A model generated the notes under the pieces. The model saw nothing but the letters and a program-made list of their open reading frames with translations. It was not told where the DNA came from and did no database searches. The translations under genes were made by a program, and so were the position numbers. Source: Tatumella ptyseos ATCC 33301 (lineage in GTDB: Bacteria > Pseudomonadota > Gammaproteobacteria > Enterobacterales > Enterobacteriaceae). Taken from it: DNA of 64,000 bases. Every line of letters begins with the position of its first letter. Positions within the stretch are counted from its first letter, which is position 1. Shown in pieces: positions 1-64,000 of this stretch. The stretch spans positions 90,770 to 154,769 of the forward strand of contig NZ_JMPR01000027.1 of assembly GCF_000735525.1 (NCBI RefSeq), in the 5' to 3' direction.

Positions 1-2
1 AA

Positions 3-317
3 CTGCTGACGCTGTTCTACCCCGATCAACAGGGGTTCTATCCGGGGCTGGCATTTGGCCTGGTGGCTGCGGTGGCGTTTCTGCTGTCCGGTCGCCGTCA
101 GCAATTCCCCCGCTTCTGGGCTGCCTGGCGCTGGGCCTTAGTCGCTGCAGCACTCTTCACTTTCGGCTGGCAACTTCTGCAGTTCAGTTATACGTTATTG
201 CAACAGTCACCGGTCCCGTTAATTTTGCTGATTTTTGATCTGTTATCCGCGATCTGGCTAGTGACCGATCGCCGTCTGCGTGACTGCTTCCGTGCGGAGA
301 ATGTTTCCGGCGAATAA
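3..317 (+). CDS. yfeZ: YfeZ-like inner membrane protein (5' end missing)
   Basis: The reading frame is open from the left edge of the window and ends at TAA 315-317, so only the last 104 residues are present. They are hydrophobic, with two or three likely membrane segments around a conserved 'FLLSGRR' turn, and end in a basic 'DRRLRDCF' tail. This resembles the DUF2919 inner-membrane protein YfeZ of enterobacteria, whose function is unknown. Identification is strengthened by the next two genes, yfeY and yfeX, which follow yfeZ in the same order in E. coli. An internal GTG at 63 is possible as a start but is not favoured, because coding similarity continues upstream of it to the window edge. 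Confidence 0.75.
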   Translation: MLTLFYPDQQGFYPGLAFGLVAAVAFLLSGRRQQFPRFWAAWRWALVAAALFTFGWQLLQFSYTLLQQSPVPLILLIFDLLSAIWLVTDRRLRDCFRAENVSGE

Positions 318-380
318 ACTTTCTGATGTTTTATGACTCCAATCAGCCATTAGCTGAATGCGTAAGGAACAGAAACTTCG

Positions 381-992
381 ATGAAATTGTTAAAAACCGC
401 ACTGCTGACCAGTGCGATGTTACTTGCCGGTTGTGCCGGCTCCGGCCAGAGCACAGTCACAGAAAGCAGCGTTCACTGGTGGAACCCGTTGACCTACTCC
501 TGGTCATCGGTGCTGCCGTGGCACTGGTTTGGCAGCACGATGAAAGTCACCGCGCAGGGGGTTGGCGGACTGAACAGCCTGACGCCGATGGACGGATCAG
601 CTATTCATCAGGCGCTGGGGAGCGATTATCACCTCCGTCAGGGGATGGGGACAGAAAACGGAGATATTGTGACTTTCTGGCAGGCGCTGAAGCAGGGACA
701 GGTTATGCTGGAGATTCAGGGACAGAGCACGATTTCCAGGATCACCGTCACCGACCCGGCGATCGTTACTGCTGACGGTGTACATATTGGCAGCCCGTTC
801 TCTGCCATTTTCAGCCAGGCCTTTGGTCACTGTCAGTCAGCGGATAACGGTGACAGTGTTCAGTGCCGCTCTCCTGTTGCCGGAAATATACAGTATATCT
901 TCCGGGGAGAAGGACATGGTCCGGAAGGCATTATGCCTGCCGATGCGACGCTGAAAAACTGGACCCTGACTAAAATTATCTGGCAGCAATAG
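381..992 (+). CDS. yfeY: RpoE-regulated lipoprotein, DUF1131
   Basis: This 203-residue protein begins with a lipoprotein signal peptide whose lipobox ends at Cys18 (LLAGC), so the mature protein should be lipidated and probably anchored in the outer membrane. The body shows the DUF1131 pattern of E. coli YfeY: a tryptophan-rich start (HWWNPLTYSW), 'VTAQGVGGL', two cysteines near residues 151 and 162, and the closing 'LKNWTLTKIIW'. YfeY is known in E. coli as a sigma-E-regulated lipoprotein of unknown function; no sigma-E promoter was assigned here. It lies 63 bases after yfeZ and 119 bases before yfeX. Confidence 0.88.
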   Translation: MKLLKTALLTSAMLLAGCAGSGQSTVTESSVHWWNPLTYSWSSVLPWHWFGSTMKVTAQGVGGLNSLTPMDGSAIHQALGSDYHLRQGMGTENGDIVTFWQALKQGQVMLEIQGQSTISRITVTDPAIVTADGVHIGSPFSAIFSQAFGHCQSADNGDSVQCRSPVAGNIQYIFRGEGHGPEGIMPADATLKNWTLTKIIWQQ

Positions 993-1111
993 CCGGCTCT
1001 GCAGAGCAGGGATGACTGAGCATATCCCTGCTCTGTGACAGGTTATTATTTTGTTTTTCCGGTATCATAATCCCAAAATACAGACTGTTTGGTCATACCG
1101 GAGATTATAAC

Positions 1112-2011
1112 GTGACGCATTTTCAGACCGGCATTCTGCCGGAACATTGCCGTGCTGCTATCTGGCTTGAAGCCAGTGTCAGCGGAGACCTGACGCAATT
1201 AGGGCCGAACATCCGGCAGTTTCTCGCCCGACAACAGGAATTACAGCAAAAATTTCCTGATGCGGTGCTCAGTTCGGTGATTGCCTTCGGACCGGGGTTG
1301 TGGCGTGACCTGCATCCTTCAGCCACTTCTGCCCCTGAACTGAAAGACTTTACCCCGCTGGGGAAAGGGATGGCACCTGCGACCCAGCGTGACCTGTTGA
1401 TTCATATTCAGTCTTTACGCCACGATGTAAACTTCGCTCTCGGTCAGATTGCCTGTGAACTGTTTGCCGGGCTGCTGGACATCAACGAGGAAACACAAGG
1501 TTTCCGTTGGATCGAGGATCGTGACCTCAGTGGTTTTATTGATGGTACCGAAAACCCGCAGGGGGATGGCCGCCGTCAGGTGGCAATTATTGAAAACGGT
1601 GAAGATGCCGGAGGCAGTTACGTCTTCACTCAGCGCTGGCAGCACAATCTCGGGCAGTGGAATAAATTGCCGGTCAACCGTCAGGAAGCCATTATCGGCC
1701 GTACCAAAGACACCAGCGAAGAACTGCCTGCTGATGAACGTCCTGTCACATCCCATGTGAGCCGGGTGGATTTGAAAGAAGCAGGTAAGGGCCTGAAAAT
1801 TTTGCGTCAGAGTCTTCCTTACGGCAGCGTCAGCGGTGTTCACGGGCTTTATTTTATTGCCTATTGTGCTCGCCTGCACAATATTGAACAGCAGTTGCTG
1901 AGTATGTTCGGGGAGACCGATGGCAAGTTTGACGGATTACTGCGTTTTTCCAAACCGGTGACCGGGAGCTATTATTACGCCCCGTCGCTGGCACAGCTTG
2001 ACGCGCTCTGA
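1112..2011 (+). CDS. yfeX: Dyp-type heme peroxidase YfeX
   Basis: YfeX is a cytoplasmic dye-decolorizing-type heme peroxidase; in E. coli it oxidises porphyrinogens, and a role in releasing iron from heme has been debated. The 299-residue length equals that of E. coli YfeX. The hallmark GxxDG motif carries the catalytic Asp144 (GFIDGTENP), the proximal heme ligand is His215 (TSHVSRVDL), and the distal arginine/serine lie in 'LRQSLPYGS'. The C-terminal '[16 protein letters not shown]' is typical. The start is GTG at 1112, with GGAG eight bases upstream; no ATG gives a better fit. Confidence 0.95.
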
Positions 2012-2246
2012 CGCTACTGGCGGGCTTTCGTGCATCTGCCTGCCCGTGCTTATTGGCGATGGCCGGTGCATGGCAGGCGGGGCACACTCTTTCCGCGCGC
2101 TGTTTGCCATCCTCCGGCTATCCTTATGCAATTTTAGACTTTGAAAGCAATAAAAAGTATATAAAACTGCTACAGCTTTCCCCTGAGAAATAAATACACT
2201 GATTATGCGGCTATCGGGTGTCGCGTGGGTACTCAGGGGTAATTTA

Positions 2247-3260
2247 ATGGATCTCTCAGGAAAAAAATGGGCCGGTGCGGCGTTATTGTCGCTGGCGTTC
2301 GTCAGCACTGTTCAGGCGACGACTCTGCTGAACTGTTCTTATGATGTTTCCCGGGAGTTATTCAGTGCGCTGAACCCGTTGTTTGAAAAACAATGGGATC
2401 AGGCACATCCGGATGACCCTCTGATCCTCCGCCAGTCACATGGCGGCTCTTCCCGTCAGGCGCTGACCATCCTGCAGGGGCTGCGCGCAGATGTCGTGAC
2501 CTATAATCAGGTCCCGGATGTGCAAATCCTCCATGATAAAGGCCATCTGATCCCGGCGGACTGGCAGCAGCGCTTGCCGGATAACAGCTCACCTTTTTAT
2601 TCCACCATGGCTTTTTTAGTCCGTAAAGGAAACCCGAAGCATATCCATCAGTGGGCGGATTTAACGCAGCCCGGGGTGAGCCTTGTCTTTCCTAATCCTA
2701 AAACTTCCGGTAACGGGCGTTATACCTGGCTGGCTGCCCTCGGGGCGGCCGAAAAAGCTGACAGTAACGATCCGGCAAAGCCCCGGGCGTTTATGACCCG
2801 GTTTATCCGCAATGTCGCGGTATTAGATACCGGCGGACGCGGTGCCACCACCACCTTTGCTGAACGCGGCATCGGGGATGTGCTGATAAGTTTTGAATCC
2901 GAGATCAACACCATTCGTCAGCAGTACCCTGACGCCGGTTATGAAGTGATTGTGCCGCGGACCAATATTCTGGCGGAGTTTCCCGTGACCTGGATCGATA
3001 AAAATGTGGCTGAGCAGGGCCATACGGCGGCCGCGAAAGCGTATCTCAATTTTCTTTACAGCCCGGCCGCTCAGAAAGTGCTGACCCGTTTTTACTACCG
3101 GGTCAATAATCCACAGTTAATGTCGGAGAATAAAGCCCGCTTCCCTGAAGTCACCCTGTTCCGTGTTGAGGAGCAGTTTGGTGGCTGGGAGCAGGTGATG
3201 AAAACACAATTCGCTACCGGCGGAGAGTTTGATCAATTGCAGTCAGCAGGACATAAGTAA
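2247..3260 (+). CDS. cysP: Periplasmic thiosulfate/sulfate-binding protein CysP
   Basis: First gene of the sulfate/thiosulfate ABC uptake operon: it captures thiosulfate or sulfate in the periplasm and delivers it to CysTW. The chosen ATG at 2247 follows AGGGG and gives a clean signal peptide (about residues 1-24, ending VQA before TTLLNCSYD); an ATG 42 bases upstream would put a non-signal extension on it. Family motifs include '[10 protein letters not shown]', '[11 protein letters not shown]', '[14 protein letters not shown]' and '[15 protein letters not shown]'. Length (337 aa) equals the usual CysP. The stop overlaps the cysT start (TAATG). Expression is expected to depend on CysB and O-acetylserine; I could not place a CysB site confidently in 2012-2246. 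Confidence 0.95.
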
Positions 3261-4093
3261 TGATACGAAAGCGTCATAAGCGGGTATTACCGGGATTTGG
3301 ATTAAGTTTAGGGACCAGCTTGTTTTTTACCTGTCTGATCCTGTTATTACCGATAAGTGCATTACTCATTCAGTTATCAAAGATGACCTGGTCAGAGTAC
3401 TGGCATGTGATCACCGACCCGGAACTGGTGGTGGCTTATAAAGTCACCCTGCAGTCGGCGGCGGTGGCGGCGATATTTAACGCCTTTTTTGGCATGCTGA
3501 TGGCCTGGATTTTAACCCGTTATCGGTTCCCCGGCAGAACGTTTCTTGATGGTCTGATGGATCTGCCTTTTGCCCTACCGACGGCGGTGGCGGGTCTGAC
3601 CCTGGCCGGATTACTGGCCCCGTCCGGCTGGTACGGGCACTGGCTGGCTGAGCATGGCATTAAAGTCGCCTACACCTGGCTTGGGATTTCTGTGGCGATG
3701 GCCTTCACCAGTCTGCCGTTTGTGATCCGAACGGTACAGCCGGTACTGGAAGAGCTGGGGCCGGAATATGAAGAAGCGGCTGAAACGCTGGGGGCGAGAC
3801 CCTGGCAGACGTTTTTACGGGTGATCCTGCCGGAAGTGGCACCGGCTCTGATGGCAGGGACTGCGCTCTCTTTTACCCGCAGCCTGGGAGAATTCGGCGC
3901 GGTGATCTTTATTGCCGGTAATATTGCCTGGAAAACCGAAGTGATTTCACTGATGATTTTTATTCGTCAGCAGGAGTTTGACTTCCCGGCCTCCAGTGCG
4001 ATTGCCTCCGTTATTATGGCGGCATCATTACTGTTACTTTTTGCCATTAACGTGCTGCAGAGCCGTTATGGTCGTCGTATCGGAGGTCACTGA
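3260..4093 (+). CDS. cysT: Sulfate/thiosulfate ABC permease CysT (CysU)
   Basis: One of the two inner-membrane permeases of the CysPTWA importer, 277 residues with about six transmembrane segments. The cytoplasmic EAA loop that docks onto the ATPase is clear: 'EYEEAAETLGARPWQTFLRVILPE' region around residues 172-196. Other family blocks are 'RVLPGF' near the start and 'DLPFALPTAVAGLTL'. The start codon overlaps the cysP stop by one base, and the TGATG junction at 4091-4095 couples it to cysW, so the four genes appear to be translated as a unit. Confidence 0.95.
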   Translation: MIRKRHKRVLPGFGLSLGTSLFFTCLILLLPISALLIQLSKMTWSEYWHVITDPELVVAYKVTLQSAAVAAIFNAFFGMLMAWILTRYRFPGRTFLDGLMDLPFALPTAVAGLTLAGLLAPSGWYGHWLAEHGIKVAYTWLGISVAMAFTSLPFVIRTVQPVLEELGPEYEEAAETLGARPWQTFLRVILPEVAPALMAGTALSFTRSLGEFGAVIFIAGNIAWKTEVISLMIFIRQQEFDFPASSAIASVIMAASLLLLFAINVLQSRYGRRIGGH

Positions 4094-4968
4094 TGAGCGA
4101 TATCACGACAGGGTCTGTTGCCTTTAAAAAATCACTCCCGTGGGGGAAATATCTGCTGATCACCGTGGGCGTCCTGTTGTCTGTGCTGATCCTGGTGATC
4201 CCGCTGATCTCCATTTTATGGGAGGCGCTGGGAAAGGGGGTTCTGGCCTCGCTGCATAATCTGGAAGACCCGGACATGCTGCACGCTATCTGGCTTTCCG
4301 TGATGATTGCATTGATCACTGTACCGGTGAATCTGGTCTTCGGTACGTTGCTGGCCTGGCTGGTGAGCCGCTTTAATTTCCCTGGCCGGCAGTTATTGCT
4401 GACGTTGTATGACATTCCGTTTGCCATGTCCCCGGTCGTGGTGGGACTGCTGTATCTGCTGTTCTGGGGGATTAATGGTCCCGCGGGGCACTGGCTGGAT
4501 GCCCATAATATCCAGGTCATGTTTGCATGGCCTGGCATGGTGCTGGTCAGTATTTTCATCAGCTGCCCGTTTGTTATCCGTGAACTGGTTCCGGTCATGC
4601 TAAGTCAGGGGAACCAGGAAGATGAAGCGGCAGTATTACTGGGAGCCAATGGCTGGCAGATGTTCTTCAGGGTGACATTACCGAATATCCGCTGGGCCCT
4701 GTTGTATGGTCTGGTGCTGACCAATGCCCGTGCGCTGGGAGAGTTCGGGGCCGTGTCCGTGGTGTCCGGCTCCATACGCGGTGAAACCTACACCCTGCCT
4801 CTGCAGGTGGAATTACTCCACCAGGATTACAATACCGTCGGTGCTTTCACGGCCGCCGCGTTACTGGCTTTAATGGCTATCGTTACACTTTTTCTGAAAA
4901 GCGCACTGCAATGGCGACTGGAACGTCAGCACCAGCGCCAGCAACAGGACGGCAATTATGAGCATTAA
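4093..4968 (+). CDS. cysW: Sulfate/thiosulfate ABC permease CysW
   Basis: Second inner-membrane permease of the sulfate/thiosulfate importer, 291 residues, the same length as in E. coli, with about six membrane segments. It has the permease signature '[17 protein letters not shown]' and an EAA-type loop ('[17 protein letters not shown]') that contacts CysA. CysW pairs with CysT to form the transmembrane channel. It overlaps cysT by one base and the following cysA by 11 bases, a tight operon arrangement. No oddities were seen. Confidence 0.95.
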
Positions 4969-6046
4969 TATTGAGAAAATTAATAAATCTTTTGGCAAAA
5001 CATCGGTACTGAACGATGTATCGCTGGATATTGCTTCCGGTGAAATGGTAGCTCTGCTGGGGCCGTCCGGTTCGGGTAAGACGACTCTGCTACGCATTAT
5101 TGCGGGGCTGGAGCACCAGAACAGCGGGGCAATTTCGTTTCACGGGCGGGATGTCAGTCACCTGCATGCGCGGGATCGCCATGTCGGATTTATGTTTCAG
5201 CACTATGCGCTTTTCCGCCATATGACGGTCTCCGACAATATTGCTTTCGGGCTGACCGTCTTGCCACGCCGCGAACGTCCCGCGGCGGCTGACATCCGAA
5301 AGAAAGTCAGCAACCTGCTGGAAATGGTACAGCTTTCGCACCTGGCTAACCGCTATCCGGCACAGCTTTCCGGCGGGCAGAAACAGCGTGTTGCACTGGC
5401 CCGTGCGCTGGCGGTTGATCCACAAATTCTGTTACTCGATGAACCTTTTGGCGCACTGGATGCCCGGGTACGTAAAGAACTGCGCCGTTGGTTGCGTCAG
5501 TTACACGAAGAGTTGCAGTTTACCAGCGTCTTCGTGACCCATGACCAGGAAGAAGCCATGGAAGTGGCGGACAGGATAGTGGTGATGAGTCAGGGCAATA
5601 TTGAACAAACCGGGACGCCGGAGCAGGTATGGCAGCAGCCTGAGTCCCGGTTTGTGCTCGAATTTCTCGGTGAAGTGAACCGTTTTGACGGCCACATCAC
5701 AGGCGGTGCCTTACAGGTCGCCGGGCAGTCCTGGCCGCTGAATGACACGTCCGGTGTTGAAGGGGAGGTGGAGCTATTTTTGCGTCCCTGGGAAGCGGAA
5801 ATTCGTCATGAGCCTTCCGTCGGCACACCATTGGCAGTTAAAGTGCTGGAAGCCAGCCCGCGCGGGCACTACTGGCAAATCATCGCCGAACCGCTGGGCT
5901 GGACGGGTGAACCTCTGACCCTGGTGAGTGAGCAGTCATCTGCCCCTCCGGTCCGCGGTCAGACGCTGTATATCGGTGTTCAGAACGCACGTGTCTATCG
6001 GGGGGAGCAGAGGTTACAACCTGTTGCCTTTGCGAAAAGCGCCTGA
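4958..6046 (+). CDS. cysA: Sulfate/thiosulfate ABC ATP-binding protein CysA
   Basis: The ATPase that powers the CysPTWA importer. Visible motifs: Walker [10 protein letters not shown] at residues 35-43, the ABC signature LSGGQKQRV, Walker B '[13 protein letters not shown]', and the H-loop '[15 protein letters not shown]'. After the nucleotide-binding domain (about 1-235) comes the C-terminal regulatory domain seen in the CysA/MalK group. Length is 362 residues, near the usual 365. The start lies inside cysW (11-base overlap). A strong hairpin follows at 6068-6103, so transcription into cysM may be reduced. Confidence 0.95.
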
Positions 6047-6067
6047 TATTTTCATTTCATTGTCTGT

Positions 6068-6103
6068 AAAACAGCCTGGTGCTTATCGTGACCAGGCTGT
6101 TTT
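6068..6103 (+). terminator. Hairpin between cysA and cysM (terminator or attenuator)
   Basis: A perfect 13-bp inverted repeat (AAAACAGCCTGGT / ACCAGGCTGTTTT) with a 10-base loop sits 22 bases after cysA and 25 bases before cysM. The right arm ends in TTTT, followed by CGTTTCT. It has the form of an intrinsic terminator; because cysM has no obvious promoter of its own in the short gap, partial read-through is likely. Its effect is inferred. Confidence 0.7.
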
Positions 6104-6128
6104 CGTTTCTCTGTGCAGGTAACTCGCC

Positions 6129-7019
6129 GTGATAACTCTGGAAAATACTATCGGTAATACCCCCCTTATTCGTTTGCAACGGCTGGCTCCGGATAATGGC
6201 AGCGAAGTCTGGGTAAAACTCGAAGGGAATAATCCGGCCGGCTCGGTCAAAGACAGAGCGGCTTACTCGATGATCCATCAGGCCGAATCTCGTCAGGAGA
6301 TCACTCCCGGCGATACTCTGATCGAAGCCACCAGCGGTAATACCGGCATTGCTCTGGCAATGATTGCTGCGATGAAAGGTTACCGGATGGTATTACTGAT
6401 GCCGGATAATATGAGCCTTGAGCGTCAGGCAGCAATGAAGGCTTACGGAGCAACATTGATACTGGTCAGCCGGGAGCAGGGGGGCATTGAAGGGGCCCGT
6501 GACCTGGCACTGCAGATGGCAGCCGACGGGCAAGGGAAAGTGCTTGATCAGTTCAATAATCCGGATAATCCGCTGGCCCATTACCGGACCACGGGGCCCG
6601 AAATCTGGCAACAAACGGCAGGCAGACTGACACATTTTGTCTCCAGCATGGGGACGACCGGAACGATCACCGGGGTCGGACGTTATCTGAAACAACAGGA
6701 TCCTGCGGTGCAGGTGATAGGCTTACAGCCTGAAGAAGGCTCTCAAATTCCCGGCATCCGCCGCTGGTCAGACGCTTACCGGCCGGGTATTTTCAGCGCT
6801 GAATGGGTTGACCGGACAATCGATATGTCACAAACGCTGGCCACAGAGACCATGCGGCAGCTGGCCCGTTGCGAGGGGATATTCTGTGGTATGAGTTCCG
6901 GGGGGGCTGTGGCTGGTGCATTAACGATTGCGAAAGAAACGCCCGGGGCGAAGGTGGTGGCGATTATTTGCGATCGCGGCGATCGCTATCTTTCTACCGG
7001 GATCTATGACGTATTTTGA
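6129..7019 (+). CDS. cysM: Cysteine synthase B (O-acetylserine sulfhydrylase B)
   Basis: PLP enzyme that makes cysteine from O-acetylserine with sulfide, or S-sulfocysteine with thiosulfate, fitting its place beside the thiosulfate importer. Fold-type II motifs are intact: the PLP lysine Lys41 in 'NPAGSVKDRA', the substrate loop '[12 protein letters not shown]', the phosphate-binding 'SSMGTTGTITG', and 'GMSSGGAVAGAL'. Length is 296 residues, slightly shorter than E. coli CysM. The start is GTG at 6129 (reading 'ITLENTIGNTPL'), which aligns with the usual N-terminus; no ATG is available nearby. CysK (20888-21856) is the paralogue in the same window. Confidence 0.92.
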   Translation: MITLENTIGNTPLIRLQRLAPDNGSEVWVKLEGNNPAGSVKDRAAYSMIHQAESRQEITPGDTLIEATSGNTGIALAMIAAMKGYRMVLLMPDNMSLERQAAMKAYGATLILVSREQGGIEGARDLALQMAADGQGKVLDQFNNPDNPLAHYRTTGPEIWQQTAGRLTHFVSSMGTTGTITGVGRYLKQQDPAVQVIGLQPEEGSQIPGIRRWSDAYRPGIFSAEWVDRTIDMSQTLATETMRQLARCEGIFCGMSSGGAVAGALTIAKETPGAKVVAIICDRGDRYLSTGIYDVF

Positions 7020-7055
7020 ACAAGGCGTTTAGCGCATCCCTGGCCATAAAATGTT

Positions 7056-7110
7056 GTAAGGATCGCGTAAATTCTGCGGTCAGTAACGGAATAACCGGTC
7101 AGAATATACT
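7056..7110 (+). promoter_or_regulatory. CpxR-box-like repeat and -10 upstream of the response regulator
   Basis: Two direct repeats, GTAAG at 7056-7060 and GTAAA at 7067-7071, are separated by six bases. This resembles the CpxR consensus GTAAA-N5-GTAAA. A -10-like TATACT lies at 7105-7110, about 30 bases before the response regulator start. The arrangement suggests that the CpxR-like regulator activates its own operon, as E. coli CpxR does. The spacing is one base longer than the consensus and the first repeat has one mismatch. Confidence 0.45.
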
Positions 7111-7134
7111 GAATACAGAGACAGAGAGTGTGAC

Positions 7135-7815
7135 ATGAAAATATTACTGGTTGATGATGATCACGAGCTGGGGACGATGCTGAGTCAGTACCTGGAAGGC
7201 GAAGGCTTTGCGACTGAGCTGGTGATGACCGGCAAAGAGGCGATCAGTCAGGCGGCTTCGGGTCAGTTCAATGCAGTAATTCTGGATATTATGTTACCCG
7301 ACATGAGCGGGATTGATGTGTTGCGGCAGATCCGCCAGCAGGGACGTTTACCGGTGATTATGCTGACCGCGAAAGGCGATAATATTGATCGGGTGATCGG
7401 TCTGGAAATGGGTGCGGATGATTATATGCCCAAACCCTGCTACCCCCGTGAACTGGTGGCCCGCTTACGTTCGGTGATGCGACGTATTGACGAACATGCA
7501 GTGGTGCCGGAGAAAAAAGAGTTACTTACCTGCGGTGAGCTGACGCTGAATTCTTCTACCCGTACCTCCGCCTGGCGTGGCGAAAACTTTGATCTGACCG
7601 CCTCTGAGTTTAATCTGCTCGAACTTCTGATGGCAGCCAGCGATCGTGTGGTATCGAAAGACGAATTATCAGAAAAAGCGCTGGGGCGACAGCGTGAAGC
7701 CTATGATCGCAGCGTCGATGTTCATGTGAGTAATATCCGTCAGAAACTGAGTAAGCTGACCGATGATCAGGTGAACATCGAAACCGTGCGCAGCATTGGT
7801 TACCGGATACGATGA
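7135..7815 (+). CDS. CpxR-like OmpR-family response regulator
   Basis: Two-domain response regulator of 226 residues: a receiver domain (about 1-115) with acidic pocket 'VDDDHE' and phosphoacceptor Asp51 ('LDIMLPDMSG'), a conserved Lys in 'MPKPC', and a winged-helix DNA-binding domain (about 130-226). The block 'LGRQREAYDRSVDVHVSNIRQKL' region is closer to CpxR ('LGKRLTPFDRAIDMHISNLRRKL') than to PmrA, PhoP or OmpR. CpxR-type proteins respond to envelope stress. It may be a second CpxR-like paralogue, since the true cpxRA locus normally lies near cpxP and sodA elsewhere. Its stop overlaps the kinase start by four bases (ATGA). Confidence 0.85.
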   Translation: MKILLVDDDHELGTMLSQYLEGEGFATELVMTGKEAISQAASGQFNAVILDIMLPDMSGIDVLRQIRQQGRLPVIMLTAKGDNIDRVIGLEMGADDYMPKPCYPRELVARLRSVMRRIDEHAVVPEKKELLTCGELTLNSSTRTSAWRGENFDLTASEFNLLELLMAASDRVVSKDELSEKALGRQREAYDRSVDVHVSNIRQKLSKLTDDQVNIETVRSIGYRIR

Positions 7816-9245
7816 ATACCGATTACCCGGGACGGTTGTTCTGGAAAATGCTGTTACTTTTCTGGCTGGTGTTTCTGATCATCAGCCAGTTCCTGTGGCT
7901 GGGATTCAGCATGTTCGGTAATTTTGAACCTCCGAGCCAGAAAGAAGCCCGGCGGATGCTGAACCTGCAACTGGAATCTGCTGTATCGGCGGTACAGGCC
8001 GCCGGACCTGAGGGTATTGCGACACTCACTGCGGGCTGGCCGGAGAATATGAAGCAGGTGTTCAGGGTCAGCGTCAGTCCGCAACAGCCCGGGCGGCTGC
8101 TACCTCTTACCCATCTGCCGGCGACTGGCGGGCAGGGGGGGCTTCCGCAGGCGCTTATGCACCGTCCGGACAGTGTTCCGCAAACAGTCTCTTCCCCCCT
8201 GTATATGTCCTCCGGACAAATTTATCGTCAGGTGACCGGCCCGCATGGCGTGGTGTATGACCTCTGGTTCAACCTGCGAGCTTTCCGGCATCAGCAATCG
8301 TACGACCATTCGATCATTCAGCGTTTCCTGCATATTCCGATGCCTATGGTGATCATGTTTGTTCCTATGGGGCTGATGATGAGCCTGTTGCTGGCATGGA
8401 ACCTTACCCGCCCGATGCGACAATTCCGCGAGGGGTTCAGACAAGTGTCTACCGGTGACTTATCGGTCAGGCTGTATCACAAAATGCAGCGTCGCCATGA
8501 TGAATTGTCGGCGGTGGCACGTGACTTTGATGCCATGGTGGAACGACTGGATGTGCTGGTGAAAGCCAGAGAAGAGCTGTTGCACGATATCTCCCATGAA
8601 CTGCGTACACCGCTGGCAAGGCTGCAACTGGCAACGGCGCTGGCCCGTCAGACGCCGGAAAATGTGGAAAATTCGCTGGAGCGGATCGATAACGAAGCGC
8701 ATAAGCTCGATAAAATGATCGGTGAATTACTGACGTTATCAAGGGCAGAGCATGACTCGCCAGATGCTGATCAATACTTTGACCTGACCAGTCTGCTGGA
8801 CGTAGTGGTTGCTGATGCCCGGTTTGAAGCGCAGATCCCGCAGGTGAAAATTGCTGTCAGTTATGACACCCGAGCCGATTATATGGTGCAGGGGAACGCA
8901 GAGATGATCCGCCGGTGTATTGAAAATGTATTGAGAAATGCATTGCGTTTTTCCACCGCAGGACAGTGCATTGATATTCAGTTATCTTCCGCACCGGAAT
9001 GGCTGACGCTGTTTATCAGGGACCAGGGGCCGGGGGTAGAACAGGATAAACTTTCCAGCATTTTTGACCCGTTTGTCCGTGTAAAGTCAGCACAATCCGG
9101 AAAAGGTTACGGACTTGGGCTGGCGATTGTGCGTAAAATCATTCTGGCCCATCATGGTTCTGTCAGAGCACAGAACCGGCCTCAGGGAGGCCTGGAAATT
9201 ATGCTGCGTCTGCCACACTGGGGTGCCGGTGGGTCGTCACGCTGA
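7812..9245 (+). CDS. CpxA-like sensor histidine kinase
   Basis: Inner-membrane sensor kinase of 477 residues. It has a first membrane segment (about 10-33), a periplasmic domain of some 140 residues, a second membrane segment (about 174-197), HAMP (about 198-250), the H-box with phosphoacceptor His262 ('LLHDISHELRTPL'), N-box 'RCIENVLRNALRFS', G1 'DQGPGVEQ' and G2 'GKGYGLGLAI'. The HAMP/H-box region resembles CpxA. It is co-transcribed with the preceding CpxR-like gene. It converges on arnF, whose stop is only 16 bases away. The signal is unknown; a role tied to lipid A modification is suggested only by proximity. Confidence 0.85.
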   Translation: MNTDYPGRLFWKMLLLFWLVFLIISQFLWLGFSMFGNFEPPSQKEARRMLNLQLESAVSAVQAAGPEGIATLTAGWPENMKQVFRVSVSPQQPGRLLPLTHLPATGGQGGLPQALMHRPDSVPQTVSSPLYMSSGQIYRQVTGPHGVVYDLWFNLRAFRHQQSYDHSIIQRFLHIPMPMVIMFVPMGLMMSLLLAWNLTRPMRQFREGFRQVSTGDLSVRLYHKMQRRHDELSAVARDFDAMVERLDVLVKAREELLHDISHELRTPLARLQLATALARQTPENVENSLERIDNEAHKLDKMIGELLTLSRAEHDSPDADQYFDLTSLLDVVVADARFEAQIPQVKIAVSYDTRADYMVQGNAEMIRRCIENVLRNALRFSTAGQCIDIQLSSAPEWLTLFIRDQGPGVEQDKLSSIFDPFVRVKSAQSGKGYGLGLAIVRKIILAHHGSVRAQNRPQGGLEIMLRLPHWGAGGSSR

Positions 9246-9260
9246 TACCGTCAGGCCGGA

Positions 9261-9644
9261 TCAGCGTGACGGCTGTGACGGCAGGCAGACCAGGATCACC
9301 CCGGTGATGATAAGCCCGATACCCGCCAGTGCGGACAGTGAAAAGTGTTCACCGTGCAATCCGAGCCAGAGGGCTACCCCCCAGACCAGAATATAGCTCA
9401 GGCTCAGTAAGGCATAAGCTTTACTGAGCGCCAGCCGTTTCAGGGCCATAAACCAGCACCCCATCGAGAGAGCATAGCCGAGGAGCCCCGCCAGCAGCAG
9501 CCCGGTGATCATCGGATGATGCAGCATGAAAAGAAGAAGCGCCATCAAATCACCCGCAGGCGGGAGCGATGTCATGGCCTCTTTCATGGCCAGTTGTGCG
9601 CTGCTTACCAGTAATACGCTGAGTATCGCCCAGAAATATCCCAT
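9261..9644 (-). CDS. arnF: Undecaprenyl-phosphate-L-Ara4N flippase subunit ArnF
   Basis: Small four-helix membrane protein of the EmrE-like (SMR/EamA) fold, 127 residues. With ArnE it is proposed to flip undecaprenyl-phosphate-aminoarabinose from the cytoplasmic to the periplasmic face. The protein shows four hydrophobic segments and the family phrase 'GCWFMALKRLALSKAYALLSLSYILVWG' region near residues 61-90. It is the last gene of arnBCADTEF; its ATG at 9644 shares a base with the arnE stop, so translation is coupled. It converges on the CpxA-like kinase. Confidence 0.9.
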   Translation of the reverse strand: MGYFWAILSVLLVSSAQLAMKEAMTSLPPAGDLMALLLFMLHHPMITGLLLAGLLGYALSMGCWFMALKRLALSKAYALLSLSYILVWGVALWLGLHGEHFSLSALAGIGLIITGVILVCLPSQPSR

Positions 9645-9979
9645 CAGATCCCCCGGCTGAGTAACAAAATACCGCCGATAATACAGGCTATACCCAGCCA
9701 GTGACGCCGGCTGACAGGTTCATGCCACAGCCAGCGTGCGGCCAGCGTTATCCAGATAAAATTCATACTTAGCATCGGATAGGCCAGGCCGACGGGCAGG
9801 GTACGAAGTACCTGAAGCCAGAGCAGCATCGCACACCCGAGGCAAAGCATCGCCAGGCCGAGCCACAGGCAGAGATGGCGTAGCACTGGTCGCCCCGTTG
9901 TTCCGGAGGCTGCCTGTTTCTGGCATAACTGTCCCAGACAGCTCAGCACACTGGAGAACAACAGGACGAGGACGGTCAT
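9644..9979 (-). CDS. arnE: Undecaprenyl-phosphate-L-Ara4N flippase subunit ArnE
   Basis: Partner of ArnF, 111 residues, four predicted membrane helices, same EmrE-like fold. Recognisable pieces are an N-terminal '[16 protein letters not shown]' and '[25 protein letters not shown]' spanning about residues 66-90. It lies between arnT (ATGA overlap of four bases) and arnF (one-base overlap), exactly the order known from Salmonella and E. coli. The paired ArnE/ArnF complex is needed to present the lipid-linked sugar to ArnT. Confidence 0.9.
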
Positions 9980-11616
9980 TTTTGTGGCCCGTATTCTACA
10001 TAGAGCAGACGACCCTGCTGGTAGCTGAAGTCAGGCGCAGGAAGCTGCATCCCGGAAAGACTTTCACCTTTATTGGTTTGCAGAACCATTGAGACACCCT
10101 GGTTGCGATGGTCAGCCAGCCAGGCCGGAAACGCTTCGCGGGTAATAAAGCGGCCTTTGGCATCCGCATAACTCAGGCCATAGGTAAGCTCGCCTTTTTC
10201 ATCATAGAGGTCAATATCCGAACGCTTCAGGTGCCAGGCTATCCCGGAGGCAATCCCCACCCGGTTAGACAGGATATAGCGGCTTGTCGTCAGGTGCGGG
10301 GTCATCTGATCAAGAAAATGCTGAGGCTGTTTGCTGTCCCTGATAGACGTCGGGATCACATATCCCACCAGCAATGCGAGTCCTAAAGGGCACAGCGCGG
10401 CAGCCAGTCGGAGCTTGCCATGACGCAGTAGTGAGAGACCGCCGAACAGTGCCCAGCTCAGAAAAATAGCCAGTGCCAGCAGGAAACGGGTACCTTCCTG
10501 TGGGCGATAGAACGGATGTGACGGCATATGCCAGCTCACCACCAGCAGAAGGATCCCGGTCGCACCGAAAATGAGATTGATCCAGCCATTCGCGTTAATG
10601 GTTCTCCGGGAGGCATTCAGCAGAGCTTTTCCCAGCAGAATGGCCAGCGGAGCAAAGCAGGGCAGGATATAGGTCGGTAATTTCCCTTTCGCGATGCTAA
10701 AGAAGATCAATGGCATAATCACCCATCCAAGCAGGTAAATGGTGCCCGGGTGAGTATGGCGGCCCTGCCAGCCATTTTTCAGTGCCGCTGGCAGATAACC
10801 AAGCCAGGGCAGACAGCCGCCCAGAAGAACAGGCAGATAGTACCAGACCGGGGCTTTATGCTGAGCATCCGGTTCGGCAAACCGCTGAATATGTTCAATC
10901 CAGAAGAAGTAGTGCCAGAAGTCAGGCTCTCTGGCATTGATGGTCAGTGCCCAGGGCAGAGTAATGAGCAGGCAACTCAGTACGGCCAGCGGCCCAAATA
11001 TCAGCACCTCGCGCCAGCGTCGTGTCGTCATGACCCACGGAATAATACTGATCACCGGTACGGCCAGGGCAAGGAAGCCTTTGGTCATAACGCCCAGACC
11101 ACAGGTTACCCCCAGCACCAGGTACCAGGCAGCCCGGCCCCCGGTCGTCGTCGCGGTTGCAGCCCGCCAGAAGCTGACCATCGAAGCCGTCAGGCAGAGC
11201 GCTATCATCGGGTCAAGGACTGCGTAAGTCCCGATGCCATTGACCAGCAGACAGGTCAGATAAATTCCGCCTGAAATAAGGGCCAGTTTTTTATCCCGCC
11301 ACATCAGCCAGGCCAGCCAGCCCGCCAGTAAAGCGCACAGCGATACCGAGAAGACGGAGCCGAAACGCACCGCAAAATTGTTATGACCAAAGATCATCTG
11401 GCTGACATTATTGACCCAGTACCCCATGACTGGCTTCTCAAAATACCGTAATCCCAGAAAATGCGGATCTGCCCAGTGATGTGTGACCAGCATTTCACGG
11501 CTGATTTCAGCATAACGTGACTCATCAGGCTGCCAGAGCGCACGAGTTTGCAGTGGAAACAGATAAAAAAGAGCATACAGCAGTAGCAGGCATACTCCGT
11601 ATTTAGTGGCTTTCAT
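9976..11616 (-). CDS. arnT: Undecaprenyl-phosphate-L-Ara4N lipid A transferase ArnT
   Basis: Inner-membrane GT-C glycosyltransferase that moves L-Ara4N from undecaprenyl phosphate onto lipid A phosphates at the periplasmic face, lowering negative charge and giving polymyxin resistance. The protein has the metal/catalytic loop '[16 protein letters not shown]' near residues 27-42, many membrane helices, '[15 protein letters not shown]', '[17 protein letters not shown]' and a soluble C-terminal domain. I chose the ATG at 11616 ('MKATKYG'); an adjacent ATG at 11619 and a longer in-frame extension into arnD exist, but homologues start here. The Shine-Dalgarno sequence is weak, so coupling to arnD (stop 11 bases away) is likely. 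Confidence 0.93.
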
Positions 11617-11626
11617 CATATAAATA

Positions 11627-12520
11627 TTATCGTTGAAGTGACTGACAGCCCAGCCAGCCTTCACGGCCAGGCACATGGCCGCGGACTATTTTGCCGACGG
11701 GCAGCGATGCATCAGTTTCAGGAAGCAATTCACTGAGCGGTACGAACCGGATACCTTCCTTACGGGCAGCAGCCAGCAGGCGGGCAAAATCTTCCCGGTA
11801 TGCAATTCCTTCGACTTCGGCATGGATCGTATAGACAGGGGTACCTTCGTCGTTATGCATCGCATCCAGGATAAAGCGATTGAACCCCTCAGGACGGATA
11901 TCCCGGCCGACAACTTCATCCCAGGTAGGTAAAGTGACCGGGATTTGCACCGTACCCCGGGTACTTTCGTTCAGTTCGGGAAGAAACGGGCCAGTCCCCC
12001 GGCAATCACTGTTATAGCGAAAGCCGAAAGGTTGTTTGGCTTTGACTACCCGCTGGTCAGCCCGCCACCCGGCGACGGCAGAACAGGTCACCTCCGTACC
12101 GGTAATCGCTTCCAGGGCTTCTTTCCCCCGTCGGATCTGTTCAGTGAGCTCTGTCGCTTTCCAGACGCCAGCCCAGGTTTGCCAGGCATGATGATCCCAG
12201 GCATGCAGCCCGGTTTCATGTTCCCCCGCGGCCCTGCGGATAATGCCGGCATTGCCGGTGCCTATCTTCCGGCCCGGCCAGGCCGTTCCGGCCAGCAAAA
12301 TATCCCAGCCATACAGGGAAGGGGCACCTGAACGCAGCATTTTCAGGAAAAAAGCCGGTTTAATCAGGCGCCACAGATGGCGCCCCATATTGTCCGGTCC
12401 GACAGAAAAGAAGAATGATGCACGGATATCTTCCGCGGCCAGCATATCCAGCAGCGCGGGAACCCCCTGGCGGGTGCCCCGCCAGGTGTCAACATCAATG
12501 CGCAGACCGACTTTTTTCAT
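11627..12520 (-). CDS. arnD: 4-deoxy-4-formamido-L-arabinose-phosphoundecaprenol deformylase ArnD
   Basis: NodB-like polysaccharide deacetylase family enzyme, 297 residues, which removes the formyl group from undecaprenyl-phosphate-L-Ara4FN before flipping. The metal-binding start '[12 protein letters not shown]' carries the catalytic Asp pair, and the second motif '[15 protein letters not shown]' supplies the histidines. The C-terminal blocks 'HAEVEGI' and '[10 protein letters not shown]' also fit. It overlaps arnA by four bases (ATGA). It belongs to the middle of the arn operon and needs the lipid-linked product of ArnC. Confidence 0.93.
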
Positions 12521-14499
12521 CGGGTCTTTTCCGGTGTTGTGACCGTATTGAGGAAGAAGTCGAGCGTCTCTTCAACCGTCTTCTCCATTCCGATGGCGGG
12601 TGTCCAGCTAAGCAGCCGTTGGGCGTTACGGATATTCGGTTTTCTGTGCTCAACGTCCTGATAACCTTTACCGTAGTAGCTGCTGCTTTCGATATCACGG
12701 TATCCGGCAAACGGCGGGAATTGTTTACGCAGCGGGTGACGTTCAAAGCAGCGGTAAAGCATTTCGGCCAGTTCGCGGATGCTGGCTTCATTTTCCGGGT
12801 TACCGATGTTAATGATCTGACCGTCGCAGTTACCCTGTTTATTTTCGATAATGCGGAACAGGGCTTCAATACCGTCAGCGATGTCGGTGAAGCAGCGTTT
12901 CTGGCGTCCGCCATCAACCAGTTTAATCGGTGAGCCTTCCACCAGATTCAGTATCAACTGAGTGATGGCACGGGAACTCCCGATCCTTGCTGAGTTGAGG
13001 CTGTCGAGGCGCGGACCCATCCAGTTAAACGGACGGAACAACGTAAAGCGCAGTCCTTCTTTTTCGCCATAGGCCCAGATAACCCGATCCAGCAGTTGTT
13101 TTGAGACCGAATAAATCCAGCGCTGTTTATTGATGGGGCCGACCACCAGATTAGAGCTGTCTTCGTCGAACGTTTCATCCGTGCACATGCCATAGACTTC
13201 GGAAGTGGATGGGAAAATGATCCGTTTTTTATATTTCACACAGCCACGGATAATTTTGAGGTTCTCTTCGAAATCCAGTTCAAATACCCGTAAAGGGTTA
13301 CGCGTATATTCGACCGGCGTGGCAATGGCCACCAGTGGCAGAATGACATCACATTTTTTGATGTGATAGTCGATCCATTCGGTGTGGATCGTAATATCAC
13401 CTTCGACAAAATGGAAACGCTCATTACCAAGAAAACGGCTGACCGCATCTGAGCCGATGTCCATGCCAAAGACTTCATAGTTGTCATCTTTCAGCAGGCG
13501 CTCGGTCAGATGATTACCGATAAAGCCGTTAACACCCAGGATAAGTACCCGGGTGCGTTTTTTCTGTGCCACGACCGGCTGAGTACTGATCAGCGAGCCC
13601 TCGGTCAGGCCTAATGGACGTACGAGTTCGCGGCCCTGCATATAGACGCTTTGTTCGGTCTGACCGGTCACTATCTCCAGCGCGCCCTGACCACAGGCAA
13701 TCACCAGCGGAGAGACGGACAACACCTGGCCCGGCCTCGCCGCAGGTAAATCGGTATGTACCCGTGATTTCCAGACGATAAATTTAGTATTGCCGACATA
13801 ACTGAACGCCCCCGGCCAGGGCTCACTGACGGCTCGTACCAGATTATGTAAGACCGTCGCGGGCTGAGTCCAGTCAAGACGACCATCTTCCGGTGTCCTG
13901 CGGCCAACGTAAGTTGCCTGGTGTTCATCCTGGGGGGATAGCGTGACATTCCCCTGGCTGATGGCGGGCAGAGTCGCCTGAAGCAGCTCACGAGCGGCTT
14001 GTGTCAGTTTTTTATGCAGTCGCAGTGCATCATCACTGTCGGCAATCGCGACCCTTTGCTGAGAGACAATACCGCCGGCATCCGCACGTTTCACCATTTT
14101 ATGTAATGTCACACCGGTTTCTGTTTCACCATTGACCAGCACCCAGTTCAGTGGCGCGCGTCCGCGGTAACGGGGCAGCAGGGAGCCATGCAGATTATAG
14201 GCACCTGCCGGAGGTATACTCAGGATCTCCTCTGAGAGCAAATCCCGGTAATAGAAAGAAAAGATAATGTCCGGGGCGCTTTCGCGAAGCCTTTCCACCC
14301 ATAACGGATGATTCACGTTGTCAGGTGAGAACACAGGGATGTTATGTTCAGCCGCAAGGTGTGCAACAGAACCGTAAAAATGATTTTCGGACGGATTATC
14401 CAGGTGTGTAAAGATGGCTGTAATATCGAACCCGGCTTCAATCAGCGCTTCGACGCCCACACATCCCATGTCATGATAAGCAAAGACGACAGCTTTCAT
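12517..14499 (-). CDS. arnA: Bifunctional UDP-L-Ara4N formyltransferase/UDP-glucuronate decarboxylase ArnA
   Basis: Two fused enzymes in 660 residues. Residues about 1-304 are the 10-formyl-THF-dependent formyltransferase with catalytic Asn102, His104 and Asp140 ('[18 protein letters not shown]', 'RADAGG'). Residues about 315-660 are the NAD-dependent decarboxylase, a short-chain dehydrogenase with '[12 protein letters not shown]' for nucleotide binding, 'STSEVYGM' and the catalytic YxxxK in 'YSVSKQLLD'. ArnA makes the keto-sugar substrate of ArnB and formylates its product. It overlaps arnC by one base (TAATG) and arnD by four. Confidence 0.95.
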
Positions 14500-15479
14500 T
14501 ATAATTGATCCTCATTAGTTGACGAAGTTGCGTGATTAACGACACGCTGTACGAAATAACGCGGGCGGGCACGGACATCGCTGTAGATCCTGCCGATATA
14601 TTCACCCAGCAATCCCATACCAATAAATTGTGCGCCGATAAAAATGAATAACACGGCGAACAGCGTGAAAACCCCTTCAGCGGCCCAGTGAGCACCAAAA
14701 ATCAGTCTCAGTACCACCAGCAGAAATGCGAACAGGAAGCCTGAACAGGCGATAAGTGCTCCAACCACACTGAGCATTCGCAGTGGCGTGGTCGTAAGAC
14801 AGGTCACCAGGTCATACATCAGGTTTATCAGGCGCATAAAGCTATATTTTGAGGTGCCGTGTTCACGTTCCGCATGATGAACCGGGATCTCGGTGGTGTG
14901 ACGGGCGAAGGTATTAGCCAGAATGGGGATAAAGGTACTGCGCTCCTGACAATGCAGCATGGCTTCCACGATAGGACGCCGGTAGGCCCGCAGCATGCAA
15001 CCATAATCCCCCATCGCTTTACCGGTGGTACTTTGAATAAGCCGGTTGATCATCCGTGAGGCAATTTTTCTGAACGGGCTATCCTGACGGTTTTGCCGAA
15101 CTGTCCCGACGACGTCATAGCCCTGCCGTGCGGCGTCGACCAGGGCGGGGATCTCTTCCGGCGGATTCTGCAGGTCAGCATCCAGTGTGACAATCAGGTC
15201 ACCGGTAACATAGCTGAAGCCTGCCATAATGGCGGAGTGTTGCCCGTAGTTACGATTCAGCAGGATGGCAACGATGTGACTGTCAACCGCTTCCGCAGCG
15301 TCAATAATCTGTTGTGCTGAGTTATCGCTGCTACCGTCATCAATAAGCAGGATCTCATACCCGGTGTTCAGCTGCCGGCAGGCAGCGGTGGTCCGGGAAA
15401 TCAGGTCAGGCAGACTCTCCTGCTCATTATAAACAGGTATCACGACAGAAACTTTATTCACAGGGGTTGGTGTTCGCAT
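14499..15479 (-). CDS. arnC: Undecaprenyl-phosphate 4-deoxy-4-formamido-L-arabinose transferase ArnC
   Basis: Family 2 glycosyltransferase of 326 residues that loads L-Ara4FN from UDP onto undecaprenyl phosphate at the cytoplasmic face of the inner membrane. The GT-A domain shows '[15 protein letters not shown]', '[11 protein letters not shown]' and the metal-binding '[12 protein letters not shown]'. Two hydrophobic segments near the C-terminus (about 232-300) anchor it. It follows arnB with a single base between stop and start, so the two are coupled. Confidence 0.94.
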
Positions 15480-15480
15480 C

Positions 15481-16620
15481 TTACATCCCGGTAATTTCTT
15501 TAATGGCAGTAATCACCCGATGGCAATCACCATCGGTCATGTCCGGAAACAGAGGAATGGAGCAAATACGATCGCTATTCCATTCGGTCGCCGGCAAATG
15601 CAGGTCAGGGAATTTTTCACGGTAATATTTCTGTGTGTGAACAGCGCGGAAATGCATACCGGTACCGATATTCCGGTCCTTCAGTTGTTGCATAAACTGA
15701 TCACGAGTCACTCCGCAGCGGGCTTCATCAACCCGCAATACAAATAAATGCCAGGCGTGCTGGTGAGGCCAGGCGGGCAGGGCCAAAGGTAATACAGGGG
15801 CATCTGTGAAGGCTTCACGATAACAGGCAGCAATTTCCGCCCTGCGGTTATTGATAGCGGAAAGTTTACTCAGCTGGTTCAGGGCAATTGCGGCCTGAAT
15901 ATCGGTCAGGTTGTATTTAAAACCCGGGGTAATGACTTCAGCTTGCGGTTTGCGCCCCAGGGTTTCCCTGTCAAAGGCATCGACGCCCAGGCCATGGAAT
16001 TTCAGCGTTCGTATGCGGGCTGCCAGTGCATCATCGTCGGTAACCACCATGCCGCCTTCCGCACAGGTCACATTTTTAATCGCATGGAATGAGAAAATAG
16101 CGGTAGCATGGTGACCGGTATGATGGCCTTTGTAGTAACATCCGGTGGCATGTGCAGCATCTTCGATAACCAGCAGATCATGCCGGCGCGCCACTTCATA
16201 GATGGCATCAGAGTCAACAGGAGCACCTGCATAATGAACCGGGATAATCGCCCGGGTCTGTGGGGTGATAGCGGCTTCTATCGCAGCGGCCGTGACCATG
16301 AGGGTATCGGGATCGATATCCACCATCACCGGTGTTGCCCCCACTAATGAGATCATATTGGCAGTAGAAACCCAGGTCAGCGAAGGTGTAATCACTTCGT
16401 CACCCGGACCAATATTCGCCGCCATCAGAGTGATATGCATTCCGCCAGTCGCTGAACTGACGGCAATAGCATGTTTTGTTCCCGTAAGCCGGCTGAACTC
16501 TGCTTCAAGCTCCTGATTTTTCGGGCCGGTAGTTATCCATCCGGACCGGAGTACCTCACGAATAGCATCGATATCCTGTTCATCCAGAGAAGGACGTGAA
16601 AAAGGAATAAAATCAGTCAT
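15481..16620 (-). CDS. arnB: UDP-4-amino-4-deoxy-L-arabinose--oxoglutarate aminotransferase ArnB
   Basis: PLP-dependent aminotransferase of the DegT/DnrJ/EryC1 family, 379 residues, first gene of the arn operon. It transfers an amino group from glutamate to the UDP-4-keto-pentose made by ArnA. The PLP-binding lysine is Lys182 in '[14 protein letters not shown]'; '[10 protein letters not shown]' holds the ring-stacking Asp/His and 'SATGGMH' the phosphate site. Its promoter should lie in the long upstream gap, where a PmrA-like box is seen about 310 bases away. Confidence 0.95.
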
Positions 16621-16929
16621 AAAGTGTCCTGGTATTAAAATATGAACCGGTCAGCAGGGCGACGTATTTCTTTAATAAAAGGGCACATAGCAAGCTAAGC
16701 GAGCAGTCATGCCTGAAAGAAATAGTTCCTGAACAGATATGTATGATGGTTCAACGAAATACAGAGTAATTCCCCGTGTATTTTACTCAGGTTAAGAGAA
16801 TTATACAGAGGAAAAGTTCCGGTTAAACAGAATATATATTTAAATTATTTCATGAAAGTATAATCATTAAATTTTCTTAAAGTTGTCTGGTCGGAGAATG
16901 TTTAATAAAACATAAACAAGCATAAAAAA

Positions 16930-16946
16930 CTTAAGGTGAAATTAAA
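16930..16946 (-). promoter_or_regulatory. PmrA-box-like direct repeat upstream of arnB
   Basis: Read on the minus strand, TTTAAT-TTCAC-CTTAAG matches the PmrA consensus YTTAAK-N5-YTTAAK at every position, including the five-base spacer. It points toward the arn operon, which PmrA is known to activate in Salmonella. The distance to the arnB start is about 310 bases, longer than usual, so either the leader is long or this is not the operative site. TATGTT and TTTTAT downstream are possible -10 elements. Confidence 0.5.
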
Positions 16947-17204
16947 CGAATGATAACAACTGATAAAAAAACACATTATAAGACTTGCAGGTTTTATTCT
17001 TTGGTCTAGCAAATTCCCGGCAGCATAAGGAAATAGTTTCAGTCTCAGGGAAAGAGGACATAATTTCTCATACTTTTTTATAACTGTATCTGTTCGTAAG
17101 CCATTAACCGTAGTCACAGAGGGTGACTCTCATACTTCCCGGGGGGCGTGCGGGCTGACCGGCATCTGACGGACTCCATAACCCCGTTAACTCATGTGCA
17201 GTAA

Positions 17205-17238
17205 GCTTGCGGCGTATTCCGAAAGATACGCCGCGAGC
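17205..17238 (+). terminator. Strong isolated hairpin in the arnB-crr gap
   Basis: A 13-bp stem (one G-T pair) encloses an 8-base loop TCCGAAAG; the core GCGGCGTAT / ATACGCCGC is perfect. On the plus strand it is followed by GACTGCTCTTTTTC, so a weak T-run begins seven bases after the stem. It could be the 3' end of a small RNA transcribed rightward, but no promoter is assigned. Confidence 0.35.
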
Positions 17239-17753
17239 GACTGCTCTTTTTCAAATGTGCACGGGGACGTTGTGAAGTAAGAAAAATACAGATTACGTTA
17301 GCCGCTGATGAATTTATTACGATGCATGATTTCGCAATGCGTCATCTTACCCACAAAGTGATAGTGCTGAGGGCTAGTGAAAGACGTTACTGTAATTTTC
17401 TGAGCCTTTAATAGCTCTGTCCTTTGCCCTGAGGATACTGATTAGGAGTAAATTAATTTATTGTTATCTAAGAAGAGCTGCGTTGCCGATGGGATGAAAA
17501 CGTGCTGGAGATGAACTCTGTTTTTATTTTTACTGGTTTATATGACCTTTTTTGATAATTATTTCAGGTTGTATCATTACATTATAGTTAATAACGAAAA
17601 ACTCTCGGAGAGTATTTTCGGCGAGCTTCAGAAAAAACAAAGTGTTAACTATTACCGTTATTACCGTGGAGGGGAGGGAATACCTTTCCAATTAAAATTG
17701 TTTCATTAAGATTGAGAAAGTGTGTGGGGTTGTAAAGGCCCTCTGTAACAGAC

Positions 17754-17791
17754 TAAAAAAAACGCCAGCAGGGATACTCCCTGACTGGCGT
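17754..17791 (-). terminator. Rho-independent terminator after crr
   Basis: On the minus strand, ACGCCAG-T-CAGGG pairs with CCCTG-C-TGGCGT around a short AGTAT loop and is followed by a run of eight T. It lies 20 bases beyond the crr stop and should end the ptsHI-crr transcript. Confidence 0.9.
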
Positions 17792-17811
17792 CTGTGACTG
17801 ACCCGGAGAGA

Positions 17812-18315
17812 TTATTTTCTGATACGGATGACAGGGGTCTCACCGGCAACGACCTGACCGGACAGTTTCACCAGTTCACGGATCTCATCCATATTAGAAA
17901 TCACCACCGGAGTCAGTGTTGATTTGGCCTTTTCTTCGAGAAAAGGCAAATCGAATTCGAGCACGATATCGCCTTTCTTAACTTTCTGCCCTTCTGAAGC
18001 AATGCGTGTAAACCCTTCACCTTTGAGCTCGACGGTGTCGATACCAAAGTGGACAAACAGTTCAATACCGTTATCGGACTCGATAGAAAAAGCATGGTTT
18101 GTTTCAAAAATTTTACCGATAGTGCCATCTACCGGGGCAACAATTGTGCTTCCGTTCGGCCGAATGGCCACACCGTCACCGACAATTTTCTCTGCAAACA
18201 CCACATCAGGAACATCTTCGATGTTTACAATTTCGCCGGACAGTGGAGCGACTATATCGATAGTACCGGAGGTACTCTCAGATTTCTCGCCGAATAATTT
18301 AGAAAACAATCCCAT
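17812..18315 (-). CDS. crr: PTS glucose-specific enzyme IIA (EIIA-Glc)
   Basis: Cytoplasmic phosphocarrier of 167 residues. It accepts phosphate from HPr and passes it to the glucose IIBC, and regulates adenylate cyclase and non-PTS permeases. The phosphorylated residue is His89 ('ELFVHFGIDTVEL') with the supporting His74 ('FETNHAFSIES'). 'APLSGEIVNIEDVPDVVFAE' and 'STLTPVVISNMDEI' are near-identical to E. coli. It is the last gene of ptsH-ptsI-crr, 42 bases after ptsI, and is followed by a clear terminator. Confidence 0.97.
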   Translation of the reverse strand: MGLFSKLFGEKSESTSGTIDIVAPLSGEIVNIEDVPDVVFAEKIVGDGVAIRPNGSTIVAPVDGTIGKIFETNHAFSIESDNGIELFVHFGIDTVELKGEGFTRIASEGQKVKKGDIVLEFDLPFLEEKAKSTLTPVVISNMDEIRELVKLSGQVVAGETPVIRIRK

Positions 18316-18357
18316 GATCTTCTCCTGAGCAGTAATTTTGGGCCCGCGTATGGCTGA

Positions 18358-20085
18358 TTAGCAGAGTGTCTTTTCTTTGATGAACTGGTCAACCAGTGTC
18401 ATCAAATCGTCCGCGGTCGGCTGTTCCAGTGCCTGTTCTGCTAATGCTTTCGCATCCTCAAAATTAGTATTGCGAATAATTTTTTTGATACGTGGAATTG
18501 AAATGGCACTCATACTGAATTCGTCCAGCCCCATTCCCAGTAATAATAGTGTAGCACGTTCATCACCGGCCAGTTCACCACACATCCCTGTCCATTTACC
18601 TTCAGCATGGGATGCATCGATAACCTGCCTGATAAGGCCCAGAACAGAAGGGCTCATCGGATTGTACAGGTGAGAAATTCTATCATTACCACGATCCACC
18701 GCCAGAGTATACTGGGTCAGATCGTTGGTGCCGATACTGAAGAAGTCGACTTCTTTCGCCAGATGGCGCGCAATCACGGCAGATGCCGGCGTTTCTACCA
18801 TAATTCCGATTTCTATATTTTCGTCGAAACTTTTACCTTCGTCACGTAATTGTGTTTTCAGCAGTTCAATTTCGTTTTTAAGAAACCGGACTTCTTCCAC
18901 CGAGATAATCATCGGGAACATGATACGCAGTTTACCGAAATCGGATGCACGTAAAATGGCGCGTAATTGAGCATGCAATATCTCTTTACGATCCATCGCA
19001 ATACGGATAGCACGCCAGCCGAGGAACGGGTTATCTTCTTTCGGCAGGTTCATATAAGGCAGGTCTTTATCACCACCGATATCCATGGTACGTACAATCA
19101 CAGCTTGTTGTCCCATCGCTTCCGCGACGGCTTTATAGGCCGCAAATTGTTCCTCTTCTGTGGGCAGAGATTCACGATCCATAAACAGGAACTCGGTACG
19201 GTAAAGTCCGACACCTTCTGCGCCGTTACGCTCAGCACCGGCCACATCCCGCACCGTACCGATGTTGGCACAAACTTCCACCTGATGACCATCAAGAGTA
19301 ATGGCGGGCAAATCTTTCAGCTTCGCCATTTCGGCTTTTTCACTGAGATATTGCTCCTGTACATCGCGCAGTTCGGCAATAACTTCAGCCGTCGGATTGA
19401 TATACACCTGGTTGCTGACACCATCCAGGATCAGATAATCGCCGTTATTCACCTCGCGGGTGATACTGCCTGTCCCGACAATGGCAGGAAGCTCCAGAGA
19501 GCGAGCCATAATGGAGGTATGGGAGGTCCGTCCGCCCAGGTCAGTGATAAAACCGAGCACTTTTTGCAGGTTCAACTGAGCTGTTTCTGAAGGGGTCAGG
19601 TCTTTGGCGACCAGAATAGATTCTTCACTGATAGCACTGAGGTCGACAATCGTTAAGCCGAGAATATTTTGCAGCAGCCGTTTACCGATATCACGCACAT
19701 CAGCCGCTCGCTCTTTCAGATACTCATCATCAAGTTCTTCCAGCGCAGTGGCCTGGTCTTCAATCACCGCCTGCACAGCCGCATCGGCTGACTGATGGTC
19801 TTTCTTAATAAGGTCAATAATTTCCTGCTCAAGCTCTTCATCTTCCAGCAGCATGATATGACCTTCGAAGATCGCTTCTTTTTCAGGGCCGAACGTCTCG
19901 CCAGCCTTTATTTTAATGGCCGCCAGCTGCGTAGCGGCTTTACTGCGGCCTTCAAGGAAACGAGCAACTTCTGATTCAACCTGATCATCGGCAATTTTTT
20001 TCTGATTGATGACGATCTCATCTTCTTTCAGCAGCAGAGCTTTACCGAAAGCGATACCGGGTGATGCGAGAATGCCTGAAATCAT
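18358..20085 (-). CDS. ptsI: Phosphoenolpyruvate-protein phosphotransferase (enzyme I)
   Basis: Enzyme I takes phosphate from PEP and passes it to HPr. From the ATG at 20085 the protein has 575 residues, the same as in E. coli, and begins '[14 protein letters not shown]'; TAAGG lies just upstream. An upstream in-frame ATG would add nine residues not found in homologues. The phosphohistidine lies in '[18 protein letters not shown]', and the C-terminal PEP-binding domain has '[12 protein letters not shown]', '[19 protein letters not shown]' and the active Cys in '[11 protein letters not shown]'. Confidence 0.97.
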
Positions 20086-20166
20086 AACCTTACCTTTAAG
20101 TACGATGGCCAAAAAGAATGACGGTATGCCATTTTCCGTAATCAGTGTAATCTACGGAAGCAATAA

Positions 20167-20185
20167 CGCGGACATGTTGTCCGCG
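20167..20185 (-). other. Small hairpin in the ptsH-ptsI intergenic region
   Basis: CGCGGACA and TGTCCGCG form an 8-bp perfect stem around a 3-base loop in the 157-base gap between ptsH and ptsI, which is longer than in E. coli. There is no T-run on either side, so it is more likely an mRNA stability or processing element than a terminator. Confidence 0.4.
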
Positions 20186-20242
20186 ATCAAGACAGTTGCA
20201 TAATCTTAAATAAATCTACACTGTTTCTGTTGAATGACAACA

Positions 20243-20500
20243 TTACTCAAGTTCAGCCATCAGACTGACCAGATGTTCAACAGCCTGCTGCTCATCTTCA
20301 CCTTCAGCAGAGAGGGTGATGACCGTCCCTTGTGTCAGACCCAGCGTCTGTAATTTGAACAGACTTTTGGCGCTGGCGGACTTGCCATTTGAGGTAACAG
20401 TAATTTCAGACTGGAAAGCCTTAGCTTCTTTGACAAACTGCGCTGCAGGACGGGTATGTAAACCGTTAGGAGCTGTGATAGTTACTTCTTGCTGAAACAT
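20243..20500 (-). CDS. ptsH: Phosphocarrier protein HPr
   Basis: Histidine-containing phosphocarrier, 85 residues, central to the PTS. His15 ('[13 protein letters not shown]') is the phosphorylation site and Ser46 lies in '[15 protein letters not shown]'. The sequence is nearly the same as E. coli HPr. A good ribosome site GGGGAAA precedes the ATG. It is the first gene of the pts operon; a CRP-like site lies about 215 bases upstream. Confidence 0.97.
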
Positions 20501-20678
20501 TTTATTTCCCCAACGTTATCAGAGTTTATTGCTGGCACCGGAGCCGGAATACGTCCCTATGGATCCCGGCGACAGGGCTCATCAGTACGGACAATCTCAG
20601 TGAGCAGAGGCGGTTTTGCGTGCTCATGGATTGCAGTGAACCCGCACACCGGACCCGATCATTATGCCGCTAATGCGG

Positions 20679-20722
20679 ATTATGCCCTATCTGTTATTGT
20701 GCGGGTTTTGATCCGCTTCATA
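20679..20722 (-). promoter_or_regulatory. CRP-like site with -10 for the pts operon
   Basis: On the minus strand TATGA-N6-TCAAA (20722-20707) matches the CRP consensus TGTGA-N6-TCACA with one mismatch per arm. A CATAAT -10 lies at 20684-20679, and the centre-to-centre distance of 33 bases fits a class II CRP promoter (site near -41.5). E. coli ptsH is also CRP-activated from upstream promoters. Confidence 0.45.
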
Positions 20723-20826
20723 ACAATGACTATTTATTTCGGGCTTCTAAATAAATATCAGCGTTGATAGCAAACCCCGGTACCAAAAAGCAATACGATT
20801 TAGGGTGAAAATGAGATCGGGGACAC

Positions 20827-20853
20827 AAAAAAAGCACCCGTAGGTGCTTTTTC
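20827..20853 (-). terminator. Terminator after cysK (symmetrical)
   Basis: AAAGCACC-TACG-GGTGCTTT forms an 8-bp stem flanked by A-runs and T-runs on both strands. On the minus strand it follows the cysK stop by about 35 bases and has seven T after the stem. Confidence 0.85.
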
Positions 20854-20887
20854 AGGCAGAGGATCGGCCAGCGTAAGCTGCTGATTA

Positions 20888-21856
20888 TTAGCCAAGTTCC
20901 TTTTCAGTGAACAGGTCAGCAAATAATGCAGTACTGAGGTAGCGTTCTCCGGAAGAAGGCAGAATGACGACAATATTTTTATCGGCGAATTCCGGTTCCT
21001 GTTGCAGCTTCAGCGCCGCGGCAACGGCTGCCCCGGAGGAGATCCCGGCAAGAATACCTTCGGATTCCATCAACTGGCGTGCGGTGGAGATAGCTTCTTC
21101 ATTGGTGATAGCGACGACGCGGTCAACCAGTGATAAATCCAGGTTTTCCGGGATAAAACCGGCACCGATCCCCTGAATTTTGTGCGGGCCGGGTTTAATT
21201 TCTTCACCTGCCAGTGCCTGAGCGATCACCGGAGAGTCTGTCGGTTCAACCGCAACACTCACCAGTGATTTTTTACCCCGGGTATTTTTCAGGTAACGGC
21301 TGACGCCGGTCAGCGTTCCTCCGGTGCCGACACCGGCAATAAAGACATCCACATCACCGTCAGTATCTTCCCAGATTTCAGGACCGGTGGTTTTTTCATG
21401 GATCTCCGGGTTGGCAGGATTACTGAATTGCTGCAGCAGAACATATTTCGCCGGGTTACTGGCGACGATTTCTTCGGCTTTAGCAATGGCGCCTTTCATC
21501 CCCTGGGCCCCTGGCGTCAGTTCCAGGTTGGCACCGAGGGCCTTGAGTAATTTACGACGCTCAACGGACATGGTTTCCGGCATGGTCAGTGTCAGTTTAT
21601 AACCACGCGCCGCCGCCACATAGGCCAGAGCGATACCGGTATTGCCGCTGGTGGGTTCAACCAGTTCCACTCCGGGTTTCAGGATACCGCGTTTCTCCGC
21701 ATCCCAAATCATATTGGCGCCGATACGGCATTTAACGCTAAAGCTTGGATTACGCGATTCAACCTTTGCCAGAATACGCCCGTTACCAATACGGTTTAGC
21801 CTGACCAACGGAGTATGGCCAATGGTTAAAGAATTATCTTCGTAAATCTTACTCAT
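20888..21856 (-). CDS. cysK: Cysteine synthase A (O-acetylserine sulfhydrylase A)
   Basis: Main PLP-dependent cysteine synthase, 322 residues, using sulfide and O-acetylserine and forming a complex with serine acetyltransferase CysE. The PLP lysine is Lys42 ('[16 protein letters not shown]'), with the substrate loop '[16 protein letters not shown]', the phosphate site '[15 protein letters not shown]' and '[12 protein letters not shown]'. AAGGA lies ahead of the ATG. Its own promoter is likely in the 117-base gap to cysZ (a TATTCT -10 is plausible); in E. coli the gene is activated by CysB. Confidence 0.96.
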
Positions 21857-21973
21857 AGCTTGTCCTTAACTCTTTGAAATGTGGAGCACGACATGAGAAT
21901 ACGCTTTCTTTTGAGACAGTGAAGGAAAGAAATCGTATATCCTTATTTCAGAGGGCAATAAAGACGGGTCTGC

Positions 21974-22765
21974 TTACCGGCTTTTCACGTTGCGCCGACC
22001 CTCTGCGGCAAGTGTTGCCGACAGGCCCCGGTACTGATCAACCCACATGGCTGTCGCACCGCAAACTGCGACGGGCATAATGACCAGATTAATCACCGGG
22101 ATCAGGGTAAACACGCTGACCAGTGCGCCAAATTGTAAGTGCGCACTCCGGTGAGAGCCCAGCGCCTGGCGCATGGTCAGAAACGGAACGCGGTGGTTAT
22201 CAAAGGGATAGTCACAGTATTGAATGGCCATCATCCATGCCCCGAAAAGAAACCAGAGCAGGGGAGCGAGAGTCTGCCCGATACCCGGGATAAAATGGAC
22301 CAGTAGCAGGGCTATGGCCCGGGGCAGGTAATATTTAAGCTTAAGCCACTCGCGCCACATAATGCGGGGCAAATCCTTGATCAGTCCGGCCCAGCTTGTC
22401 TCCGGAAGAGGGTTGCCGGTGAGTTTGTTTTCGAGCTGTTCAGCCAGCAGTCCGCAAAAAGGGGCGGCAATCCAGTTGGCAAGGGTCGAGAAAAAATAGC
22501 CAAAAACAAGCAGCAGCGAGACAACCGCCAGTGGCCAGATAAGGTAATCCAGCCATTGCAGCCAGTGCGGAATGTGTCCTGATAATTCCGGGATCCAGAC
22601 GTTCAGTCGTTTAAATAACCAGATAAATGCAGAGCCCATTAACAGCACATTGACCAGTAACGGCACGATAACATAGCGGCGGATGCCCGGCAGCGTCGCC
22701 AGGTGCCACCCCTGACGAAAGTAGTCAACACCATTGACCGCTATTTTTGTTTTTCCTTCCTGCAT
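21974..22765 (-). CDS. cysZ: Sulfate permease CysZ
   Basis: Inner-membrane sulfate channel of 263 residues (DUF540 family) that supplies sulfate for reductive assimilation. Typical blocks: '[13 protein letters not shown]', '[26 protein letters not shown]', 'IPGIGQ' and '[14 protein letters not shown]'. There are about four hydrophobic helices. AGGAG lies ahead of the ATG. It lies upstream of cysK on the same strand and is divergent from zipA, as in E. coli. Confidence 0.95.
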
Positions 22766-22976
22766 TCAATTATTCTCCTGATGTAACTGAGGCATATCAT
22801 AGCGTTGTTTCGCGGACGGGTAAGTAAATATTGGTTAAAAAGTCAGCGGTTGCACGACAGATAGCATATTATTTGTCAGAAAGTACTATGCAGACTTGCA
22901 CTTGTCCGGCCCTGCAAATACATTTAAAGGTAAAGGTGCCTTTTTTAGGCAAAGTATTGGAACAACAGAGAATACA

Positions 22977-24029
22977 ATGATGCAGGATTTGCGTCTGATA
23001 TTAATCGTTGTTGGTGCGGTTGCCATCGTTGCACTTCTCCTGCATGGTCTGTGGACCAATCGTAAGGAGCGGTCTTCTGTATTTCGCGATCGCCCGCACA
23101 AACGTCTGAAACAACGTAACGATGATGATCTCAGCTTAGAGGAAGAAGAAGGTGTCTCTGATTTTCGCGCCAGTCGTGAATATGAGGAGGAGCCGGCTCC
23201 GGCTGAGAAACGTGCCACCCGCGCGCCTGAGGTTAAGCCTGCGCTGAAGAAATCACTGCGTGACCGGCCTGAACCTTCAGCCGATCCATTGATGGATGCC
23301 AGAACAGACTATGAAGCCGCGCAACCGGAGTTGAAGGCCGAAACCCATCAGCCATCAGTCAGTCCGGAGCATACGGAGTCTGTGGCGGATAATGCCTATG
23401 CAGCACCGGGCATCAGCAGTGTACCGAAAACGCCCGCGCAGGAGAGTGTTTCTGCACCACGGGAAGAGAAACGTACACCGCAGTCTGAACCTGCGTATGA
23501 GTATGAGGCTGAAGTCGCTGAAGAGTCTGCAACGGAAGGTACGCCTTCTGAGGCTGACCCCTCAGTACCGGAAAGTGCCGACGCACCCGCGGCGGAAAAC
23601 CAGGAAAGGGCCAAAGAAGCGGTACTGGTACTGCATGTTTCTGCCCATACCGGCGGAGAGCTGAATGGCGAGCCTTTATTACAGGCTATCCTGCAGGCCG
23701 GTTTCCAGTTTGGTGAAATGAACATTTTCCACCGGCATCTGAATCCGTCCGGCAGCGGCCCGGTACTGTTCAGTCTGGCGAATATGATGAAGCCCGGCTC
23801 TTTTGACCCGGAACAGATGGGTGACTTTACCACGCCGGGCGTTTCGATTTTCATGATGGTTCCTTCTTACGGGGATGCACATCAGAACTTCAAGCTGATG
23901 TTACAGTCCGCACAGCGTATTGCGGATGATGTGGGCGCGGTGGTCCTTGATGATGAACGCAGGATGATCACTCCACAGAAACTGGAAGTGTACAAAGCAC
24001 GTATCCGGGAAGTTACTGAAATCGCTTAA
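22977..24029 (+). CDS. zipA: Cell division protein ZipA
   Basis: Bitopic division protein that tethers FtsZ to the inner membrane. The ATG at 22977 gives '[14 protein letters not shown]', identical in form to E. coli; an in-frame ATG 81 bases upstream would add a non-homologous tail. There is one N-terminal membrane helix (about 5-25), a basic patch (RDRPHKR), a long acidic, Pro/Glu/Ala-rich linker (about 45-205) and the conserved C-terminal FtsZ-binding domain ('[22 protein letters not shown]', '[16 protein letters not shown]'). The linker is the least conserved part. Length is 350 residues. Confidence 0.95.
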
Positions 24030-24047
24030 TCGTTAATTTGTCTCAAT

Positions 24048-26110
<2,063 letters not shown>

Positions 26111-26112
26111 TT

Positions 26113-26337
26113 CTGGACAAGCAGGATCTTATTGCACTGGCCAATACCCGTATGCCCTTCGGAAAATATCAGGGACGGCTGCTGATTGACCTGCCTGAAG
26201 AGTACCTGTTGTGGTTTGCCCGCAAAGAGGTTTTTCCCGCAGGCCATCTTGGGGAATTAATGCAGCTGGCGCTGGTGATTAAGACAGAAGGGTTGCAGGG
26301 GCTGGTGGATCCGCTACGGAAAGGCACAGGGTACTGA
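26113..26337 (+). CDS. ypeB: YpeB-like DUF3820 protein, apparently starting at CTG
   Basis: A 74-residue protein of the DUF3820 family, matching E. coli YpeB, which also lies after ligA. Conserved core: 'MPFGKYQGRLLIDLPEEYLL', 'WFARKEVFPAGHLGELM', 'IKTEGL'. The only ATG in frame (26152) would delete the first 13 conserved residues (xDKQDLIALANTR). Homology places the start at CTG 26113-26115, which has GGGAGG at the right distance (six bases) inside the end of ligA. ATT at 26110 is the other option but sits too close to the ribosome site. The biochemical function is unknown. Confidence 0.85.
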   Translation: MDKQDLIALANTRMPFGKYQGRLLIDLPEEYLLWFARKEVFPAGHLGELMQLALVIKTEGLQGLVDPLRKGTGY

Positions 26338-26349
26338 GTACCCTGTGCC
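26323..26349 (+). terminator. 12-bp hairpin over the ypeB stop codon
   Basis: GGCACAGGGTAC and GTACCCTGTGCC pair perfectly around a 3-base loop that is exactly the TGA stop of ypeB. It lies between convergent genes (ypeB and the outer-membrane factor). Neither side has a strong T-run, so it may protect transcript ends or terminate weakly in both directions. Confidence 0.5.
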
Positions 26350-26355
26350 TGGCAG

Positions 26356-27888
26356 TTACTGTGCGGTGACGCCGGTTTTCGGGGTGGCTCCGAACACCGG
26401 ATAATCCGGCAGTGATACGGCCTGATAGTTTTCCCAGCCACCGCCCAGCGCTTTGTACAATGCGACCAGGTCGGTGGCTGTCTGTGCACGGACACTGATC
26501 AACTGTAACTGTGTTTGTGCCAGCTGGCGTTGAGCATCCAGTGCATTGATATAGCTGCTGAGACCTTTTGAATAGCTTTCTTTGGCCAATGAAAATGCCT
26601 GTTGCAGGGCATCCGCAGAGGCTTGTAACGAGGTCAGTTGTTGCTGATCTGCACGGTAACTCACCAGTCCGTTTTCTACTTCCTGTAAGGCTTTTAGCAC
26701 GGTATTTCTGTAGTCCAGAGCGGCACTCGCCTGAGACGCCCGGGCAAGCCTGACCTGAGACACCAATTGCCCTCCCTGGAAGATAGGCAGTGAGATCCCG
26801 GGGCCAATGCTATAAAAATGACTGCTCCAGTCATCAAGATAGCTGGCATCAGTATTCCTGACGCCCAACTGGCCTGTCAGTGAAATATCCGGAAAGAGCT
26901 GTGCAACCGAAACTCCGATATCTGCGGTACGGGCATGCAGTGTGGCTTCTGCCTCCTGAATATCCGGTCGCCGCCGGGCGAGCTCCGCCGGGACGCCGAC
27001 GGAAATCATCGCGGGCAGGGCAGGTAACGGCTTCACTTGCTGTAGTTCGTTATCCAGCGTGCCCGGGGCTTTGCCCAGCAGCACCGCCAGTCCGTTCATG
27101 GCCTGACTGATTTGCGCCTGATATTGTGGTAGCTGCGCTTCAAGTGACGTCACCTGGGCAGTGGCGCTTTGCAGATCGGTGGCCGGGGCCAGGCCGTTCT
27201 GCATCTGACTTTCGGTCAGTTGCTGTGTCTGGCGGGCAATGGTGACCTGCTCTTCGGTAACCTGCGTCATTGCCTGAGCCGCACGTAACTGCAGATAGGT
27301 ACGGGCGACTTCGGCTTCCAGTGAGACTAACGCATCATTACGTTGTTCGATAGCTGACAGCTGTTCGGCCTGCGCCATTTCTCTCTGTCGGCGCACTTTT
27401 CCCCAGAGATCCAGCTCCCAGCGGGTATCAAATCCGCCCTGATAAAAGTTCACACTGCCGGTCGCTGAATTGACCAGCTGACTGCTTTCCTCGTTCAGAT
27501 TGTCGTAGACACCGTGTGATTTAAGCAGCCCTTTCAGACCTTCCTGCTGGCGGGCATAGCTGGCCTGCGCACTGAGTGTCGGGAAAAAGCCTCCGGTCGC
27601 CTCGTTAACCTGTTCACGGGCGCCGGCGATCCGCAGTACCGTCTGTTGCAGGGTCAGGTTACCGGCAATCGCCCGCCGGATCAGACTGTCCAGTTGCGGA
27701 TCATTAAAGTTCTTCCACCAGCTGACAGATGTATCGGCCGTTTCCGGACGGGATTGCTGAGTTGAGCTAAGATTGTGCCAGTTAGCCGGTAACTGATTTT
27801 CCGGGGCATGAAAATCCGGGCCCACGCTGCATCCTGCCAGTAACAGACTGACAAAAACGGCACTTAAGCGATAACTGACAGATCGCAT
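26356..27888 (-). CDS. Outer-membrane efflux lipoprotein (NodT/OprM type)
   Basis: TolC-like channel component of a tripartite pump. From the ATG at 27888 (AAGGA seven bases upstream) the protein is 510 residues with a lipoprotein signal ending LLLAGC at Cys20. The body shows the two repeated outer-membrane efflux domains: 'SWWKNFNDPQLDSLI', 'FDTRWELDLWGKVRR', 'VPAELARRRPDIQEAEATLHARTADIGV' region and 'LFPDISLTG'. It is the third gene of an EmrA-EmrB-type operon, starting 16 bases after the MFS gene. An upstream in-frame ATG at 27921 would overlap that gene and is less likely. Confidence 0.88.
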   Translation of the reverse strand: MRSVSYRLSAVFVSLLLAGCSVGPDFHAPENQLPANWHNLSSTQQSRPETADTSVSWWKNFNDPQLDSLIRRAIAGNLTLQQTVLRIAGAREQVNEATGGFFPTLSAQASYARQQEGLKGLLKSHGVYDNLNEESSQLVNSATGSVNFYQGGFDTRWELDLWGKVRRQREMAQAEQLSAIEQRNDALVSLEAEVARTYLQLRAAQAMTQVTEEQVTIARQTQQLTESQMQNGLAPATDLQSATAQVTSLEAQLPQYQAQISQAMNGLAVLLGKAPGTLDNELQQVKPLPALPAMISVGVPAELARRRPDIQEAEATLHARTADIGVSVAQLFPDISLTGQLGVRNTDASYLDDWSSHFYSIGPGISLPIFQGGQLVSQVRLARASQASAALDYRNTVLKALQEVENGLVSYRADQQQLTSLQASADALQQAFSLAKESYSKGLSSYINALDAQRQLAQTQLQLISVRAQTATDLVALYKALGGGWENYQAVSLPDYPVFGATPKTGVTAQ

Positions 27889-27904
27889 AGTAATTTCCTT
27901 CATT

Positions 27905-29476
27905 TTAATGGCCTCCGGCACTGCCTTCGCTTTTGACCGGTGCCAGCAATAAACAAAACGGTAACAGGATCAGGCCGATAATACAGAGGCCGAAAAAGAC
28001 GTCCACATAGGCGAGAAAACGGGCCTGACTTATCATCTGCTGATAGAGTTGACCTGTGGCCAGGGAGGTCGCATTCCCGACGGCGTTTGAAAAGTTCTGT
28101 ATCGCCTGTGCCATCTGGGACACCGCCTGATTAAATTGCTGGTTCAGAGGGGTCATATTGGCCGAGAGGTAGGCGGAATGCGTTTGTGACCGTTCGGTAA
28201 TGGCTGCCGTGGACAGTGAAATCCCGATAGAGCCTGCCACGTTACGGAACATGGTGAACAGCGCCGAGGCATCGCCGTTAAGCTTTTGGGGGATCGAGAT
28301 AAATGCAATGGTCGTTAACGGTACAAACAGGAATCCCAGGCCGACGGATTGCATGCTACGCATAATCACCAGTGAGGTAAAATCGAGGTCAGGCGTCAGC
28401 ATCATTCCCGAGTACAGAAACGAAAGAGCCAGGCAGGCAAAACCAAACATAATAATGTAGCGGGTCTGCACTATCGGCATCAGTTTCAGCACAACAGGGA
28501 TGGTCAGGATGACACAAATGGCACCTGGTGTGAGTACCAGACCGGCGAGGGTTGCGGTGTAGCTCAGCTCCTGTTGCGCCAGTTGCGGGATAACGACCGA
28601 ACTGCCATAAAGGATAAACGCCATGCCAGCCATCAGTAAGCCAGAAACCCGGAAATTACGGTCCCGCATCACCAGAATGTCGACGACCGGTTTGCGGGTA
28701 TACATCAGCCAGTAAACCGCGCCAGTGATCCCGATGACCGCCAGGGTGGCAAACAGAATAATAAAGTTCGATGAAAACCAGTCTTCATCTTCTCCGCGAT
28801 CGAGAAAAACCTGTAAGCATCCCAGTCCAAGGGTAATGAGCCCGATACCGATGTAATCGATACTCAGAGTGCCTTTAGCCGCTTTTTTCTCCCAGGGCGG
28901 ATCTTCCAGCAGCTGATAAATCGCCAGTGCAGTCATGACCCCGACCGGAATATTAATAAAGAAAATCCAGCGCCAGCTGAAGTTATCGGTGATCCATCCC
29001 CCCAGCGTCGGTCCGATAACCGGAGCGACAATGATGGCAATTGAGGATAAACCGAATGCCTTTCCCCGGTCTTTTTTACTGAAATAGTCCAGTAACACAG
29101 ACTGCTGAACCGGCTGTAAACCGCCCCCGAAGAACCCCTGCAGGATGCGGAACAGAATCAACTGCCAGAGTTCGGTAGCCATGCCACACAGGAACGAGCA
29201 CAGCGTAAACATGACGATACATAACAGGAAGTAGTGTTTTCTGCCGAAGTACCGGCTCAGGAAGGCTGAAATAGGCAGGACAATACCGTTAGCCACTAAG
29301 TATGACGTCAGCACCCAGGTTGATTCATCGTAACTCGATGAGAGCGACCCTGCCACATGGGGCAGGGCGACATTAACGATGGTGGTATCCAGTACCTCCA
29401 TAAATACCGCCAGCGTTACCGTTAAGGCGACCAGCCAGGGGTTAGCAGACGGACGCCACTCCGCGGCACCACTCAT
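27905..29476 (-). CDS. DHA2-family MFS multidrug transporter (EmrB type)
   Basis: Inner-membrane proton-drug antiporter of 523 residues with about 14 membrane helices. Motif C/D1 'LDTTIVNVALPHVAGSL' near the start and 'PVIGPTLGGWITDNFSWRWIFFINIPVG' around residues 152-180 are hallmarks of the DHA2 (EmrB/QacA) subfamily. It pairs with the EmrA-like adaptor (four-base overlap) and an OprM-like exit channel, giving a complete pump. The true emrAB locus in E. coli lies elsewhere with mprA, and no MarR-type regulator is seen here, so this is probably a paralogous set. Confidence 0.9.
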   Translation of the reverse strand: MSGAAEWRPSANPWLVALTVTLAVFMEVLDTTIVNVALPHVAGSLSSSYDESTWVLTSYLVANGIVLPISAFLSRYFGRKHYFLLCIVMFTLCSFLCGMATELWQLILFRILQGFFGGGLQPVQQSVLLDYFSKKDRGKAFGLSSIAIIVAPVIGPTLGGWITDNFSWRWIFFINIPVGVMTALAIYQLLEDPPWEKKAAKGTLSIDYIGIGLITLGLGCLQVFLDRGEDEDWFSSNFIILFATLAVIGITGAVYWLMYTRKPVVDILVMRDRNFRVSGLLMAGMAFILYGSSVVIPQLAQQELSYTATLAGLVLTPGAICVILTIPVVLKLMPIVQTRYIIMFGFACLALSFLYSGMMLTPDLDFTSLVIMRSMQSVGLGFLFVPLTTIAFISIPQKLNGDASALFTMFRNVAGSIGISLSTAAITERSQTHSAYLSANMTPLNQQFNQAVSQMAQAIQNFSNAVGNATSLATGQLYQQMISQARFLAYVDVFFGLCIIGLILLPFCLLLAPVKSEGSAGGH

Positions 29477-30615
29477 TTTACGGTTACCTCAGGTTCTGCA
29501 GATAAGCCCAGCGGTAGCGGATGGTTAGGATCCAGTCCTTTATCAATAATAATTTTGACCGGCACGCGCTGAACGATTTTCACGAAGTTACCCGTGGCAT
29601 TTTCAGCCGGGAAGGAAGAAAACCGCGAACCGGAACCCATCTGGATACTGTCAACATGGCCCTGCAGTTTCAGAGAGGGCCAGGCATCGATACTGATATC
29701 GACATGGTCGCCGGGTTTCATGGATTGCAGCTGGGTTTCTTTGAAGTTGGCGGTGATCCAGATGTCCGGGGAAACCAGTGAGAACATACTGCTGCCAGCC
29801 TGAACCAGGCTACCCTGATCGACATTACGTTTAGTCACAAAACCGGTATAAGGGGCAGTCACGCGGGTATAAGAGAGGTTGAGTTCAGCGGTTTCCAGCT
29901 GAGCTTTCGCCTGAGTGACTTGCTGTCTGCGGGCTTCAACATTCGTTTCCTGTTGGCGGATCTGCAGTGCGACCTGCGAGGCCACCGCAACCTGCGCCGT
30001 GGCATTCTGATATTCCGCCTGTGCAGAGCGCCATTGGGCCGTGGCACTGTCAATGTTAGTCTGCGAGGTGGCTTTCGGGTCAACACCGTGCTGACGGCGA
30101 TAGGCAGCGGTGGCATTGTTCAGTTCAGCACGGGCTCTGGCCTGGCTTGCGATAGCCTGTTCTTTCTGCGCCGGATACTGAACTTTGGCAAGAGCTAACT
30201 GAGCTTCGGCCTGTTGAAGTTGTGCATTCGCCAGTGCCAGTTGAGCCTGAGCCTGGTCACGCTGAGCGATGGCATCACGCGGGTCAATAACGGCCAGCAA
30301 GTCCCCTTTATTGACCTTCTGATTATCTTTCACCAGTAACTGAGTCACATAGCCGGAGACCCGCGGAGAAACGATCACCGCGTTACCGTCGGTAAATGCA
30401 TCATCTGTCGTTTCGATACCACGGTTCATCAGCCAGTAGACAACCGCTGCGATAATCACCACAACCACAATAATCGCCAGGATGACCAGGGGTTTTTTAC
30501 CGGGGCGTTTTCGCTCATCCTCAGGCGGTGAATTCTCTTTCTTTTGCTGGTTACCCTGAGATGACGGGGTGGCAGCGTTCTTTCCCGCGCTCTCATCATG
30601 CGTCTGTTCGTTCAT
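29473..30615 (-). CDS. EmrA-like HlyD-family membrane fusion protein
   Basis: Periplasmic adaptor of 380 residues. The N-terminus is cytoplasmic and rich in polar residues (about 1-42), followed by one membrane helix (about 44-64), a biotinyl-lipoyl-like half domain ('ETTDDAFTDGNAVIVSPRVSGYV'-type stretch at about 71-93), a long coiled-coil hairpin rich in Ala/Gln (about 115-245), and the second lipoyl half and beta-barrel ('YTRVTAPYTGFVTKRNVDQGSLV' region). It links the EmrB-like pump to the outer-membrane channel. First gene of the three-gene operon. Confidence 0.9.
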   Translation of the reverse strand: MNEQTHDESAGKNAATPSSQGNQQKKENSPPEDERKRPGKKPLVILAIIVVVVIIAAVVYWLMNRGIETTDDAFTDGNAVIVSPRVSGYVTQLLVKDNQKVNKGDLLAVIDPRDAIAQRDQAQAQLALANAQLQQAEAQLALAKVQYPAQKEQAIASQARARAELNNATAAYRRQHGVDPKATSQTNIDSATAQWRSAQAEYQNATAQVAVASQVALQIRQQETNVEARRQQVTQAKAQLETAELNLSYTRVTAPYTGFVTKRNVDQGSLVQAGSSMFSLVSPDIWITANFKETQLQSMKPGDHVDISIDAWPSLKLQGHVDSIQMGSGSRFSSFPAENATGNFVKIVQRVPVKIIIDKGLDPNHPLPLGLSAEPEVTVK

Positions 30616-30856
30616 ATCTGCTTTTGCCTTTAAAAAGTGAAAAGTGAAGCTCTGAAACGCTTTTAGTTCAGTTTATTATTGTCACTGAGGTGGTGAGGCT
30701 GACTCAACGGACTGATTTGCCGTAATAGCACAGCACTAATCATTGACAGAGATAACAGAAAAATCAATAGCGGGAAAAACCGAAAATAACGGTGCCGGGG
30801 CAGCGCACATTATCAGATGCAGCGCAGGACCTGATGGTTTCTGCGCTGTGCCGGGA

Positions 30857-31864
30857 TCACTTACCGGAGGAGGCGGCGGGAATTTGTTCCTGCTCAGCGG
30901 CCTTATCGTTAAGTTTTCGGTAATGACGGGCAATAAATGAACAGGCCATCAGCTGAACCTGATGAAAAATCATCAGTGGTAACACAATGATACCGATAGT
31001 ACTGGCAGGAAACAGGATGTTTGCCATCGGCACACCGTTGGCCAGACTTTTCTTCGAACCACAAAACAGAATGGTGATTTCGTCCTGACGATTAAACCCG
31101 AAGCTGCGGGCTGCAATCACGTTAATAAGCAGCACGACGGATAATAATCCCAGACAACCGACGATGATCCACAGCATGGTTGCGAGGCTCACCTGATGCC
31201 AAATACCGTTAACCACGGCTTCGCTGAACGCGGAGTAGACCACCAGTAAAATAGACGTCTGATCCGTCTTACCAATCAGCGAGCGGTGTTTTTCTACCCA
31301 ACTGCCTATCCAGCGACGGGAAAAATGTCCCAGCAGGAACGGAACCAGTAATTGCAGCATGATTTTCCCGATCTGTTCCAGACCGTTGCCAGGTGCATTA
31401 CTGTGAACATGCATAACCAGCCCGACCAGCAGCGGAGACACAAAAATTCCCAGTAAGCTGGATGCCGAGGCACTGCACACGGCAGCCGCGACATTGCCTC
31501 CGGCAAGGGACGTAAAGGCAATGGAGGACTGCACGGTCGCAGGTAATATGCAGAGGTAGAGGAATCCGTTATAGAGATCCGCAGAGATGTTCAGTGGATG
31601 CCACCAGGCAAAAAGCAGACCGAGGATCGGGAACATAATAAAAGTACTGAACATGATCCACAGATGGAGCCGCCAATGGCTGCTGCCGGCAACTATTTTT
31701 TCCCGGGATAACTTTGCCCCATGCATAAAAAACAGTAATGCAATTGCCGCAGTGGTGAGCCATTCAAAAAACGGGACGAAACCGCCTTTTGCCGGCAGAA
31801 AAGTGGCCAGTAATACAGTAATGATGAGTTTGATCATCATCGGGTCAAGGCGTAGAAATCCCAT
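30857..31864 (-). CDS. yfeH: Bile acid:sodium symporter-like membrane protein YfeH
   Basis: Membrane protein of 335 residues, SBF-like family (about ten helices), orthologous to E. coli YfeH by long identical blocks such as 'FFEWLTTAAIALLFFMHGAKLSREKI', which spans about residues 32-57, 'LYLCILPATVQSSIAFTSLAGGNVA' and 'FCGSKKSLANGVPMANILFP'. Substrate is not established. It is divergent from the LysR gene yfeR, also as in E. coli, and is probably controlled by it. Confidence 0.92.
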   Translation of the reverse strand: MGFLRLDPMMIKLIITVLLATFLPAKGGFVPFFEWLTTAAIALLFFMHGAKLSREKIVAGSSHWRLHLWIMFSTFIMFPILGLLFAWWHPLNISADLYNGFLYLCILPATVQSSIAFTSLAGGNVAAAVCSASASSLLGIFVSPLLVGLVMHVHSNAPGNGLEQIGKIMLQLLVPFLLGHFSRRWIGSWVEKHRSLIGKTDQTSILLVVYSAFSEAVVNGIWHQVSLATMLWIIVGCLGLLSVVLLINVIAARSFGFNRQDEITILFCGSKKSLANGVPMANILFPASTIGIIVLPLMIFHQVQLMACSFIARHYRKLNDKAAEQEQIPAASSGK

Positions 31865-31955
31865 CGTTATTTTCCGAACTGAAATAAAAAATATTGTGCG
31901 GTAACAAAGCTTAGAAATAAAATTAATTTATCGAACCTATATATGAATGAAATAC

Positions 31956-32876
31956 ATGAATTATACCCTCAGGCAGTTGAAAGTATTTGTGGCAGTTGCC
32001 ACCGAAGGCAGTTTCAGTCTGGCAGGGCAGAGGGTGGGGTTGAGCCAGTCTGCGGTCAGCCACAGTATTAAAGCGCTGGAAGCTGAGATTGGTGTCAAAT
32101 TACTGGACCGGACGACCCGGGAAGTGCAGCTGACCCATGCCGGCCAGCAACTGGCATCGAAACTGAGTGTACAGCTGGAAGAGCTGAATACGACGTTACT
32201 GGAGTTACGACGTTACGGTGGTCAGCGCAGCGGCACGGTGAGGCTGGCCGCCAGTCAGACGATATCTGCACGGCTAATGCCCGCCTGCCTGGCGCAGGCG
32301 CGGCAACGCTATCCGGAGGTACGGCTGTTGTTACAGGACAGTGTTCAGCAGTCAGTTTTACAGAGTGTACTGAATGCCACGGTAGATTTCGGTATTGTCA
32401 TCGATCCCTTGAACAGCGATGAATTTGAGATCCAGCCGATTCTGAATGATCCTTTTCTGCTGTTGTACCGTTCAGACGATCCGCTAAGTGTTCCGCCGGT
32501 GGTGTGTTGGGAGGATCTCCGGGATCGTGAGCTGGTATTGCAGGATTATGCATCCGGCAGTCGTGCACTGATTGATAACATTTTCCGCGAGCAAAAAATA
32601 TCGCCCCGCGTGATCCAGCAGGTCGGCCACCCTGTGACACTCTATCCGATGGCAGAAGCCGGGATTGGTATTAGTATTCTGCCGGCACTGGCATTGCCAC
32701 TGCCCTCCGGTAGTCAGTTGGCTGTCAGACGGATCTACCCTGAATATCACCGCACACTGATGCTTATCCGGCGAAAAAACCGGTCGCTGAGTCCGGCGGC
32801 AGAGGCTATCTGGCAACTGGTCTGTGAACAGGCGGATTATCTGAGCAGCCACCGGGACTTTATCCCTGAACGCTAA
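31956..32876 (+). CDS. yfeR: LysR-family regulator YfeR
   Basis: LysR-type transcription factor of 306 residues with an N-terminal winged helix-turn-helix ('LAGQRVGLSQSAVSHSIKALE', about 22-42) and a C-terminal effector domain ending in 'LMLIRRKNRSLSPAAEAIW'. I start it at ATG 31956 ('MNYTLRQLKVF'), which aligns with E. coli YfeR; an ATG nine bases upstream is possible. YfeR in E. coli controls the divergent yfeH and responds to osmolarity in Salmonella. The 91-base gap to yfeH should hold the shared operator. Confidence 0.92.
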   Translation: MNYTLRQLKVFVAVATEGSFSLAGQRVGLSQSAVSHSIKALEAEIGVKLLDRTTREVQLTHAGQQLASKLSVQLEELNTTLLELRRYGGQRSGTVRLAASQTISARLMPACLAQARQRYPEVRLLLQDSVQQSVLQSVLNATVDFGIVIDPLNSDEFEIQPILNDPFLLLYRSDDPLSVPPVVCWEDLRDRELVLQDYASGSRALIDNIFREQKISPRVIQQVGHPVTLYPMAEAGIGISILPALALPLPSGSQLAVRRIYPEYHRTLMLIRRKNRSLSPAAEAIWQLVCEQADYLSSHRDFIPER

Positions 32877-33010
32877 GGGGATATGTGCCGGGGCCGGGAC
32901 GACAACCCGTGAATATAAGCTGACAGGGTAGCTGTGCTATCGGTAATACCTAAGCCGGGGACAGGACCCGGGCCGAAAAATGCTACTTCACCATTCGTAC
33001 CGATGCCAGG

Positions 33011-33082
33011 GAAGGAGTAATTACACCGGACTGGTAAAGTACAGATAAAGGAGTACAATTTCACCCTGGAAAGGAGTCCTTT
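33011..33082 (+). promoter_or_regulatory. Repeats and promoter upstream of the toxin-antitoxin pair
   Basis: Three copies of (G/A)AAGGAGT occur at 33011, 33047 and 33070. The last is part of the palindrome AAAGGA-G-TCCTTT (33070-33082) that ends at the toxin start codon and includes its ribosome site. TACAAT at 33054-33059 is a plausible -10. Such repeats suit autoregulation by an HTH antitoxin, but this is inference. Confidence 0.4.
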
Positions 33083-33415
33083 ATGGATCATTCGATTGAA
33101 TTTATCGGGACGTCGCTTTTTATCCGGCAAATCCGGTTGATTGCCACGGATGATGAACTGAAAGCATTGCAGTGTGAACTGATTGAGTCCCCGGCTAAGG
33201 GCGACTTAATTCAGGGAACCGGCGGACTGAGAAAAGTCAGAATGGCGACCGGTCATCAGGGCAAAAGCGGCAGTGCCAGAGTCATTTACTTTCTGGCCAC
33301 AGACGAGGTTATCTGGCTGGTGATGGCCTATCCGAAAAACACTAAGGACAGTCTGAGCGCGGCAGAAAAAGCGGTGCTGAAAAAACTGACCCGACAACTC
33401 AAAGGTGAGGTATAG
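33083..33415 (+). CDS. HigB-like (RelE superfamily) toxin
   Basis: Small 110-residue protein of the RelE/HigB-type toxin family common in proteobacterial chromosomes (COG4737 type). Conserved stretches: 'DLIQGTGGLRKVRMA', 'GKSGSARVIYFLATDEVIWLVMAYPKN' (about 61-87) and 'LTRQL' at the C-terminus. Such toxins usually cleave mRNA at the ribosome. It is the first gene of a bicistronic unit, with the antitoxin GTG start two bases after its stop, an order (toxin first) typical of HigBA. The reading frame is intact. Confidence 0.85.
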   Translation: MDHSIEFIGTSLFIRQIRLIATDDELKALQCELIESPAKGDLIQGTGGLRKVRMATGHQGKSGSARVIYFLATDEVIWLVMAYPKNTKDSLSAAEKAVLKKLTRQLKGEV

Positions 33416-33416
33416 C

Positions 33417-33701
33417 GTGAACATTTTTAACGAACTGAAAACCTCTCTCGAAGAAGCCGTCGCCATCAAAAAGGGTGACACGTTACCGGCACGGGTAACC
33501 CGTTATAACGTGGCGGATGTTAAAGCTATCCGGGCGAAACTGAACGTTTCGCAGGCCGAGCTGGCGGCTGCTCTGGGTACCAGTCTTGATACGGTGAAAA
33601 GCTGGGAGCAGAAACGGCGTAATCCGACCGGACTGGCCGCGAAGGTTCTGGCGACCATTCAGGACGACCCGCATTACTTTAAGGTGCTGGCAGCACACTA
33701 A
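33417..33701 (+). CDS. NadS/HigA-like helix-turn-helix antitoxin
   Basis: A 94-residue HTH protein (XRE family, NadS type). The start is GTG 33417, preceded by AGGTGAGG and giving 'NIFNELKTSLEEAVAIKKG' at the N-terminus; an ATG 12 bases upstream lies in the toxin gene and lacks a ribosome site. The helix-turn-helix is 'LNVSQAELAAALGTSLDTVKSWEQ' region (about 42-65) followed by 'KRRNPTGLAAKVL'. It should neutralise the adjacent toxin and repress the operon. Confidence 0.87.
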   Translation: MNIFNELKTSLEEAVAIKKGDTLPARVTRYNVADVKAIRAKLNVSQAELAAALGTSLDTVKSWEQKRRNPTGLAAKVLATIQDDPHYFKVLAAH

Positions 33702-33862
33702 GAAATGACGGGGGAAGCGGCAGGTAACCCGGCAGAAACGGTGCTTTACGGGTCACTTTAACGCCAGCAGAAAAGACAATGCCCCGGAACCCCGGGCGGG
33801 CGCAGATGAAAACTTTCCGGAACCGGACTGACACTGCGCAAACTTACCAGTGAGCAGAAACG

Positions 33863-33889
33863 AAAAAAGCTCCCTGAGGGAGCTTTTTT
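33863..33889 (-). terminator. Terminator of the valine/lysine tRNA operon
   Basis: AAAAAAGCTCCC-TGA-GGGAGCTTTTTT is a 12-bp symmetrical stem, seven bases beyond the CCA end of tRNA-Lys on the minus strand. It should also end transcripts from the toxin-antitoxin side. Confidence 0.88.
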
Positions 33890-33895
33890 CTGAAT

Positions 33896-33971
33896 TGGTG
33901 GGTCGTGCAGGATTCGAACCTGCGACCAATTGATTAAAAGTCAACTGCTCTACCAACTGAGCTAACGACCC
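33896..33971 (-). tRNA. lysV: tRNA-Lys (anticodon TTT)
   Basis: 76 bases on the minus strand including encoded CCA. The acceptor stem GGGTCGT pairs with ACGACCC, the T-loop is TTCGAAT and the anticodon loop reads CTTTTAA, giving TTT for lysine. It is the last of four tRNAs (Val-Val-Val-Lys), the order of E. coli valUXY-lysV. Confidence 0.97.
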
Positions 33972-33974
33972 GTT

Positions 33975-34050
33975 TGGTGGGTGATGACGGGTTCGAACCG
34001 CCGACCCCCTCCTTGTAAGGGAGGTGCTCTACCAACTGAGCTAATCACCC
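33975..34050 (-). tRNA. valY: tRNA-Val (anticodon TAC), copy 3
   Basis: 76 bases with encoded CCA; acceptor stem GGGTGAT pairs with ATCACCC, and the anticodon loop CTTACAA gives TAC. It is the same sequence as the other two valine copies in this cluster and sits only three bases from tRNA-Lys. The symbol follows the E. coli order. Confidence 0.96.
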
Positions 34051-34078
34051 GAAATAATTTACAGGGCTTTGTTGAATT

Positions 34079-34154
34079 TGGTGGGTGATGACGGGTTCGA
34101 ACCGCCGACCCCCTCCTTGTAAGGGAGGTGCTCTACCAACTGAGCTAATCACCC
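34079..34154 (-). tRNA. valX: tRNA-Val (anticodon TAC), copy 2
   Basis: Same 76-base valine tRNA with CCA end as its neighbours, separated by 28 bases from copy 3 and 46 bases from copy 1. Transcribed leftward in the same operon. Confidence 0.96.
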
Positions 34155-34200
34155 AAATTCAAATTCTTTACCTGTTCCAGCGGGTTACCTACCTAAGTAG

Positions 34201-34276
34201 TGGTGGGTGATGACGGGTTCGAACCGCCGACCCCCTCCTTGTAAGGGAGGTGCTCTACCAACTGAGCTAATCACCC
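34201..34276 (-). tRNA. valU: tRNA-Val (anticodon TAC), copy 1
   Basis: First tRNA of the operon: 76 bases with encoded CCA and TAC anticodon. The promoter at 34294-34321 lies directly upstream. Confidence 0.96.
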
Positions 34277-34293
34277 CCGCTGTGTGGAGTCGC

Positions 34294-34321
34294 ATTATAG
34301 GGATAGTTGAATATGAGTCAA
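34294..34321 (-). promoter_or_regulatory. Promoter of the valine/lysine tRNA operon
   Basis: TTGACT (34321-34316), a 16-base spacer and TATAAT (34299-34294) on the minus strand, followed by the GC-rich discriminator GCGACTCC expected of a stringently controlled stable-RNA promoter. It is 18 bases before the first tRNA. Confidence 0.85.
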
Positions 34322-34547
34322 CGCTTTTTCTGAATAAAATGTTCGTTCGTTTTAAAAATAGCCACCCTGCGGGGGTTTTAAACAAAACGGTGTTTTTTTT
34401 ATCGCAAAACGCAGATTAAACAGTTTCAGAGGGCGAGCAATGATTGAGGATTCACTGCCAGGTGTTAAAATGAAGCGACTGAATTCCGCATTTATTTCTG
34501 GTTTTTGTCGTCAGTGATGATAAAACCGCGTCCTAAGGCAATGTTTA

Positions 34548-35963
34548 ATGAAAATTAAGACTCGTTTTGCGCCAAGTCCTACCGGCTACTTACATGTGGG
34601 TGGTGCCCGTACTGCTCTTTATTCCTGGTTATACGCCCGCCACAATAAAGGTGAGTTCGTTCTGCGTATAGAAGACACCGATCTTGAACGCTCCACACCG
34701 GAAGCCATCGAAGCCATTATGGATGGTATGAACTGGCTGAACCTGGACTGGGATGAAGGTCCTTATTACCAGACCAAGCGCTTTGACCGCTACAACCAGG
34801 TCATTGATGAAATGCTGGCTGCCGGAACCGCGTATAAATGCTACTGCTCTAAGGAACGTCTGGAAGCACTGCGTGAAACGCAGATGGAAAACGGTGAAAA
34901 ACCACGTTATGACGGGCGTTGCCGTGACAGCCATGAGCATCACAGTGATGATGAGCCATGTGTGGTTCGATTCCGTAACCCGCAGGAAGGTTCGGTGATC
35001 TTTGATGATCAGATCCGTGGCCCGATTGAATTCAGTAACCAGGAGCTGGATGATCTGATCATTCGCCGTACAGACGGTTCACCGACCTATAACTTCTGTG
35101 TGGTGATCGATGACTGGGATATGGAAATCACCCACGTGATCCGCGGTGAAGACCATATCAATAATACCCCGCGCCAGATCAACATCCTGAAAGCTATCGG
35201 TGCACAGGTTCCGCTCTATGCACACGTTTCTATGATCCTGGGTGATGACGGTAAGAAACTGTCTAAGCGCCATGGTGCCGTCGGTGTGATGCAGTACCGT
35301 GATGATGGATTTTTACCGGAAGCGTTACTGAATTATCTGGTTCGTATGGGCTGGGCGCACGGTGATCAGGAGATTTTCTCTGTCGCTGAAATGACAGAGC
35401 TGTTCCGTCTGGATGCTGTCAGTAAATCTGCGAGTGCTTTCAATACAGAAAAGCTGTTGTGGCTGAACCATCACTACATTAATACGCTGCCGGCAGAATA
35501 TGTGGCGACCCAACTGCAATGGCATATTGAACAGCAGAACATCAATACCGCTGTCGGGCCGGAATTGCCTGCACTGGTTAAACTGCTGGGTGACCGTTGT
35601 AAGACACTGAAAGAAATGGCGGAAAGCTGCCGTTACTTCTATGAGGATTTTGATGCATTTGATGCAGATGCTGCGAAAAAACATCTGCGTCCGGTCGCGC
35701 GTCAGCCATTAGAGCGTGTGGCTGAGAAACTGGCGGCGATCTCTGACTGGACGGCTGAGAATGTTCATCAGGCCATTCAGTCTACGGCCGATGAACTGGA
35801 AGTGGGTATGGGTAAAGTAGGGATGCCATTACGTGTTGCGGTGACCGGTGCCGGGCAGTCTCCGGGACTGGATGTTACCGTTGCAGCTATTGGCCAGCAA
35901 CGGAGTATCGCCCGTATCCATAAAGCCCTGGGCTTTATCGCTGAGCGCGAAGCACAGGCGTAA
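34548..35963 (+). CDS. gltX: Glutamyl-tRNA synthetase
   Basis: Class I aminoacyl-tRNA synthetase of 471 residues that charges tRNA-Glu. The HIGH-type motif is in '[18 protein letters not shown]' (about 8-25) and the KMSKS-type motif is 'KKLSKRHGA'. The zinc-binding region has '[12 protein letters not shown]' and 'YDGRCRD'. The C-terminal anticodon-binding domain is complete ('[21 protein letters not shown]'). It is divergent from the valine tRNA cluster, as in E. coli. Confidence 0.97.
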
Positions 35964-35977
35964 TCATTGTCGATGTG

Positions 35978-36007
35978 CCGGAAACCTGTGGGTTTCCGGT
36001 CTTTATT
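35978..36007 (+). terminator. Terminator after gltX
   Basis: CCGGAAACC-TGTG-GGTTTCCGG (9-bp stem) followed by TCTTTATTATT, 15 bases after the gltX stop. It reaches the end of the convergent yfeC gene. Confidence 0.75.
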
Positions 36008-36362
36008 ATTCCCCGTCAGGGATATCCAGGCGTTGCAGCATTCCGCGGATCCCTTCACGAAGTAACAATCCGCTTAATTGTTCTTTTTCATGGCGTGTCA
36101 TCTGACTTATACTGCTCAGTAGCAGGGTGGCCAGTGGATCTTTCTCGACAATATAGTTCCCTTTTGGCTCAGACACATGCCTGATGGAATCAAGGAATGT
36201 TTTCACTTCTTCATCGATGTGTATCAATCGGGCTTTGCCACCCTGAACACCAGGTTTCGGCAGGGTAGCCCAGCCTTCTCGCTTGATCCATTTATTGATT
36301 GTCTGGCGGCTATACCCTGTTTCCAGCGCCAGTTCTTCCGGAGTCATCCATTCCTTTTTCAC
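36006..36362 (-). CDS. yfeC: YfeC-like putative DNA-binding protein
   Basis: A 118-residue protein with an N-terminal winged helix of the Mor/YfeC type ('MTPEELALETGYSRQTINKW', about 5-24) and 'KPGVQGGKARLIHI', matching E. coli YfeC/YfeD next to gltX. The C-terminal half ('LSGLLLREGIRGMLQRL') also aligns. The start is GTG 36362 with AAGGA seven bases upstream; an internal ATG (36347) is possible. Function is unknown; a regulatory role is inferred from the HTH. Confidence 0.85.
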   Translation of the reverse strand: MKKEWMTPEELALETGYSRQTINKWIKREGWATLPKPGVQGGKARLIHIDEEVKTFLDSIRHVSEPKGNYIVEKDPLATLLLSSISQMTRHEKEQLSGLLLREGIRGMLQRLDIPDGE

Positions 36363-36582
36363 ACTGTTTTCCTTTCCTGGTTGATGTAACGATTTTATTT
36401 TACAATGAAAGGTAACTTGTACGTTAAAAAAAGAAAAGATTTCGTCATCATCCCTATGCACGGATTCACCTTTTATTGTGATCTATCACCCGAAGCCTGG
36501 AATTTTAAAGGGGATGACAGTGGTCTTACCCGATGAATATGGTGGCTTTTTCAGCAGTTGCGCGCAGATCATAAATTTGCCG

Positions 36583-36611
36583 TTGACACCCATGCCCCGG
36601 TTTCATATTAT
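36583..36611 (+). promoter_or_regulatory. Promoter of the tRNA-Ala pair
   Basis: TTGACA (36583-36588), a 17-base spacer and TATTAT (36606-36611), then the GC-rich discriminator GCCGTCC. It lies 36 bases upstream of the first tRNA-Ala. Confidence 0.85.
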
Positions 36612-36647
36612 GCCGTCCGTCAGGTCAGCCCTGACAATTTTCGGTCT

Positions 36648-36723
<76 letters not shown>

Positions 36724-36764
36724 TTACTTCATCAGAAGTAACGCACCGAAAATGTTCCAGATGT

Positions 36765-36840
<76 letters not shown>

Positions 36841-37495
36841 CTTCTTATTTTCTTATCCGTTTTATTTCTTCACTATCATCCTGTTTATCATCTCTTTCAG
36901 ATCCGCGTTTCTATCATTTAATTTCTTTTTAATCAGAGTGTTAGCCTGTTCACTGTACGCTATGTGACGCCATTACGGCAAAGTCTGTATATCCTTCTCT
37001 GTAATCAGCTCCCGCTCAGTCAATGGCAGCAGTTATCTTCTTTTATGGTCATCATTTTCGTCGTCGTCAGCAGATAACCCCTTATTGGCTGCCTGCGATG
37101 TTTGCATGCTGGCTGAACAGTGTTGCGATTAACTCCGTTTCGTGACTTTTCCGCGACCAGGTGCCCGGAAATACATCTTTCAGTTCCGGAGAGTCGGTGT
37201 GAGCAGAAGGAGGTCCGCTTTCCTGTGGTTTATCCTGTAGTTGCTGTTATTTTCAAAAAGTAACGTTATTTATGATATTCCCCCGCATCAGTGAGTTGGC
37301 TTTTTGGGCGGGAGTTGCTGTGTCAGGGGCCGTGCCGCGGGCATTATGCCCCCGTAAAGTGATAAATATCATTTTTATCATACCTCTGGCGGCTTCAGCG
37401 GCTATTTCTTCAGCATAGTGCTATCTGAATATTGCATTCTTCCCTTTATTTACTACAGTTAACAGTAACTTATTCAATGATAATGAGAATAACTG
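36841..37495 (+). other. Gene-free stretch with two Fur-box-like sites
   Basis: 655 bases between tRNA-Ala and the AI-2E transporter. There is no recognisable gene; a 40-codon open frame from ATG 37024 has no identifiable product. TGATAAA-N7-TTTATCA, a perfect inverted repeat at 37360-37380, matches 14 of 19 bases of the Fur consensus. A second stretch at 37479-37497 (GATAATGAGAATAACTGAT) matches 13 of 19 and runs into the start codon of the next gene. Confidence 0.55.
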
Positions 37496-38632
37496 ATGAG
37501 AATTAAAGGCATTAATGAAGGATTTTTTGTGCTGCTCTTGTTGCTGAGCACCCTGGCATTTTGCATGGTACTCAAGTCATATTATTCGTCAATTTTTTGG
37601 GGAGTCATTCTGGCACTGTTGTTTTATCCGCTTAAAACACGGGTCAGGGCGTGGCTGGGGGGCAGAAATGGTCTGGCGGCATTACTGACATTACTGATCA
37701 TCTGTCTGATCGTCTTTATACCCTGTGTGATTGTGATGAGTTCACTGGCTTATGAAGGCAATGAGGTCTACAACAATCTCCAGCAGAATAACCATTTCTT
37801 ATCCACATCTATCAGTACGGTAGTTCATCATCTGCCGGGTTTTGTGCAGGAATTTCTGAATCGCTATAACCTGACTAATGTCGATGCGCTTCAGCAAAAG
37901 ATTTCCGGCCTGGCGATGCAGGGTAGCCATACACTGGCCAGCAGCGCGCTGGTGATAGGGCAGGGTACCTTCAGCTTTACGGTCGGCTTTATCATTATGT
38001 TATATCTGCTGTTCTTCTTCCTGAAGGATGGTGCGTATCTGATTGGCCTGGTACTGGATGCATTGCCTCTTAGCCGTTATATGAAACATCATCTGTTCAC
38101 TAAACTGGCCGCCGTTTCCAAAGCGACGGTAAAAGGGACTGTGGTCGTGGCAATCGTCCAGGGGGCTCTGGGGGGCCTGGCTTTCTGGTTCCTGGGCGTG
38201 GAAGGCAGCGTGCTATGGGGAGCGTTAATGGCGTTTCTTTCACTGGTCCCTGCCGTCGGATCAGCCATTATCTGGTTACCGGTGGCTATCTATTTCCTGG
38301 CCGCCGGTCCGCTGTGGAAAGGTGTCTTCCTGGTTGTCTTCTTCATCTTAGTTATCGGGCTGGTGGATAACATGCTTCGTCCGTTACTGGTGGGTAAAGA
38401 GACACGTATGCCGGATTATCTGGTGCTTATGTCAACCCTGGGCGGAATGGAATTATTCGGTCTGAACGGGTTTGTTATCGGACCGCTGGTTGCTGCATTG
38501 TTTATTGCCTGCTGGAATTTATTGTCCGGTCGCGACAACCAGTCTAATACCGATAAAATTGATGATGGTTTTATTGCAGAAGGACATGAAGGTCATAAAG
38601 CGCAGCGGACACAAGCTGATAAAGCTGAATAA
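37496..38632 (+). CDS. AI-2E family transporter (PerM/YdiK/YhhT-like)
   Basis: Membrane protein of 378 residues in the AI-2E transporter family, with about seven to eight helices: a hydrophobic pair near the N-terminus ('FFVLLLLLSTLAFCMVLKSYYS'-type stretch), a soluble middle, and the conserved C-terminal block 'GALMAFLSLVPAVGSAIIWLP', 'LVDNMLRPLLVGKETRMPDYLVL' (about 301-323) and 'FGLNGFVIGPLVAALF'. The family includes the AI-2 exporter TqsA and Na+/H+ antiporters, so substrate is open. The C-terminal tail is highly charged. Fur-box-like sites directly upstream suggest metal control. Confidence 0.85.
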   Translation: MRIKGINEGFFVLLLLLSTLAFCMVLKSYYSSIFWGVILALLFYPLKTRVRAWLGGRNGLAALLTLLIICLIVFIPCVIVMSSLAYEGNEVYNNLQQNNHFLSTSISTVVHHLPGFVQEFLNRYNLTNVDALQQKISGLAMQGSHTLASSALVIGQGTFSFTVGFIIMLYLLFFFLKDGAYLIGLVLDALPLSRYMKHHLFTKLAAVSKATVKGTVVVAIVQGALGGLAFWFLGVEGSVLWGALMAFLSLVPAVGSAIIWLPVAIYFLAAGPLWKGVFLVVFFILVIGLVDNMLRPLLVGKETRMPDYLVLMSTLGGMELFGLNGFVIGPLVAALFIACWNLLSGRDNQSNTDKIDDGFIAEGHEGHKAQRTQADKAE

Positions 38633-38701
38633 ACGTTATAAAAGAAAGTCCGGTGCTCTCCCGGACCGTTAAGCGATTTATCACTTAACACCCGCAGTGA
38701 T

Positions 38702-38752
38702 AAACTGTACCCCAAACGTCGGGCCGCCGATGAAGTAAGGTACAGTTTTTTA
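38702..38752 (+). terminator. Terminator after the AI-2E transporter gene
   Basis: AAACTGTACC (38702-38711) pairs with GGTACAGTTT (38739-38748), and the right arm runs into TTTTATT. The 27-base loop contains GC-rich sequence that can itself fold. A smaller GTCCGG/CCGGAC hairpin precedes it at about 38648-38666. Confidence 0.65.
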
Positions 38753-38982
38753 TTACCCGATATTTTCCGTACTAAAGCCATTCTGCTTTCCTTCCTATTG
38801 CTATTTTTCGGGCATTTTTACTCATTTTATAAACGTGATCTCACGGCGGTTTTCAGGTGCATGAATTTCTTTAAACCGGGGGGATGGGTATGATGGCACG
38901 ATATTACCCATATAAAGAAAAGGGTTTATCGGCATGGGTGCATCGACAGAAAACATAGAGGCAAAAGAAGTGCAGGAGGCGC

Positions 38983-39279
38983 TTGTGCGGGAGTTTCCGC
39001 CAGAAGATATCCGGAGGGTATTTCCCCGAAACACCCATCCGGATGTTGACCATACAACGAGTCCGGGCAAGCCATTCGATGGCGAGCGAATATCTACCGT
39101 TCCTGAACAACCTGCTTCCGGAGTCAGCAGGGCCTGCGTTGCCGCTGAGCCGTAAAATGTACCGTGAAGATTTTCGGGAACAGATGGACAAATACGGAAA
39201 AGACTCACCAGCAGAAGAGCTGAAACGCAACCGGATGTTCCACCACCTTCTATATTACGACGATGTATTTATTATCTGA
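38983..39279 (+). CDS. Unrecognised small open frame, possibly a gene remnant
   Basis: The 634-base gap 38753-39386 has no recognised gene. This 98-codon frame (TTG start, no good ribosome site) has a protein-like C-terminal half, with charged helical character around 'REDFREQMDKYGKDSPAEEL'. An overlapping frame from ATG 38934 (73 codons, AAGGG upstream) could represent the 5' part of the same gene separated by a frameshift. I do not recognise either product. It may be a decayed gene or chance. Confidence 0.25.
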   Translation: MCGSFRQKISGGYFPETPIRMLTIQRVRASHSMASEYLPFLNNLLPESAGPALPLSRKMYREDFREQMDKYGKDSPAEELKRNRMFHHLLYYDDVFII

Positions 39280-39386
39280 ACTGACTCTGCATATTATCCC
39301 CGTTAAAAAAGGAGTCATTAGCCAGGCTGTCGTTTTAAACACACCGATCAGCATGAGCGTGCCAGTTAAGTTATTGGCTTTTTTTT

Positions 39387-39416
39387 ATAAAAAAAACGGG
39401 GCCTGATGGCCCCGTT
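39387..39416 (-). terminator. Terminator after nupC
   Basis: On the minus strand AACGGGGCC-ATCA-GGCCCCGTT is a 9-bp stem followed by a long T-run, 20 bases beyond the nupC stop. Confidence 0.9.
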
Positions 39417-39435
39417 GTTCAGTCTGAGTGTCGGA

Positions 39436-40623
39436 TCAGGCAAGAACCAGTCCGGCAACTGCCGCAGATAACAGGCTGACCAGTGTTGAACCGTAGAGTA
39501 ATTTCAGGCCAAAACGGGAGACAATATTTCCCTGCTCTTCATTCAGACCACGAATAGCGCCTGCGACGATACCGATGGAGGAGAAGTTAGCAAAAGAGAC
39601 CAGGAAAACAGACAGGATCCCTTCAGAGCGTGGCGTCAGCTGGCTGGCCATCTTCTGCAGATCCATCATGGCAACAAACTCATTCGACACCAGCTTGGTC
39701 GCCATAACACTGCCAACTTTCAGCGCTTCGTCTGCAGGGACACCGATGATCCAGGCAAACGGGTAGAACAGGTAACCCAGGACACCCTGGAAGCTGATAC
39801 CGAAAATGGTAGTAAACAGCGCATTGATGGCAGAGATCAGGGCAATAAAACCAATCAGCATGGCCGCCACGATGATAGCAACGCGGAAACCGGCAATGAT
39901 GTATTCACCCAGCATTTCGAAGAAACTTTGTCCTTCATGAGTGTTTTTCAGTTGCAGGTCATCTTCCTGTTCGACTTTGTACGGGTTAATAATCGAAAGA
40001 ACGATAAAGGTGCTGAACATATTAAGGATCAGGGCTGCGACCACATATTTAGGCTGCAGCATGGTCATATAGGCACCGACGATGGACATGGACACCGTAG
40101 ACATGGCGGTAGCTGCCATGGTGTACATACGGTTGTGAGACATTTTCCCGAGGATATCTTTATAAGCGATAAAGTTTTCAGACTGCCCCAGAATTAACGA
40201 GCTGACGGCGTTGAAAGATTCCAGTTTACCCATGCCATTAATTTTGGAGAGTACCGTACCGATGGCGCGGATAACCAGTGGCAGAACACGGAAGTGCTGA
40301 AGAATACCGATCAGTGCAGAGATGAAAACGATAGGGCAAAGGACATTCAGGAAGAAGAAAGCCATGCCTTTGTCGTTCATGCCGCCAAAGACAAAGTTGG
40401 TTCCTTCGGCAGCGTATTTCAGCAGAGTATCGAAGAATCCTGCGAAAGCTCTGACAAAACCCAGTCCGGCTTCTGAATTCAGGAAAAACCAGGCCAGCAG
40501 AACTTCGATCACCAGTAACTGGATGACGTAGCGGATACGAATTTGTTTTCTGTTTTTACTTGCCAGTAAGGCAAGGGCTGCGACAACCACCATTGCCAGA
40601 ATAAAGTGAAAAATGTGTGCCAT
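39436..40623 (-). CDS. nupC: Nucleoside:H+ symporter NupC
   Basis: Concentrative nucleoside transporter of 395 residues, slightly shorter than E. coli NupC (400) because of a small deletion in the periplasmic loop near '[13 protein letters not shown]'. Family motifs are intact: '[25 protein letters not shown]', '[22 protein letters not shown]', '[15 protein letters not shown]' and '[10 protein letters not shown]'. GGAG precedes the ATG by five bases. It is divergent from mntH, the same arrangement as in E. coli. In E. coli it is controlled by CRP and CytR; I could not identify those sites here. Confidence 0.96.
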
Positions 40624-40888
40624 GCGGGCTCCGGTTCTGAGGGGAGTTTTATTTTGTGGTGTATTCTATGTAACACGTCGCATAAAAACGAGATCCAAAA
40701 CCCAATATAAGCAAAAGATCTCGCTGTTTTTTTCGAATAACCGACGGTAACAGTGCCTCTTTTTGTCCGGAATGTATCGCACTATTAAATAATCTGTCTT
40801 TTTTTGTTAATTTCTCATTAAACCTGTCCGTAGTCGTTCACAAACCCTTTGCTCAAATTTTGCTTATCAGGTACCTTGAAATGCCATG

Positions 40889-40906
40889 GTATAGCCTGTG
40901 CTATAC
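40889..40906 (+). promoter_or_regulatory. MntR-type operator upstream of mntH
   Basis: GTATAGC-CTGT-GCTATAC is a perfect 7-bp palindrome with a 4-base centre, close to the MntR box of E. coli mntH (ATAGC...GCTAT core). Its right arm overlaps a TATACT -10 at 40902-40907, so MntR with manganese would block the promoter. It is 100 bases upstream of the mntH start. Confidence 0.75.
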
Positions 40907-41005
40907 TTTTTAGCATCGTCTATTGATGCAATAATTATTACCGATTTAACGTCCCTGATACTTTGCGGGTAGAGTAGGGGTCAACCATATCTCCGGGGAA
41001 GCCAG

Positions 41006-42244
41006 ATGCCAGACAGTCAGACTACTGAACGCACAAACAAACAGAGAAAAGTAAAGCTGGCATTGATGGGGCCTGCCTTTATTGCAGCGATTGGTTATAT
41101 CGACCCCGGAAATTTTGCCACCAATATTCAGGCCGGGGCCAGTTATGGTTATCAGTTGCTCTGGGTTGTTGTCTGGGCCAATATCATGGCGATGCTTATC
41201 CAGTTGCTCTCTGCGAAACTGGGGATTGCGACCGGAAAAAACCTGGCCGAGCATATCCGTGACCGTTTTCCCCGCCGCGTTGTCTGGTTCTACTGGGTAC
41301 AGGCAGAAATTATCGCGATGGCGACAGATCTTGCGGAATTTATTGGCGCGGCGTTAGGGTTTAAACTGCTGTTCGGCATTTCATTACTGGAAGGCGCGGT
41401 CGTCACCGGAATTGCCACATTCCTGATCCTGATGTTGCAAAGCCGCGGGCAAAAGCCCCTGGAATGGGTGATTGGCGGGATGCTGTTATTTGTCGCTGTA
41501 GCCTACGTTATTGAACTGTTCTTTTCTCAACCGGATCCTGCAGGTTTACTGCGTGGTATGGTATTACCTACGCTGCCGGAAACGGACGCTCTTTATCTGG
41601 CGGCCGGGGTACTGGGTGCCACCATTATGCCGCATGTGATTTATCTTCATTCGGCACTGACACAGCGGGATACCGGCGGTAACCGTAGCCAGCGTTACAG
41701 CTCCACAAAAATGGATGTGGCTGTCGCGATGACGATTGCCGGTTTTGTGAATCTGGCCATGATGGCAACGGCGGCGGCTGTATTCCATTTTAACGGACAT
41801 ACCGGTATAACGGAATTGGACCAGGCGTATGTCACACTGAAACCCCTGCTGGGGAATGCTGCGGCACTGGTATTTGGCCTGAGTCTGGTCACTGCCGGTC
41901 TGTCCTCTACGGTGGTAGGGACATTGGCCGGCCAGGTGGTCATGCAGGGGTTTATTCATTTTACCATCCCGTTATGGGTGCGCCGCCTCGTGACGATGTT
42001 GCCGTCATTTATTGTGATCATTGCCGGGATGGATCCGACGCGGGTACTGGTTCTGAGCCAGGTGCTACTGAGTTTCGGTATTGCATTAGCCCTGATCCCG
42101 TTACTGGTCTTCACCGGAAACTCCCAACTGATGGGCGAGCTGGTCAACAGTAAAAAAACACGTATCACCGGAGGGGTGATCGTTGTACTGGTGATAATGC
42201 TTAACCTCGGGTTGCTGATAGGTGAAGTCCCGGGACTATTGTAG
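41006..42244 (+). CDS. mntH: Mn2+/Fe2+:H+ symporter MntH (NRAMP)
   Basis: NRAMP-family manganese importer of 412 residues with 11 expected helices. The metal-binding first helix '[19 protein letters not shown]' gives Asp33 and Asn36; the sixth-helix motif '[13 protein letters not shown]' supplies the methionine/histidine. The transport signature '[17 protein letters not shown]' is present. A GGGGAAG ribosome site precedes the ATG. An MntR-type palindrome lies in the divergent nupC-mntH promoter region. Confidence 0.96.
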
Positions 42245-42521
42245 TAATCTGAAAATCTCCGGTATGAAGTCCGCCGGATGGCGGAGCACTTTCATTAAAG
42301 GGCGCGGGAAACTTCCTCAGTGGCAGCGGTCACTGTCAAGGGTAAAAATTTTCCTATGGTATTATTCAGCATCTTACCTATGTGCATTGGCTATTCTGCA
42401 AGGTATGGTAGATTACTGTAAAAATTATAACGTGATTTCGCCGGACTTATCGGTGAAGAAATAATTTGAAGATGCCACTGTGTCTTCACCATCAATTACC
42501 CCCAAGCGGAGTAGCATAAGA

Positions 42522-43484
42522 ATGACAAACTATGCCTTGGTCGGCGATGTTGGCGGAACGAACGCCCGCCTTGCATTGTGTGAAGTGAGTAACGGTAATA
42601 TCTCACAGACCAAAACCTTCTCTACCTCTGATTTTCAGAGCCTGGAGGATGTCATCCGTCACTATCTTTCGGAACAGCCGGAAGTACGGGCTGCCTGTAT
42701 TGCGATAGCCTGCCCGGTGAAAGATGACTGGATCGAAATGACCAATCATCACTGGGCATTCTCTATTGAAGAGATGAAGCAGAATCTTGGTCTGGAACAT
42801 CTGGAAGTGATCAACGATTTTACGGCAGTCTCAATGGCTATTCCTTGTCTGAGTGATGACGATGTTATTCAGTTTGGCGGGAATGAACCGGTTAACGGTA
42901 AGCCGATTGCCATCTATGGAGCAGGTACCGGGCTGGGTGTCAGCCATCTGGTGCATGTGGATAAACGCTGGGTCAGTCTTCCGGGCGAAGGGGGGCATGT
43001 CGATTTTACCTGTGGCACCGAAGAAGAAGATATGATCATGAGCGTGTTGCGTGCAGAACGTGGTCGTGTCTCCGCAGAGCGTGTGTTATCCGGTAAAGGT
43101 CTGGTGAATATCTACCGTGCGATTGTCATTTCAGATAACCGTGAACCGGAGAAATTACAGCCTCAGGATGTGACCGAACGCGCGCTCTCCGGTGAGTGCA
43201 CCGATTGCCGTCGTGCGCTGTCACTGTTCTGTGTGATTATGGGCCGGTTCGGCGGAAACCTTGCGCTGACACTCGGTACCTTCGGCGGTGTCTATATTGC
43301 CGGTGGGATCGTGCCGCGTTTCCTGGAATTTTTCAAAGCTTCCGGTTTCCGTGCTGCCTTTGAAGATAAAGGCCGCTTCCGTGCTTATGTCCAGGATATC
43401 CCTGTCTACCTGATCACCCACGATCAGCCAGGATTATTAGGTGCCGGTGCCCATATGCGCCAGTATCTGGGGGTCGTGCTGTAA
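42522..43484 (+). CDS. glk: Glucokinase
   Basis: ATP-dependent glucokinase of 320 residues, cytoplasmic, phosphorylating free glucose not brought in by the PTS. The ATG at 42522 gives '[17 protein letters not shown]', matching E. coli Glk; an in-frame start 42 bases earlier is not supported by homology. Motifs: phosphate-binding [10 protein letters not shown] (8-17), '[12 protein letters not shown]', '[12 protein letters not shown]' and '[10 protein letters not shown]'. It stands alone between mntH and the convergent ypdB gene. No terminator was obvious. Confidence 0.96.
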
Positions 43485-43531
43485 CAGCACCCTGTGATAG
43501 CTCGCTGTGATCGTGCCAACTGACCGGACGG

Positions 43532-44263
43532 TTACAGCTTCATCAGCTGGCGGAACGCTTTGACTTTGCTGCGACTGACCGGGATCTGAAACTCCAGCTC
43601 ATGGAGTTTCAGAATATAGGTATTGTTAAACCATGGCTCAATTTCGCGGATCCGGTTCAGGTTCACGCAGAAAGAGCGGTGACAGCGGAAAAACTGACTT
43701 TCCGGAACCCGCTGGCAAAACTCACTGATACTCATCGACATAATAAACTGATCACGGCGGGTATAGACGATGGTCAGCTTCTCATGGGCTTCCGCATAAC
43801 AGATATCGTGGATATCGGTCACGATAATCCGATCGTCCTTCACCAGATTAATGGTCTGCTGGATCTTTTCTGCCGCCCGGGGAACGACGGGGTTTTGCTG
43901 CGCCTGCCAGTTGCTTTCCAGCTTATTCAGCATCGTGACAATACGCGATTCCTGATAGGGCTTCAGAATATAGTCAAAGGCTTCTAATTCGAAGGCTTCT
44001 ACCGCGTGCTCTTTCCAGGCCGTAATAAACACAATCAGCGGACGTACGGCGAACATGCTGATATTTTTTGCCAGCAGCATGCCATCCAGTGACGGGATAT
44101 TAATATCGAGGAAAATCACGTCTGCCTGATGATTTTGCAGATATTTGAGGACATCAACACCGTCGGTAAAGCAGGCCTCAATGCTGATATGGCTGTGATG
44201 CTGTATCATCCAGCTGAGTTCCTGCTGTGCCAGGTACTCATCTTCCACAATAATGGCCTTCAC
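43532..44263 (-). CDS. ypdB: LytTR response regulator YpdB (PyrR)
   Basis: Response regulator of 243 residues: receiver domain with phosphoacceptor Asp53 ('[11 protein letters not shown]') and a C-terminal LytTR DNA-binding domain (about 138-243, '[22 protein letters not shown]' region). Identity with E. coli YpdB is very high over the whole length. In E. coli the YpdA/YpdB pair senses extracellular pyruvate and induces the transporter gene yhjX. The start overlaps the ypdA stop by four bases. A yhjX homologue lies nearby at 47761-48975. Confidence 0.95.
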
Positions 44264-45978
44264 GTAATAGTCTCCGGACTGAATTGTCGTTGGTCGAAAG
44301 CTTTGGGTGGCACGTTTTTTGTTACCGTGAAGGAGATTTCAGTACCAGGGGAGAGCCGCCTGATGCACAGCCCCTCTCCGTACAGCAGCCGGACGCGGTG
44401 ATGAACATTTAACAGCCCTATCTTATTGCCGGGCATTTCATTACCGGCCACGCGGCGGATAACGTCTTCGCTGATCCCTTCACCGGTATCGCGTACCGAA
44501 ATAGAGACATCCCCGTCGGTGTCTGTCCTTCTGACACTGATGGTCACCACACCTTTTCCCTGACTTCGTTGTATGCCGTGCACAATGGCATTTTCCACTA
44601 ACGGCTGGATCAACAGGCTGGGAATTTTGCAGGCAATATCTTCATCAATATCGTAAATCACCGAGAGTTTGTCGCCAAAACGCGCCTGTTCGATGGCAAT
44701 ATAATCCATAACCTGGTAGAGCTCTTTTTTGATATCTATGGGTTCGTCATCACTCAGTTCCAGGTTATAGCGCAGGTAGCGGGAAAGGTTGATCACCAGC
44801 TGTCGTGCGGTATCCGGGTTCATCCGGATAGAAGACGAAATAGCGTTCAGAGCATTAAACAGGAAGTGCGGGTTAATTTTACTCTGCAGCGCACGGAGTT
44901 CGGCTTTATTCGCCATTTCCCGTAACTGCTCTGCACGGGATACCTCCAACTGGGTCGATATGATTTGTGACAAACCGACAGCCATTTCTTTCAGAGAGCC
45001 GGTTATTTTATGTGCCCGGCGATAATAGATTTTTAATGTCCCGGCGACGGCGCCTTTTTCCCGCAACGGGATCACCAGGATAGAGTGGATATCCCGGGTA
45101 CGATAGGCTTCATCATTATTGCGGATAATGATTTTACCACTGGTAATGGCCAGGGTAGTGGTCGGGCTCAGACTGATATTCCCTGTCTGATAGTGCTCCT
45201 CTCCGTAACCGACATAAGCCAGAATTTCCTGGCAATTGGTCAGGGCAACGGCATCTGCGTTGATATCATGGCGGATTATTTCACATACCTGACGTAACGA
45301 CTCGCTGTTCACATGGCGGAACAGGGGTAACGTTTTGTTGGCAATATCGAGAGCCAGTTTGGCCTGCCGGGCGGCCTGTGCCTCTTTTTCACCCTCCACG
45401 CTTTGCACCAGCAGGACAATCAGACCGATACTCATCGACCCGAGGATCATCGGCAGTGCAATTTCACTGACTATTTCAATGCCCAGTGCGGCAGGACGGG
45501 CAAAGAGAACAATCAGCAGCATGGTCAGGGATTCACATAACATACCGCAGAGGATCCCGGCACTCCAGCGCCGGGATTTCCCGACATGCTGGTAAATCAT
45601 TCCTGAGATCACACCCGCCAGAATACTGGTGATCAGACAGGGAACGGAGCTGACCCCGTGGATATCAATCAGGTAGCGATGCAGCCCGGCAATCACACCG
45701 GTAGAAATGCCCACCCAGGGACCAAACAGGATCCCGCCGGACATGACGGCTATGATACGGACGTTCAGTAAGGAGCCATCCACATTAATGCCGGTCCAGG
45801 TACTGAACAGCGCAAATAACGAAAAAATGAGGATGACGGCCAGCTTTTCTGCCGGCGTATAGTCATCTTTTTGCAGTAACTGACGGAACGGGGCGGCCCG
45901 TGTCAGAAAAAACAGGCAAATCAGCATCAGGGCAGCCCGATCAAAAACTGCCAGTAGTTTATCAAAGTGCAGGAACAT
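44260..45978 (-). CDS. ypdA: LytS-type sensor histidine kinase YpdA (PyrS)
   Basis: Membrane sensor kinase of 572 residues from the ATG at 45978, which has AAGG nine bases upstream; an in-frame ATG 69 bases earlier would add residues not seen in homologues. The N-terminus is a 5TMR-LYT membrane module ('[19 protein letters not shown]', '[15 protein letters not shown]'), followed by a GAF domain and a LytS-type kinase core with '[17 protein letters not shown]' (phosphoacceptor His near residue 370) and an ATPase domain ('[11 protein letters not shown]', 'RDTGEGI'). It is the high-affinity pyruvate sensor in E. coli. Confidence 0.95.
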
Positions 45979-46404
45979 CGTGGCAGGCCTTAGATCAGAT
46001 TGCGACAGGGATTGCGGCGTATGATAGAAAAAACTCACCTTGTGCACCAGTGCCGGGTCCGGTTATTCCACCGGAAAAGGTATTCTGATCAATTTTTCGT
46101 GGCCGACAGGCCAGCGGTGCCGGGAAATAGCTGGTTACCTCACCACATCAAATCTTGCAGGATTGAAAATATATTAAAAGCCAATTTCTGTCGCTACGTC
46201 TTCCTTTTACACTTCAGGGAGTATGAAAAGGTGGGCTGAGTCCTTTTTTATAGCGGATTGCATCAATGCTCTGACAAATATAGAGAATAAGGCTACAGTA
46301 GTTGCTCGTTAAACTGTGTTACCTGCAGCAGGCAGTCCTGTTTTCTGTGAAACATGCGACGTCAGAGCGGGTGACAGCCTTTCACTGGAAGTGAGCTTGA
46401 TAGA

Positions 46405-46875
46405 ATGAAAACACTGTTGATGGCGATTGATCGTCAGGCCACCATGGCAGAAAAAGTGATTAACGTGACTCTGGAACAGGCCAAAGCGCATCAGGCGTCG
46501 GTCATTATTTTATGTTGTGTGGCGCCGGATGATGCCGCCTGCAGTCAGCCGATGGAAATTGATACCGCAGAAAAAAATGCGCTTTCAATGGATGCGCTGG
46601 ACTCCCGGAATTCTGCCGAACAGATAGTTCGCTATGCGCTGAATCCGTTTGCAGAGGCCGGTATTCCTGCCCGCGGGATGATTTGCTGCGGTGACCCGGC
46701 GACGACGATCGTTGACCAGGCTGACCGGCTTAATGTGTCGATGATTATCATGGGACGGCGCCATCTCTCTGCCTTCAATCGTATTCTGAAAAGTTCAGTC
46801 AGCGCGGCGGTCCTGGAAAGAGCTCACTGTCCCGTATTAGTCGATGTATCCAGAGAGACTTCGTCTTCAGTATGA
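46405..46875 (+). CDS. UspA-family universal stress protein
   Basis: Cytoplasmic Usp-domain protein of 156 residues: alternating beta/alpha pattern starting 'KTLLMAIDRQATMAEKVINVTL' region and ending 'AAVLERAHCPVLVDV'. The usual ATP-binding signature G-2x-G-9x-G-(S/T) is broken: after 'IIMGRRHLSAFNRILKSS' only the first glycine is present, so it may be a non-ATP-binding UspA type. It overlaps the next gene by four bases (ATGA), so the two are an operon. It is not one of the named E. coli Usp proteins that I can identify. Confidence 0.8.
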   Translation: MKTLLMAIDRQATMAEKVINVTLEQAKAHQASVIILCCVAPDDAACSQPMEIDTAEKNALSMDALDSRNSAEQIVRYALNPFAEAGIPARGMICCGDPATTIVDQADRLNVSMIIMGRRHLSAFNRILKSSVSAAVLERAHCPVLVDVSRETSSSV

Positions 46876-47675
46876 CCGATACCCTTATCCCTTCAATTTC
46901 CGGCCTGGTTATTTTGGGGCTTTTCTGGACACTGGTTGTCAGGAAGAGCCGGTTATCGCTGGCCGGTGGTATTCTTCTGACGGTGCTCCCGGTCATTGCC
47001 GGAAACCTCTATTGGTTTTATGCCTGTAAGCCTGAACTGGATGTACAAAAACAGGAACAACGTGCGCTGGCTCAAATTTCCTCACTGCCAGGTTACCGGG
47101 TACTGAAAATTCAGGAGCCCGGACTCTGGCGAATGCTACAACAGGCTTTTTTGCGGTCGGTTCGCGAGGGTAACAGTGTTCCTGTCGCCCTGGGACAGTT
47201 GCGCGGTATGCTGGTGGATGTCATCAATCAGCGTATCGGCCGGGCCAGTGATGATGCGGTGATCCATTATGTCTCGATGTCAGTGGATGAAATGAAAACG
47301 CTGGATAAAATCTCGTCCGATGCCTGTTTTCGTTTCCTGTATCCCCAGGTCGAGGGCGGAGTTAATCTTATGCAATTGCTTCCGCCAGCGCTGAATACGG
47401 AGGATGCAGAAGCGATGGAAACGCTGCTGCTGACCAGTCAGGGCCCGGATAAGCCTCTGGATAAAACGCTGGCGACTGAAACCCTGAAAGAAGTGGTCAG
47501 CACGTTATATCCGCGCTGGGGTGACCAGCTCAGACAACTGAACGAACCCGGAGATACCTCCCCGAACCATCAGGCGCTCTGTGATATGACGATCGATTTC
47601 TATCAGACGATCCTTAGCTTACCGCCGGCTCAGTCGGTGAATTTGTTACGAATGATGGTGCTGAGTGCTGAATAA
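46872..47675 (+). CDS. Unrecognised protein with two N-terminal membrane helices
   Basis: Protein of 267 residues, not recognised. It starts with two hydrophobic segments (about 8-23 and 29-50, 'VILGLFWTLVVRK' and 'GGILLTVLPVIAGNLYWFY') separated by a short basic loop, then a soluble domain of about 215 residues that is mostly predicted helical, with 'GRASDDAVIHYVSMSVDEMKTL' (about 119-140) and three or four cysteines. The four-base overlap with the upstream usp gene indicates joint translation. The reading frame is intact and has normal codon use. A role alongside the Usp protein, perhaps at the membrane, is inference. Confidence 0.85.
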   Translation: MTDTLIPSISGLVILGLFWTLVVRKSRLSLAGGILLTVLPVIAGNLYWFYACKPELDVQKQEQRALAQISSLPGYRVLKIQEPGLWRMLQQAFLRSVREGNSVPVALGQLRGMLVDVINQRIGRASDDAVIHYVSMSVDEMKTLDKISSDACFRFLYPQVEGGVNLMQLLPPALNTEDAEAMETLLLTSQGPDKPLDKTLATETLKEVVSTLYPRWGDQLRQLNEPGDTSPNHQALCDMTIDFYQTILSLPPAQSVNLLRMMVLSAE

Positions 47676-47716
47676 CCTGCGTTCATACGGCAGCAGGTCA
47701 CCGGGGAAATACGTTT

Positions 47717-47736
47717 GCCTGCTCCGGTGAGCAGGC
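47717..47736 (+). terminator. Hairpin between the convergent 46872-47675 gene and yhjX
   Basis: GCCTGCTC-CGGT-GAGCAGGC, an 8-bp stem with a 4-base loop, sits between two convergent genes. It has no long T-run on either side, so it is only a possible weak bidirectional terminator. Confidence 0.45.
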
Positions 47737-47760
47737 AGGGGAACCGCGGGATGCCCTCAG

Positions 47761-48975
47761 TCAGGAATTCAGCACCGGGGCGGTGGCGGTAAAACGTGCG
47801 CCAGGCGGGCGAATGGTCAGAGAGAGAGCCAGTGATGCTATCAGCAGAACCATAATCAGGGTAAAAGTCACGGTAAAGCCACCGGACAACGAGGCGACCA
47901 GCGACCCGAGGATACTGCCAATACCGAAGCCCAGATAAATTACGCCATAATTTTTAGTCAGATTATTCAGCCCAAAAAAATCACTGACCAGAGAGGGGAA
48001 AACGGTAATGGTTCCGCCGAAGCTGAACGCGATACTGGCCACAGCGATAAAGAACGTCGTTTCATTCAGTGAACTAAACATCAGCAGGCTCATCCCTGCC
48101 AGGGAAATCACCTGCGCCAGCGAGATGACGCGAATACGGGGCAGTTTATCGGATAATACTCCCAGCACCAGGCGTCCGCTCAGGTTGGCTATTGCTATTA
48201 CCGTTACTGCGTTGGCTGCACTTAGCGCAGGCAGGTGGACCATGCTTTGGCCGATATCTTTCGCCACGCCAATCACATATAACCCGCTCATACAGGCGGT
48301 AAGAAACATCAGTGCCAGCATCCAGTATTGCGGTTGTTTCATTGATTCAGCCAGTGAAAAATCATAGCCGGAAGCCACGCCGGGCTGTGACCCTCTGCGC
48401 GGAGCATCTTTCATCAGTGATGCACCCATAGCCACCATCACCAGTGCAATACATCCCCACAGCATAAACGTGCGTTCAAGCCCCTGATGGATCAGCAGGT
48501 AGCTGCAGATAAACTTAAAGCCCAGACTGCCCAGACCGTATGCCCCGATGGCACAGGCAGAAATCACCCCTTTACGTTCCGGAAACCATTTTACACAGTT
48601 AGATAATGTCATCAGATAACCGGCCCCATCGGCCAGTCCGACCAGTACCCCGGCACTGAGATACAGCATCGGCAGTGATGAGGCTGCAGAGGTCAGGAAA
48701 AAACCGATAGCCAGTAACCCTCCGGCACCAAGGGTAACCTTCCTGACTCCGAACCGCTCCTGCAGTTTACCGGCCAGAGAAGAGGCAATCGCCAGTCCGA
48801 GACTGAGTAAGCCGAAAGAAAGTGCAACTTTGCTGACGGGGGCTGAGAGTTTTTCTGACAGGGGCTGATTAAACAGACTCCAGGTATAGACAGAGCCCAG
48901 GGCAAACTGCGTAATAATGGTGCCGGCCAGGGTCAGCCAGCGGGTCAGGGGGGAAAAGGGTGATTCTGTATTCAT
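47761..48975 (-). CDS. yhjX: YhjX-type MFS transporter (pyruvate-induced)
   Basis: Major facilitator protein of 404 residues from the ATG at 48975 (GGAG six bases upstream); longer in-frame starts exist but homologues begin here. About 12 helices of the OFA (oxalate/formate antiporter-like) group. Blocks nearly identical to E. coli YhjX: 'IITQFALGSVYTWSLFNQ', 'GVLVGLADGAGYL', 'LSNCVKWFPERKGVISA' and 'FPSLVSDFFGLNNLTKNYGVI'. In E. coli YhjX is a pyruvate transporter induced by YpdAB. Here it lies 1.8 kb from ypdA, with the usp pair between. Confidence 0.92.
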   Translation of the reverse strand: MNTESPFSPLTRWLTLAGTIITQFALGSVYTWSLFNQPLSEKLSAPVSKVALSFGLLSLGLAIASSLAGKLQERFGVRKVTLGAGGLLAIGFFLTSAASSLPMLYLSAGVLVGLADGAGYLMTLSNCVKWFPERKGVISACAIGAYGLGSLGFKFICSYLLIHQGLERTFMLWGCIALVMVAMGASLMKDAPRRGSQPGVASGYDFSLAESMKQPQYWMLALMFLTACMSGLYVIGVAKDIGQSMVHLPALSAANAVTVIAIANLSGRLVLGVLSDKLPRIRVISLAQVISLAGMSLLMFSSLNETTFFIAVASIAFSFGGTITVFPSLVSDFFGLNNLTKNYGVIYLGFGIGSILGSLVASLSGGFTVTFTLIMVLLIASLALSLTIRPPGARFTATAPVLNS

Positions 48976-49047
48976 ATCATGCTCCGCATGCGAGTGTTCT
49001 GCTGCAGTGAGCATAATGAATGCCTGCTTTCTTGTGTGGGTAATGGC

Positions 49048-49078
49048 ATGAAGTGCAGTTTTCAGGGAATGAATGACA
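49048..49078 (-). promoter_or_regulatory. YpdB-site-like direct repeat upstream of yhjX
   Basis: On the minus strand TGTCATTCAT-N11-TGCACTTCAT lies 73-103 bases before the yhjX start. The reported E. coli YpdB motif at yhjX is GGCATTTCAT-N11-GGCATTTCAT; the two repeats match it at 6 and 8 of 10 positions, share the TTCAT core, and have exactly the 21-base period. A third partial copy, GGCATTCAT, is at 49024-49016. Confidence 0.55.
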
Positions 49079-49130
49079 TTGTTCGGGGAATAAACGGAAG
49101 CACTGGCGACAACCGGCCGCCAGCAGGTTC

Positions 49131-50030
49131 TCAGGTGCGGCGATAGCGGCATCGCAGAGGCGTACGGATAAACATTAAAAGATTAGCGCAGGAGATACCT
49201 GCCAGCCCGATAATGGCATGGGGTTGCCAGACGAAACCTTCATATTCTGCGGAAAAAGCCAGGGCAACCAGAGGAAATAACAGGGTACTCCAGCTGGCTT
49301 TGGCCGGGCCTATCCGGCCCAGTAAGATAAAATAAGCACCGAACCCGCAGACGGAACCGATAATAGCCAGGTAGCAGACTGCACCCAGCCAGCGAATATT
49401 CGCGGGCGGGACGAGCGAATACCCCATAAGAAGACTCACTAAAGCCATCACTAACGCGCCGTAGAGCATGGCATAGCCGGTTGTCGTCAGCGTATCCTGT
49501 TGCTGTTGTTTGTGGCGAACACTGATCATATTGCCCAGAGAAAAGCCGAGTGTGCCCAGTGCTGATAAACCGATACCGCAGAGCAGCCCGGGGGATACAT
49601 GATTTTCTGATAACTGCGGCCAGAATAAAATAACGATCCCCCCGACCCCGATAACGACTGCCGGAAGAAAGCGTGCAGGTGGTTTCTGCCGGAAAAAAAT
49701 CCAGCTATTAATTGCGTTATAGCAAACCGCCATCGAAAAAATAACGGATTCCAGCCCGCTGTTGATCCACTGTGCGGCATGGTAAAAACAGATGAAATTG
49801 AAGCCGAAGATAGTACAACCCTGAAGCAGACAATAAAGGTGTGTCTTTCGGGATAATGAGGTCAGCCGTCCGGTTAGCTTTAGCGCCAGCAATAAAACAA
49901 CGGATGCCAGCGCAAAGCGCCAGAACACAGCAACAGTGACCGGAATGGCTGCATTATGTTGTTGTACAAAAATGGCAATCCAGGTGGTTCCCCAGATGAG
50001 GACGACAGCGAAATAGAGCAGTATATTCAT
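49131..50030 (-). CDS. EamA/DMT-family transporter
   Basis: Drug/metabolite-transporter-type protein of 299 residues with ten expected helices, made of two EamA repeats. The start at 50030 ('MNILLYFAVVLIWGTTWIAI') has GGAG upstream; a longer frame would add 23 residues with no hydrophobic character. Typical features: 'VLIWGTTWIAIF', 'FWRFALASVVLLL' and 'LGRIGPAKASWSTLLFPLVA'. It is divergent from the AraC gene at 50218, which may regulate it. Substrate unknown. yhjX lies downstream on the same strand, 155 bases away. Confidence 0.88.
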   Translation of the reverse strand: MNILLYFAVVLIWGTTWIAIFVQQHNAAIPVTVAVFWRFALASVVLLLALKLTGRLTSLSRKTHLYCLLQGCTIFGFNFICFYHAAQWINSGLESVIFSMAVCYNAINSWIFFRQKPPARFLPAVVIGVGGIVILFWPQLSENHVSPGLLCGIGLSALGTLGFSLGNMISVRHKQQQQDTLTTTGYAMLYGALVMALVSLLMGYSLVPPANIRWLGAVCYLAIIGSVCGFGAYFILLGRIGPAKASWSTLLFPLVALAFSAEYEGFVWQPHAIIGLAGISCANLLMFIRTPLRCRYRRT

Positions 50031-50217
50031 TTGATCTCCGGTCAGCCTTATTTTTCGGCCTTCAGTATCAACGGAACAAAAAGGGACTGTTTGTATCATC
50101 CTGCTACCGGTTTGCTTATTTCTGCGCTTTTATTTGTGTGAAGTGAGGTAACGCTGGCGAACGAAGATAGCGGCAGCATACACTGTGCGTCTGACAGCCG
50201 AAGAGGGTGAAAAGGGG

Positions 50218-51090
50218 ATGCCTGATTATCAGACAATAGAAATTCTGCAACGGCATAAAGCCAGGCTGCTCAATAGCGTTGCCCTGGACAACGGGGTTCA
50301 GCTGGCCTCCTGGTTTAATCAGTGTGACAGAGTGCACCACCAGAGTAATCACCATACGCTGAGCCTGTATATTGCAGATGGCTATGACACCTGGCATAAA
50401 ACGCCCCACGGCTGGCGTAACGGTGGCGGACCGGACCGTTTTTGTCTGATGCCCGCCGGTAGTGGTTCCGTCTGGGATATTCGTGCCCGGCTTTCTTTTG
50501 TGCACCTCTATTGCACGCCGGAACATTTATCGGCACTGGCAGAAAAGATTTGGGATCGCAGCCCGTCTGATGTGATCCCTGATGAAAAAATTTTCGCAGA
50601 TGATGGCCAAATCACTCAGCTCTACCGCCAGTTTTTACTGAATTATGACTGGCAGCAACCGGCGAACCACCTGTTACTGAGCACAGCCAGCACGCTACTG
50701 CTGACCTGTATGGTACAGCAGTACAGCCGGGTGAACTGGGCATTGCCGTCCGTCCGTGGGGGGCTGGCCCCGGCCACGCTGAGGCGGGTATGTGAATTTA
50801 TTGATCACCATCTTAGCGGGGCACTGACCCTGTCCACGCTGGCCGGTGAGGCCGCGTTAAGTGAATACCACTTTTCAAGAATGTTCCGCCAAAGCACCGG
50901 ACTGCCGCCACATCAGTATGTCATGGAAAAACGCATGGCAAAGGCTGCTGAGTTGCTCCGCTATCAGGGCATCCCCCTGACAGATATTGCAGTATGCTGC
51001 GGCTTTAATTCACTGAGTCATTTCAGCCATCGTTTTCGCCGCTGGTCGGGGATGAGCCCGTCAGCGTACCGGCAAAGCGGGTGCCGCTGA
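50218..51090 (+). CDS. AraC-family transcriptional regulator
   Basis: Regulator of 290 residues. An N-terminal cupin-like domain (about 30-130, 'MPAGSGSVWDI') precedes the C-terminal AraC domain with two helix-turn-helices: 'LSTLAGEAALSEYHFSRMFRQ' region and 'LTDIAVCCGFNSLSHFSHRF'. I use ATG 50218, just after AAAAGGGG; an in-frame GTG at 50185 would add 11 residues. It is divergent from the EamA exporter gene, a common regulator/exporter pairing. Effector unknown. Confidence 0.88.
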   Translation: MPDYQTIEILQRHKARLLNSVALDNGVQLASWFNQCDRVHHQSNHHTLSLYIADGYDTWHKTPHGWRNGGGPDRFCLMPAGSGSVWDIRARLSFVHLYCTPEHLSALAEKIWDRSPSDVIPDEKIFADDGQITQLYRQFLLNYDWQQPANHLLLSTASTLLLTCMVQQYSRVNWALPSVRGGLAPATLRRVCEFIDHHLSGALTLSTLAGEAALSEYHFSRMFRQSTGLPPHQYVMEKRMAKAAELLRYQGIPLTDIAVCCGFNSLSHFSHRFRRWSGMSPSAYRQSGCR

Positions 51091-51121
51091 CGGCACCTGA
51101 GAGATGGCAGAGGAAAGAAGG

Positions 51122-51370
51122 CTAGTCGCGTTTATCGCTCTCACCCAGGAAGAAATACCATAACGGGACGGAGAAAATTCCGGTAAACACTGCAGTATAA
51201 ATGACTATCATCATACATTGGGTCAGCATAAGCTCCGCAGGCCATTCGTTCAGCGGAAGATGATATTCATCAAAGACTCCCCCGATAATAGCTCTGCTCA
51301 TCACACAGGCGGTGATCACCGCCACAGTAATGACTGCGTATAAGAAATGACGCCTGTTTTTATTTAACAT
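51122..51370 (-). CDS. ynaJ: YnaJ-like DUF2534 small membrane protein
   Basis: An 82-residue protein with two membrane helices (about 9-30 and 47-73). It matches the DUF2534 pattern of E. coli YnaJ: 'SRAIIGGVFDEYHLPLNEW' and 'FTGIFSVPLWYFFLGESDK'. Function is unknown. It is convergent with the AraC gene (31 bases between stops). A Fur-box-like sequence lies 286 bases upstream of its start, but the gap is long. Confidence 0.8.
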   Translation of the reverse strand: MLNKNRRHFLYAVITVAVITACVMSRAIIGGVFDEYHLPLNEWPAELMLTQCMMIVIYTAVFTGIFSVPLWYFFLGESDKRD

Positions 51371-51938
51371 CGTTCCGTTACCTCGTTTCAGTCCGGGCGA
51401 CCCGGAATGTCCATTGATACTGATTGTGTTAACTCACTGTACCTGCTTATGCCGCCGTGGGTTGTGAATCATTCCGGAGCCGCACATCACATCTGTGTCC
51501 TGGCCGGTTAACTGCGCTGAGGTGCTATCCCGGAGTCACGGCATGGTCTCTATCATAGTGCCTGTTATTTTTTAACAAAAGGTTAACTTTAATCCTTCCC
51601 GGGCGACGGGAAGACTTTTCGGCTAACGATAAAAGGTTATTGATAGATTTATAATAAGAATTATTATCATTATTAACTCTGACGACAGGACAAAGGGTAA
51701 TTACAGAAGGAAGAGAGGCCCGGAGACGCTATTTCTGCTATAGGGAAATTATTTAATATTATTTAAGTTTTTTTATTCTGTTATATCGCCGGAGTGAATA
51801 TCTGACGACGGCGAAACAGATCCTGAATCTCAGCAGAGATATTTCCGGGTCAAATGGCAGGGTATTCCATCACAGAACGACCAGTCTTTCCCGGAGAAGA
51901 TCCTCGTGTGTCGTATATCATTACGCGTATGGAACAGA
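51371..51938 (+). other. Intergenic stretch with a Fur-box-like sequence
   Basis: 568 bases between the YnaJ-like gene and the deformylase-like gene, AT-rich in the middle. No gene is seen. The stretch AAGAATTATTATCATTATT at 51656-51674 matches the 19-base Fur consensus at 14 positions. It points at no adjacent gene other than the YnaJ-like one. Confidence 0.45.
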
Positions 51939-52442
51939 CTATTTTTTTATCTGTTTTTTCAGTCGGGTGAGTACACGCTGTTTTTTTAAGGGCGACAGAT
52001 AACTGGCGGGAGAGCGGCCATGCAGATGGTCGAGGGTATGCTGCAGAAACACGGCCAGGTAACCCCCGGCATCCAGTTGCTGATGCCGGCCTTGCGGATC
52101 CTGATACTCCACATTCACTGCTACGGCACGGGGTGTTTCTATCGTTTCGCCGGGTAGTGAGGGGCATTGTTCCCTGAAAATGGCGGTTTTCTCAGAATAT
52201 CCGACGATCACCGGGTTAATCAGTACAAATTGCTGACGGCGAGCCTGTTCATCGGTGATATCAATGGCGACGATTTGTTTCGGAATACCCAGCTGAATGG
52301 CGGCCAGCGCAGACTCCTGGTGAGTTTGCATGGCTTCCTGCAGCGTTGCGATGTCCTGAGCCAGCTGTTCATCAAACTGTGTCACCGGCAGGCAGGGTTG
52401 CTGCATTTCAGGCTGGACGATGGAAAAGATCATGGTGTCCAT
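51939..52442 (-). CDS. Peptide deformylase-like protein lacking the catalytic Glu
   Basis: Protein of 167 residues with the fold signature of polypeptide deformylase but altered motifs. Motif I (GxGxAAxQ) reads 'ESALAAIQLGIP'; motif II (EGCLS) reads 'EQCPSLPGE'; motif III (QHExDHLxG) reads 'QHTLDHLHG'. The three metal ligands (Cys, His, His) are kept, but the catalytic Glu of HExxH is Thr (codon ACC). The essential def gene lies beside fmt elsewhere, so this is a divergent paralogue, probably without normal deformylase activity. The reading frame is intact. It is divergent from cho. Confidence 0.85.
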   Translation of the reverse strand: MDTMIFSIVQPEMQQPCLPVTQFDEQLAQDIATLQEAMQTHQESALAAIQLGIPKQIVAIDITDEQARRQQFVLINPVIVGYSEKTAIFREQCPSLPGETIETPRAVAVNVEYQDPQGRHQQLDAGGYLAVFLQHTLDHLHGRSPASYLSPLKKQRVLTRLKKQIKK

Positions 52443-52622
52443 AGTGTGTCCGTTGTTACAAATGACTGCTGTTTTATCAGAATAACCGGATCCCTCGCCG
52501 GGGAAAAGTCCGAATTTGCTGTGGATAGCCTGCGGAAAGGTGCGGGTGTCTCAAAGAGATTATGCAGAAATACCGCACAACGGCTAAAATAACGTCACTA
52601 AAAGAGAGGTAATACTGACGTA

Positions 52623-53465
52623 ATGAGAGCCAAAAGTTATCACTGGCAGCCAGAAAAAGTGCCGTTTATCTACCCTGTGGCACTGCGCGAGAATATAGAA
52701 AGCGTTCCTTCCGTCACCGGCGTCTATTTTTTCTATGGTGAAAGCGACACGATGCCACTCTATATTGGCAAGAGTGTCAATCTCCGTTCACGCCTGTTGT
52801 CACATTTGCGTAACCCTGATGAAGCGAAACTGCTGCGTCAGACCCGCTATATTCGCTATCAGCAGACTTCCGGAGAGATAGGTGCACTCCTGCTGGAGGC
52901 TCAACTGATCAAACAACTGAAGCCATTATTTAATAAAAAATTACGCAGAGTCAGACAGTTACATACTCTGAAAATGGATGAGGCGGGTATCAGCGTGGTT
53001 TCACTGAGCCAGCAGGAGATCGGCTACAGTGAAAATATCTACGGACTCTTTAAGAACCGCTACAGTGCACAGGAAGCGCTGAAAGAAATCGCCGATCGCC
53101 ATCAGCTTTGCTATGGTCTGCTGGGGATAGAGAAAATCCCCGCGGGTCGTGCCTGCTTCCGCCATGCATTACGTAAATGTTCCGGTGCCTGCTGCGGGGT
53201 TATTACCGCCGAAGCGCATAATGCACAATTACTTGAAGCATTACAGACCCTGAAAGTCGTTTGCTGGCCGTGGCCCGGGCGGATAGCGTTACAGGAAGGC
53301 GATAAATATCATGTAATTGACCATTGGGCATGGCTTGGAGAGGCAGATACTCTGGAACAGGCTAAGGCACTGACGCAGATCTCAGGCGGCTATGATATCG
53401 ACAGTTATAAGATCCTGTGTAAGCCGCTGTTGTCCGGCAATTACGGGATCATCCCGCTAGCCTGA
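52623..53465 (+). CDS. cho: Excinuclease Cho (UvrC homologue)
   Basis: GIY-YIG endonuclease of 280 residues that makes the 3' incision in nucleotide excision repair, an alternative to UvrC. The nuclease domain has 'TGVYFFYGESDTMPLYIGKS' (about 32-51), the catalytic Arg in 'NLRSRLLSHLR' and Glu in 'LLLEAQLIKQLKPLFNKKLRR'. A cysteine-rich part 'RACFRHALRKCSGACCG' and 'SYKILCKPLLSGNYGI' follow. E. coli cho is LexA-controlled; I see no LexA box (CTGT-N8-ACAG) in the 180 bases upstream. Confidence 0.93.
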   Translation: MRAKSYHWQPEKVPFIYPVALRENIESVPSVTGVYFFYGESDTMPLYIGKSVNLRSRLLSHLRNPDEAKLLRQTRYIRYQQTSGEIGALLLEAQLIKQLKPLFNKKLRRVRQLHTLKMDEAGISVVSLSQQEIGYSENIYGLFKNRYSAQEALKEIADRHQLCYGLLGIEKIPAGRACFRHALRKCSGACCGVITAEAHNAQLLEALQTLKVVCWPWPGRIALQEGDKYHVIDHWAWLGEADTLEQAKALTQISGGYDIDSYKILCKPLLSGNYGIIPLA

Positions 53466-54803
53466 CGACTGTTATTTTTTCGCCGGGGAAGAGCAGGAAG
53501 TGGCGGAAGTCATTCCCTGCAGATTGGGGGCCCGGCTGTCTGCAATGACACATTCTGTCTCTGCTACGATCTTATGCGTTTTTCCGCTCTGCCAGCGGTT
53601 ATCGTCATCAGACCGAAGATCGGGTATTCAGCAACGGCTGTGTATTGACGTCATCTTCCGGTAATAGTGATGACGGAACCTCACAAATTACATTTTTATG
53701 TTCATCATCTGCGTTTTTTATTTTATACCTTCTCTTGCAGAGATGGAAAATAGCCGCTAAGGGATACGTTGCAAAGGCTATAGATGCAAAGGATCCTGCC
53801 CGCTTTCTTTATTTCCGGCGAAGACCACAGGGGGATATTTCATTGGTCACCCTGACAGTGACAACGCATCAGACGCCAAGTCTGATCTGGCTTGTTCTTT
53901 TTCCAGACGGGTCGCGCCCCGTCCTTCTGTGGCATGAGTCTGTTGCACGCTGCTGATACCGTACGCGATTCGGACGGTGGGGCAGGGCGCTTATAGACTG
54001 GCGTAGTACTCCGCTTGCAGAACCACTGACCGTCCGGCATACCGTTTTGCAGGAGCACTATCATTAATCGTGTTTAGCGACAGCGAATAAGCCTGTACGG
54101 CAATGAATAATATGACACAGGTACAACACTGTTGCCCTCGTTCCGGCTCAGGCGGGGGAGAGGGCGCTGACGGTATCGGTATCGTGTCCCGTTAAGAGTC
54201 TGAAGCAAGACGTCCGGAGTCTTGCTGCAGAACGGTAGTGCTCTTGGTAAGGAAGAATGATTTCTCCGCTTCCGTGGAACCATCAAACCTCATTGCGGTC
54301 TTTAGGTGGGCAGGTAATTTCTGCTATCCCTCAGGACGTAATATGTGCTATTAAATAAGAAAGATTCTTATTCTCAACAATGGTGTTGTTATAAATAAGT
54401 TATATTGGTTATTAATTATGGGTTCAGGTTTATTTTATGTATGCCCTTTGGTGAATTAAATGTCTTATATTTTCTGCCTGCCAATATTATTATATTAACT
54501 GAAAGTGATTATAAATATTGGCAATTAATATTTCTTTCAGGATTGCGTAATATTATTTGAGGTAATTCCTTCCGGAAGCCTCCCCGGGTATGATTTTTTA
54601 ACCTCATGATTTAAATCAGTAAAAAGTAACTTCCTATATTTTAATTATTTCAGAGCACGGCGCAGAAAGTTGTTTTACGTATCAGAGATTACCGATTGAT
54701 TTTCTTTTGGTTACAATTGGTTCATTGAATGCGGAATAAATTTTTTAGATGTGAATGAATATAATACACTCCGCAACAAAAAGTCGTTTTTCCCACATTT
54801 TTC
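53466..54803 (-). other. Long stretch without an intact gene; possible gene remnant
   Basis: 1.3 kb with no intact recognisable gene. On the minus strand two adjacent open stretches in neighbouring frames look protein-like: about 53800-53610 (a hydrophobic segment followed by 'KNADDEHKNVICEV') and about 53630-53482 ('KTHKIVAETECVIADSRAP'). Neither has a start codon, and both have no identified homologue, so they may be pieces of a decayed secreted or membrane protein, or chance. AGCAAGAC/GTCTTGCT forms an 8-bp hairpin at 54204-54226. The rest is AT-rich. Confidence 0.35.
54606..54619 (+). promoter_or_regulatory. FNR-box-like palindrome upstream of cydA
   Basis: ATGAT-TTAA-ATCAG contains the FNR core TGAT-N4-ATCA with only the outermost base of each arm differing from TTGAT-N4-ATCAA. 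It is about 200 bases upstream of the promoter at 54804-54834. Control of the bd oxidase by oxygen through FNR would be expected, but the distance makes this uncertain. Confidence 0.35.
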
Positions 54804-54834
54804 TTGACAACATCCGGGTGTGGAGGAATATACT
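54804..54834 (+). promoter_or_regulatory. Candidate sigma-70 promoter of the cyd operon
   Basis: TTGACA (54804-54809) and TATACT (54829-54834) are separated by 19 bases, slightly long. A start near 54841 would give a leader of about 410 bases before cydA. That leader has small inverted repeats (GCTTAT-CCA-ATAAGC at about 54975; CGTAAAC-type arms near 55000-55025) but no recognised riboswitch. Confidence 0.5.
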
Positions 54835-55253
54835 GGGCCTCATTCGGACTACACAGAACCAGTTATTGTGCTCTTATGACAATATATGCGTCTCTAAAAT
54901 CTGGGTACATCTCTTATAAGCAAATTCAGCGTCAGTCAGTTCAGTAATTTGTTTATAGTCGGGTACCGCATAGCGCTTATCCAATAAGCTTCGCCTGTAA
55001 ACGTTTCGTTGCAAGAATTGTTTACGTCCCTGTTTGTAAAGATAAGGGCGAGCGGGCAAGTTTTATCCTGTGTTTTTGGCTTTTTGCAGGGATATGTGCT
55101 ATCGGAGTGCTCTGGCGTTTAGAGGAAAGGATGGTGCGACATCTGTTTCTACTTCTCCCTGTCTCTGCTCTTATCATTTTACCTGCCTGGTAAGGGAATT
55201 GGCACGTGGGTGTCGCGGGCTACTATGGTCACTTAATACAAAAGAAGATAGTC

Positions 55254-56696
55254 ATGTTAAGTAATGATCTCACATCGCTGATTACGCGTATTGACTTCGC
55301 GTTAATCTCATCAATTCATATAATTTATCCACCGCTAACCATTGGTCTGGCTCTACTTCTGTTCATTTCTGAGCTGATTTGGGTCAGGAAAAAAGATGAT
55401 AAGTGGTACCGTATCACGCGTTTTTTTGAAAAGCTGTTCATTGTTAACTTCGGTGCAGGTGTTGCTACCGGGGTTACGATGGAGATGGCTTTCGGTATCC
55501 TTTATGGTCGCTTCTCTCAGGCCGCCGGTCCGTTCTTCGGCCAGGTCTTAGGGTATGAAACCATTACCGCCTTTATGTATGAAGCCGGGTTCATCGGTCT
55601 GATGATCTTTGGCTGGGGCAAAATCAGTCGCGGTATGCACCTGTTTGCAACCTTCAACGTGGCGCTGTCTTCAACACTGTCGGCAATGTGGATCCTGGTG
55701 GCTAACTCCTGGATGCAGACGCCAACCGGTGTTGTCTACAAGAATGGTATCTTCGAGGTCACTGACTGGATCGCGGCACTGTTTAATACCAACGTCCGTT
55801 CTGCTTTCCCGCACATGCTGCTGGCGAGCTTTGAGCTGTCGCTGACTTTCGTGGTCTCAGTCTGTGCCTTCTTCGTACTGAAGCGCCGTCATGTGGATAT
55901 CTTCCTGAAACCGTTTAAATATGGTCTGGTCGCGTTGGCAGTTGTCGCGGCAGCACAGGTATATATGGGGGATGTTCTGGGTGAAAATACCCTTGAGAAC
56001 AAGCCTGCAGCGCTGGCAGCGATGGAAGGTCAGTATGATGCTTATGATGCGCAAGGCAATGTTAACAATGCCTGGAACATCATCGGCTGGCCAAATAAAG
56101 AAGGTACAGGCCTGGCATGGTCGATTTCTATCCCTCATGCACTCAGCCTGATTGAAACCAAAACCTGGAATGGCCCGGTACGCGGACTGAACAGCTTCCC
56201 GAAAGATGAGCAGCCGCCGGTTGTCATCCCGTTCTATACCTTCCGTATCATGGCAGCTGCGGGTGGTGCACTCCTGCTGATCAGCCTGTGGGGTGTGTGG
56301 CTGATGGCTCGTCGTCGTCTGACTGCGGAAAAAGCCTCAGATAACAAGCTGTTCCTGATGATTGCTGTGGCGATGGTGGTTCTGCCTTACCTTGCGGTTA
56401 TCGCAGGCTGGTGGACACGTGAAATCGGTCGTCAGCCGTGGATTGTTTACGGACTGATGCGTACAGAAGACGGAATGAGTGCAATGACCACCGGTCTGGC
56501 TATCTTCTGGCTGATTGGTTTTGCAATCTTCGAATCAGCGGTCGTTGTCGGTACGATCTGGTTCCTTGCGAAAGTGGTTCGCCAGGGTCCTGATTTAACC
56601 AGCAACATCCCGGGTGAAGGTCATGAGCACCTTGGGCAGCTTGACCTGCCTGAAGGCGAGCATGCTGACCATCCCGAATACATAAGACCGGTTTGA
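55254..56696 (+). CDS. cydA: Cytochrome bd-type ubiquinol oxidase subunit I (short Q-loop, CioA type)
   Basis: Inner-membrane subunit I of a bd oxidase that reduces oxygen with ubiquinol. From ATG 55254 it has 480 residues, shorter than E. coli CydA (522), because the periplasmic Q-loop after 'ALAAMEGQYDA' is short; this is the cyanide-insensitive (CIO) form. Heme ligands: His22 ('SSIHIIYPPL'), His187 ('SAFPHMLLASFE') and Met334 ('TFRIMAAAGG'); the conserved Glu pair lies in 'YETITAFMYEAG', and the quinol-site GRQPW is at 393-397. Longer in-frame starts are not supported by the family. First gene of cydABDC. Confidence 0.92.
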   Translation: MLSNDLTSLITRIDFALISSIHIIYPPLTIGLALLLFISELIWVRKKDDKWYRITRFFEKLFIVNFGAGVATGVTMEMAFGILYGRFSQAAGPFFGQVLGYETITAFMYEAGFIGLMIFGWGKISRGMHLFATFNVALSSTLSAMWILVANSWMQTPTGVVYKNGIFEVTDWIAALFNTNVRSAFPHMLLASFELSLTFVVSVCAFFVLKRRHVDIFLKPFKYGLVALAVVAAAQVYMGDVLGENTLENKPAALAAMEGQYDAYDAQGNVNNAWNIIGWPNKEGTGLAWSISIPHALSLIETKTWNGPVRGLNSFPKDEQPPVVIPFYTFRIMAAAGGALLLISLWGVWLMARRRLTAEKASDNKLFLMIAVAMVVLPYLAVIAGWWTREIGRQPWIVYGLMRTEDGMSAMTTGLAIFWLIGFAIFESAVVVGTIWFLAKVVRQGPDLTSNIPGEGHEHLGQLDLPEGEHADHPEYIRPV

Positions 56697-56712
56697 TACG
56701 GAGAAGATAATC

Positions 56713-57759
56713 ATGGATATGCTTACACATACTCAGCATTTTTTGATCATTGCCTGGTGGCTGGCTTTTGGTGTCAGCGTACTGTTGTACATCGCGCTTG
56801 ATGGTGCAGATCTTGGGGCCGGGATCTTCTCACTGTTTGTGAGAGATCACGACGAACGCGGCGCTATCATGACCGCGATGGCCGGGACCTGGGATGCCAA
56901 CGAGACCTGGCTTATCGTGGCAGGGGGTATCATGTTTGGTACCTTCCCGTTCGTCTACGGTTCTGCATTCAGCTATCTGATGGTGCCGATGGCACTGGTA
57001 CTGTGGGGCATTATGTCCCGCGCCGTGGCACTGGAGTTCCGTCACCTGGCGTCTCCGTTCTGGCAGCGTTTCTCTGACGGTGTCTTCGGTATTGCCAGCC
57101 TGACGGTCACTTTCTTTGGTGGTGTTTGTGTCGGTGCTATTCTGCAAGGTTTTGCACTGGATAACCCGGCTCAGGGTGTACCGCACTATGCAGGCGGGGC
57201 GTTTAACTTTATTACCCCTTTCTCCATCTGGACTGGTATTGCTTCCTGTATCGCGATGACATTCTCTGGTGTGCTGTTTGTTCGTGCCCGCTTCGAGAAA
57301 ACAGAACCTCTGCGTCAGATTGCTGCACGCTGGACCGCAGTGGTCTTCTGGTTAGCGATTATCGCGGTGGTCATTACCTGGATCTGGAGCGCAGCGAACT
57401 TTGACTGGGCACGTGATAAATGGTTTGGTCCGCACTTCTGGATTTGGGGTATCTTTGCCCTGCTGGCACTGATCTGCATCGAAATGGTACGTCGTGATAC
57501 CCTGAAAGATAAAGATTTTGCGGCAATTCTGTGGTTCAACGGCGCTGCACTGATCCTGGGCTTTGGTATGCTGATCACCATGTTCCCATGGCTGGTGCCA
57601 GGCACCTGGACCATCTGGAATGGTGCTACCCCGCAGGTTTCCCTGATCACCTTCACCCTGACTATGGGTGGGTTTGTACCGGTCATGCTGATGTATAACT
57701 GGTATCAGATTTGGGTATTCCGCGGCCGTATCTCCAAACTGGTTGGCTACGGACACTAA
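56713..57759 (+). CDS. cydB: Cytochrome bd-type ubiquinol oxidase subunit II
   Basis: Subunit II of 348 residues with about eight to nine helices, stabilising the heme-bearing subunit I. Typical blocks: 'LYIALDGADLGAGIFSLF' near the start, 'TWDANETWLIVAGGIMFGTFP' region (about 53-73), 'SRAVALEFRH' and the C-terminal 'MLMYNWYQIWVFRGR'. GGAG lies nine bases before the ATG. It is 16 bases after cydA and seven before cydD. No small CydX-type gene follows it, unlike E. coli cydABX. Confidence 0.92.
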   Translation: MDMLTHTQHFLIIAWWLAFGVSVLLYIALDGADLGAGIFSLFVRDHDERGAIMTAMAGTWDANETWLIVAGGIMFGTFPFVYGSAFSYLMVPMALVLWGIMSRAVALEFRHLASPFWQRFSDGVFGIASLTVTFFGGVCVGAILQGFALDNPAQGVPHYAGGAFNFITPFSIWTGIASCIAMTFSGVLFVRARFEKTEPLRQIAARWTAVVFWLAIIAVVITWIWSAANFDWARDKWFGPHFWIWGIFALLALICIEMVRRDTLKDKDFAAILWFNGAALILGFGMLITMFPWLVPGTWTIWNGATPQVSLITFTLTMGGFVPVMLMYNWYQIWVFRGRISKLVGYGH

Positions 57760-57766
57760 ACACACT

Positions 57767-59527
57767 ATGTCGTCTCGCCCCCCCCTTAGCGGAGCGGCAG
57801 CTCGCCTGGCGGAACGTTGGCTCTCGGGTCAACGCCGCCAGGCTGGTGCGCTCTTTTCCCTGTCTGTCACTATGGCCACGCTAAGTGCCATCATGATGAT
57901 TGCCCAGTGCTGGCTTTTGGCATGGCTGATAGATAAGGTTGTCATTGGCGGCAAAGGATTAGCCGACCTTTTCCCGGCGATTTGGTTATTACCTGTCGTC
58001 ATGATCCTACGCGCAGGGTTGGACATGCTGCGTCAGGGCTTTGCTTTTGAAAGCGCCGCCCGTATCCGTCAGACACTACGCGCGACGTTACTCGAACGAA
58101 TTTCAGCATTGGGTCCTTCCTGGAGCCAGCAGCAGCGAACCGGCAGTATTGCCAGCACGCTGGGCGAAAGTGTTGAAGCTATCGAAACTTATTTTTCCGC
58201 CTTCCTCCCCCAGAAAATCATCATCGGTGTTGTTCCCCTGGCTATTTTGGTCGCATTATTTCCGGCTGACTGGATTTCCGGACTTATCATGCTGTTCACC
58301 GCCCCGTTGGTGCCACTGTTTATGATTCTGGTAGGGAAAGGTGCAGAGAAAGTGAACCTCAGGCAATGGCGTAAGCTCAGTCTGATGAGTGCTCATTTCT
58401 TTGATGTCATTTCCGGCCTGACAACATTACGTCAGGCGAATGCTGCCCGTCGGCAGGCAAAAATCATTGAAGCGATTTCTGATAATTATCGTCAGACGAC
58501 GATGAAAGTACTGCGCATTGCCTTCCTGTCTTCTCTGGTGCTGGAGTTCTTCGCAACGATCAGCACAGCGATGGTGGCAGTGTATGTGGGCTTCCGTCTC
58601 TATTATGGCGATCTGGCGTTTCTTCCTGGTTTGTTTGCTTTGCTGCTGGCCCCTGAGTTTTTCCGTCCGTTGCGGGATCTCGGTGCGCATTATCATGCAC
58701 GTATGGATGCCATCGGTGCCACCGAAGGGCTGCTGGACATTCTGAATGCACAACCGCCTGAACAACGGCATAGCAAACCATTGCCGGAACAGTCTCCTCA
58801 GGAAATCCATGTGGAAGGGCTGGGATATCAGCATCCGGAAGGCGGGGGGATTGACGATATCTCCTTTACATTGCGCCGCGGAGAAACGCTGGCGATTGTG
58901 GGGTCGAGTGGTGCCGGTAAAACAACACTGGCACGGCTGCTGCTGAGATTTATCAGCCCGGCCTCCGGTAAAATTTTGCTGGACGGACAGGATTTGTCTG
59001 AGCTGGACCTTCAGGCATGGCAAAAACAGATTGGCTGGTTACCTCAGCGACCGACACTGTTTGCCGGTACCATTGCAGACAATATCTGTCTGGCACATCC
59101 ACAGGCCAGCGATAATGAAGTGCAGGCAGCTGCGACGCTGGCCCAGGCGTCGACCTTTATCGAAAACCTGCCTGAAGGGTATATGACTCAGGTGGGCGAT
59201 GGGGGGCAGGGGTTGTCCGGTGGGCAGATCCAGCGTGTGGCCATGGCGCGTGCCGTACTGACGGCTCCGCCTGTTCTTATCCTTGATGAGCCTACCGCGG
59301 CACTGGACAGTAAAACGGCGCAGCAGATGATGGCCTCGCTGGTCAGCACCTTACCGGACTCCGCCCGTCTGGTGATCACCCATGACACGTCGGTGGCGGC
59401 GATGGCTGATCGGGTATTGGTACTGGCACAGGGCAGGGTGATTGAGTCAGGTCATCCGGATGACCTGTTGCGAAGCGGTGGTGTGTTTGCTGAACTCGAA
59501 CGCTTGCAGAAGGGAGCGACAGAATGA
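57767..59527 (+). CDS. cydD: ABC transporter subunit CydD (bd oxidase assembly)
   Basis: Half-transporter of 586 residues: six membrane helices (about 20-300), then the nucleotide-binding domain with Walker A 'GSSGAGKTT', signature 'LSGGQIQRV' and Walker B 'VLILDEPTAALD'. CydD with CydC exports cysteine and glutathione and is needed to assemble bd oxidase. The ATG at 57767 is seven bases after cydB; a TTG at 57743 inside cydB is possible, and neither has a strong ribosome site, so coupling is likely. In E. coli cydDC lies apart from cydAB. Confidence 0.9.
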   Translation: MSSRPPLSGAAARLAERWLSGQRRQAGALFSLSVTMATLSAIMMIAQCWLLAWLIDKVVIGGKGLADLFPAIWLLPVVMILRAGLDMLRQGFAFESAARIRQTLRATLLERISALGPSWSQQQRTGSIASTLGESVEAIETYFSAFLPQKIIIGVVPLAILVALFPADWISGLIMLFTAPLVPLFMILVGKGAEKVNLRQWRKLSLMSAHFFDVISGLTTLRQANAARRQAKIIEAISDNYRQTTMKVLRIAFLSSLVLEFFATISTAMVAVYVGFRLYYGDLAFLPGLFALLLAPEFFRPLRDLGAHYHARMDAIGATEGLLDILNAQPPEQRHSKPLPEQSPQEIHVEGLGYQHPEGGGIDDISFTLRRGETLAIVGSSGAGKTTLARLLLRFISPASGKILLDGQDLSELDLQAWQKQIGWLPQRPTLFAGTIADNICLAHPQASDNEVQAAATLAQASTFIENLPEGYMTQVGDGGQGLSGGQIQRVAMARAVLTAPPVLILDEPTAALDSKTAQQMMASLVSTLPDSARLVITHDTSVAAMADRVLVLAQGRVIESGHPDDLLRSGGVFAELERLQKGATE

Positions 59528-61161
59528 ACGACTTACGTCATCTGTTAAAGCTGGCGCGGCCATGGCGGTTGCGTATGGCTGCCGGGATAGCGCTGTCTGT
59601 TGTGGTTATCCTGTCTAATGTCACTCTGCTGTCAGTCTCCGGCTGGTTTATTGCCTCAATGGCACTGGCAGGCGTCGGTAAGCTGACTCTGGAGTTTTTC
59701 ACTCCGGCAGCCGCTATCCGTGGCCTGGCCGTACTGAGAACCTTCGCACGTTACCTGGAGCGTTTGGTCACACATGATGCGACCCTGCGCCTGCTGTCGG
59801 TGTTGCGCGTCTGGTTCTATAAACATCTTGAGCCACTTGCGCCGGCGCGATTACAGGACTTCCGTGACGGTGATCTGCTTGCACGTTTACGGGCGGATAT
59901 TGATAGCCTGGATAATTTTTATCTGCGTATCCTGGCGCCTGCGATTGCAGGGTTAATTTCCTCGATCGCTATTCTGTGTGTCCTGTTCTGGTTCTCGCCG
60001 GGTGTTGCAGGTATTGATGTCATTATGCTGCTGCTGGCCGGAGTAGTCATTCCGGTCGTCGTGGTGGCATGCACCAAAAAAAGCGGTAATGACGTGGCCG
60101 GTTTACGGGCATCATTGCAGGTGGCTTCGACGGATCTTATCCGTGGCCTGGGGGAATTACAGGTTGCGGGTGCGGTGAGCCGTCAGACCCGCCATCTGTC
60201 TGATCTCTCACAACAACTGATCTCGGCACAGCGCCATCAGGCCTGGATTAGTGCGTTAGGCAGTGCCTTATCTGCACTGGCCGGGCAACTGGGCATGTTC
60301 TGTACCTTCCTGTTTTTGTTGAGTGCCGGACAGGCCGGGAAGATTGCCGGCAATGACTTTGTGATGCTGGTTTTCGCCGTGCTTGCCAGTACCGAAGCGG
60401 TAGCCGCGTTGCCTGCGGCTTTTGCGGCGCTGGGAGTGACTCGTGAAGCTGCCCGCCGTATTTTTTCGATGGCAGAACTCAAACCGGCAATTACGTTACC
60501 GGAGACCAGTGCCACCCCTGAGCACTTTGATCTGGCATTTTCCGGCGTCACAATGCGTTACGGGCCGGACAAACCTGCGGTACTGGATTCACTGAGTTTC
60601 TCTGTCCCTGAAGGGCATTGTCTTGCTCTGCTCGGGCCGAGTGGCGCCGGTAAGACGACTATCCTGAACCTGATTCAGGGGTTCTGGGATTGTGAAGGCA
60701 GTGTGACCATTGGTGGTCATGAAGTCAGAGCATTGTCTGATGAAGTGCTGCGCCAGGTGATTTCGGTCGTGGGTCAAAAAACGTATCTGTTTAATGCCTC
60801 TATTCGTGACAACCTGCGTCTGGTGGCTCCGGATGCCGATGACGATGCGTTATGGCAGGCACTGGCGAAAGCATCACTGGAAGATGAGATCCGCGCGTTC
60901 CCGCACGGTCTGGACACTCTGGTAGGTGAACTGGGTGCAAGGCTGTCCGGCGGCCAGGCACGCAGAATTGCTATTGCCCGCGCATTCCTGTCTCAGGCAC
61001 CTGTCATTCTGTTAGATGAACCGACAGAAGGGCTGGATGCCACTAATACCGGGCTGGTGCTGAATTCGCTGAAAACACTGGTGAAGGGTAAAACGACTTT
61101 ACTGGTAACCCATCAGATTCAGCCGCTGGTATTAGCAGATAGCCGACTGATACTGGAATAA
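59524..61161 (+). CDS. cydC: ABC transporter subunit CydC (bd oxidase assembly)
   Basis: Partner half-transporter of 545 residues, overlapping cydD by four bases (ATGA). Membrane domain (about 15-300) with the CydC phrase 'VSGWFIASMALAG' and 'RTFARYLERLVTHDATLRLL' (about 72-91), then the ATPase domain with Walker A 'GPSGAGKTT', signature 'LSGGQARRIAIARA' and Walker B 'VILLDEPTEGLD'. It closes the operon, which is followed by a strong terminator. Confidence 0.92.
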   Translation: MNDLRHLLKLARPWRLRMAAGIALSVVVILSNVTLLSVSGWFIASMALAGVGKLTLEFFTPAAAIRGLAVLRTFARYLERLVTHDATLRLLSVLRVWFYKHLEPLAPARLQDFRDGDLLARLRADIDSLDNFYLRILAPAIAGLISSIAILCVLFWFSPGVAGIDVIMLLLAGVVIPVVVVACTKKSGNDVAGLRASLQVASTDLIRGLGELQVAGAVSRQTRHLSDLSQQLISAQRHQAWISALGSALSALAGQLGMFCTFLFLLSAGQAGKIAGNDFVMLVFAVLASTEAVAALPAAFAALGVTREAARRIFSMAELKPAITLPETSATPEHFDLAFSGVTMRYGPDKPAVLDSLSFSVPEGHCLALLGPSGAGKTTILNLIQGFWDCEGSVTIGGHEVRALSDEVLRQVISVVGQKTYLFNASIRDNLRLVAPDADDDALWQALAKASLEDEIRAFPHGLDTLVGELGARLSGGQARRIAIARAFLSQAPVILLDEPTEGLDATNTGLVLNSLKTLVKGKTTLLVTHQIQPLVLADSRLILE

Positions 61162-61172
61162 TCGTCGATCAT

Positions 61173-61210
61173 GCCTGCACGGATAACCGGTTATCTGTGC
61201 AGGCTTTTTT
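61173..61210 (+). terminator. Terminator of the cydABDC operon
   Basis: GCCTGCAC-G-GATAAC pairs with GTTATC-T-GTGCAGGC around a CG loop, followed by six T, 11 bases after the cydC stop. Confidence 0.9.
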
Positions 61211-61286
61211 CTTCCTCTCCCCGAAACCGGCCTTCCTGCTGATTATTCTGTTCGCTGATGTTATCCGTCAATGAGGCATAACCACC

Positions 61287-61557
61287 TCAGTGAGCTCTCC
61301 GGAGCAGGTCTTTTTGCATCAGATATTCGTCATAAAATACGCCATCAATACACAAGGCATCTTTGTCGATTGCCCATTCAGTGAATCCGTAAGCACGGTA
61401 AAGTGAATAAGCGGCCGTGAGAGTTTTAAGACTTTCACTGCAGTGGTTGCCTTCGGCGCCACTCCTCATAAGATGCACCAAAGGCTTCAGAATGGTGTTG
61501 TAAAGCTTCCGGTCCCTGACTAAGGCAGCCACTTTTTTATTTGCGTACATTACGGAC
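61287..61557 (-). pseudogene. C-terminal remnant of a GNAT acetyltransferase
   Basis: The last 50 residues of this frame, 'AAYSLYRAYGFTEWAI' followed by 'DALCIDGVFYDEYLM', have the typical end of a GNAT N-acetyltransferase (substrate loop after the LYRxxGF motif). The residues before it (about 61557-61440) do not fit the acetyl-CoA-binding part, and the N-terminal half is missing, the next gene starting its coding region at 61696. The frame is open further upstream, but that part is antisense to the MFS gene and not convincing. It is most likely a truncated, frameshifted gene. Confidence 0.5.
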
Positions 61558-61695
61558 GGGATCCGCTGTAGTGGCAGAAAGCGTTGAGATGCAATATCGT
61601 TATGCAGCTTACCGGATCGGTCAATGCGCTTATTCTGTTCAGGAATTTCTCTGTGCTCAGGGCGGTGTGGCTGGCCGGGAAAATACCGCCCTGTG

Positions 61696-62847
61696 TTAAA
61701 ATCTGAGCCTGAACGCACCGCCGATAATAAACAGCATCGAGGCGGACATACAGAGAAAGGCGACCTGCAGACTGGTAAAATTGGCCATAAAACCGATCAG
61801 GGCCGGCCCCATCAGGATCCCGAGGTAACCGACGGTGGAAACAAAAGCGACTGACATATTGGAAGGCATAATGGTCTCTTTCCCTGCCAGCGTGGTCAAT
61901 ACAGGGGCAACGTTCGCCGCACCGGTACCGATCAATGCAAAGCCAAGCAACGAAAATACCCATCCGGGGATAAAAACGGCAATGGCAAAACCGGCCATTG
62001 CAAATACGCCGCTCAGTATCAGTACTCTTTTCCGGCCCAGCGATTTGACGATGAAGTCACCGGATAAGCGCATAATGGCCATGGCGGTGCCGAACACGGC
62101 ATAGCCCCATCCGGCATGTTCCAGTTGTACGTGCCGGTGGGCCGTCAGCCAGATCCCTCCCCAGTCGAGCATCGAGCCTTCAGCGAGAAAACAGATCATA
62201 CACATCACCGCGATGACGGTCAGGCGCAGATTGACCTTCAAACGTGAATTTGTTTGTTCTTCGTGAGAGGCGAAGGGCAACAGTGCTTTGGCGGTGCTTA
62301 TGATGATGACCAAAATCAGCAGGATAGAAATCAATGAAAACTGCAGCGGCGAAAATCCTGAGCTTAAGATCAGACTCCCGCCCGCTGATCCGGCAATGCC
62401 GCCGACGCTGAACAGTCCATGAAACCCGGACATCAGCGGTTTATCCGATTTTTGCTCGACCAATGCGCCCTGAATATTGACGGTGACATCGGTCAGACCG
62501 ACACCGGCCCCAAACAACAACAAGGCAGTGACCATCAACGGTAATGTGGAGACCGTCGCCAGCAGAGGCAGTGAGGTACAAATGCTGGCCACACCGATAA
62601 GGATCATCGTTCTGCACCCAAATTTCCCGGCCAGTTTTCCTGAAAAAATCATGGTGATCAATGACCCACAACCCAGACAAAGCAACAGTAACCCCAGTAA
62701 GGCAGGGTCAAGATCCAGCCGGTGCTGAGCATAAGGAACGAGCGGAGCCCAGGCGCCCATGGCAAAACCAGCGATAAAAAAAGCTGACCGGGTCGAGATC
62801 CTTTTACCGATGGTATTAATGTTATTGGCAACCAGAGTGTCAGCCAT
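61696..62847 (-). CDS. MFS transporter, YbjJ-like
   Basis: Major facilitator protein of 383 residues with 12 expected helices. The first half has 'FIAGFAMGAWAPLVPYAQHRL', 'GLTDVTVNIQGALVEQ' and 'LMSGFHGLFSVGGIAG'; the second 'CFLAEGSMLDWGGIW' and 'STVGYLGILMGPALIGF'. These features are shared with the FucP/YbjJ group of sugar or unknown-substrate transporters. The start ATG 62847 is 'MADTLVANNINTIGKRIS'. Both flanks hold decayed genes, and no regulator is next to it apart from a GntR remnant at 63245-63506. Confidence 0.88.
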   Translation of the reverse strand: MADTLVANNINTIGKRISTRSAFFIAGFAMGAWAPLVPYAQHRLDLDPALLGLLLLCLGCGSLITMIFSGKLAGKFGCRTMILIGVASICTSLPLLATVSTLPLMVTALLLFGAGVGLTDVTVNIQGALVEQKSDKPLMSGFHGLFSVGGIAGSAGGSLILSSGFSPLQFSLISILLILVIIISTAKALLPFASHEEQTNSRLKVNLRLTVIAVMCMICFLAEGSMLDWGGIWLTAHRHVQLEHAGWGYAVFGTAMAIMRLSGDFIVKSLGRKRVLILSGVFAMAGFAIAVFIPGWVFSLLGFALIGTGAANVAPVLTTLAGKETIMPSNMSVAFVSTVGYLGILMGPALIGFMANFTSLQVAFLCMSASMLFIIGGAFRLRF

Positions 62848-63244
62848 GACTTCTCCACAAAAAAGATAAGATTCACGAAGTAAATCCCATAATATAGGCT
62901 GAACTTATCGATAACAATATTTTTGTCTTAAGTCTCATTATCCCGGCATTTTCAAAATCAAGCCAATAAAAAACGCGCCTATCATTCGGGAATGACTCAT
63001 TAATCCGACCCCCTGATGTTATTGGTTTAACTTACTGTATTTAAAAAATAAAAATTAAATGATATCAGGAGGTAACGGTATTCCATGACGACTGTTGAAA
63101 ATATAATTATCAGGAGGCATATATCAATATATTTTATGATGCCCGGTAATAATAAAATAATTTCAGGTTGAACGATAGAATCCGATAATTTCTGAGTTAA
63201 GATTAAAATAAGAAATTCCTGGCATTATTCTAACGCTCACCTGA
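62848..63244 (+). other. AT-rich stretch upstream of the MFS gene
   Basis: About 400 bases with no gene recognised. It should contain the promoter of the leftward MFS gene. No HTH-coding part of the GntR remnant that begins at 63245 could be recognised here. Confidence 0.4.
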
Positions 63245-63506
63245 ATTAAACCTGGAGAAGTTCATTACGCATTCCATAAGACCGATAAGCAGCCATTAAT
63301 TATAGATATGATCCGCTCTATCCACGATAAAATAGAACGTTATCTGAGATTATAACTGTCGGTAGCGGACGGATTGAATTAAATATGAAACATCGGGAAA
63401 TACTACAGGTCTGTCAGGAAAAAGATGCGGAAAAAACGGCCGGGTTGATGAAGCACCTGTTATGGATGTGTGCAGAGATTTCTATTCTCATCTGTTTCTG
63501 AAGATG
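63245..63506 (+). pseudogene. Decayed GntR-family (FCD domain) regulator
   Basis: Three overlapping frames together spell the C-terminal ligand-binding (FCD) domain of a GntR/FadR-type regulator: 'EVHYAFHKTDKQPLIIDMIR' and 'SIHDKIERYLRL' in the first frame, 'MKHREILQVCQEKDAEKTAG' in the second and 'MDVCRDFYSHLFL' in the third. The first frame carries TAA stops at 63353-63355 (probably a mutated CAA) and 63380-63382, followed by shifts near 63384 and 63460. The N-terminal DNA-binding half is missing. The gene is clearly inactive. Confidence 0.7.
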
Positions 63507-63698
63507 GTCCTGACATCTCTGCCCGTCAGCGGGCAGGGATCACTCTGTTTCGCAGCAGGTGACTCTGCGAGTCTGGTTTCTCATTCTACAGCTCCGGTCT
63601 TCACGGGAGGGGGGATTTTGGTGCCGCCCATTTTGTCATTGTTTACTGGCAAGCTTCGTTACTGAATAAAAGTTCAGGAGCTATATCACTGTGAACGA

Positions 63699-63803
63699 TC
63701 AGCGTTTACGCCGGTAGGCATCCCATAAGGCGAGTCGGAAAGCGATCCTTTTTATAAATGCCGGATAACGGCCAGCCAGGATCCGGAAGTAGAATTTCTG
63801 CAT
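63699..63803 (-). CDS. Possible 34-residue basic small protein
   Basis: ATG 63803 opens a 34-codon frame ending TGA 63701-63699. The peptide ('MQKFYFRILAGRYPAFIKR' then 'IAFRLALWDAYRRKR') is aromatic and strongly basic with an amphipathic look. In frame it could extend upstream only to a TGA, adding ten codons with no ATG, GTG or TTG start. TATACT on the minus strand at about 63853-63858 could be its -10. No homologue is recognised; it may also be the tail of a decayed gene. Confidence 0.35.
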   Translation of the reverse strand: MQKFYFRILAGRYPAFIKRIAFRLALWDAYRRKR

Positions 63804-64000
63804 TGTGCTGGTCTCATCAATCCTGTTCAGTCAGTGGCCGGAGGGTAAAGAGTATACTTTTTTTTATCCGGCTAAAACCTGAATAACCGGTTTGCCCGTG
63901 TCCTATTCCTGCAGTGACCTGTGGCAGTATACGACCCCGGGGCGGGAGTGTAAGTAGACCTGTTTTAGTTCCAGACACTTTTTGAGGTTTCCGGTTTTTT

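Follow-up and report, generated by a model that had tools for sequence, protein, structure and literature searches.

A YpdA/YpdB pyruvate sensor and its probable target yhjX in one Tatumella locus, with a predicted three-repeat operator

In Escherichia coli K-12, yhjX, the target of the pyruvate-sensing pair YpdA/YpdB, is located between eptB and yhjY, about 1.2 Mb from ypdAB, a separation also stated in the first-pass annotation of the DNA studied here. In the window (the whole 64,000-nucleotide stretch of Tatumella ptyseos ATCC 33301 that was analysed), ypdB and yhjX are 3.5 kb apart and enclose two further genes. This raises the question of whether sensor, regulator and transporter form a local unit, whether the enclosed genes are part of it, and whether the order is old or derived. 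We consider it highly probable that the locus encodes the YpdA/YpdB (PyrS/PyrR) pyruvate sensor with a probable single target, yhjX, activated through three repeats, that the enclosed usp pair is a bystander, and that the present spacing came about via gene loss.

YpdB, YpdA, a universal stress protein, a 267-aa membrane protein and YhjX are all encoded within positions 43532-49099 (Table 1), and domain matches and the 72-76% identity of YpdA, YpdB and YhjX to their E. coli counterparts bear out the gene content first proposed. YpdA has the full domain set of its kinase type and is 76% identical to YpdA of E. coli K-12. YpdB (72%) combines a receiver and a LytTR domain, and its phosphorylatable residue Asp53 is invariant across six aligned sequences. 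YhjX (73%) falls within the Enterobacteriaceae YhjX clade with support of 99/99. The ypdA and ypdB genes overlap by four bases and, as in E. coli, lie on a glk-mntH-nupC stretch; alaC, which adjoins ypdA in E. coli K-12, is missing from this genome. BtsS/BtsR-BtsT is likewise a LytS/LytTR pair for pyruvate, but differs from YpdAB in operator and transporter family, as far as the accessible literature text shows. The Bts pair is also present in the genome of the window, beside a CstA-like gene, and its BtsR is encoded at a separate locus from ypdAB.

Table 1. Positions of genes and predicted regulatory elements at the ypdAB-yhjX locus of the window
Feature	Position	Strand	Description
ypdB (pyrR)	43532-44263	-	LytTR response regulator, 243 aa; Pfam Response_reg and LytTR
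ypdA (pyrS)	44260-45978	-	LytS-type histidine kinase, 572 aa; Pfam 5TM-5TMR_LYT, GAF, His_kinase, HATPase_c
usp	46405-46875	+	universal stress protein, 156 aa; Pfam Usp
predicted membrane protein	46872-47675	+	267 aa; start overlaps usp stop
yhjX	47761-48975	-	MFS transporter, oxalate/formate-lactate type, 404 aa; predicted YpdB target
Shine-Dalgarno GGAG	48982-48985	-	6 nt ahead of the yhjX ATG at 48975
-10 box TATGCT	49010-49015	-	32 nt beyond repeat 3
operator repeat 3 TGCACTTCAT, then GCC	49048-49057	-	published B-site position; 21-bp register
operator repeat 2 TGTCATTCAT	49069-49078	-	published A-site position; 21-bp register
operator repeat 1 TTCCGTTTAT	49090-49099	-	21-bp register; block conserved in relatives

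The predicted operator upstream of yhjX consists of three in-phase repeats on the minus strand (49099-49045) with a step of 21 bp. The first-pass annotation had described TGTCATTCAT-N11-TGCACTTCAT at 49078-49048; its 21-base period is real, and the third repeat, TTCCGTTTAT, 21 bp upstream, had been missed. The exact E. coli consensus pair (GGCATTTCAT-N11-GGCATTTCAT, up to three mismatches) had no match in the window, so a three-repeat matrix was built from relatives, trained on 23 yhjX promoters from outside Tatumella. With the best pair alone as anchor, four of the 29 rows, namely those of JGM91, P. ananatis, P. agglomerans and Mixta, were shifted by one repeat, and the triples were therefore re-anchored on the whole array. 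The window array scored 32.8, far above chance: the best score per simulated 64-kb window averaged -13.8 and reached at most 14.1 (n=200). A pattern search with three mismatches allowed gave this place as its sole match in the 3.53-Mb genome, the pattern being derived partly from the window itself. In its letters the A-B pair agrees with the E. coli consensus pair at 14 of 20 positions; repeat 2 is TGTCATTCAT, as against the GGCATTTCAT bound in E. coli, and repeat 1 is the weakest of the three. The direct-repeat step upstream of yhjX is present and the GGCATTTCAT pair is not, and we propose that the array is an orthologous, diverged YpdB operator, a prediction made from sequence comparison.

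The same array was detected across relatives. The top matrix match lay upstream of yhjX in all 80 named loci, of which 22 had also served to train the matrix, and just upstream of it in 15 of 16 further loci of the family; in the remaining one, yhjX is cut by a contig end. Among the 29 chosen promoters, information amounted to 1.37, 1.59 and 1.35 bits per position in repeats 1, 2 and 3, and to 0.06 in the 40 bp upstream of the array. Order-wide, the A-B pattern was found in 25 of the 27 ypdB-bearing genomes of the family and in none of the seven family genomes lacking ypdB, and a reversed-pattern control matched none of the 394 genomes of the order; at two mismatches, the pattern fails in G000 and G238. 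Both ypdB and yhjX were identified in 59 genomes of this 394-genome draw, in which YhjX-like matches from genomes without YpdB were all 44-48% identical. Six Enterobacteriaceae genomes keep YpdB and the operator and carry another transporter subfamily (42-50% identity) in the place of yhjX.

As in E. coli, the operator was found only at yhjX, and its single place in the genome of the window agrees with one target. More than 400 bp from yhjX, 90 loci yielded 11 matches above -12, all within the simulated range; the best two, 11.4 (L111) and 0.4 (window position 40371), are both within nupC, and the others scored -5.5 or lower. Sixteen unlinked ypdAB loci gave no match above -12.

The distance from array to promoter also appears fixed. 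In all 29 chosen promoters the best TATAAT-like hexamer (three of six letters in one promoter, four or five in the rest) begins 31-33 nt past repeat 3, within a search range of 24-45 nt and with ties resolved towards 33. Neither a -35 element nor a consensus promoter was found upstream of yhjX in the window. By analogy with E. coli, YpdA would sense extracellular pyruvate and pass phosphate to YpdB, whose monomers may then occupy the three direct repeats on one DNA face, since 21 bp is two helical turns; for repeat 1, we infer the occupancy. The array stops 32 nt short of the -10 box in this promoter lacking a -35 element, and bound YpdB would recruit RNA polymerase and switch on yhjX. YhjX may move pyruvate or a related monocarboxylate, its putative substrate; an E. 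coli btsT cstA yhjX triple mutant took up no pyruvate, according to the available part of PMC7730263.

The readings differ on how many of the repeats YpdB uses. We put slightly better than even chances on an in-phase three-site operator in at least four families (f1, f2, f12 and part of f6), bound by a cooperative row of three monomers, with repeat 1 including the ypdB stop TAA in f2 and f12, where yhjX directly follows ypdB, and with one Enterobacteriaceae branch keeping sensor, regulator and operator under another transporter subfamily. A classical two-site operator is possible and rather unlikely; here YpdB would use only the A and B positions, which are repeats 2 and 3, and repeat 1 would be a conserved flanking contact or the site of another protein. 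The E. coli footprint reportedly goes back to Fried in 2013. In the accessible text of PMC4847170, two binding events, at A and then at B, were enough to fit the surface plasmon resonance (SPR) data, and mutation of site A abolished YpdB binding with repeat 1 intact. By these two results, repeat 1 is not a strong site in its own right. In ten Aeromonas-like rows (nine f25, one f6) just two repeats are clear, and the scan found no repeats in two f10 rows.

Against two sites, repeat 1 has GnnnTTCATnCC as its core, keeps the 21-bp step and carries as much information as repeat 3. It recurs at a 20-bp step in f2, f12 and f6, where the core is complete (6/6) in five of six f2 rows, two of four f12 rows and both opposite-strand f6 rows, and reaches 5/6 in a third f12 row. 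The SPR fragment, described in the accessible part of that study as resembling all DNase I-protected bases, itself starts at repeat 1. Three sites would have parallels elsewhere in the LytTR family. CoxC and RcoM regulate CO oxidation genes outside two-component systems, CoxC as a repressor. Both are LytTR proteins with three direct repeats at a spacing of about two helical turns (PMC11347149, accessible sections), whereas YpdB is a two-component activator with another consensus. The literature text at hand names two YpdB sites for E. coli and no third repeat, which figures such as Fig. 3B of PMC5552118 could show.

The first-pass annotation suggested that usp and the membrane protein belong to the module, and an enlarged pyruvate module, with ypdAB, both enclosed genes and yhjX co-regulated (usp tuning the transporter, for example), would agree with the retention of the pair in all six Tatumella genomes and with its place in the 80 named loci, 27 of which have it between yhjX and ypdA and 11 more near yhjX on a flank that shows no ypdA. 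We regard this as very unlikely. None of the 90 loci checked has an array-like site above simulated chance near the pair; one weak match between usp and ypdA (L197, -10.9) is inside alaC and at noise level. The pair is part of a gene block common to Pantoea and Erwinia, which in L194 also holds unrelated genes (a GNAT gene, alaC, HlyD and MFS exporter genes and an IclR-type regulator). It is also split or absent in other named loci: four have usp without its partner, L164 the partner without usp, and L157 neither. The 267-aa protein has no Pfam or NCBIfam match and was matched in 19 of the 394 genomes of the order (E <= 1e-5); its distant homologues at 16 other loci are without a Usp match, and for four distant homologues no match above the cut-off was obtained. 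Given the lack of a nearby operator and the shared block, the pair was not counted as a member and is, as far as gene context indicates, a bystander.

Even more doubtful is a reading in which yhjX is under other control here and its repeats persist as a decaying relic. Of the family arrays scanned, that of the window scores lowest (32.8 vs 35.8-74.3 in 77 named loci outside Tatumella), but the ypdA, ypdB and yhjX frames are open from end to end, the TTCATnCC core is preserved in repeats 2 and 3 along with the 21-bp step and the -10 spacing, and the sister genome G398 has the same layout with an array score of 39.1.

The proposal of a local module holds in that ypdA, ypdB and yhjX are neighbours in all six Tatumella genomes and the operator is found at yhjX alone; its implied novelty does not. 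Table 1 of PMC5552118 already marks the targets in Yersinia enterocolitica and Aeromonas hydrophila as neighbours of ypdAB, and the locus tags it gives for Serratia are nearly adjacent. Judging from the tags in this table, the target there follows directly or nearly so, whereas in the window it lies beyond ypdA, usp and the membrane protein. Literature searches on ypdAB in Tatumella or Pantoea, and on LytS, pyruvate and synteny, returned nothing relevant. The locus adds one more example to a known adjacency.

That the window order is ancestral, retained by Tatumella while E. coli lost it, is very improbable, the least likely of the readings. In its favour, Tatumella and Pantoea-like genomes both have yhjX linked at the 5' side of ypdA, and Enterobacteriaceae YhjX forms one clade in our tree. 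Against it, yhjX lies 67-190 bp past the 3' end of ypdB in all 32 sampled genomes with both genes from five other families, as against beyond the 5' side of ypdA in the window. The gap between ypdA and yhjX also holds alaC in 28 of the 30 named loci with ypdA (both exceptions being Tatumella) and in two of the Tatumella genomes. A quickly built YpdB tree with long branches was used loosely. AlaC was not found (E <= 1e-60) in four of the six Tatumella genomes, including that of the window. Because alaC fills the gap elsewhere and is missing here, the compact spacing looks derived, the Tatumella line having probably lost alaC along with other genes.

The comparison provides an operator model with three repeats spaced by 21 bp, a constant spacing from array to -10 box and one place in nearly every genome scanned. 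With it, a single mutant fragment in E. coli K-12 is enough to test directly a binding model published for a LytTR regulator, and a row of three monomers, if true, would alter the AB-BA model proposed in the literature for pulsed yhjX expression. The branch in which a differing transporter sits under the conserved pyruvate switch offers a natural experiment.

The yhjX promoter of the Tatumella ptyseos window carries the pair of YpdB-type repeats that the first-pass annotation had reported, TGTCATTCAT-N11-TGCACTTCAT, at the positions published as sites A and B, here repeats 2 and 3. A further repeat, TTCCGTTTAT (repeat 1), lies exactly one 21-bp step upstream of the pair, thus the motif observation was correct and understated, as there are three repeats and not two. 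The unit common to the repeats is about 13 bp, nGnnnTTCATnCC. A pattern allowing up to three mismatches, written partly from the window itself, had its sole match in the genome (3.53 Mb, 88 contigs) at the yhjX promoter. The yhjX start is most likely 48975, because a GGAG lies six bases ahead of it and the in-frame ATG farther upstream overlaps the -10 box. A terminator-like hairpin separates the array from the EamA gene and might insulate yhjX from that upstream gene.

Features of the yhjX-ypdAB locus of T. ptyseos (window coordinates)
Feature	Position	Strand	Remark
ypdB	43532-44263	-	first in order from the glk side
ypdA	44260-45978	-	after ypdB
Site of lost alaC	46048-46404		
usp	46405-46875	+	after ypdA
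Gene of predicted membrane protein, 267 aa	46872-47675	+	after usp
yhjX	47761-48975	-	then EamA transporter gene and AraC-type regulator gene
Repeats 2 and 3	49078-49048	-	
Repeat 1	49099-49090	-	
Terminator-like hairpin	49125-49101	-	between EamA gene and operator

To score the array, we used a position matrix of three repeats in 21-bp steps, built from 23 non-Tatumella yhjX promoters of our own choosing (mostly one per genus) and run over entire loci on both strands. The 80 named loci, which are the best 80 among 334 relatives and include 22 training rows, all have its top match upstream of yhjX, as does E. coli K-12, itself in the training set. Of 16 additional family loci that were fetched, 15 agree; in the exception, a contig end truncates yhjX. 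The window array scored 32.8, the lowest among the family arrays scanned; the best scores of 200 first-order random windows had a mean of -13.8 and a maximum of 14.1. Within 320 bp upstream of the YhjX match, the best triple in 21-bp steps agreed at 20 to 27 of 30 letters across the 80 named loci. Averaged over positions in 29 chosen promoters (six from Tatumella), the information was 1.37, 1.59 and 1.35 bits in repeats 1, 2 and 3 and 0.51 and 0.61 bits in the first and second spacers, against 0.06 bits in the 40 bp preceding the array. The best TATAAT-like hexamer began 31 to 33 nt past repeat 3 in all 29 (searched from 24 to 45 nt, ties broken towards 33).

Away from yhjX, no array exceeded the simulated range in 90 loci, and no match above -12 was found in the 16 unlinked ypdAB loci. 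The two best matches away from yhjX (11.4 and 0.4) fall inside nupC; the weak array-like matches in Tatumella nupC, all within the simulated range, occupy a similar place (0.4 at window position 40371, 11.4 at position 1057 of locus L111, and -10.9 at position 2928 of locus L109). An A-B pattern with two mismatches was run across 394 genomes of the order. In the family that includes the window (f1, taken to be Enterobacteriaceae), it matched 25 of the 27 ypdB-bearing genomes, missing the window's genome (G000) and G238, and none of the seven without ypdB. Of the 25, 24 have a match at yhjX; the match of G112 is on a different contig, where a contig end truncates yhjX, and G351 has one additional weak match. 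Ten genomes outside f1 matched, only G253 at yhjX. The reversed pattern gave no match in the 394 genomes.

In E. coli, the accessible text of the surface plasmon resonance (SPR) study names only two sites, A and B, and describes the fragment as resembling the full set of DNase I-protected bases (PMC4847170). After its clamp, this oligonucleotide starts with CGCGTCATTCATTCC and therefore includes repeat 1. Mutation of site A with repeat 1 intact abolished YpdB binding (PMC4847170), so repeat 1 cannot be a strong independent site; possibly it is a cooperative third site. Arrays of three direct repeats are also known for the LytTR regulators CoxC and RcoM (PMC11347149). In the open-access text searched, no statement of a third YpdB repeat was found.

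In families f2 and f12, the ypdB stop codon lies inside repeat 1 and the first step is 20 bp (L099, L105, L106 and relatives). A scan anchored on the 21-bp step found the repeat 1 core at 6 of 6 letters in five of six f2 rows and two of four f12 rows, with one more f12 row at 5 of 6. The core is likewise complete in two f6 rows, where yhjX is on the other strand. Ten rows from genomes that we call Aeromonas-like, an inferred name (nine f25, one f6), show two clear repeats only, and by scan the repeats are absent from two f10 rows. Serratia marcescens and Aeromonas hydrophila are reported to lack a recognisable YpdB motif (PMC5552118).

The window proteins are 76% (YpdA), 72% (YpdB) and 73% (YhjX) identical to those of E. 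coli K-12. The local module proposed in the first-pass annotation is real and of a known kind, since linkage of ypdAB with target genes is already described (PMC5552118). At E ≤ 1e-60, YhjX-like matches occur in 69 of the 394 genomes and YpdB matches in 60, with the two together in 59; the ten with only a YhjX-like match all belong to f3 (44-48% identity), and the single genome with only YpdB is 79% complete. Outside f1, yhjX lies 67-190 bp off the ypdB 3' side in all 32 genomes with both genes, on the ypdB strand in 28 and on the opposite strand in four. Within f1 (27 genomes), an adjacent gene is at the ypdB 3' side in six (195-746 bp), yhjX lies on the ypdA 5' side at a distance of 3.5 to 12.7 kb in five (the window and Pantoea-like genomes), and yhjX and ypdB are more than 1 Mb apart in nine and on separate contigs in seven. 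The other pyruvate system of the window's genome, BtsS/BtsR (BtsR model 353.8 bits, cut-off 246), adjoins a CstA-like gene lying partly inside locus L003 (G000:C4, about 77.6 kb), thus both systems adjoin a transporter gene.

On the available evidence, the enclosed pair of usp and membrane protein genes, suggested as part of the module, is a bystander. Both genes occur with ypdA within 10 kb of yhjX in 27 of the 80 named loci, near yhjX with a flank lacking ypdA in 11, as other partial sets in six, and 36 have none of the set. The 267-aa protein belongs to no named family and has two cysteines invariant among 15 aligned homologues. No Usp match was found near its distant homologues (16 loci); in two loci examined, these are flanked by a presumed GNAT gene and a presumed miaE-like gene.

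The window order, proposed as possibly ancestral, is instead derived: other families place yhjX directly behind ypdB, unlike the window, which suggests that arrangement as the ancestral state. AlaC (>70% identity) is present in 40 of the 80 named loci. Of the 30 named loci showing ypdA, 28 have alaC in the ypdA-yhjX gap, the exceptions being Tatumella sp. JGM91 and T. saanichensis. E. coli alaC likewise adjoins ypdA. In L194, labelled Enterobacter ludwigii EnVs2 and with a gene order matching Pantoea loci, the ypdA-usp gap holds a GNAT acetyltransferase gene, alaC (product 90% identical to E. coli AlaC), HlyD and MFS exporter genes and an IclR-type regulator gene. Among the window's genome and five others of the genus (T. 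morbirosei, T. sp. JGM91 and T. saanichensis among them), alaC is retained in G394 (91% identical) and G395, and AlaC was not found at E ≤ 1e-60 in G000, G396, G397 and G398. Since relatives carry alaC in the gap and the window's genome lacks it, gene loss is the simplest explanation of the short ypdA-yhjX distance. The four genomes without AlaC measure 3.3-3.7 Mb and the two keeping it 4.4-4.5 Mb.

The evidence that YhjX transports pyruvate comes from mutants (PMC7730263). YhjX proteins of named non-Tatumella loci are 71-79% identical to that of the window, and those of Aeromonas-like genomes 73-75%. In the six f1 genomes where a gene adjoins the ypdB 3' end (L091-L096), that gene encodes a transporter of a different MFS subfamily, 42-50% identical to the 14 true YhjX compared. 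The six transporters form a separate clade with support of 100/100 (tree of 56 rows) and again in a smaller tree that also included f3 rows. For the two of the six scanned, the L-lactate transporter model outscored the oxalate/formate model; for YhjX of the window, E. coli and one Aeromonas-like genome, the oxalate/formate model scored higher. Repeat 1 overlaps the last ypdB codons in four of the six loci (genera g8 and g15). YpdB of the six genomes is 70-71% identical to that of the window and the arrays in their promoters score 39-54 in the matrix, thus switch and operator agree while the transporter differs, and the transporter may have been exchanged in place.
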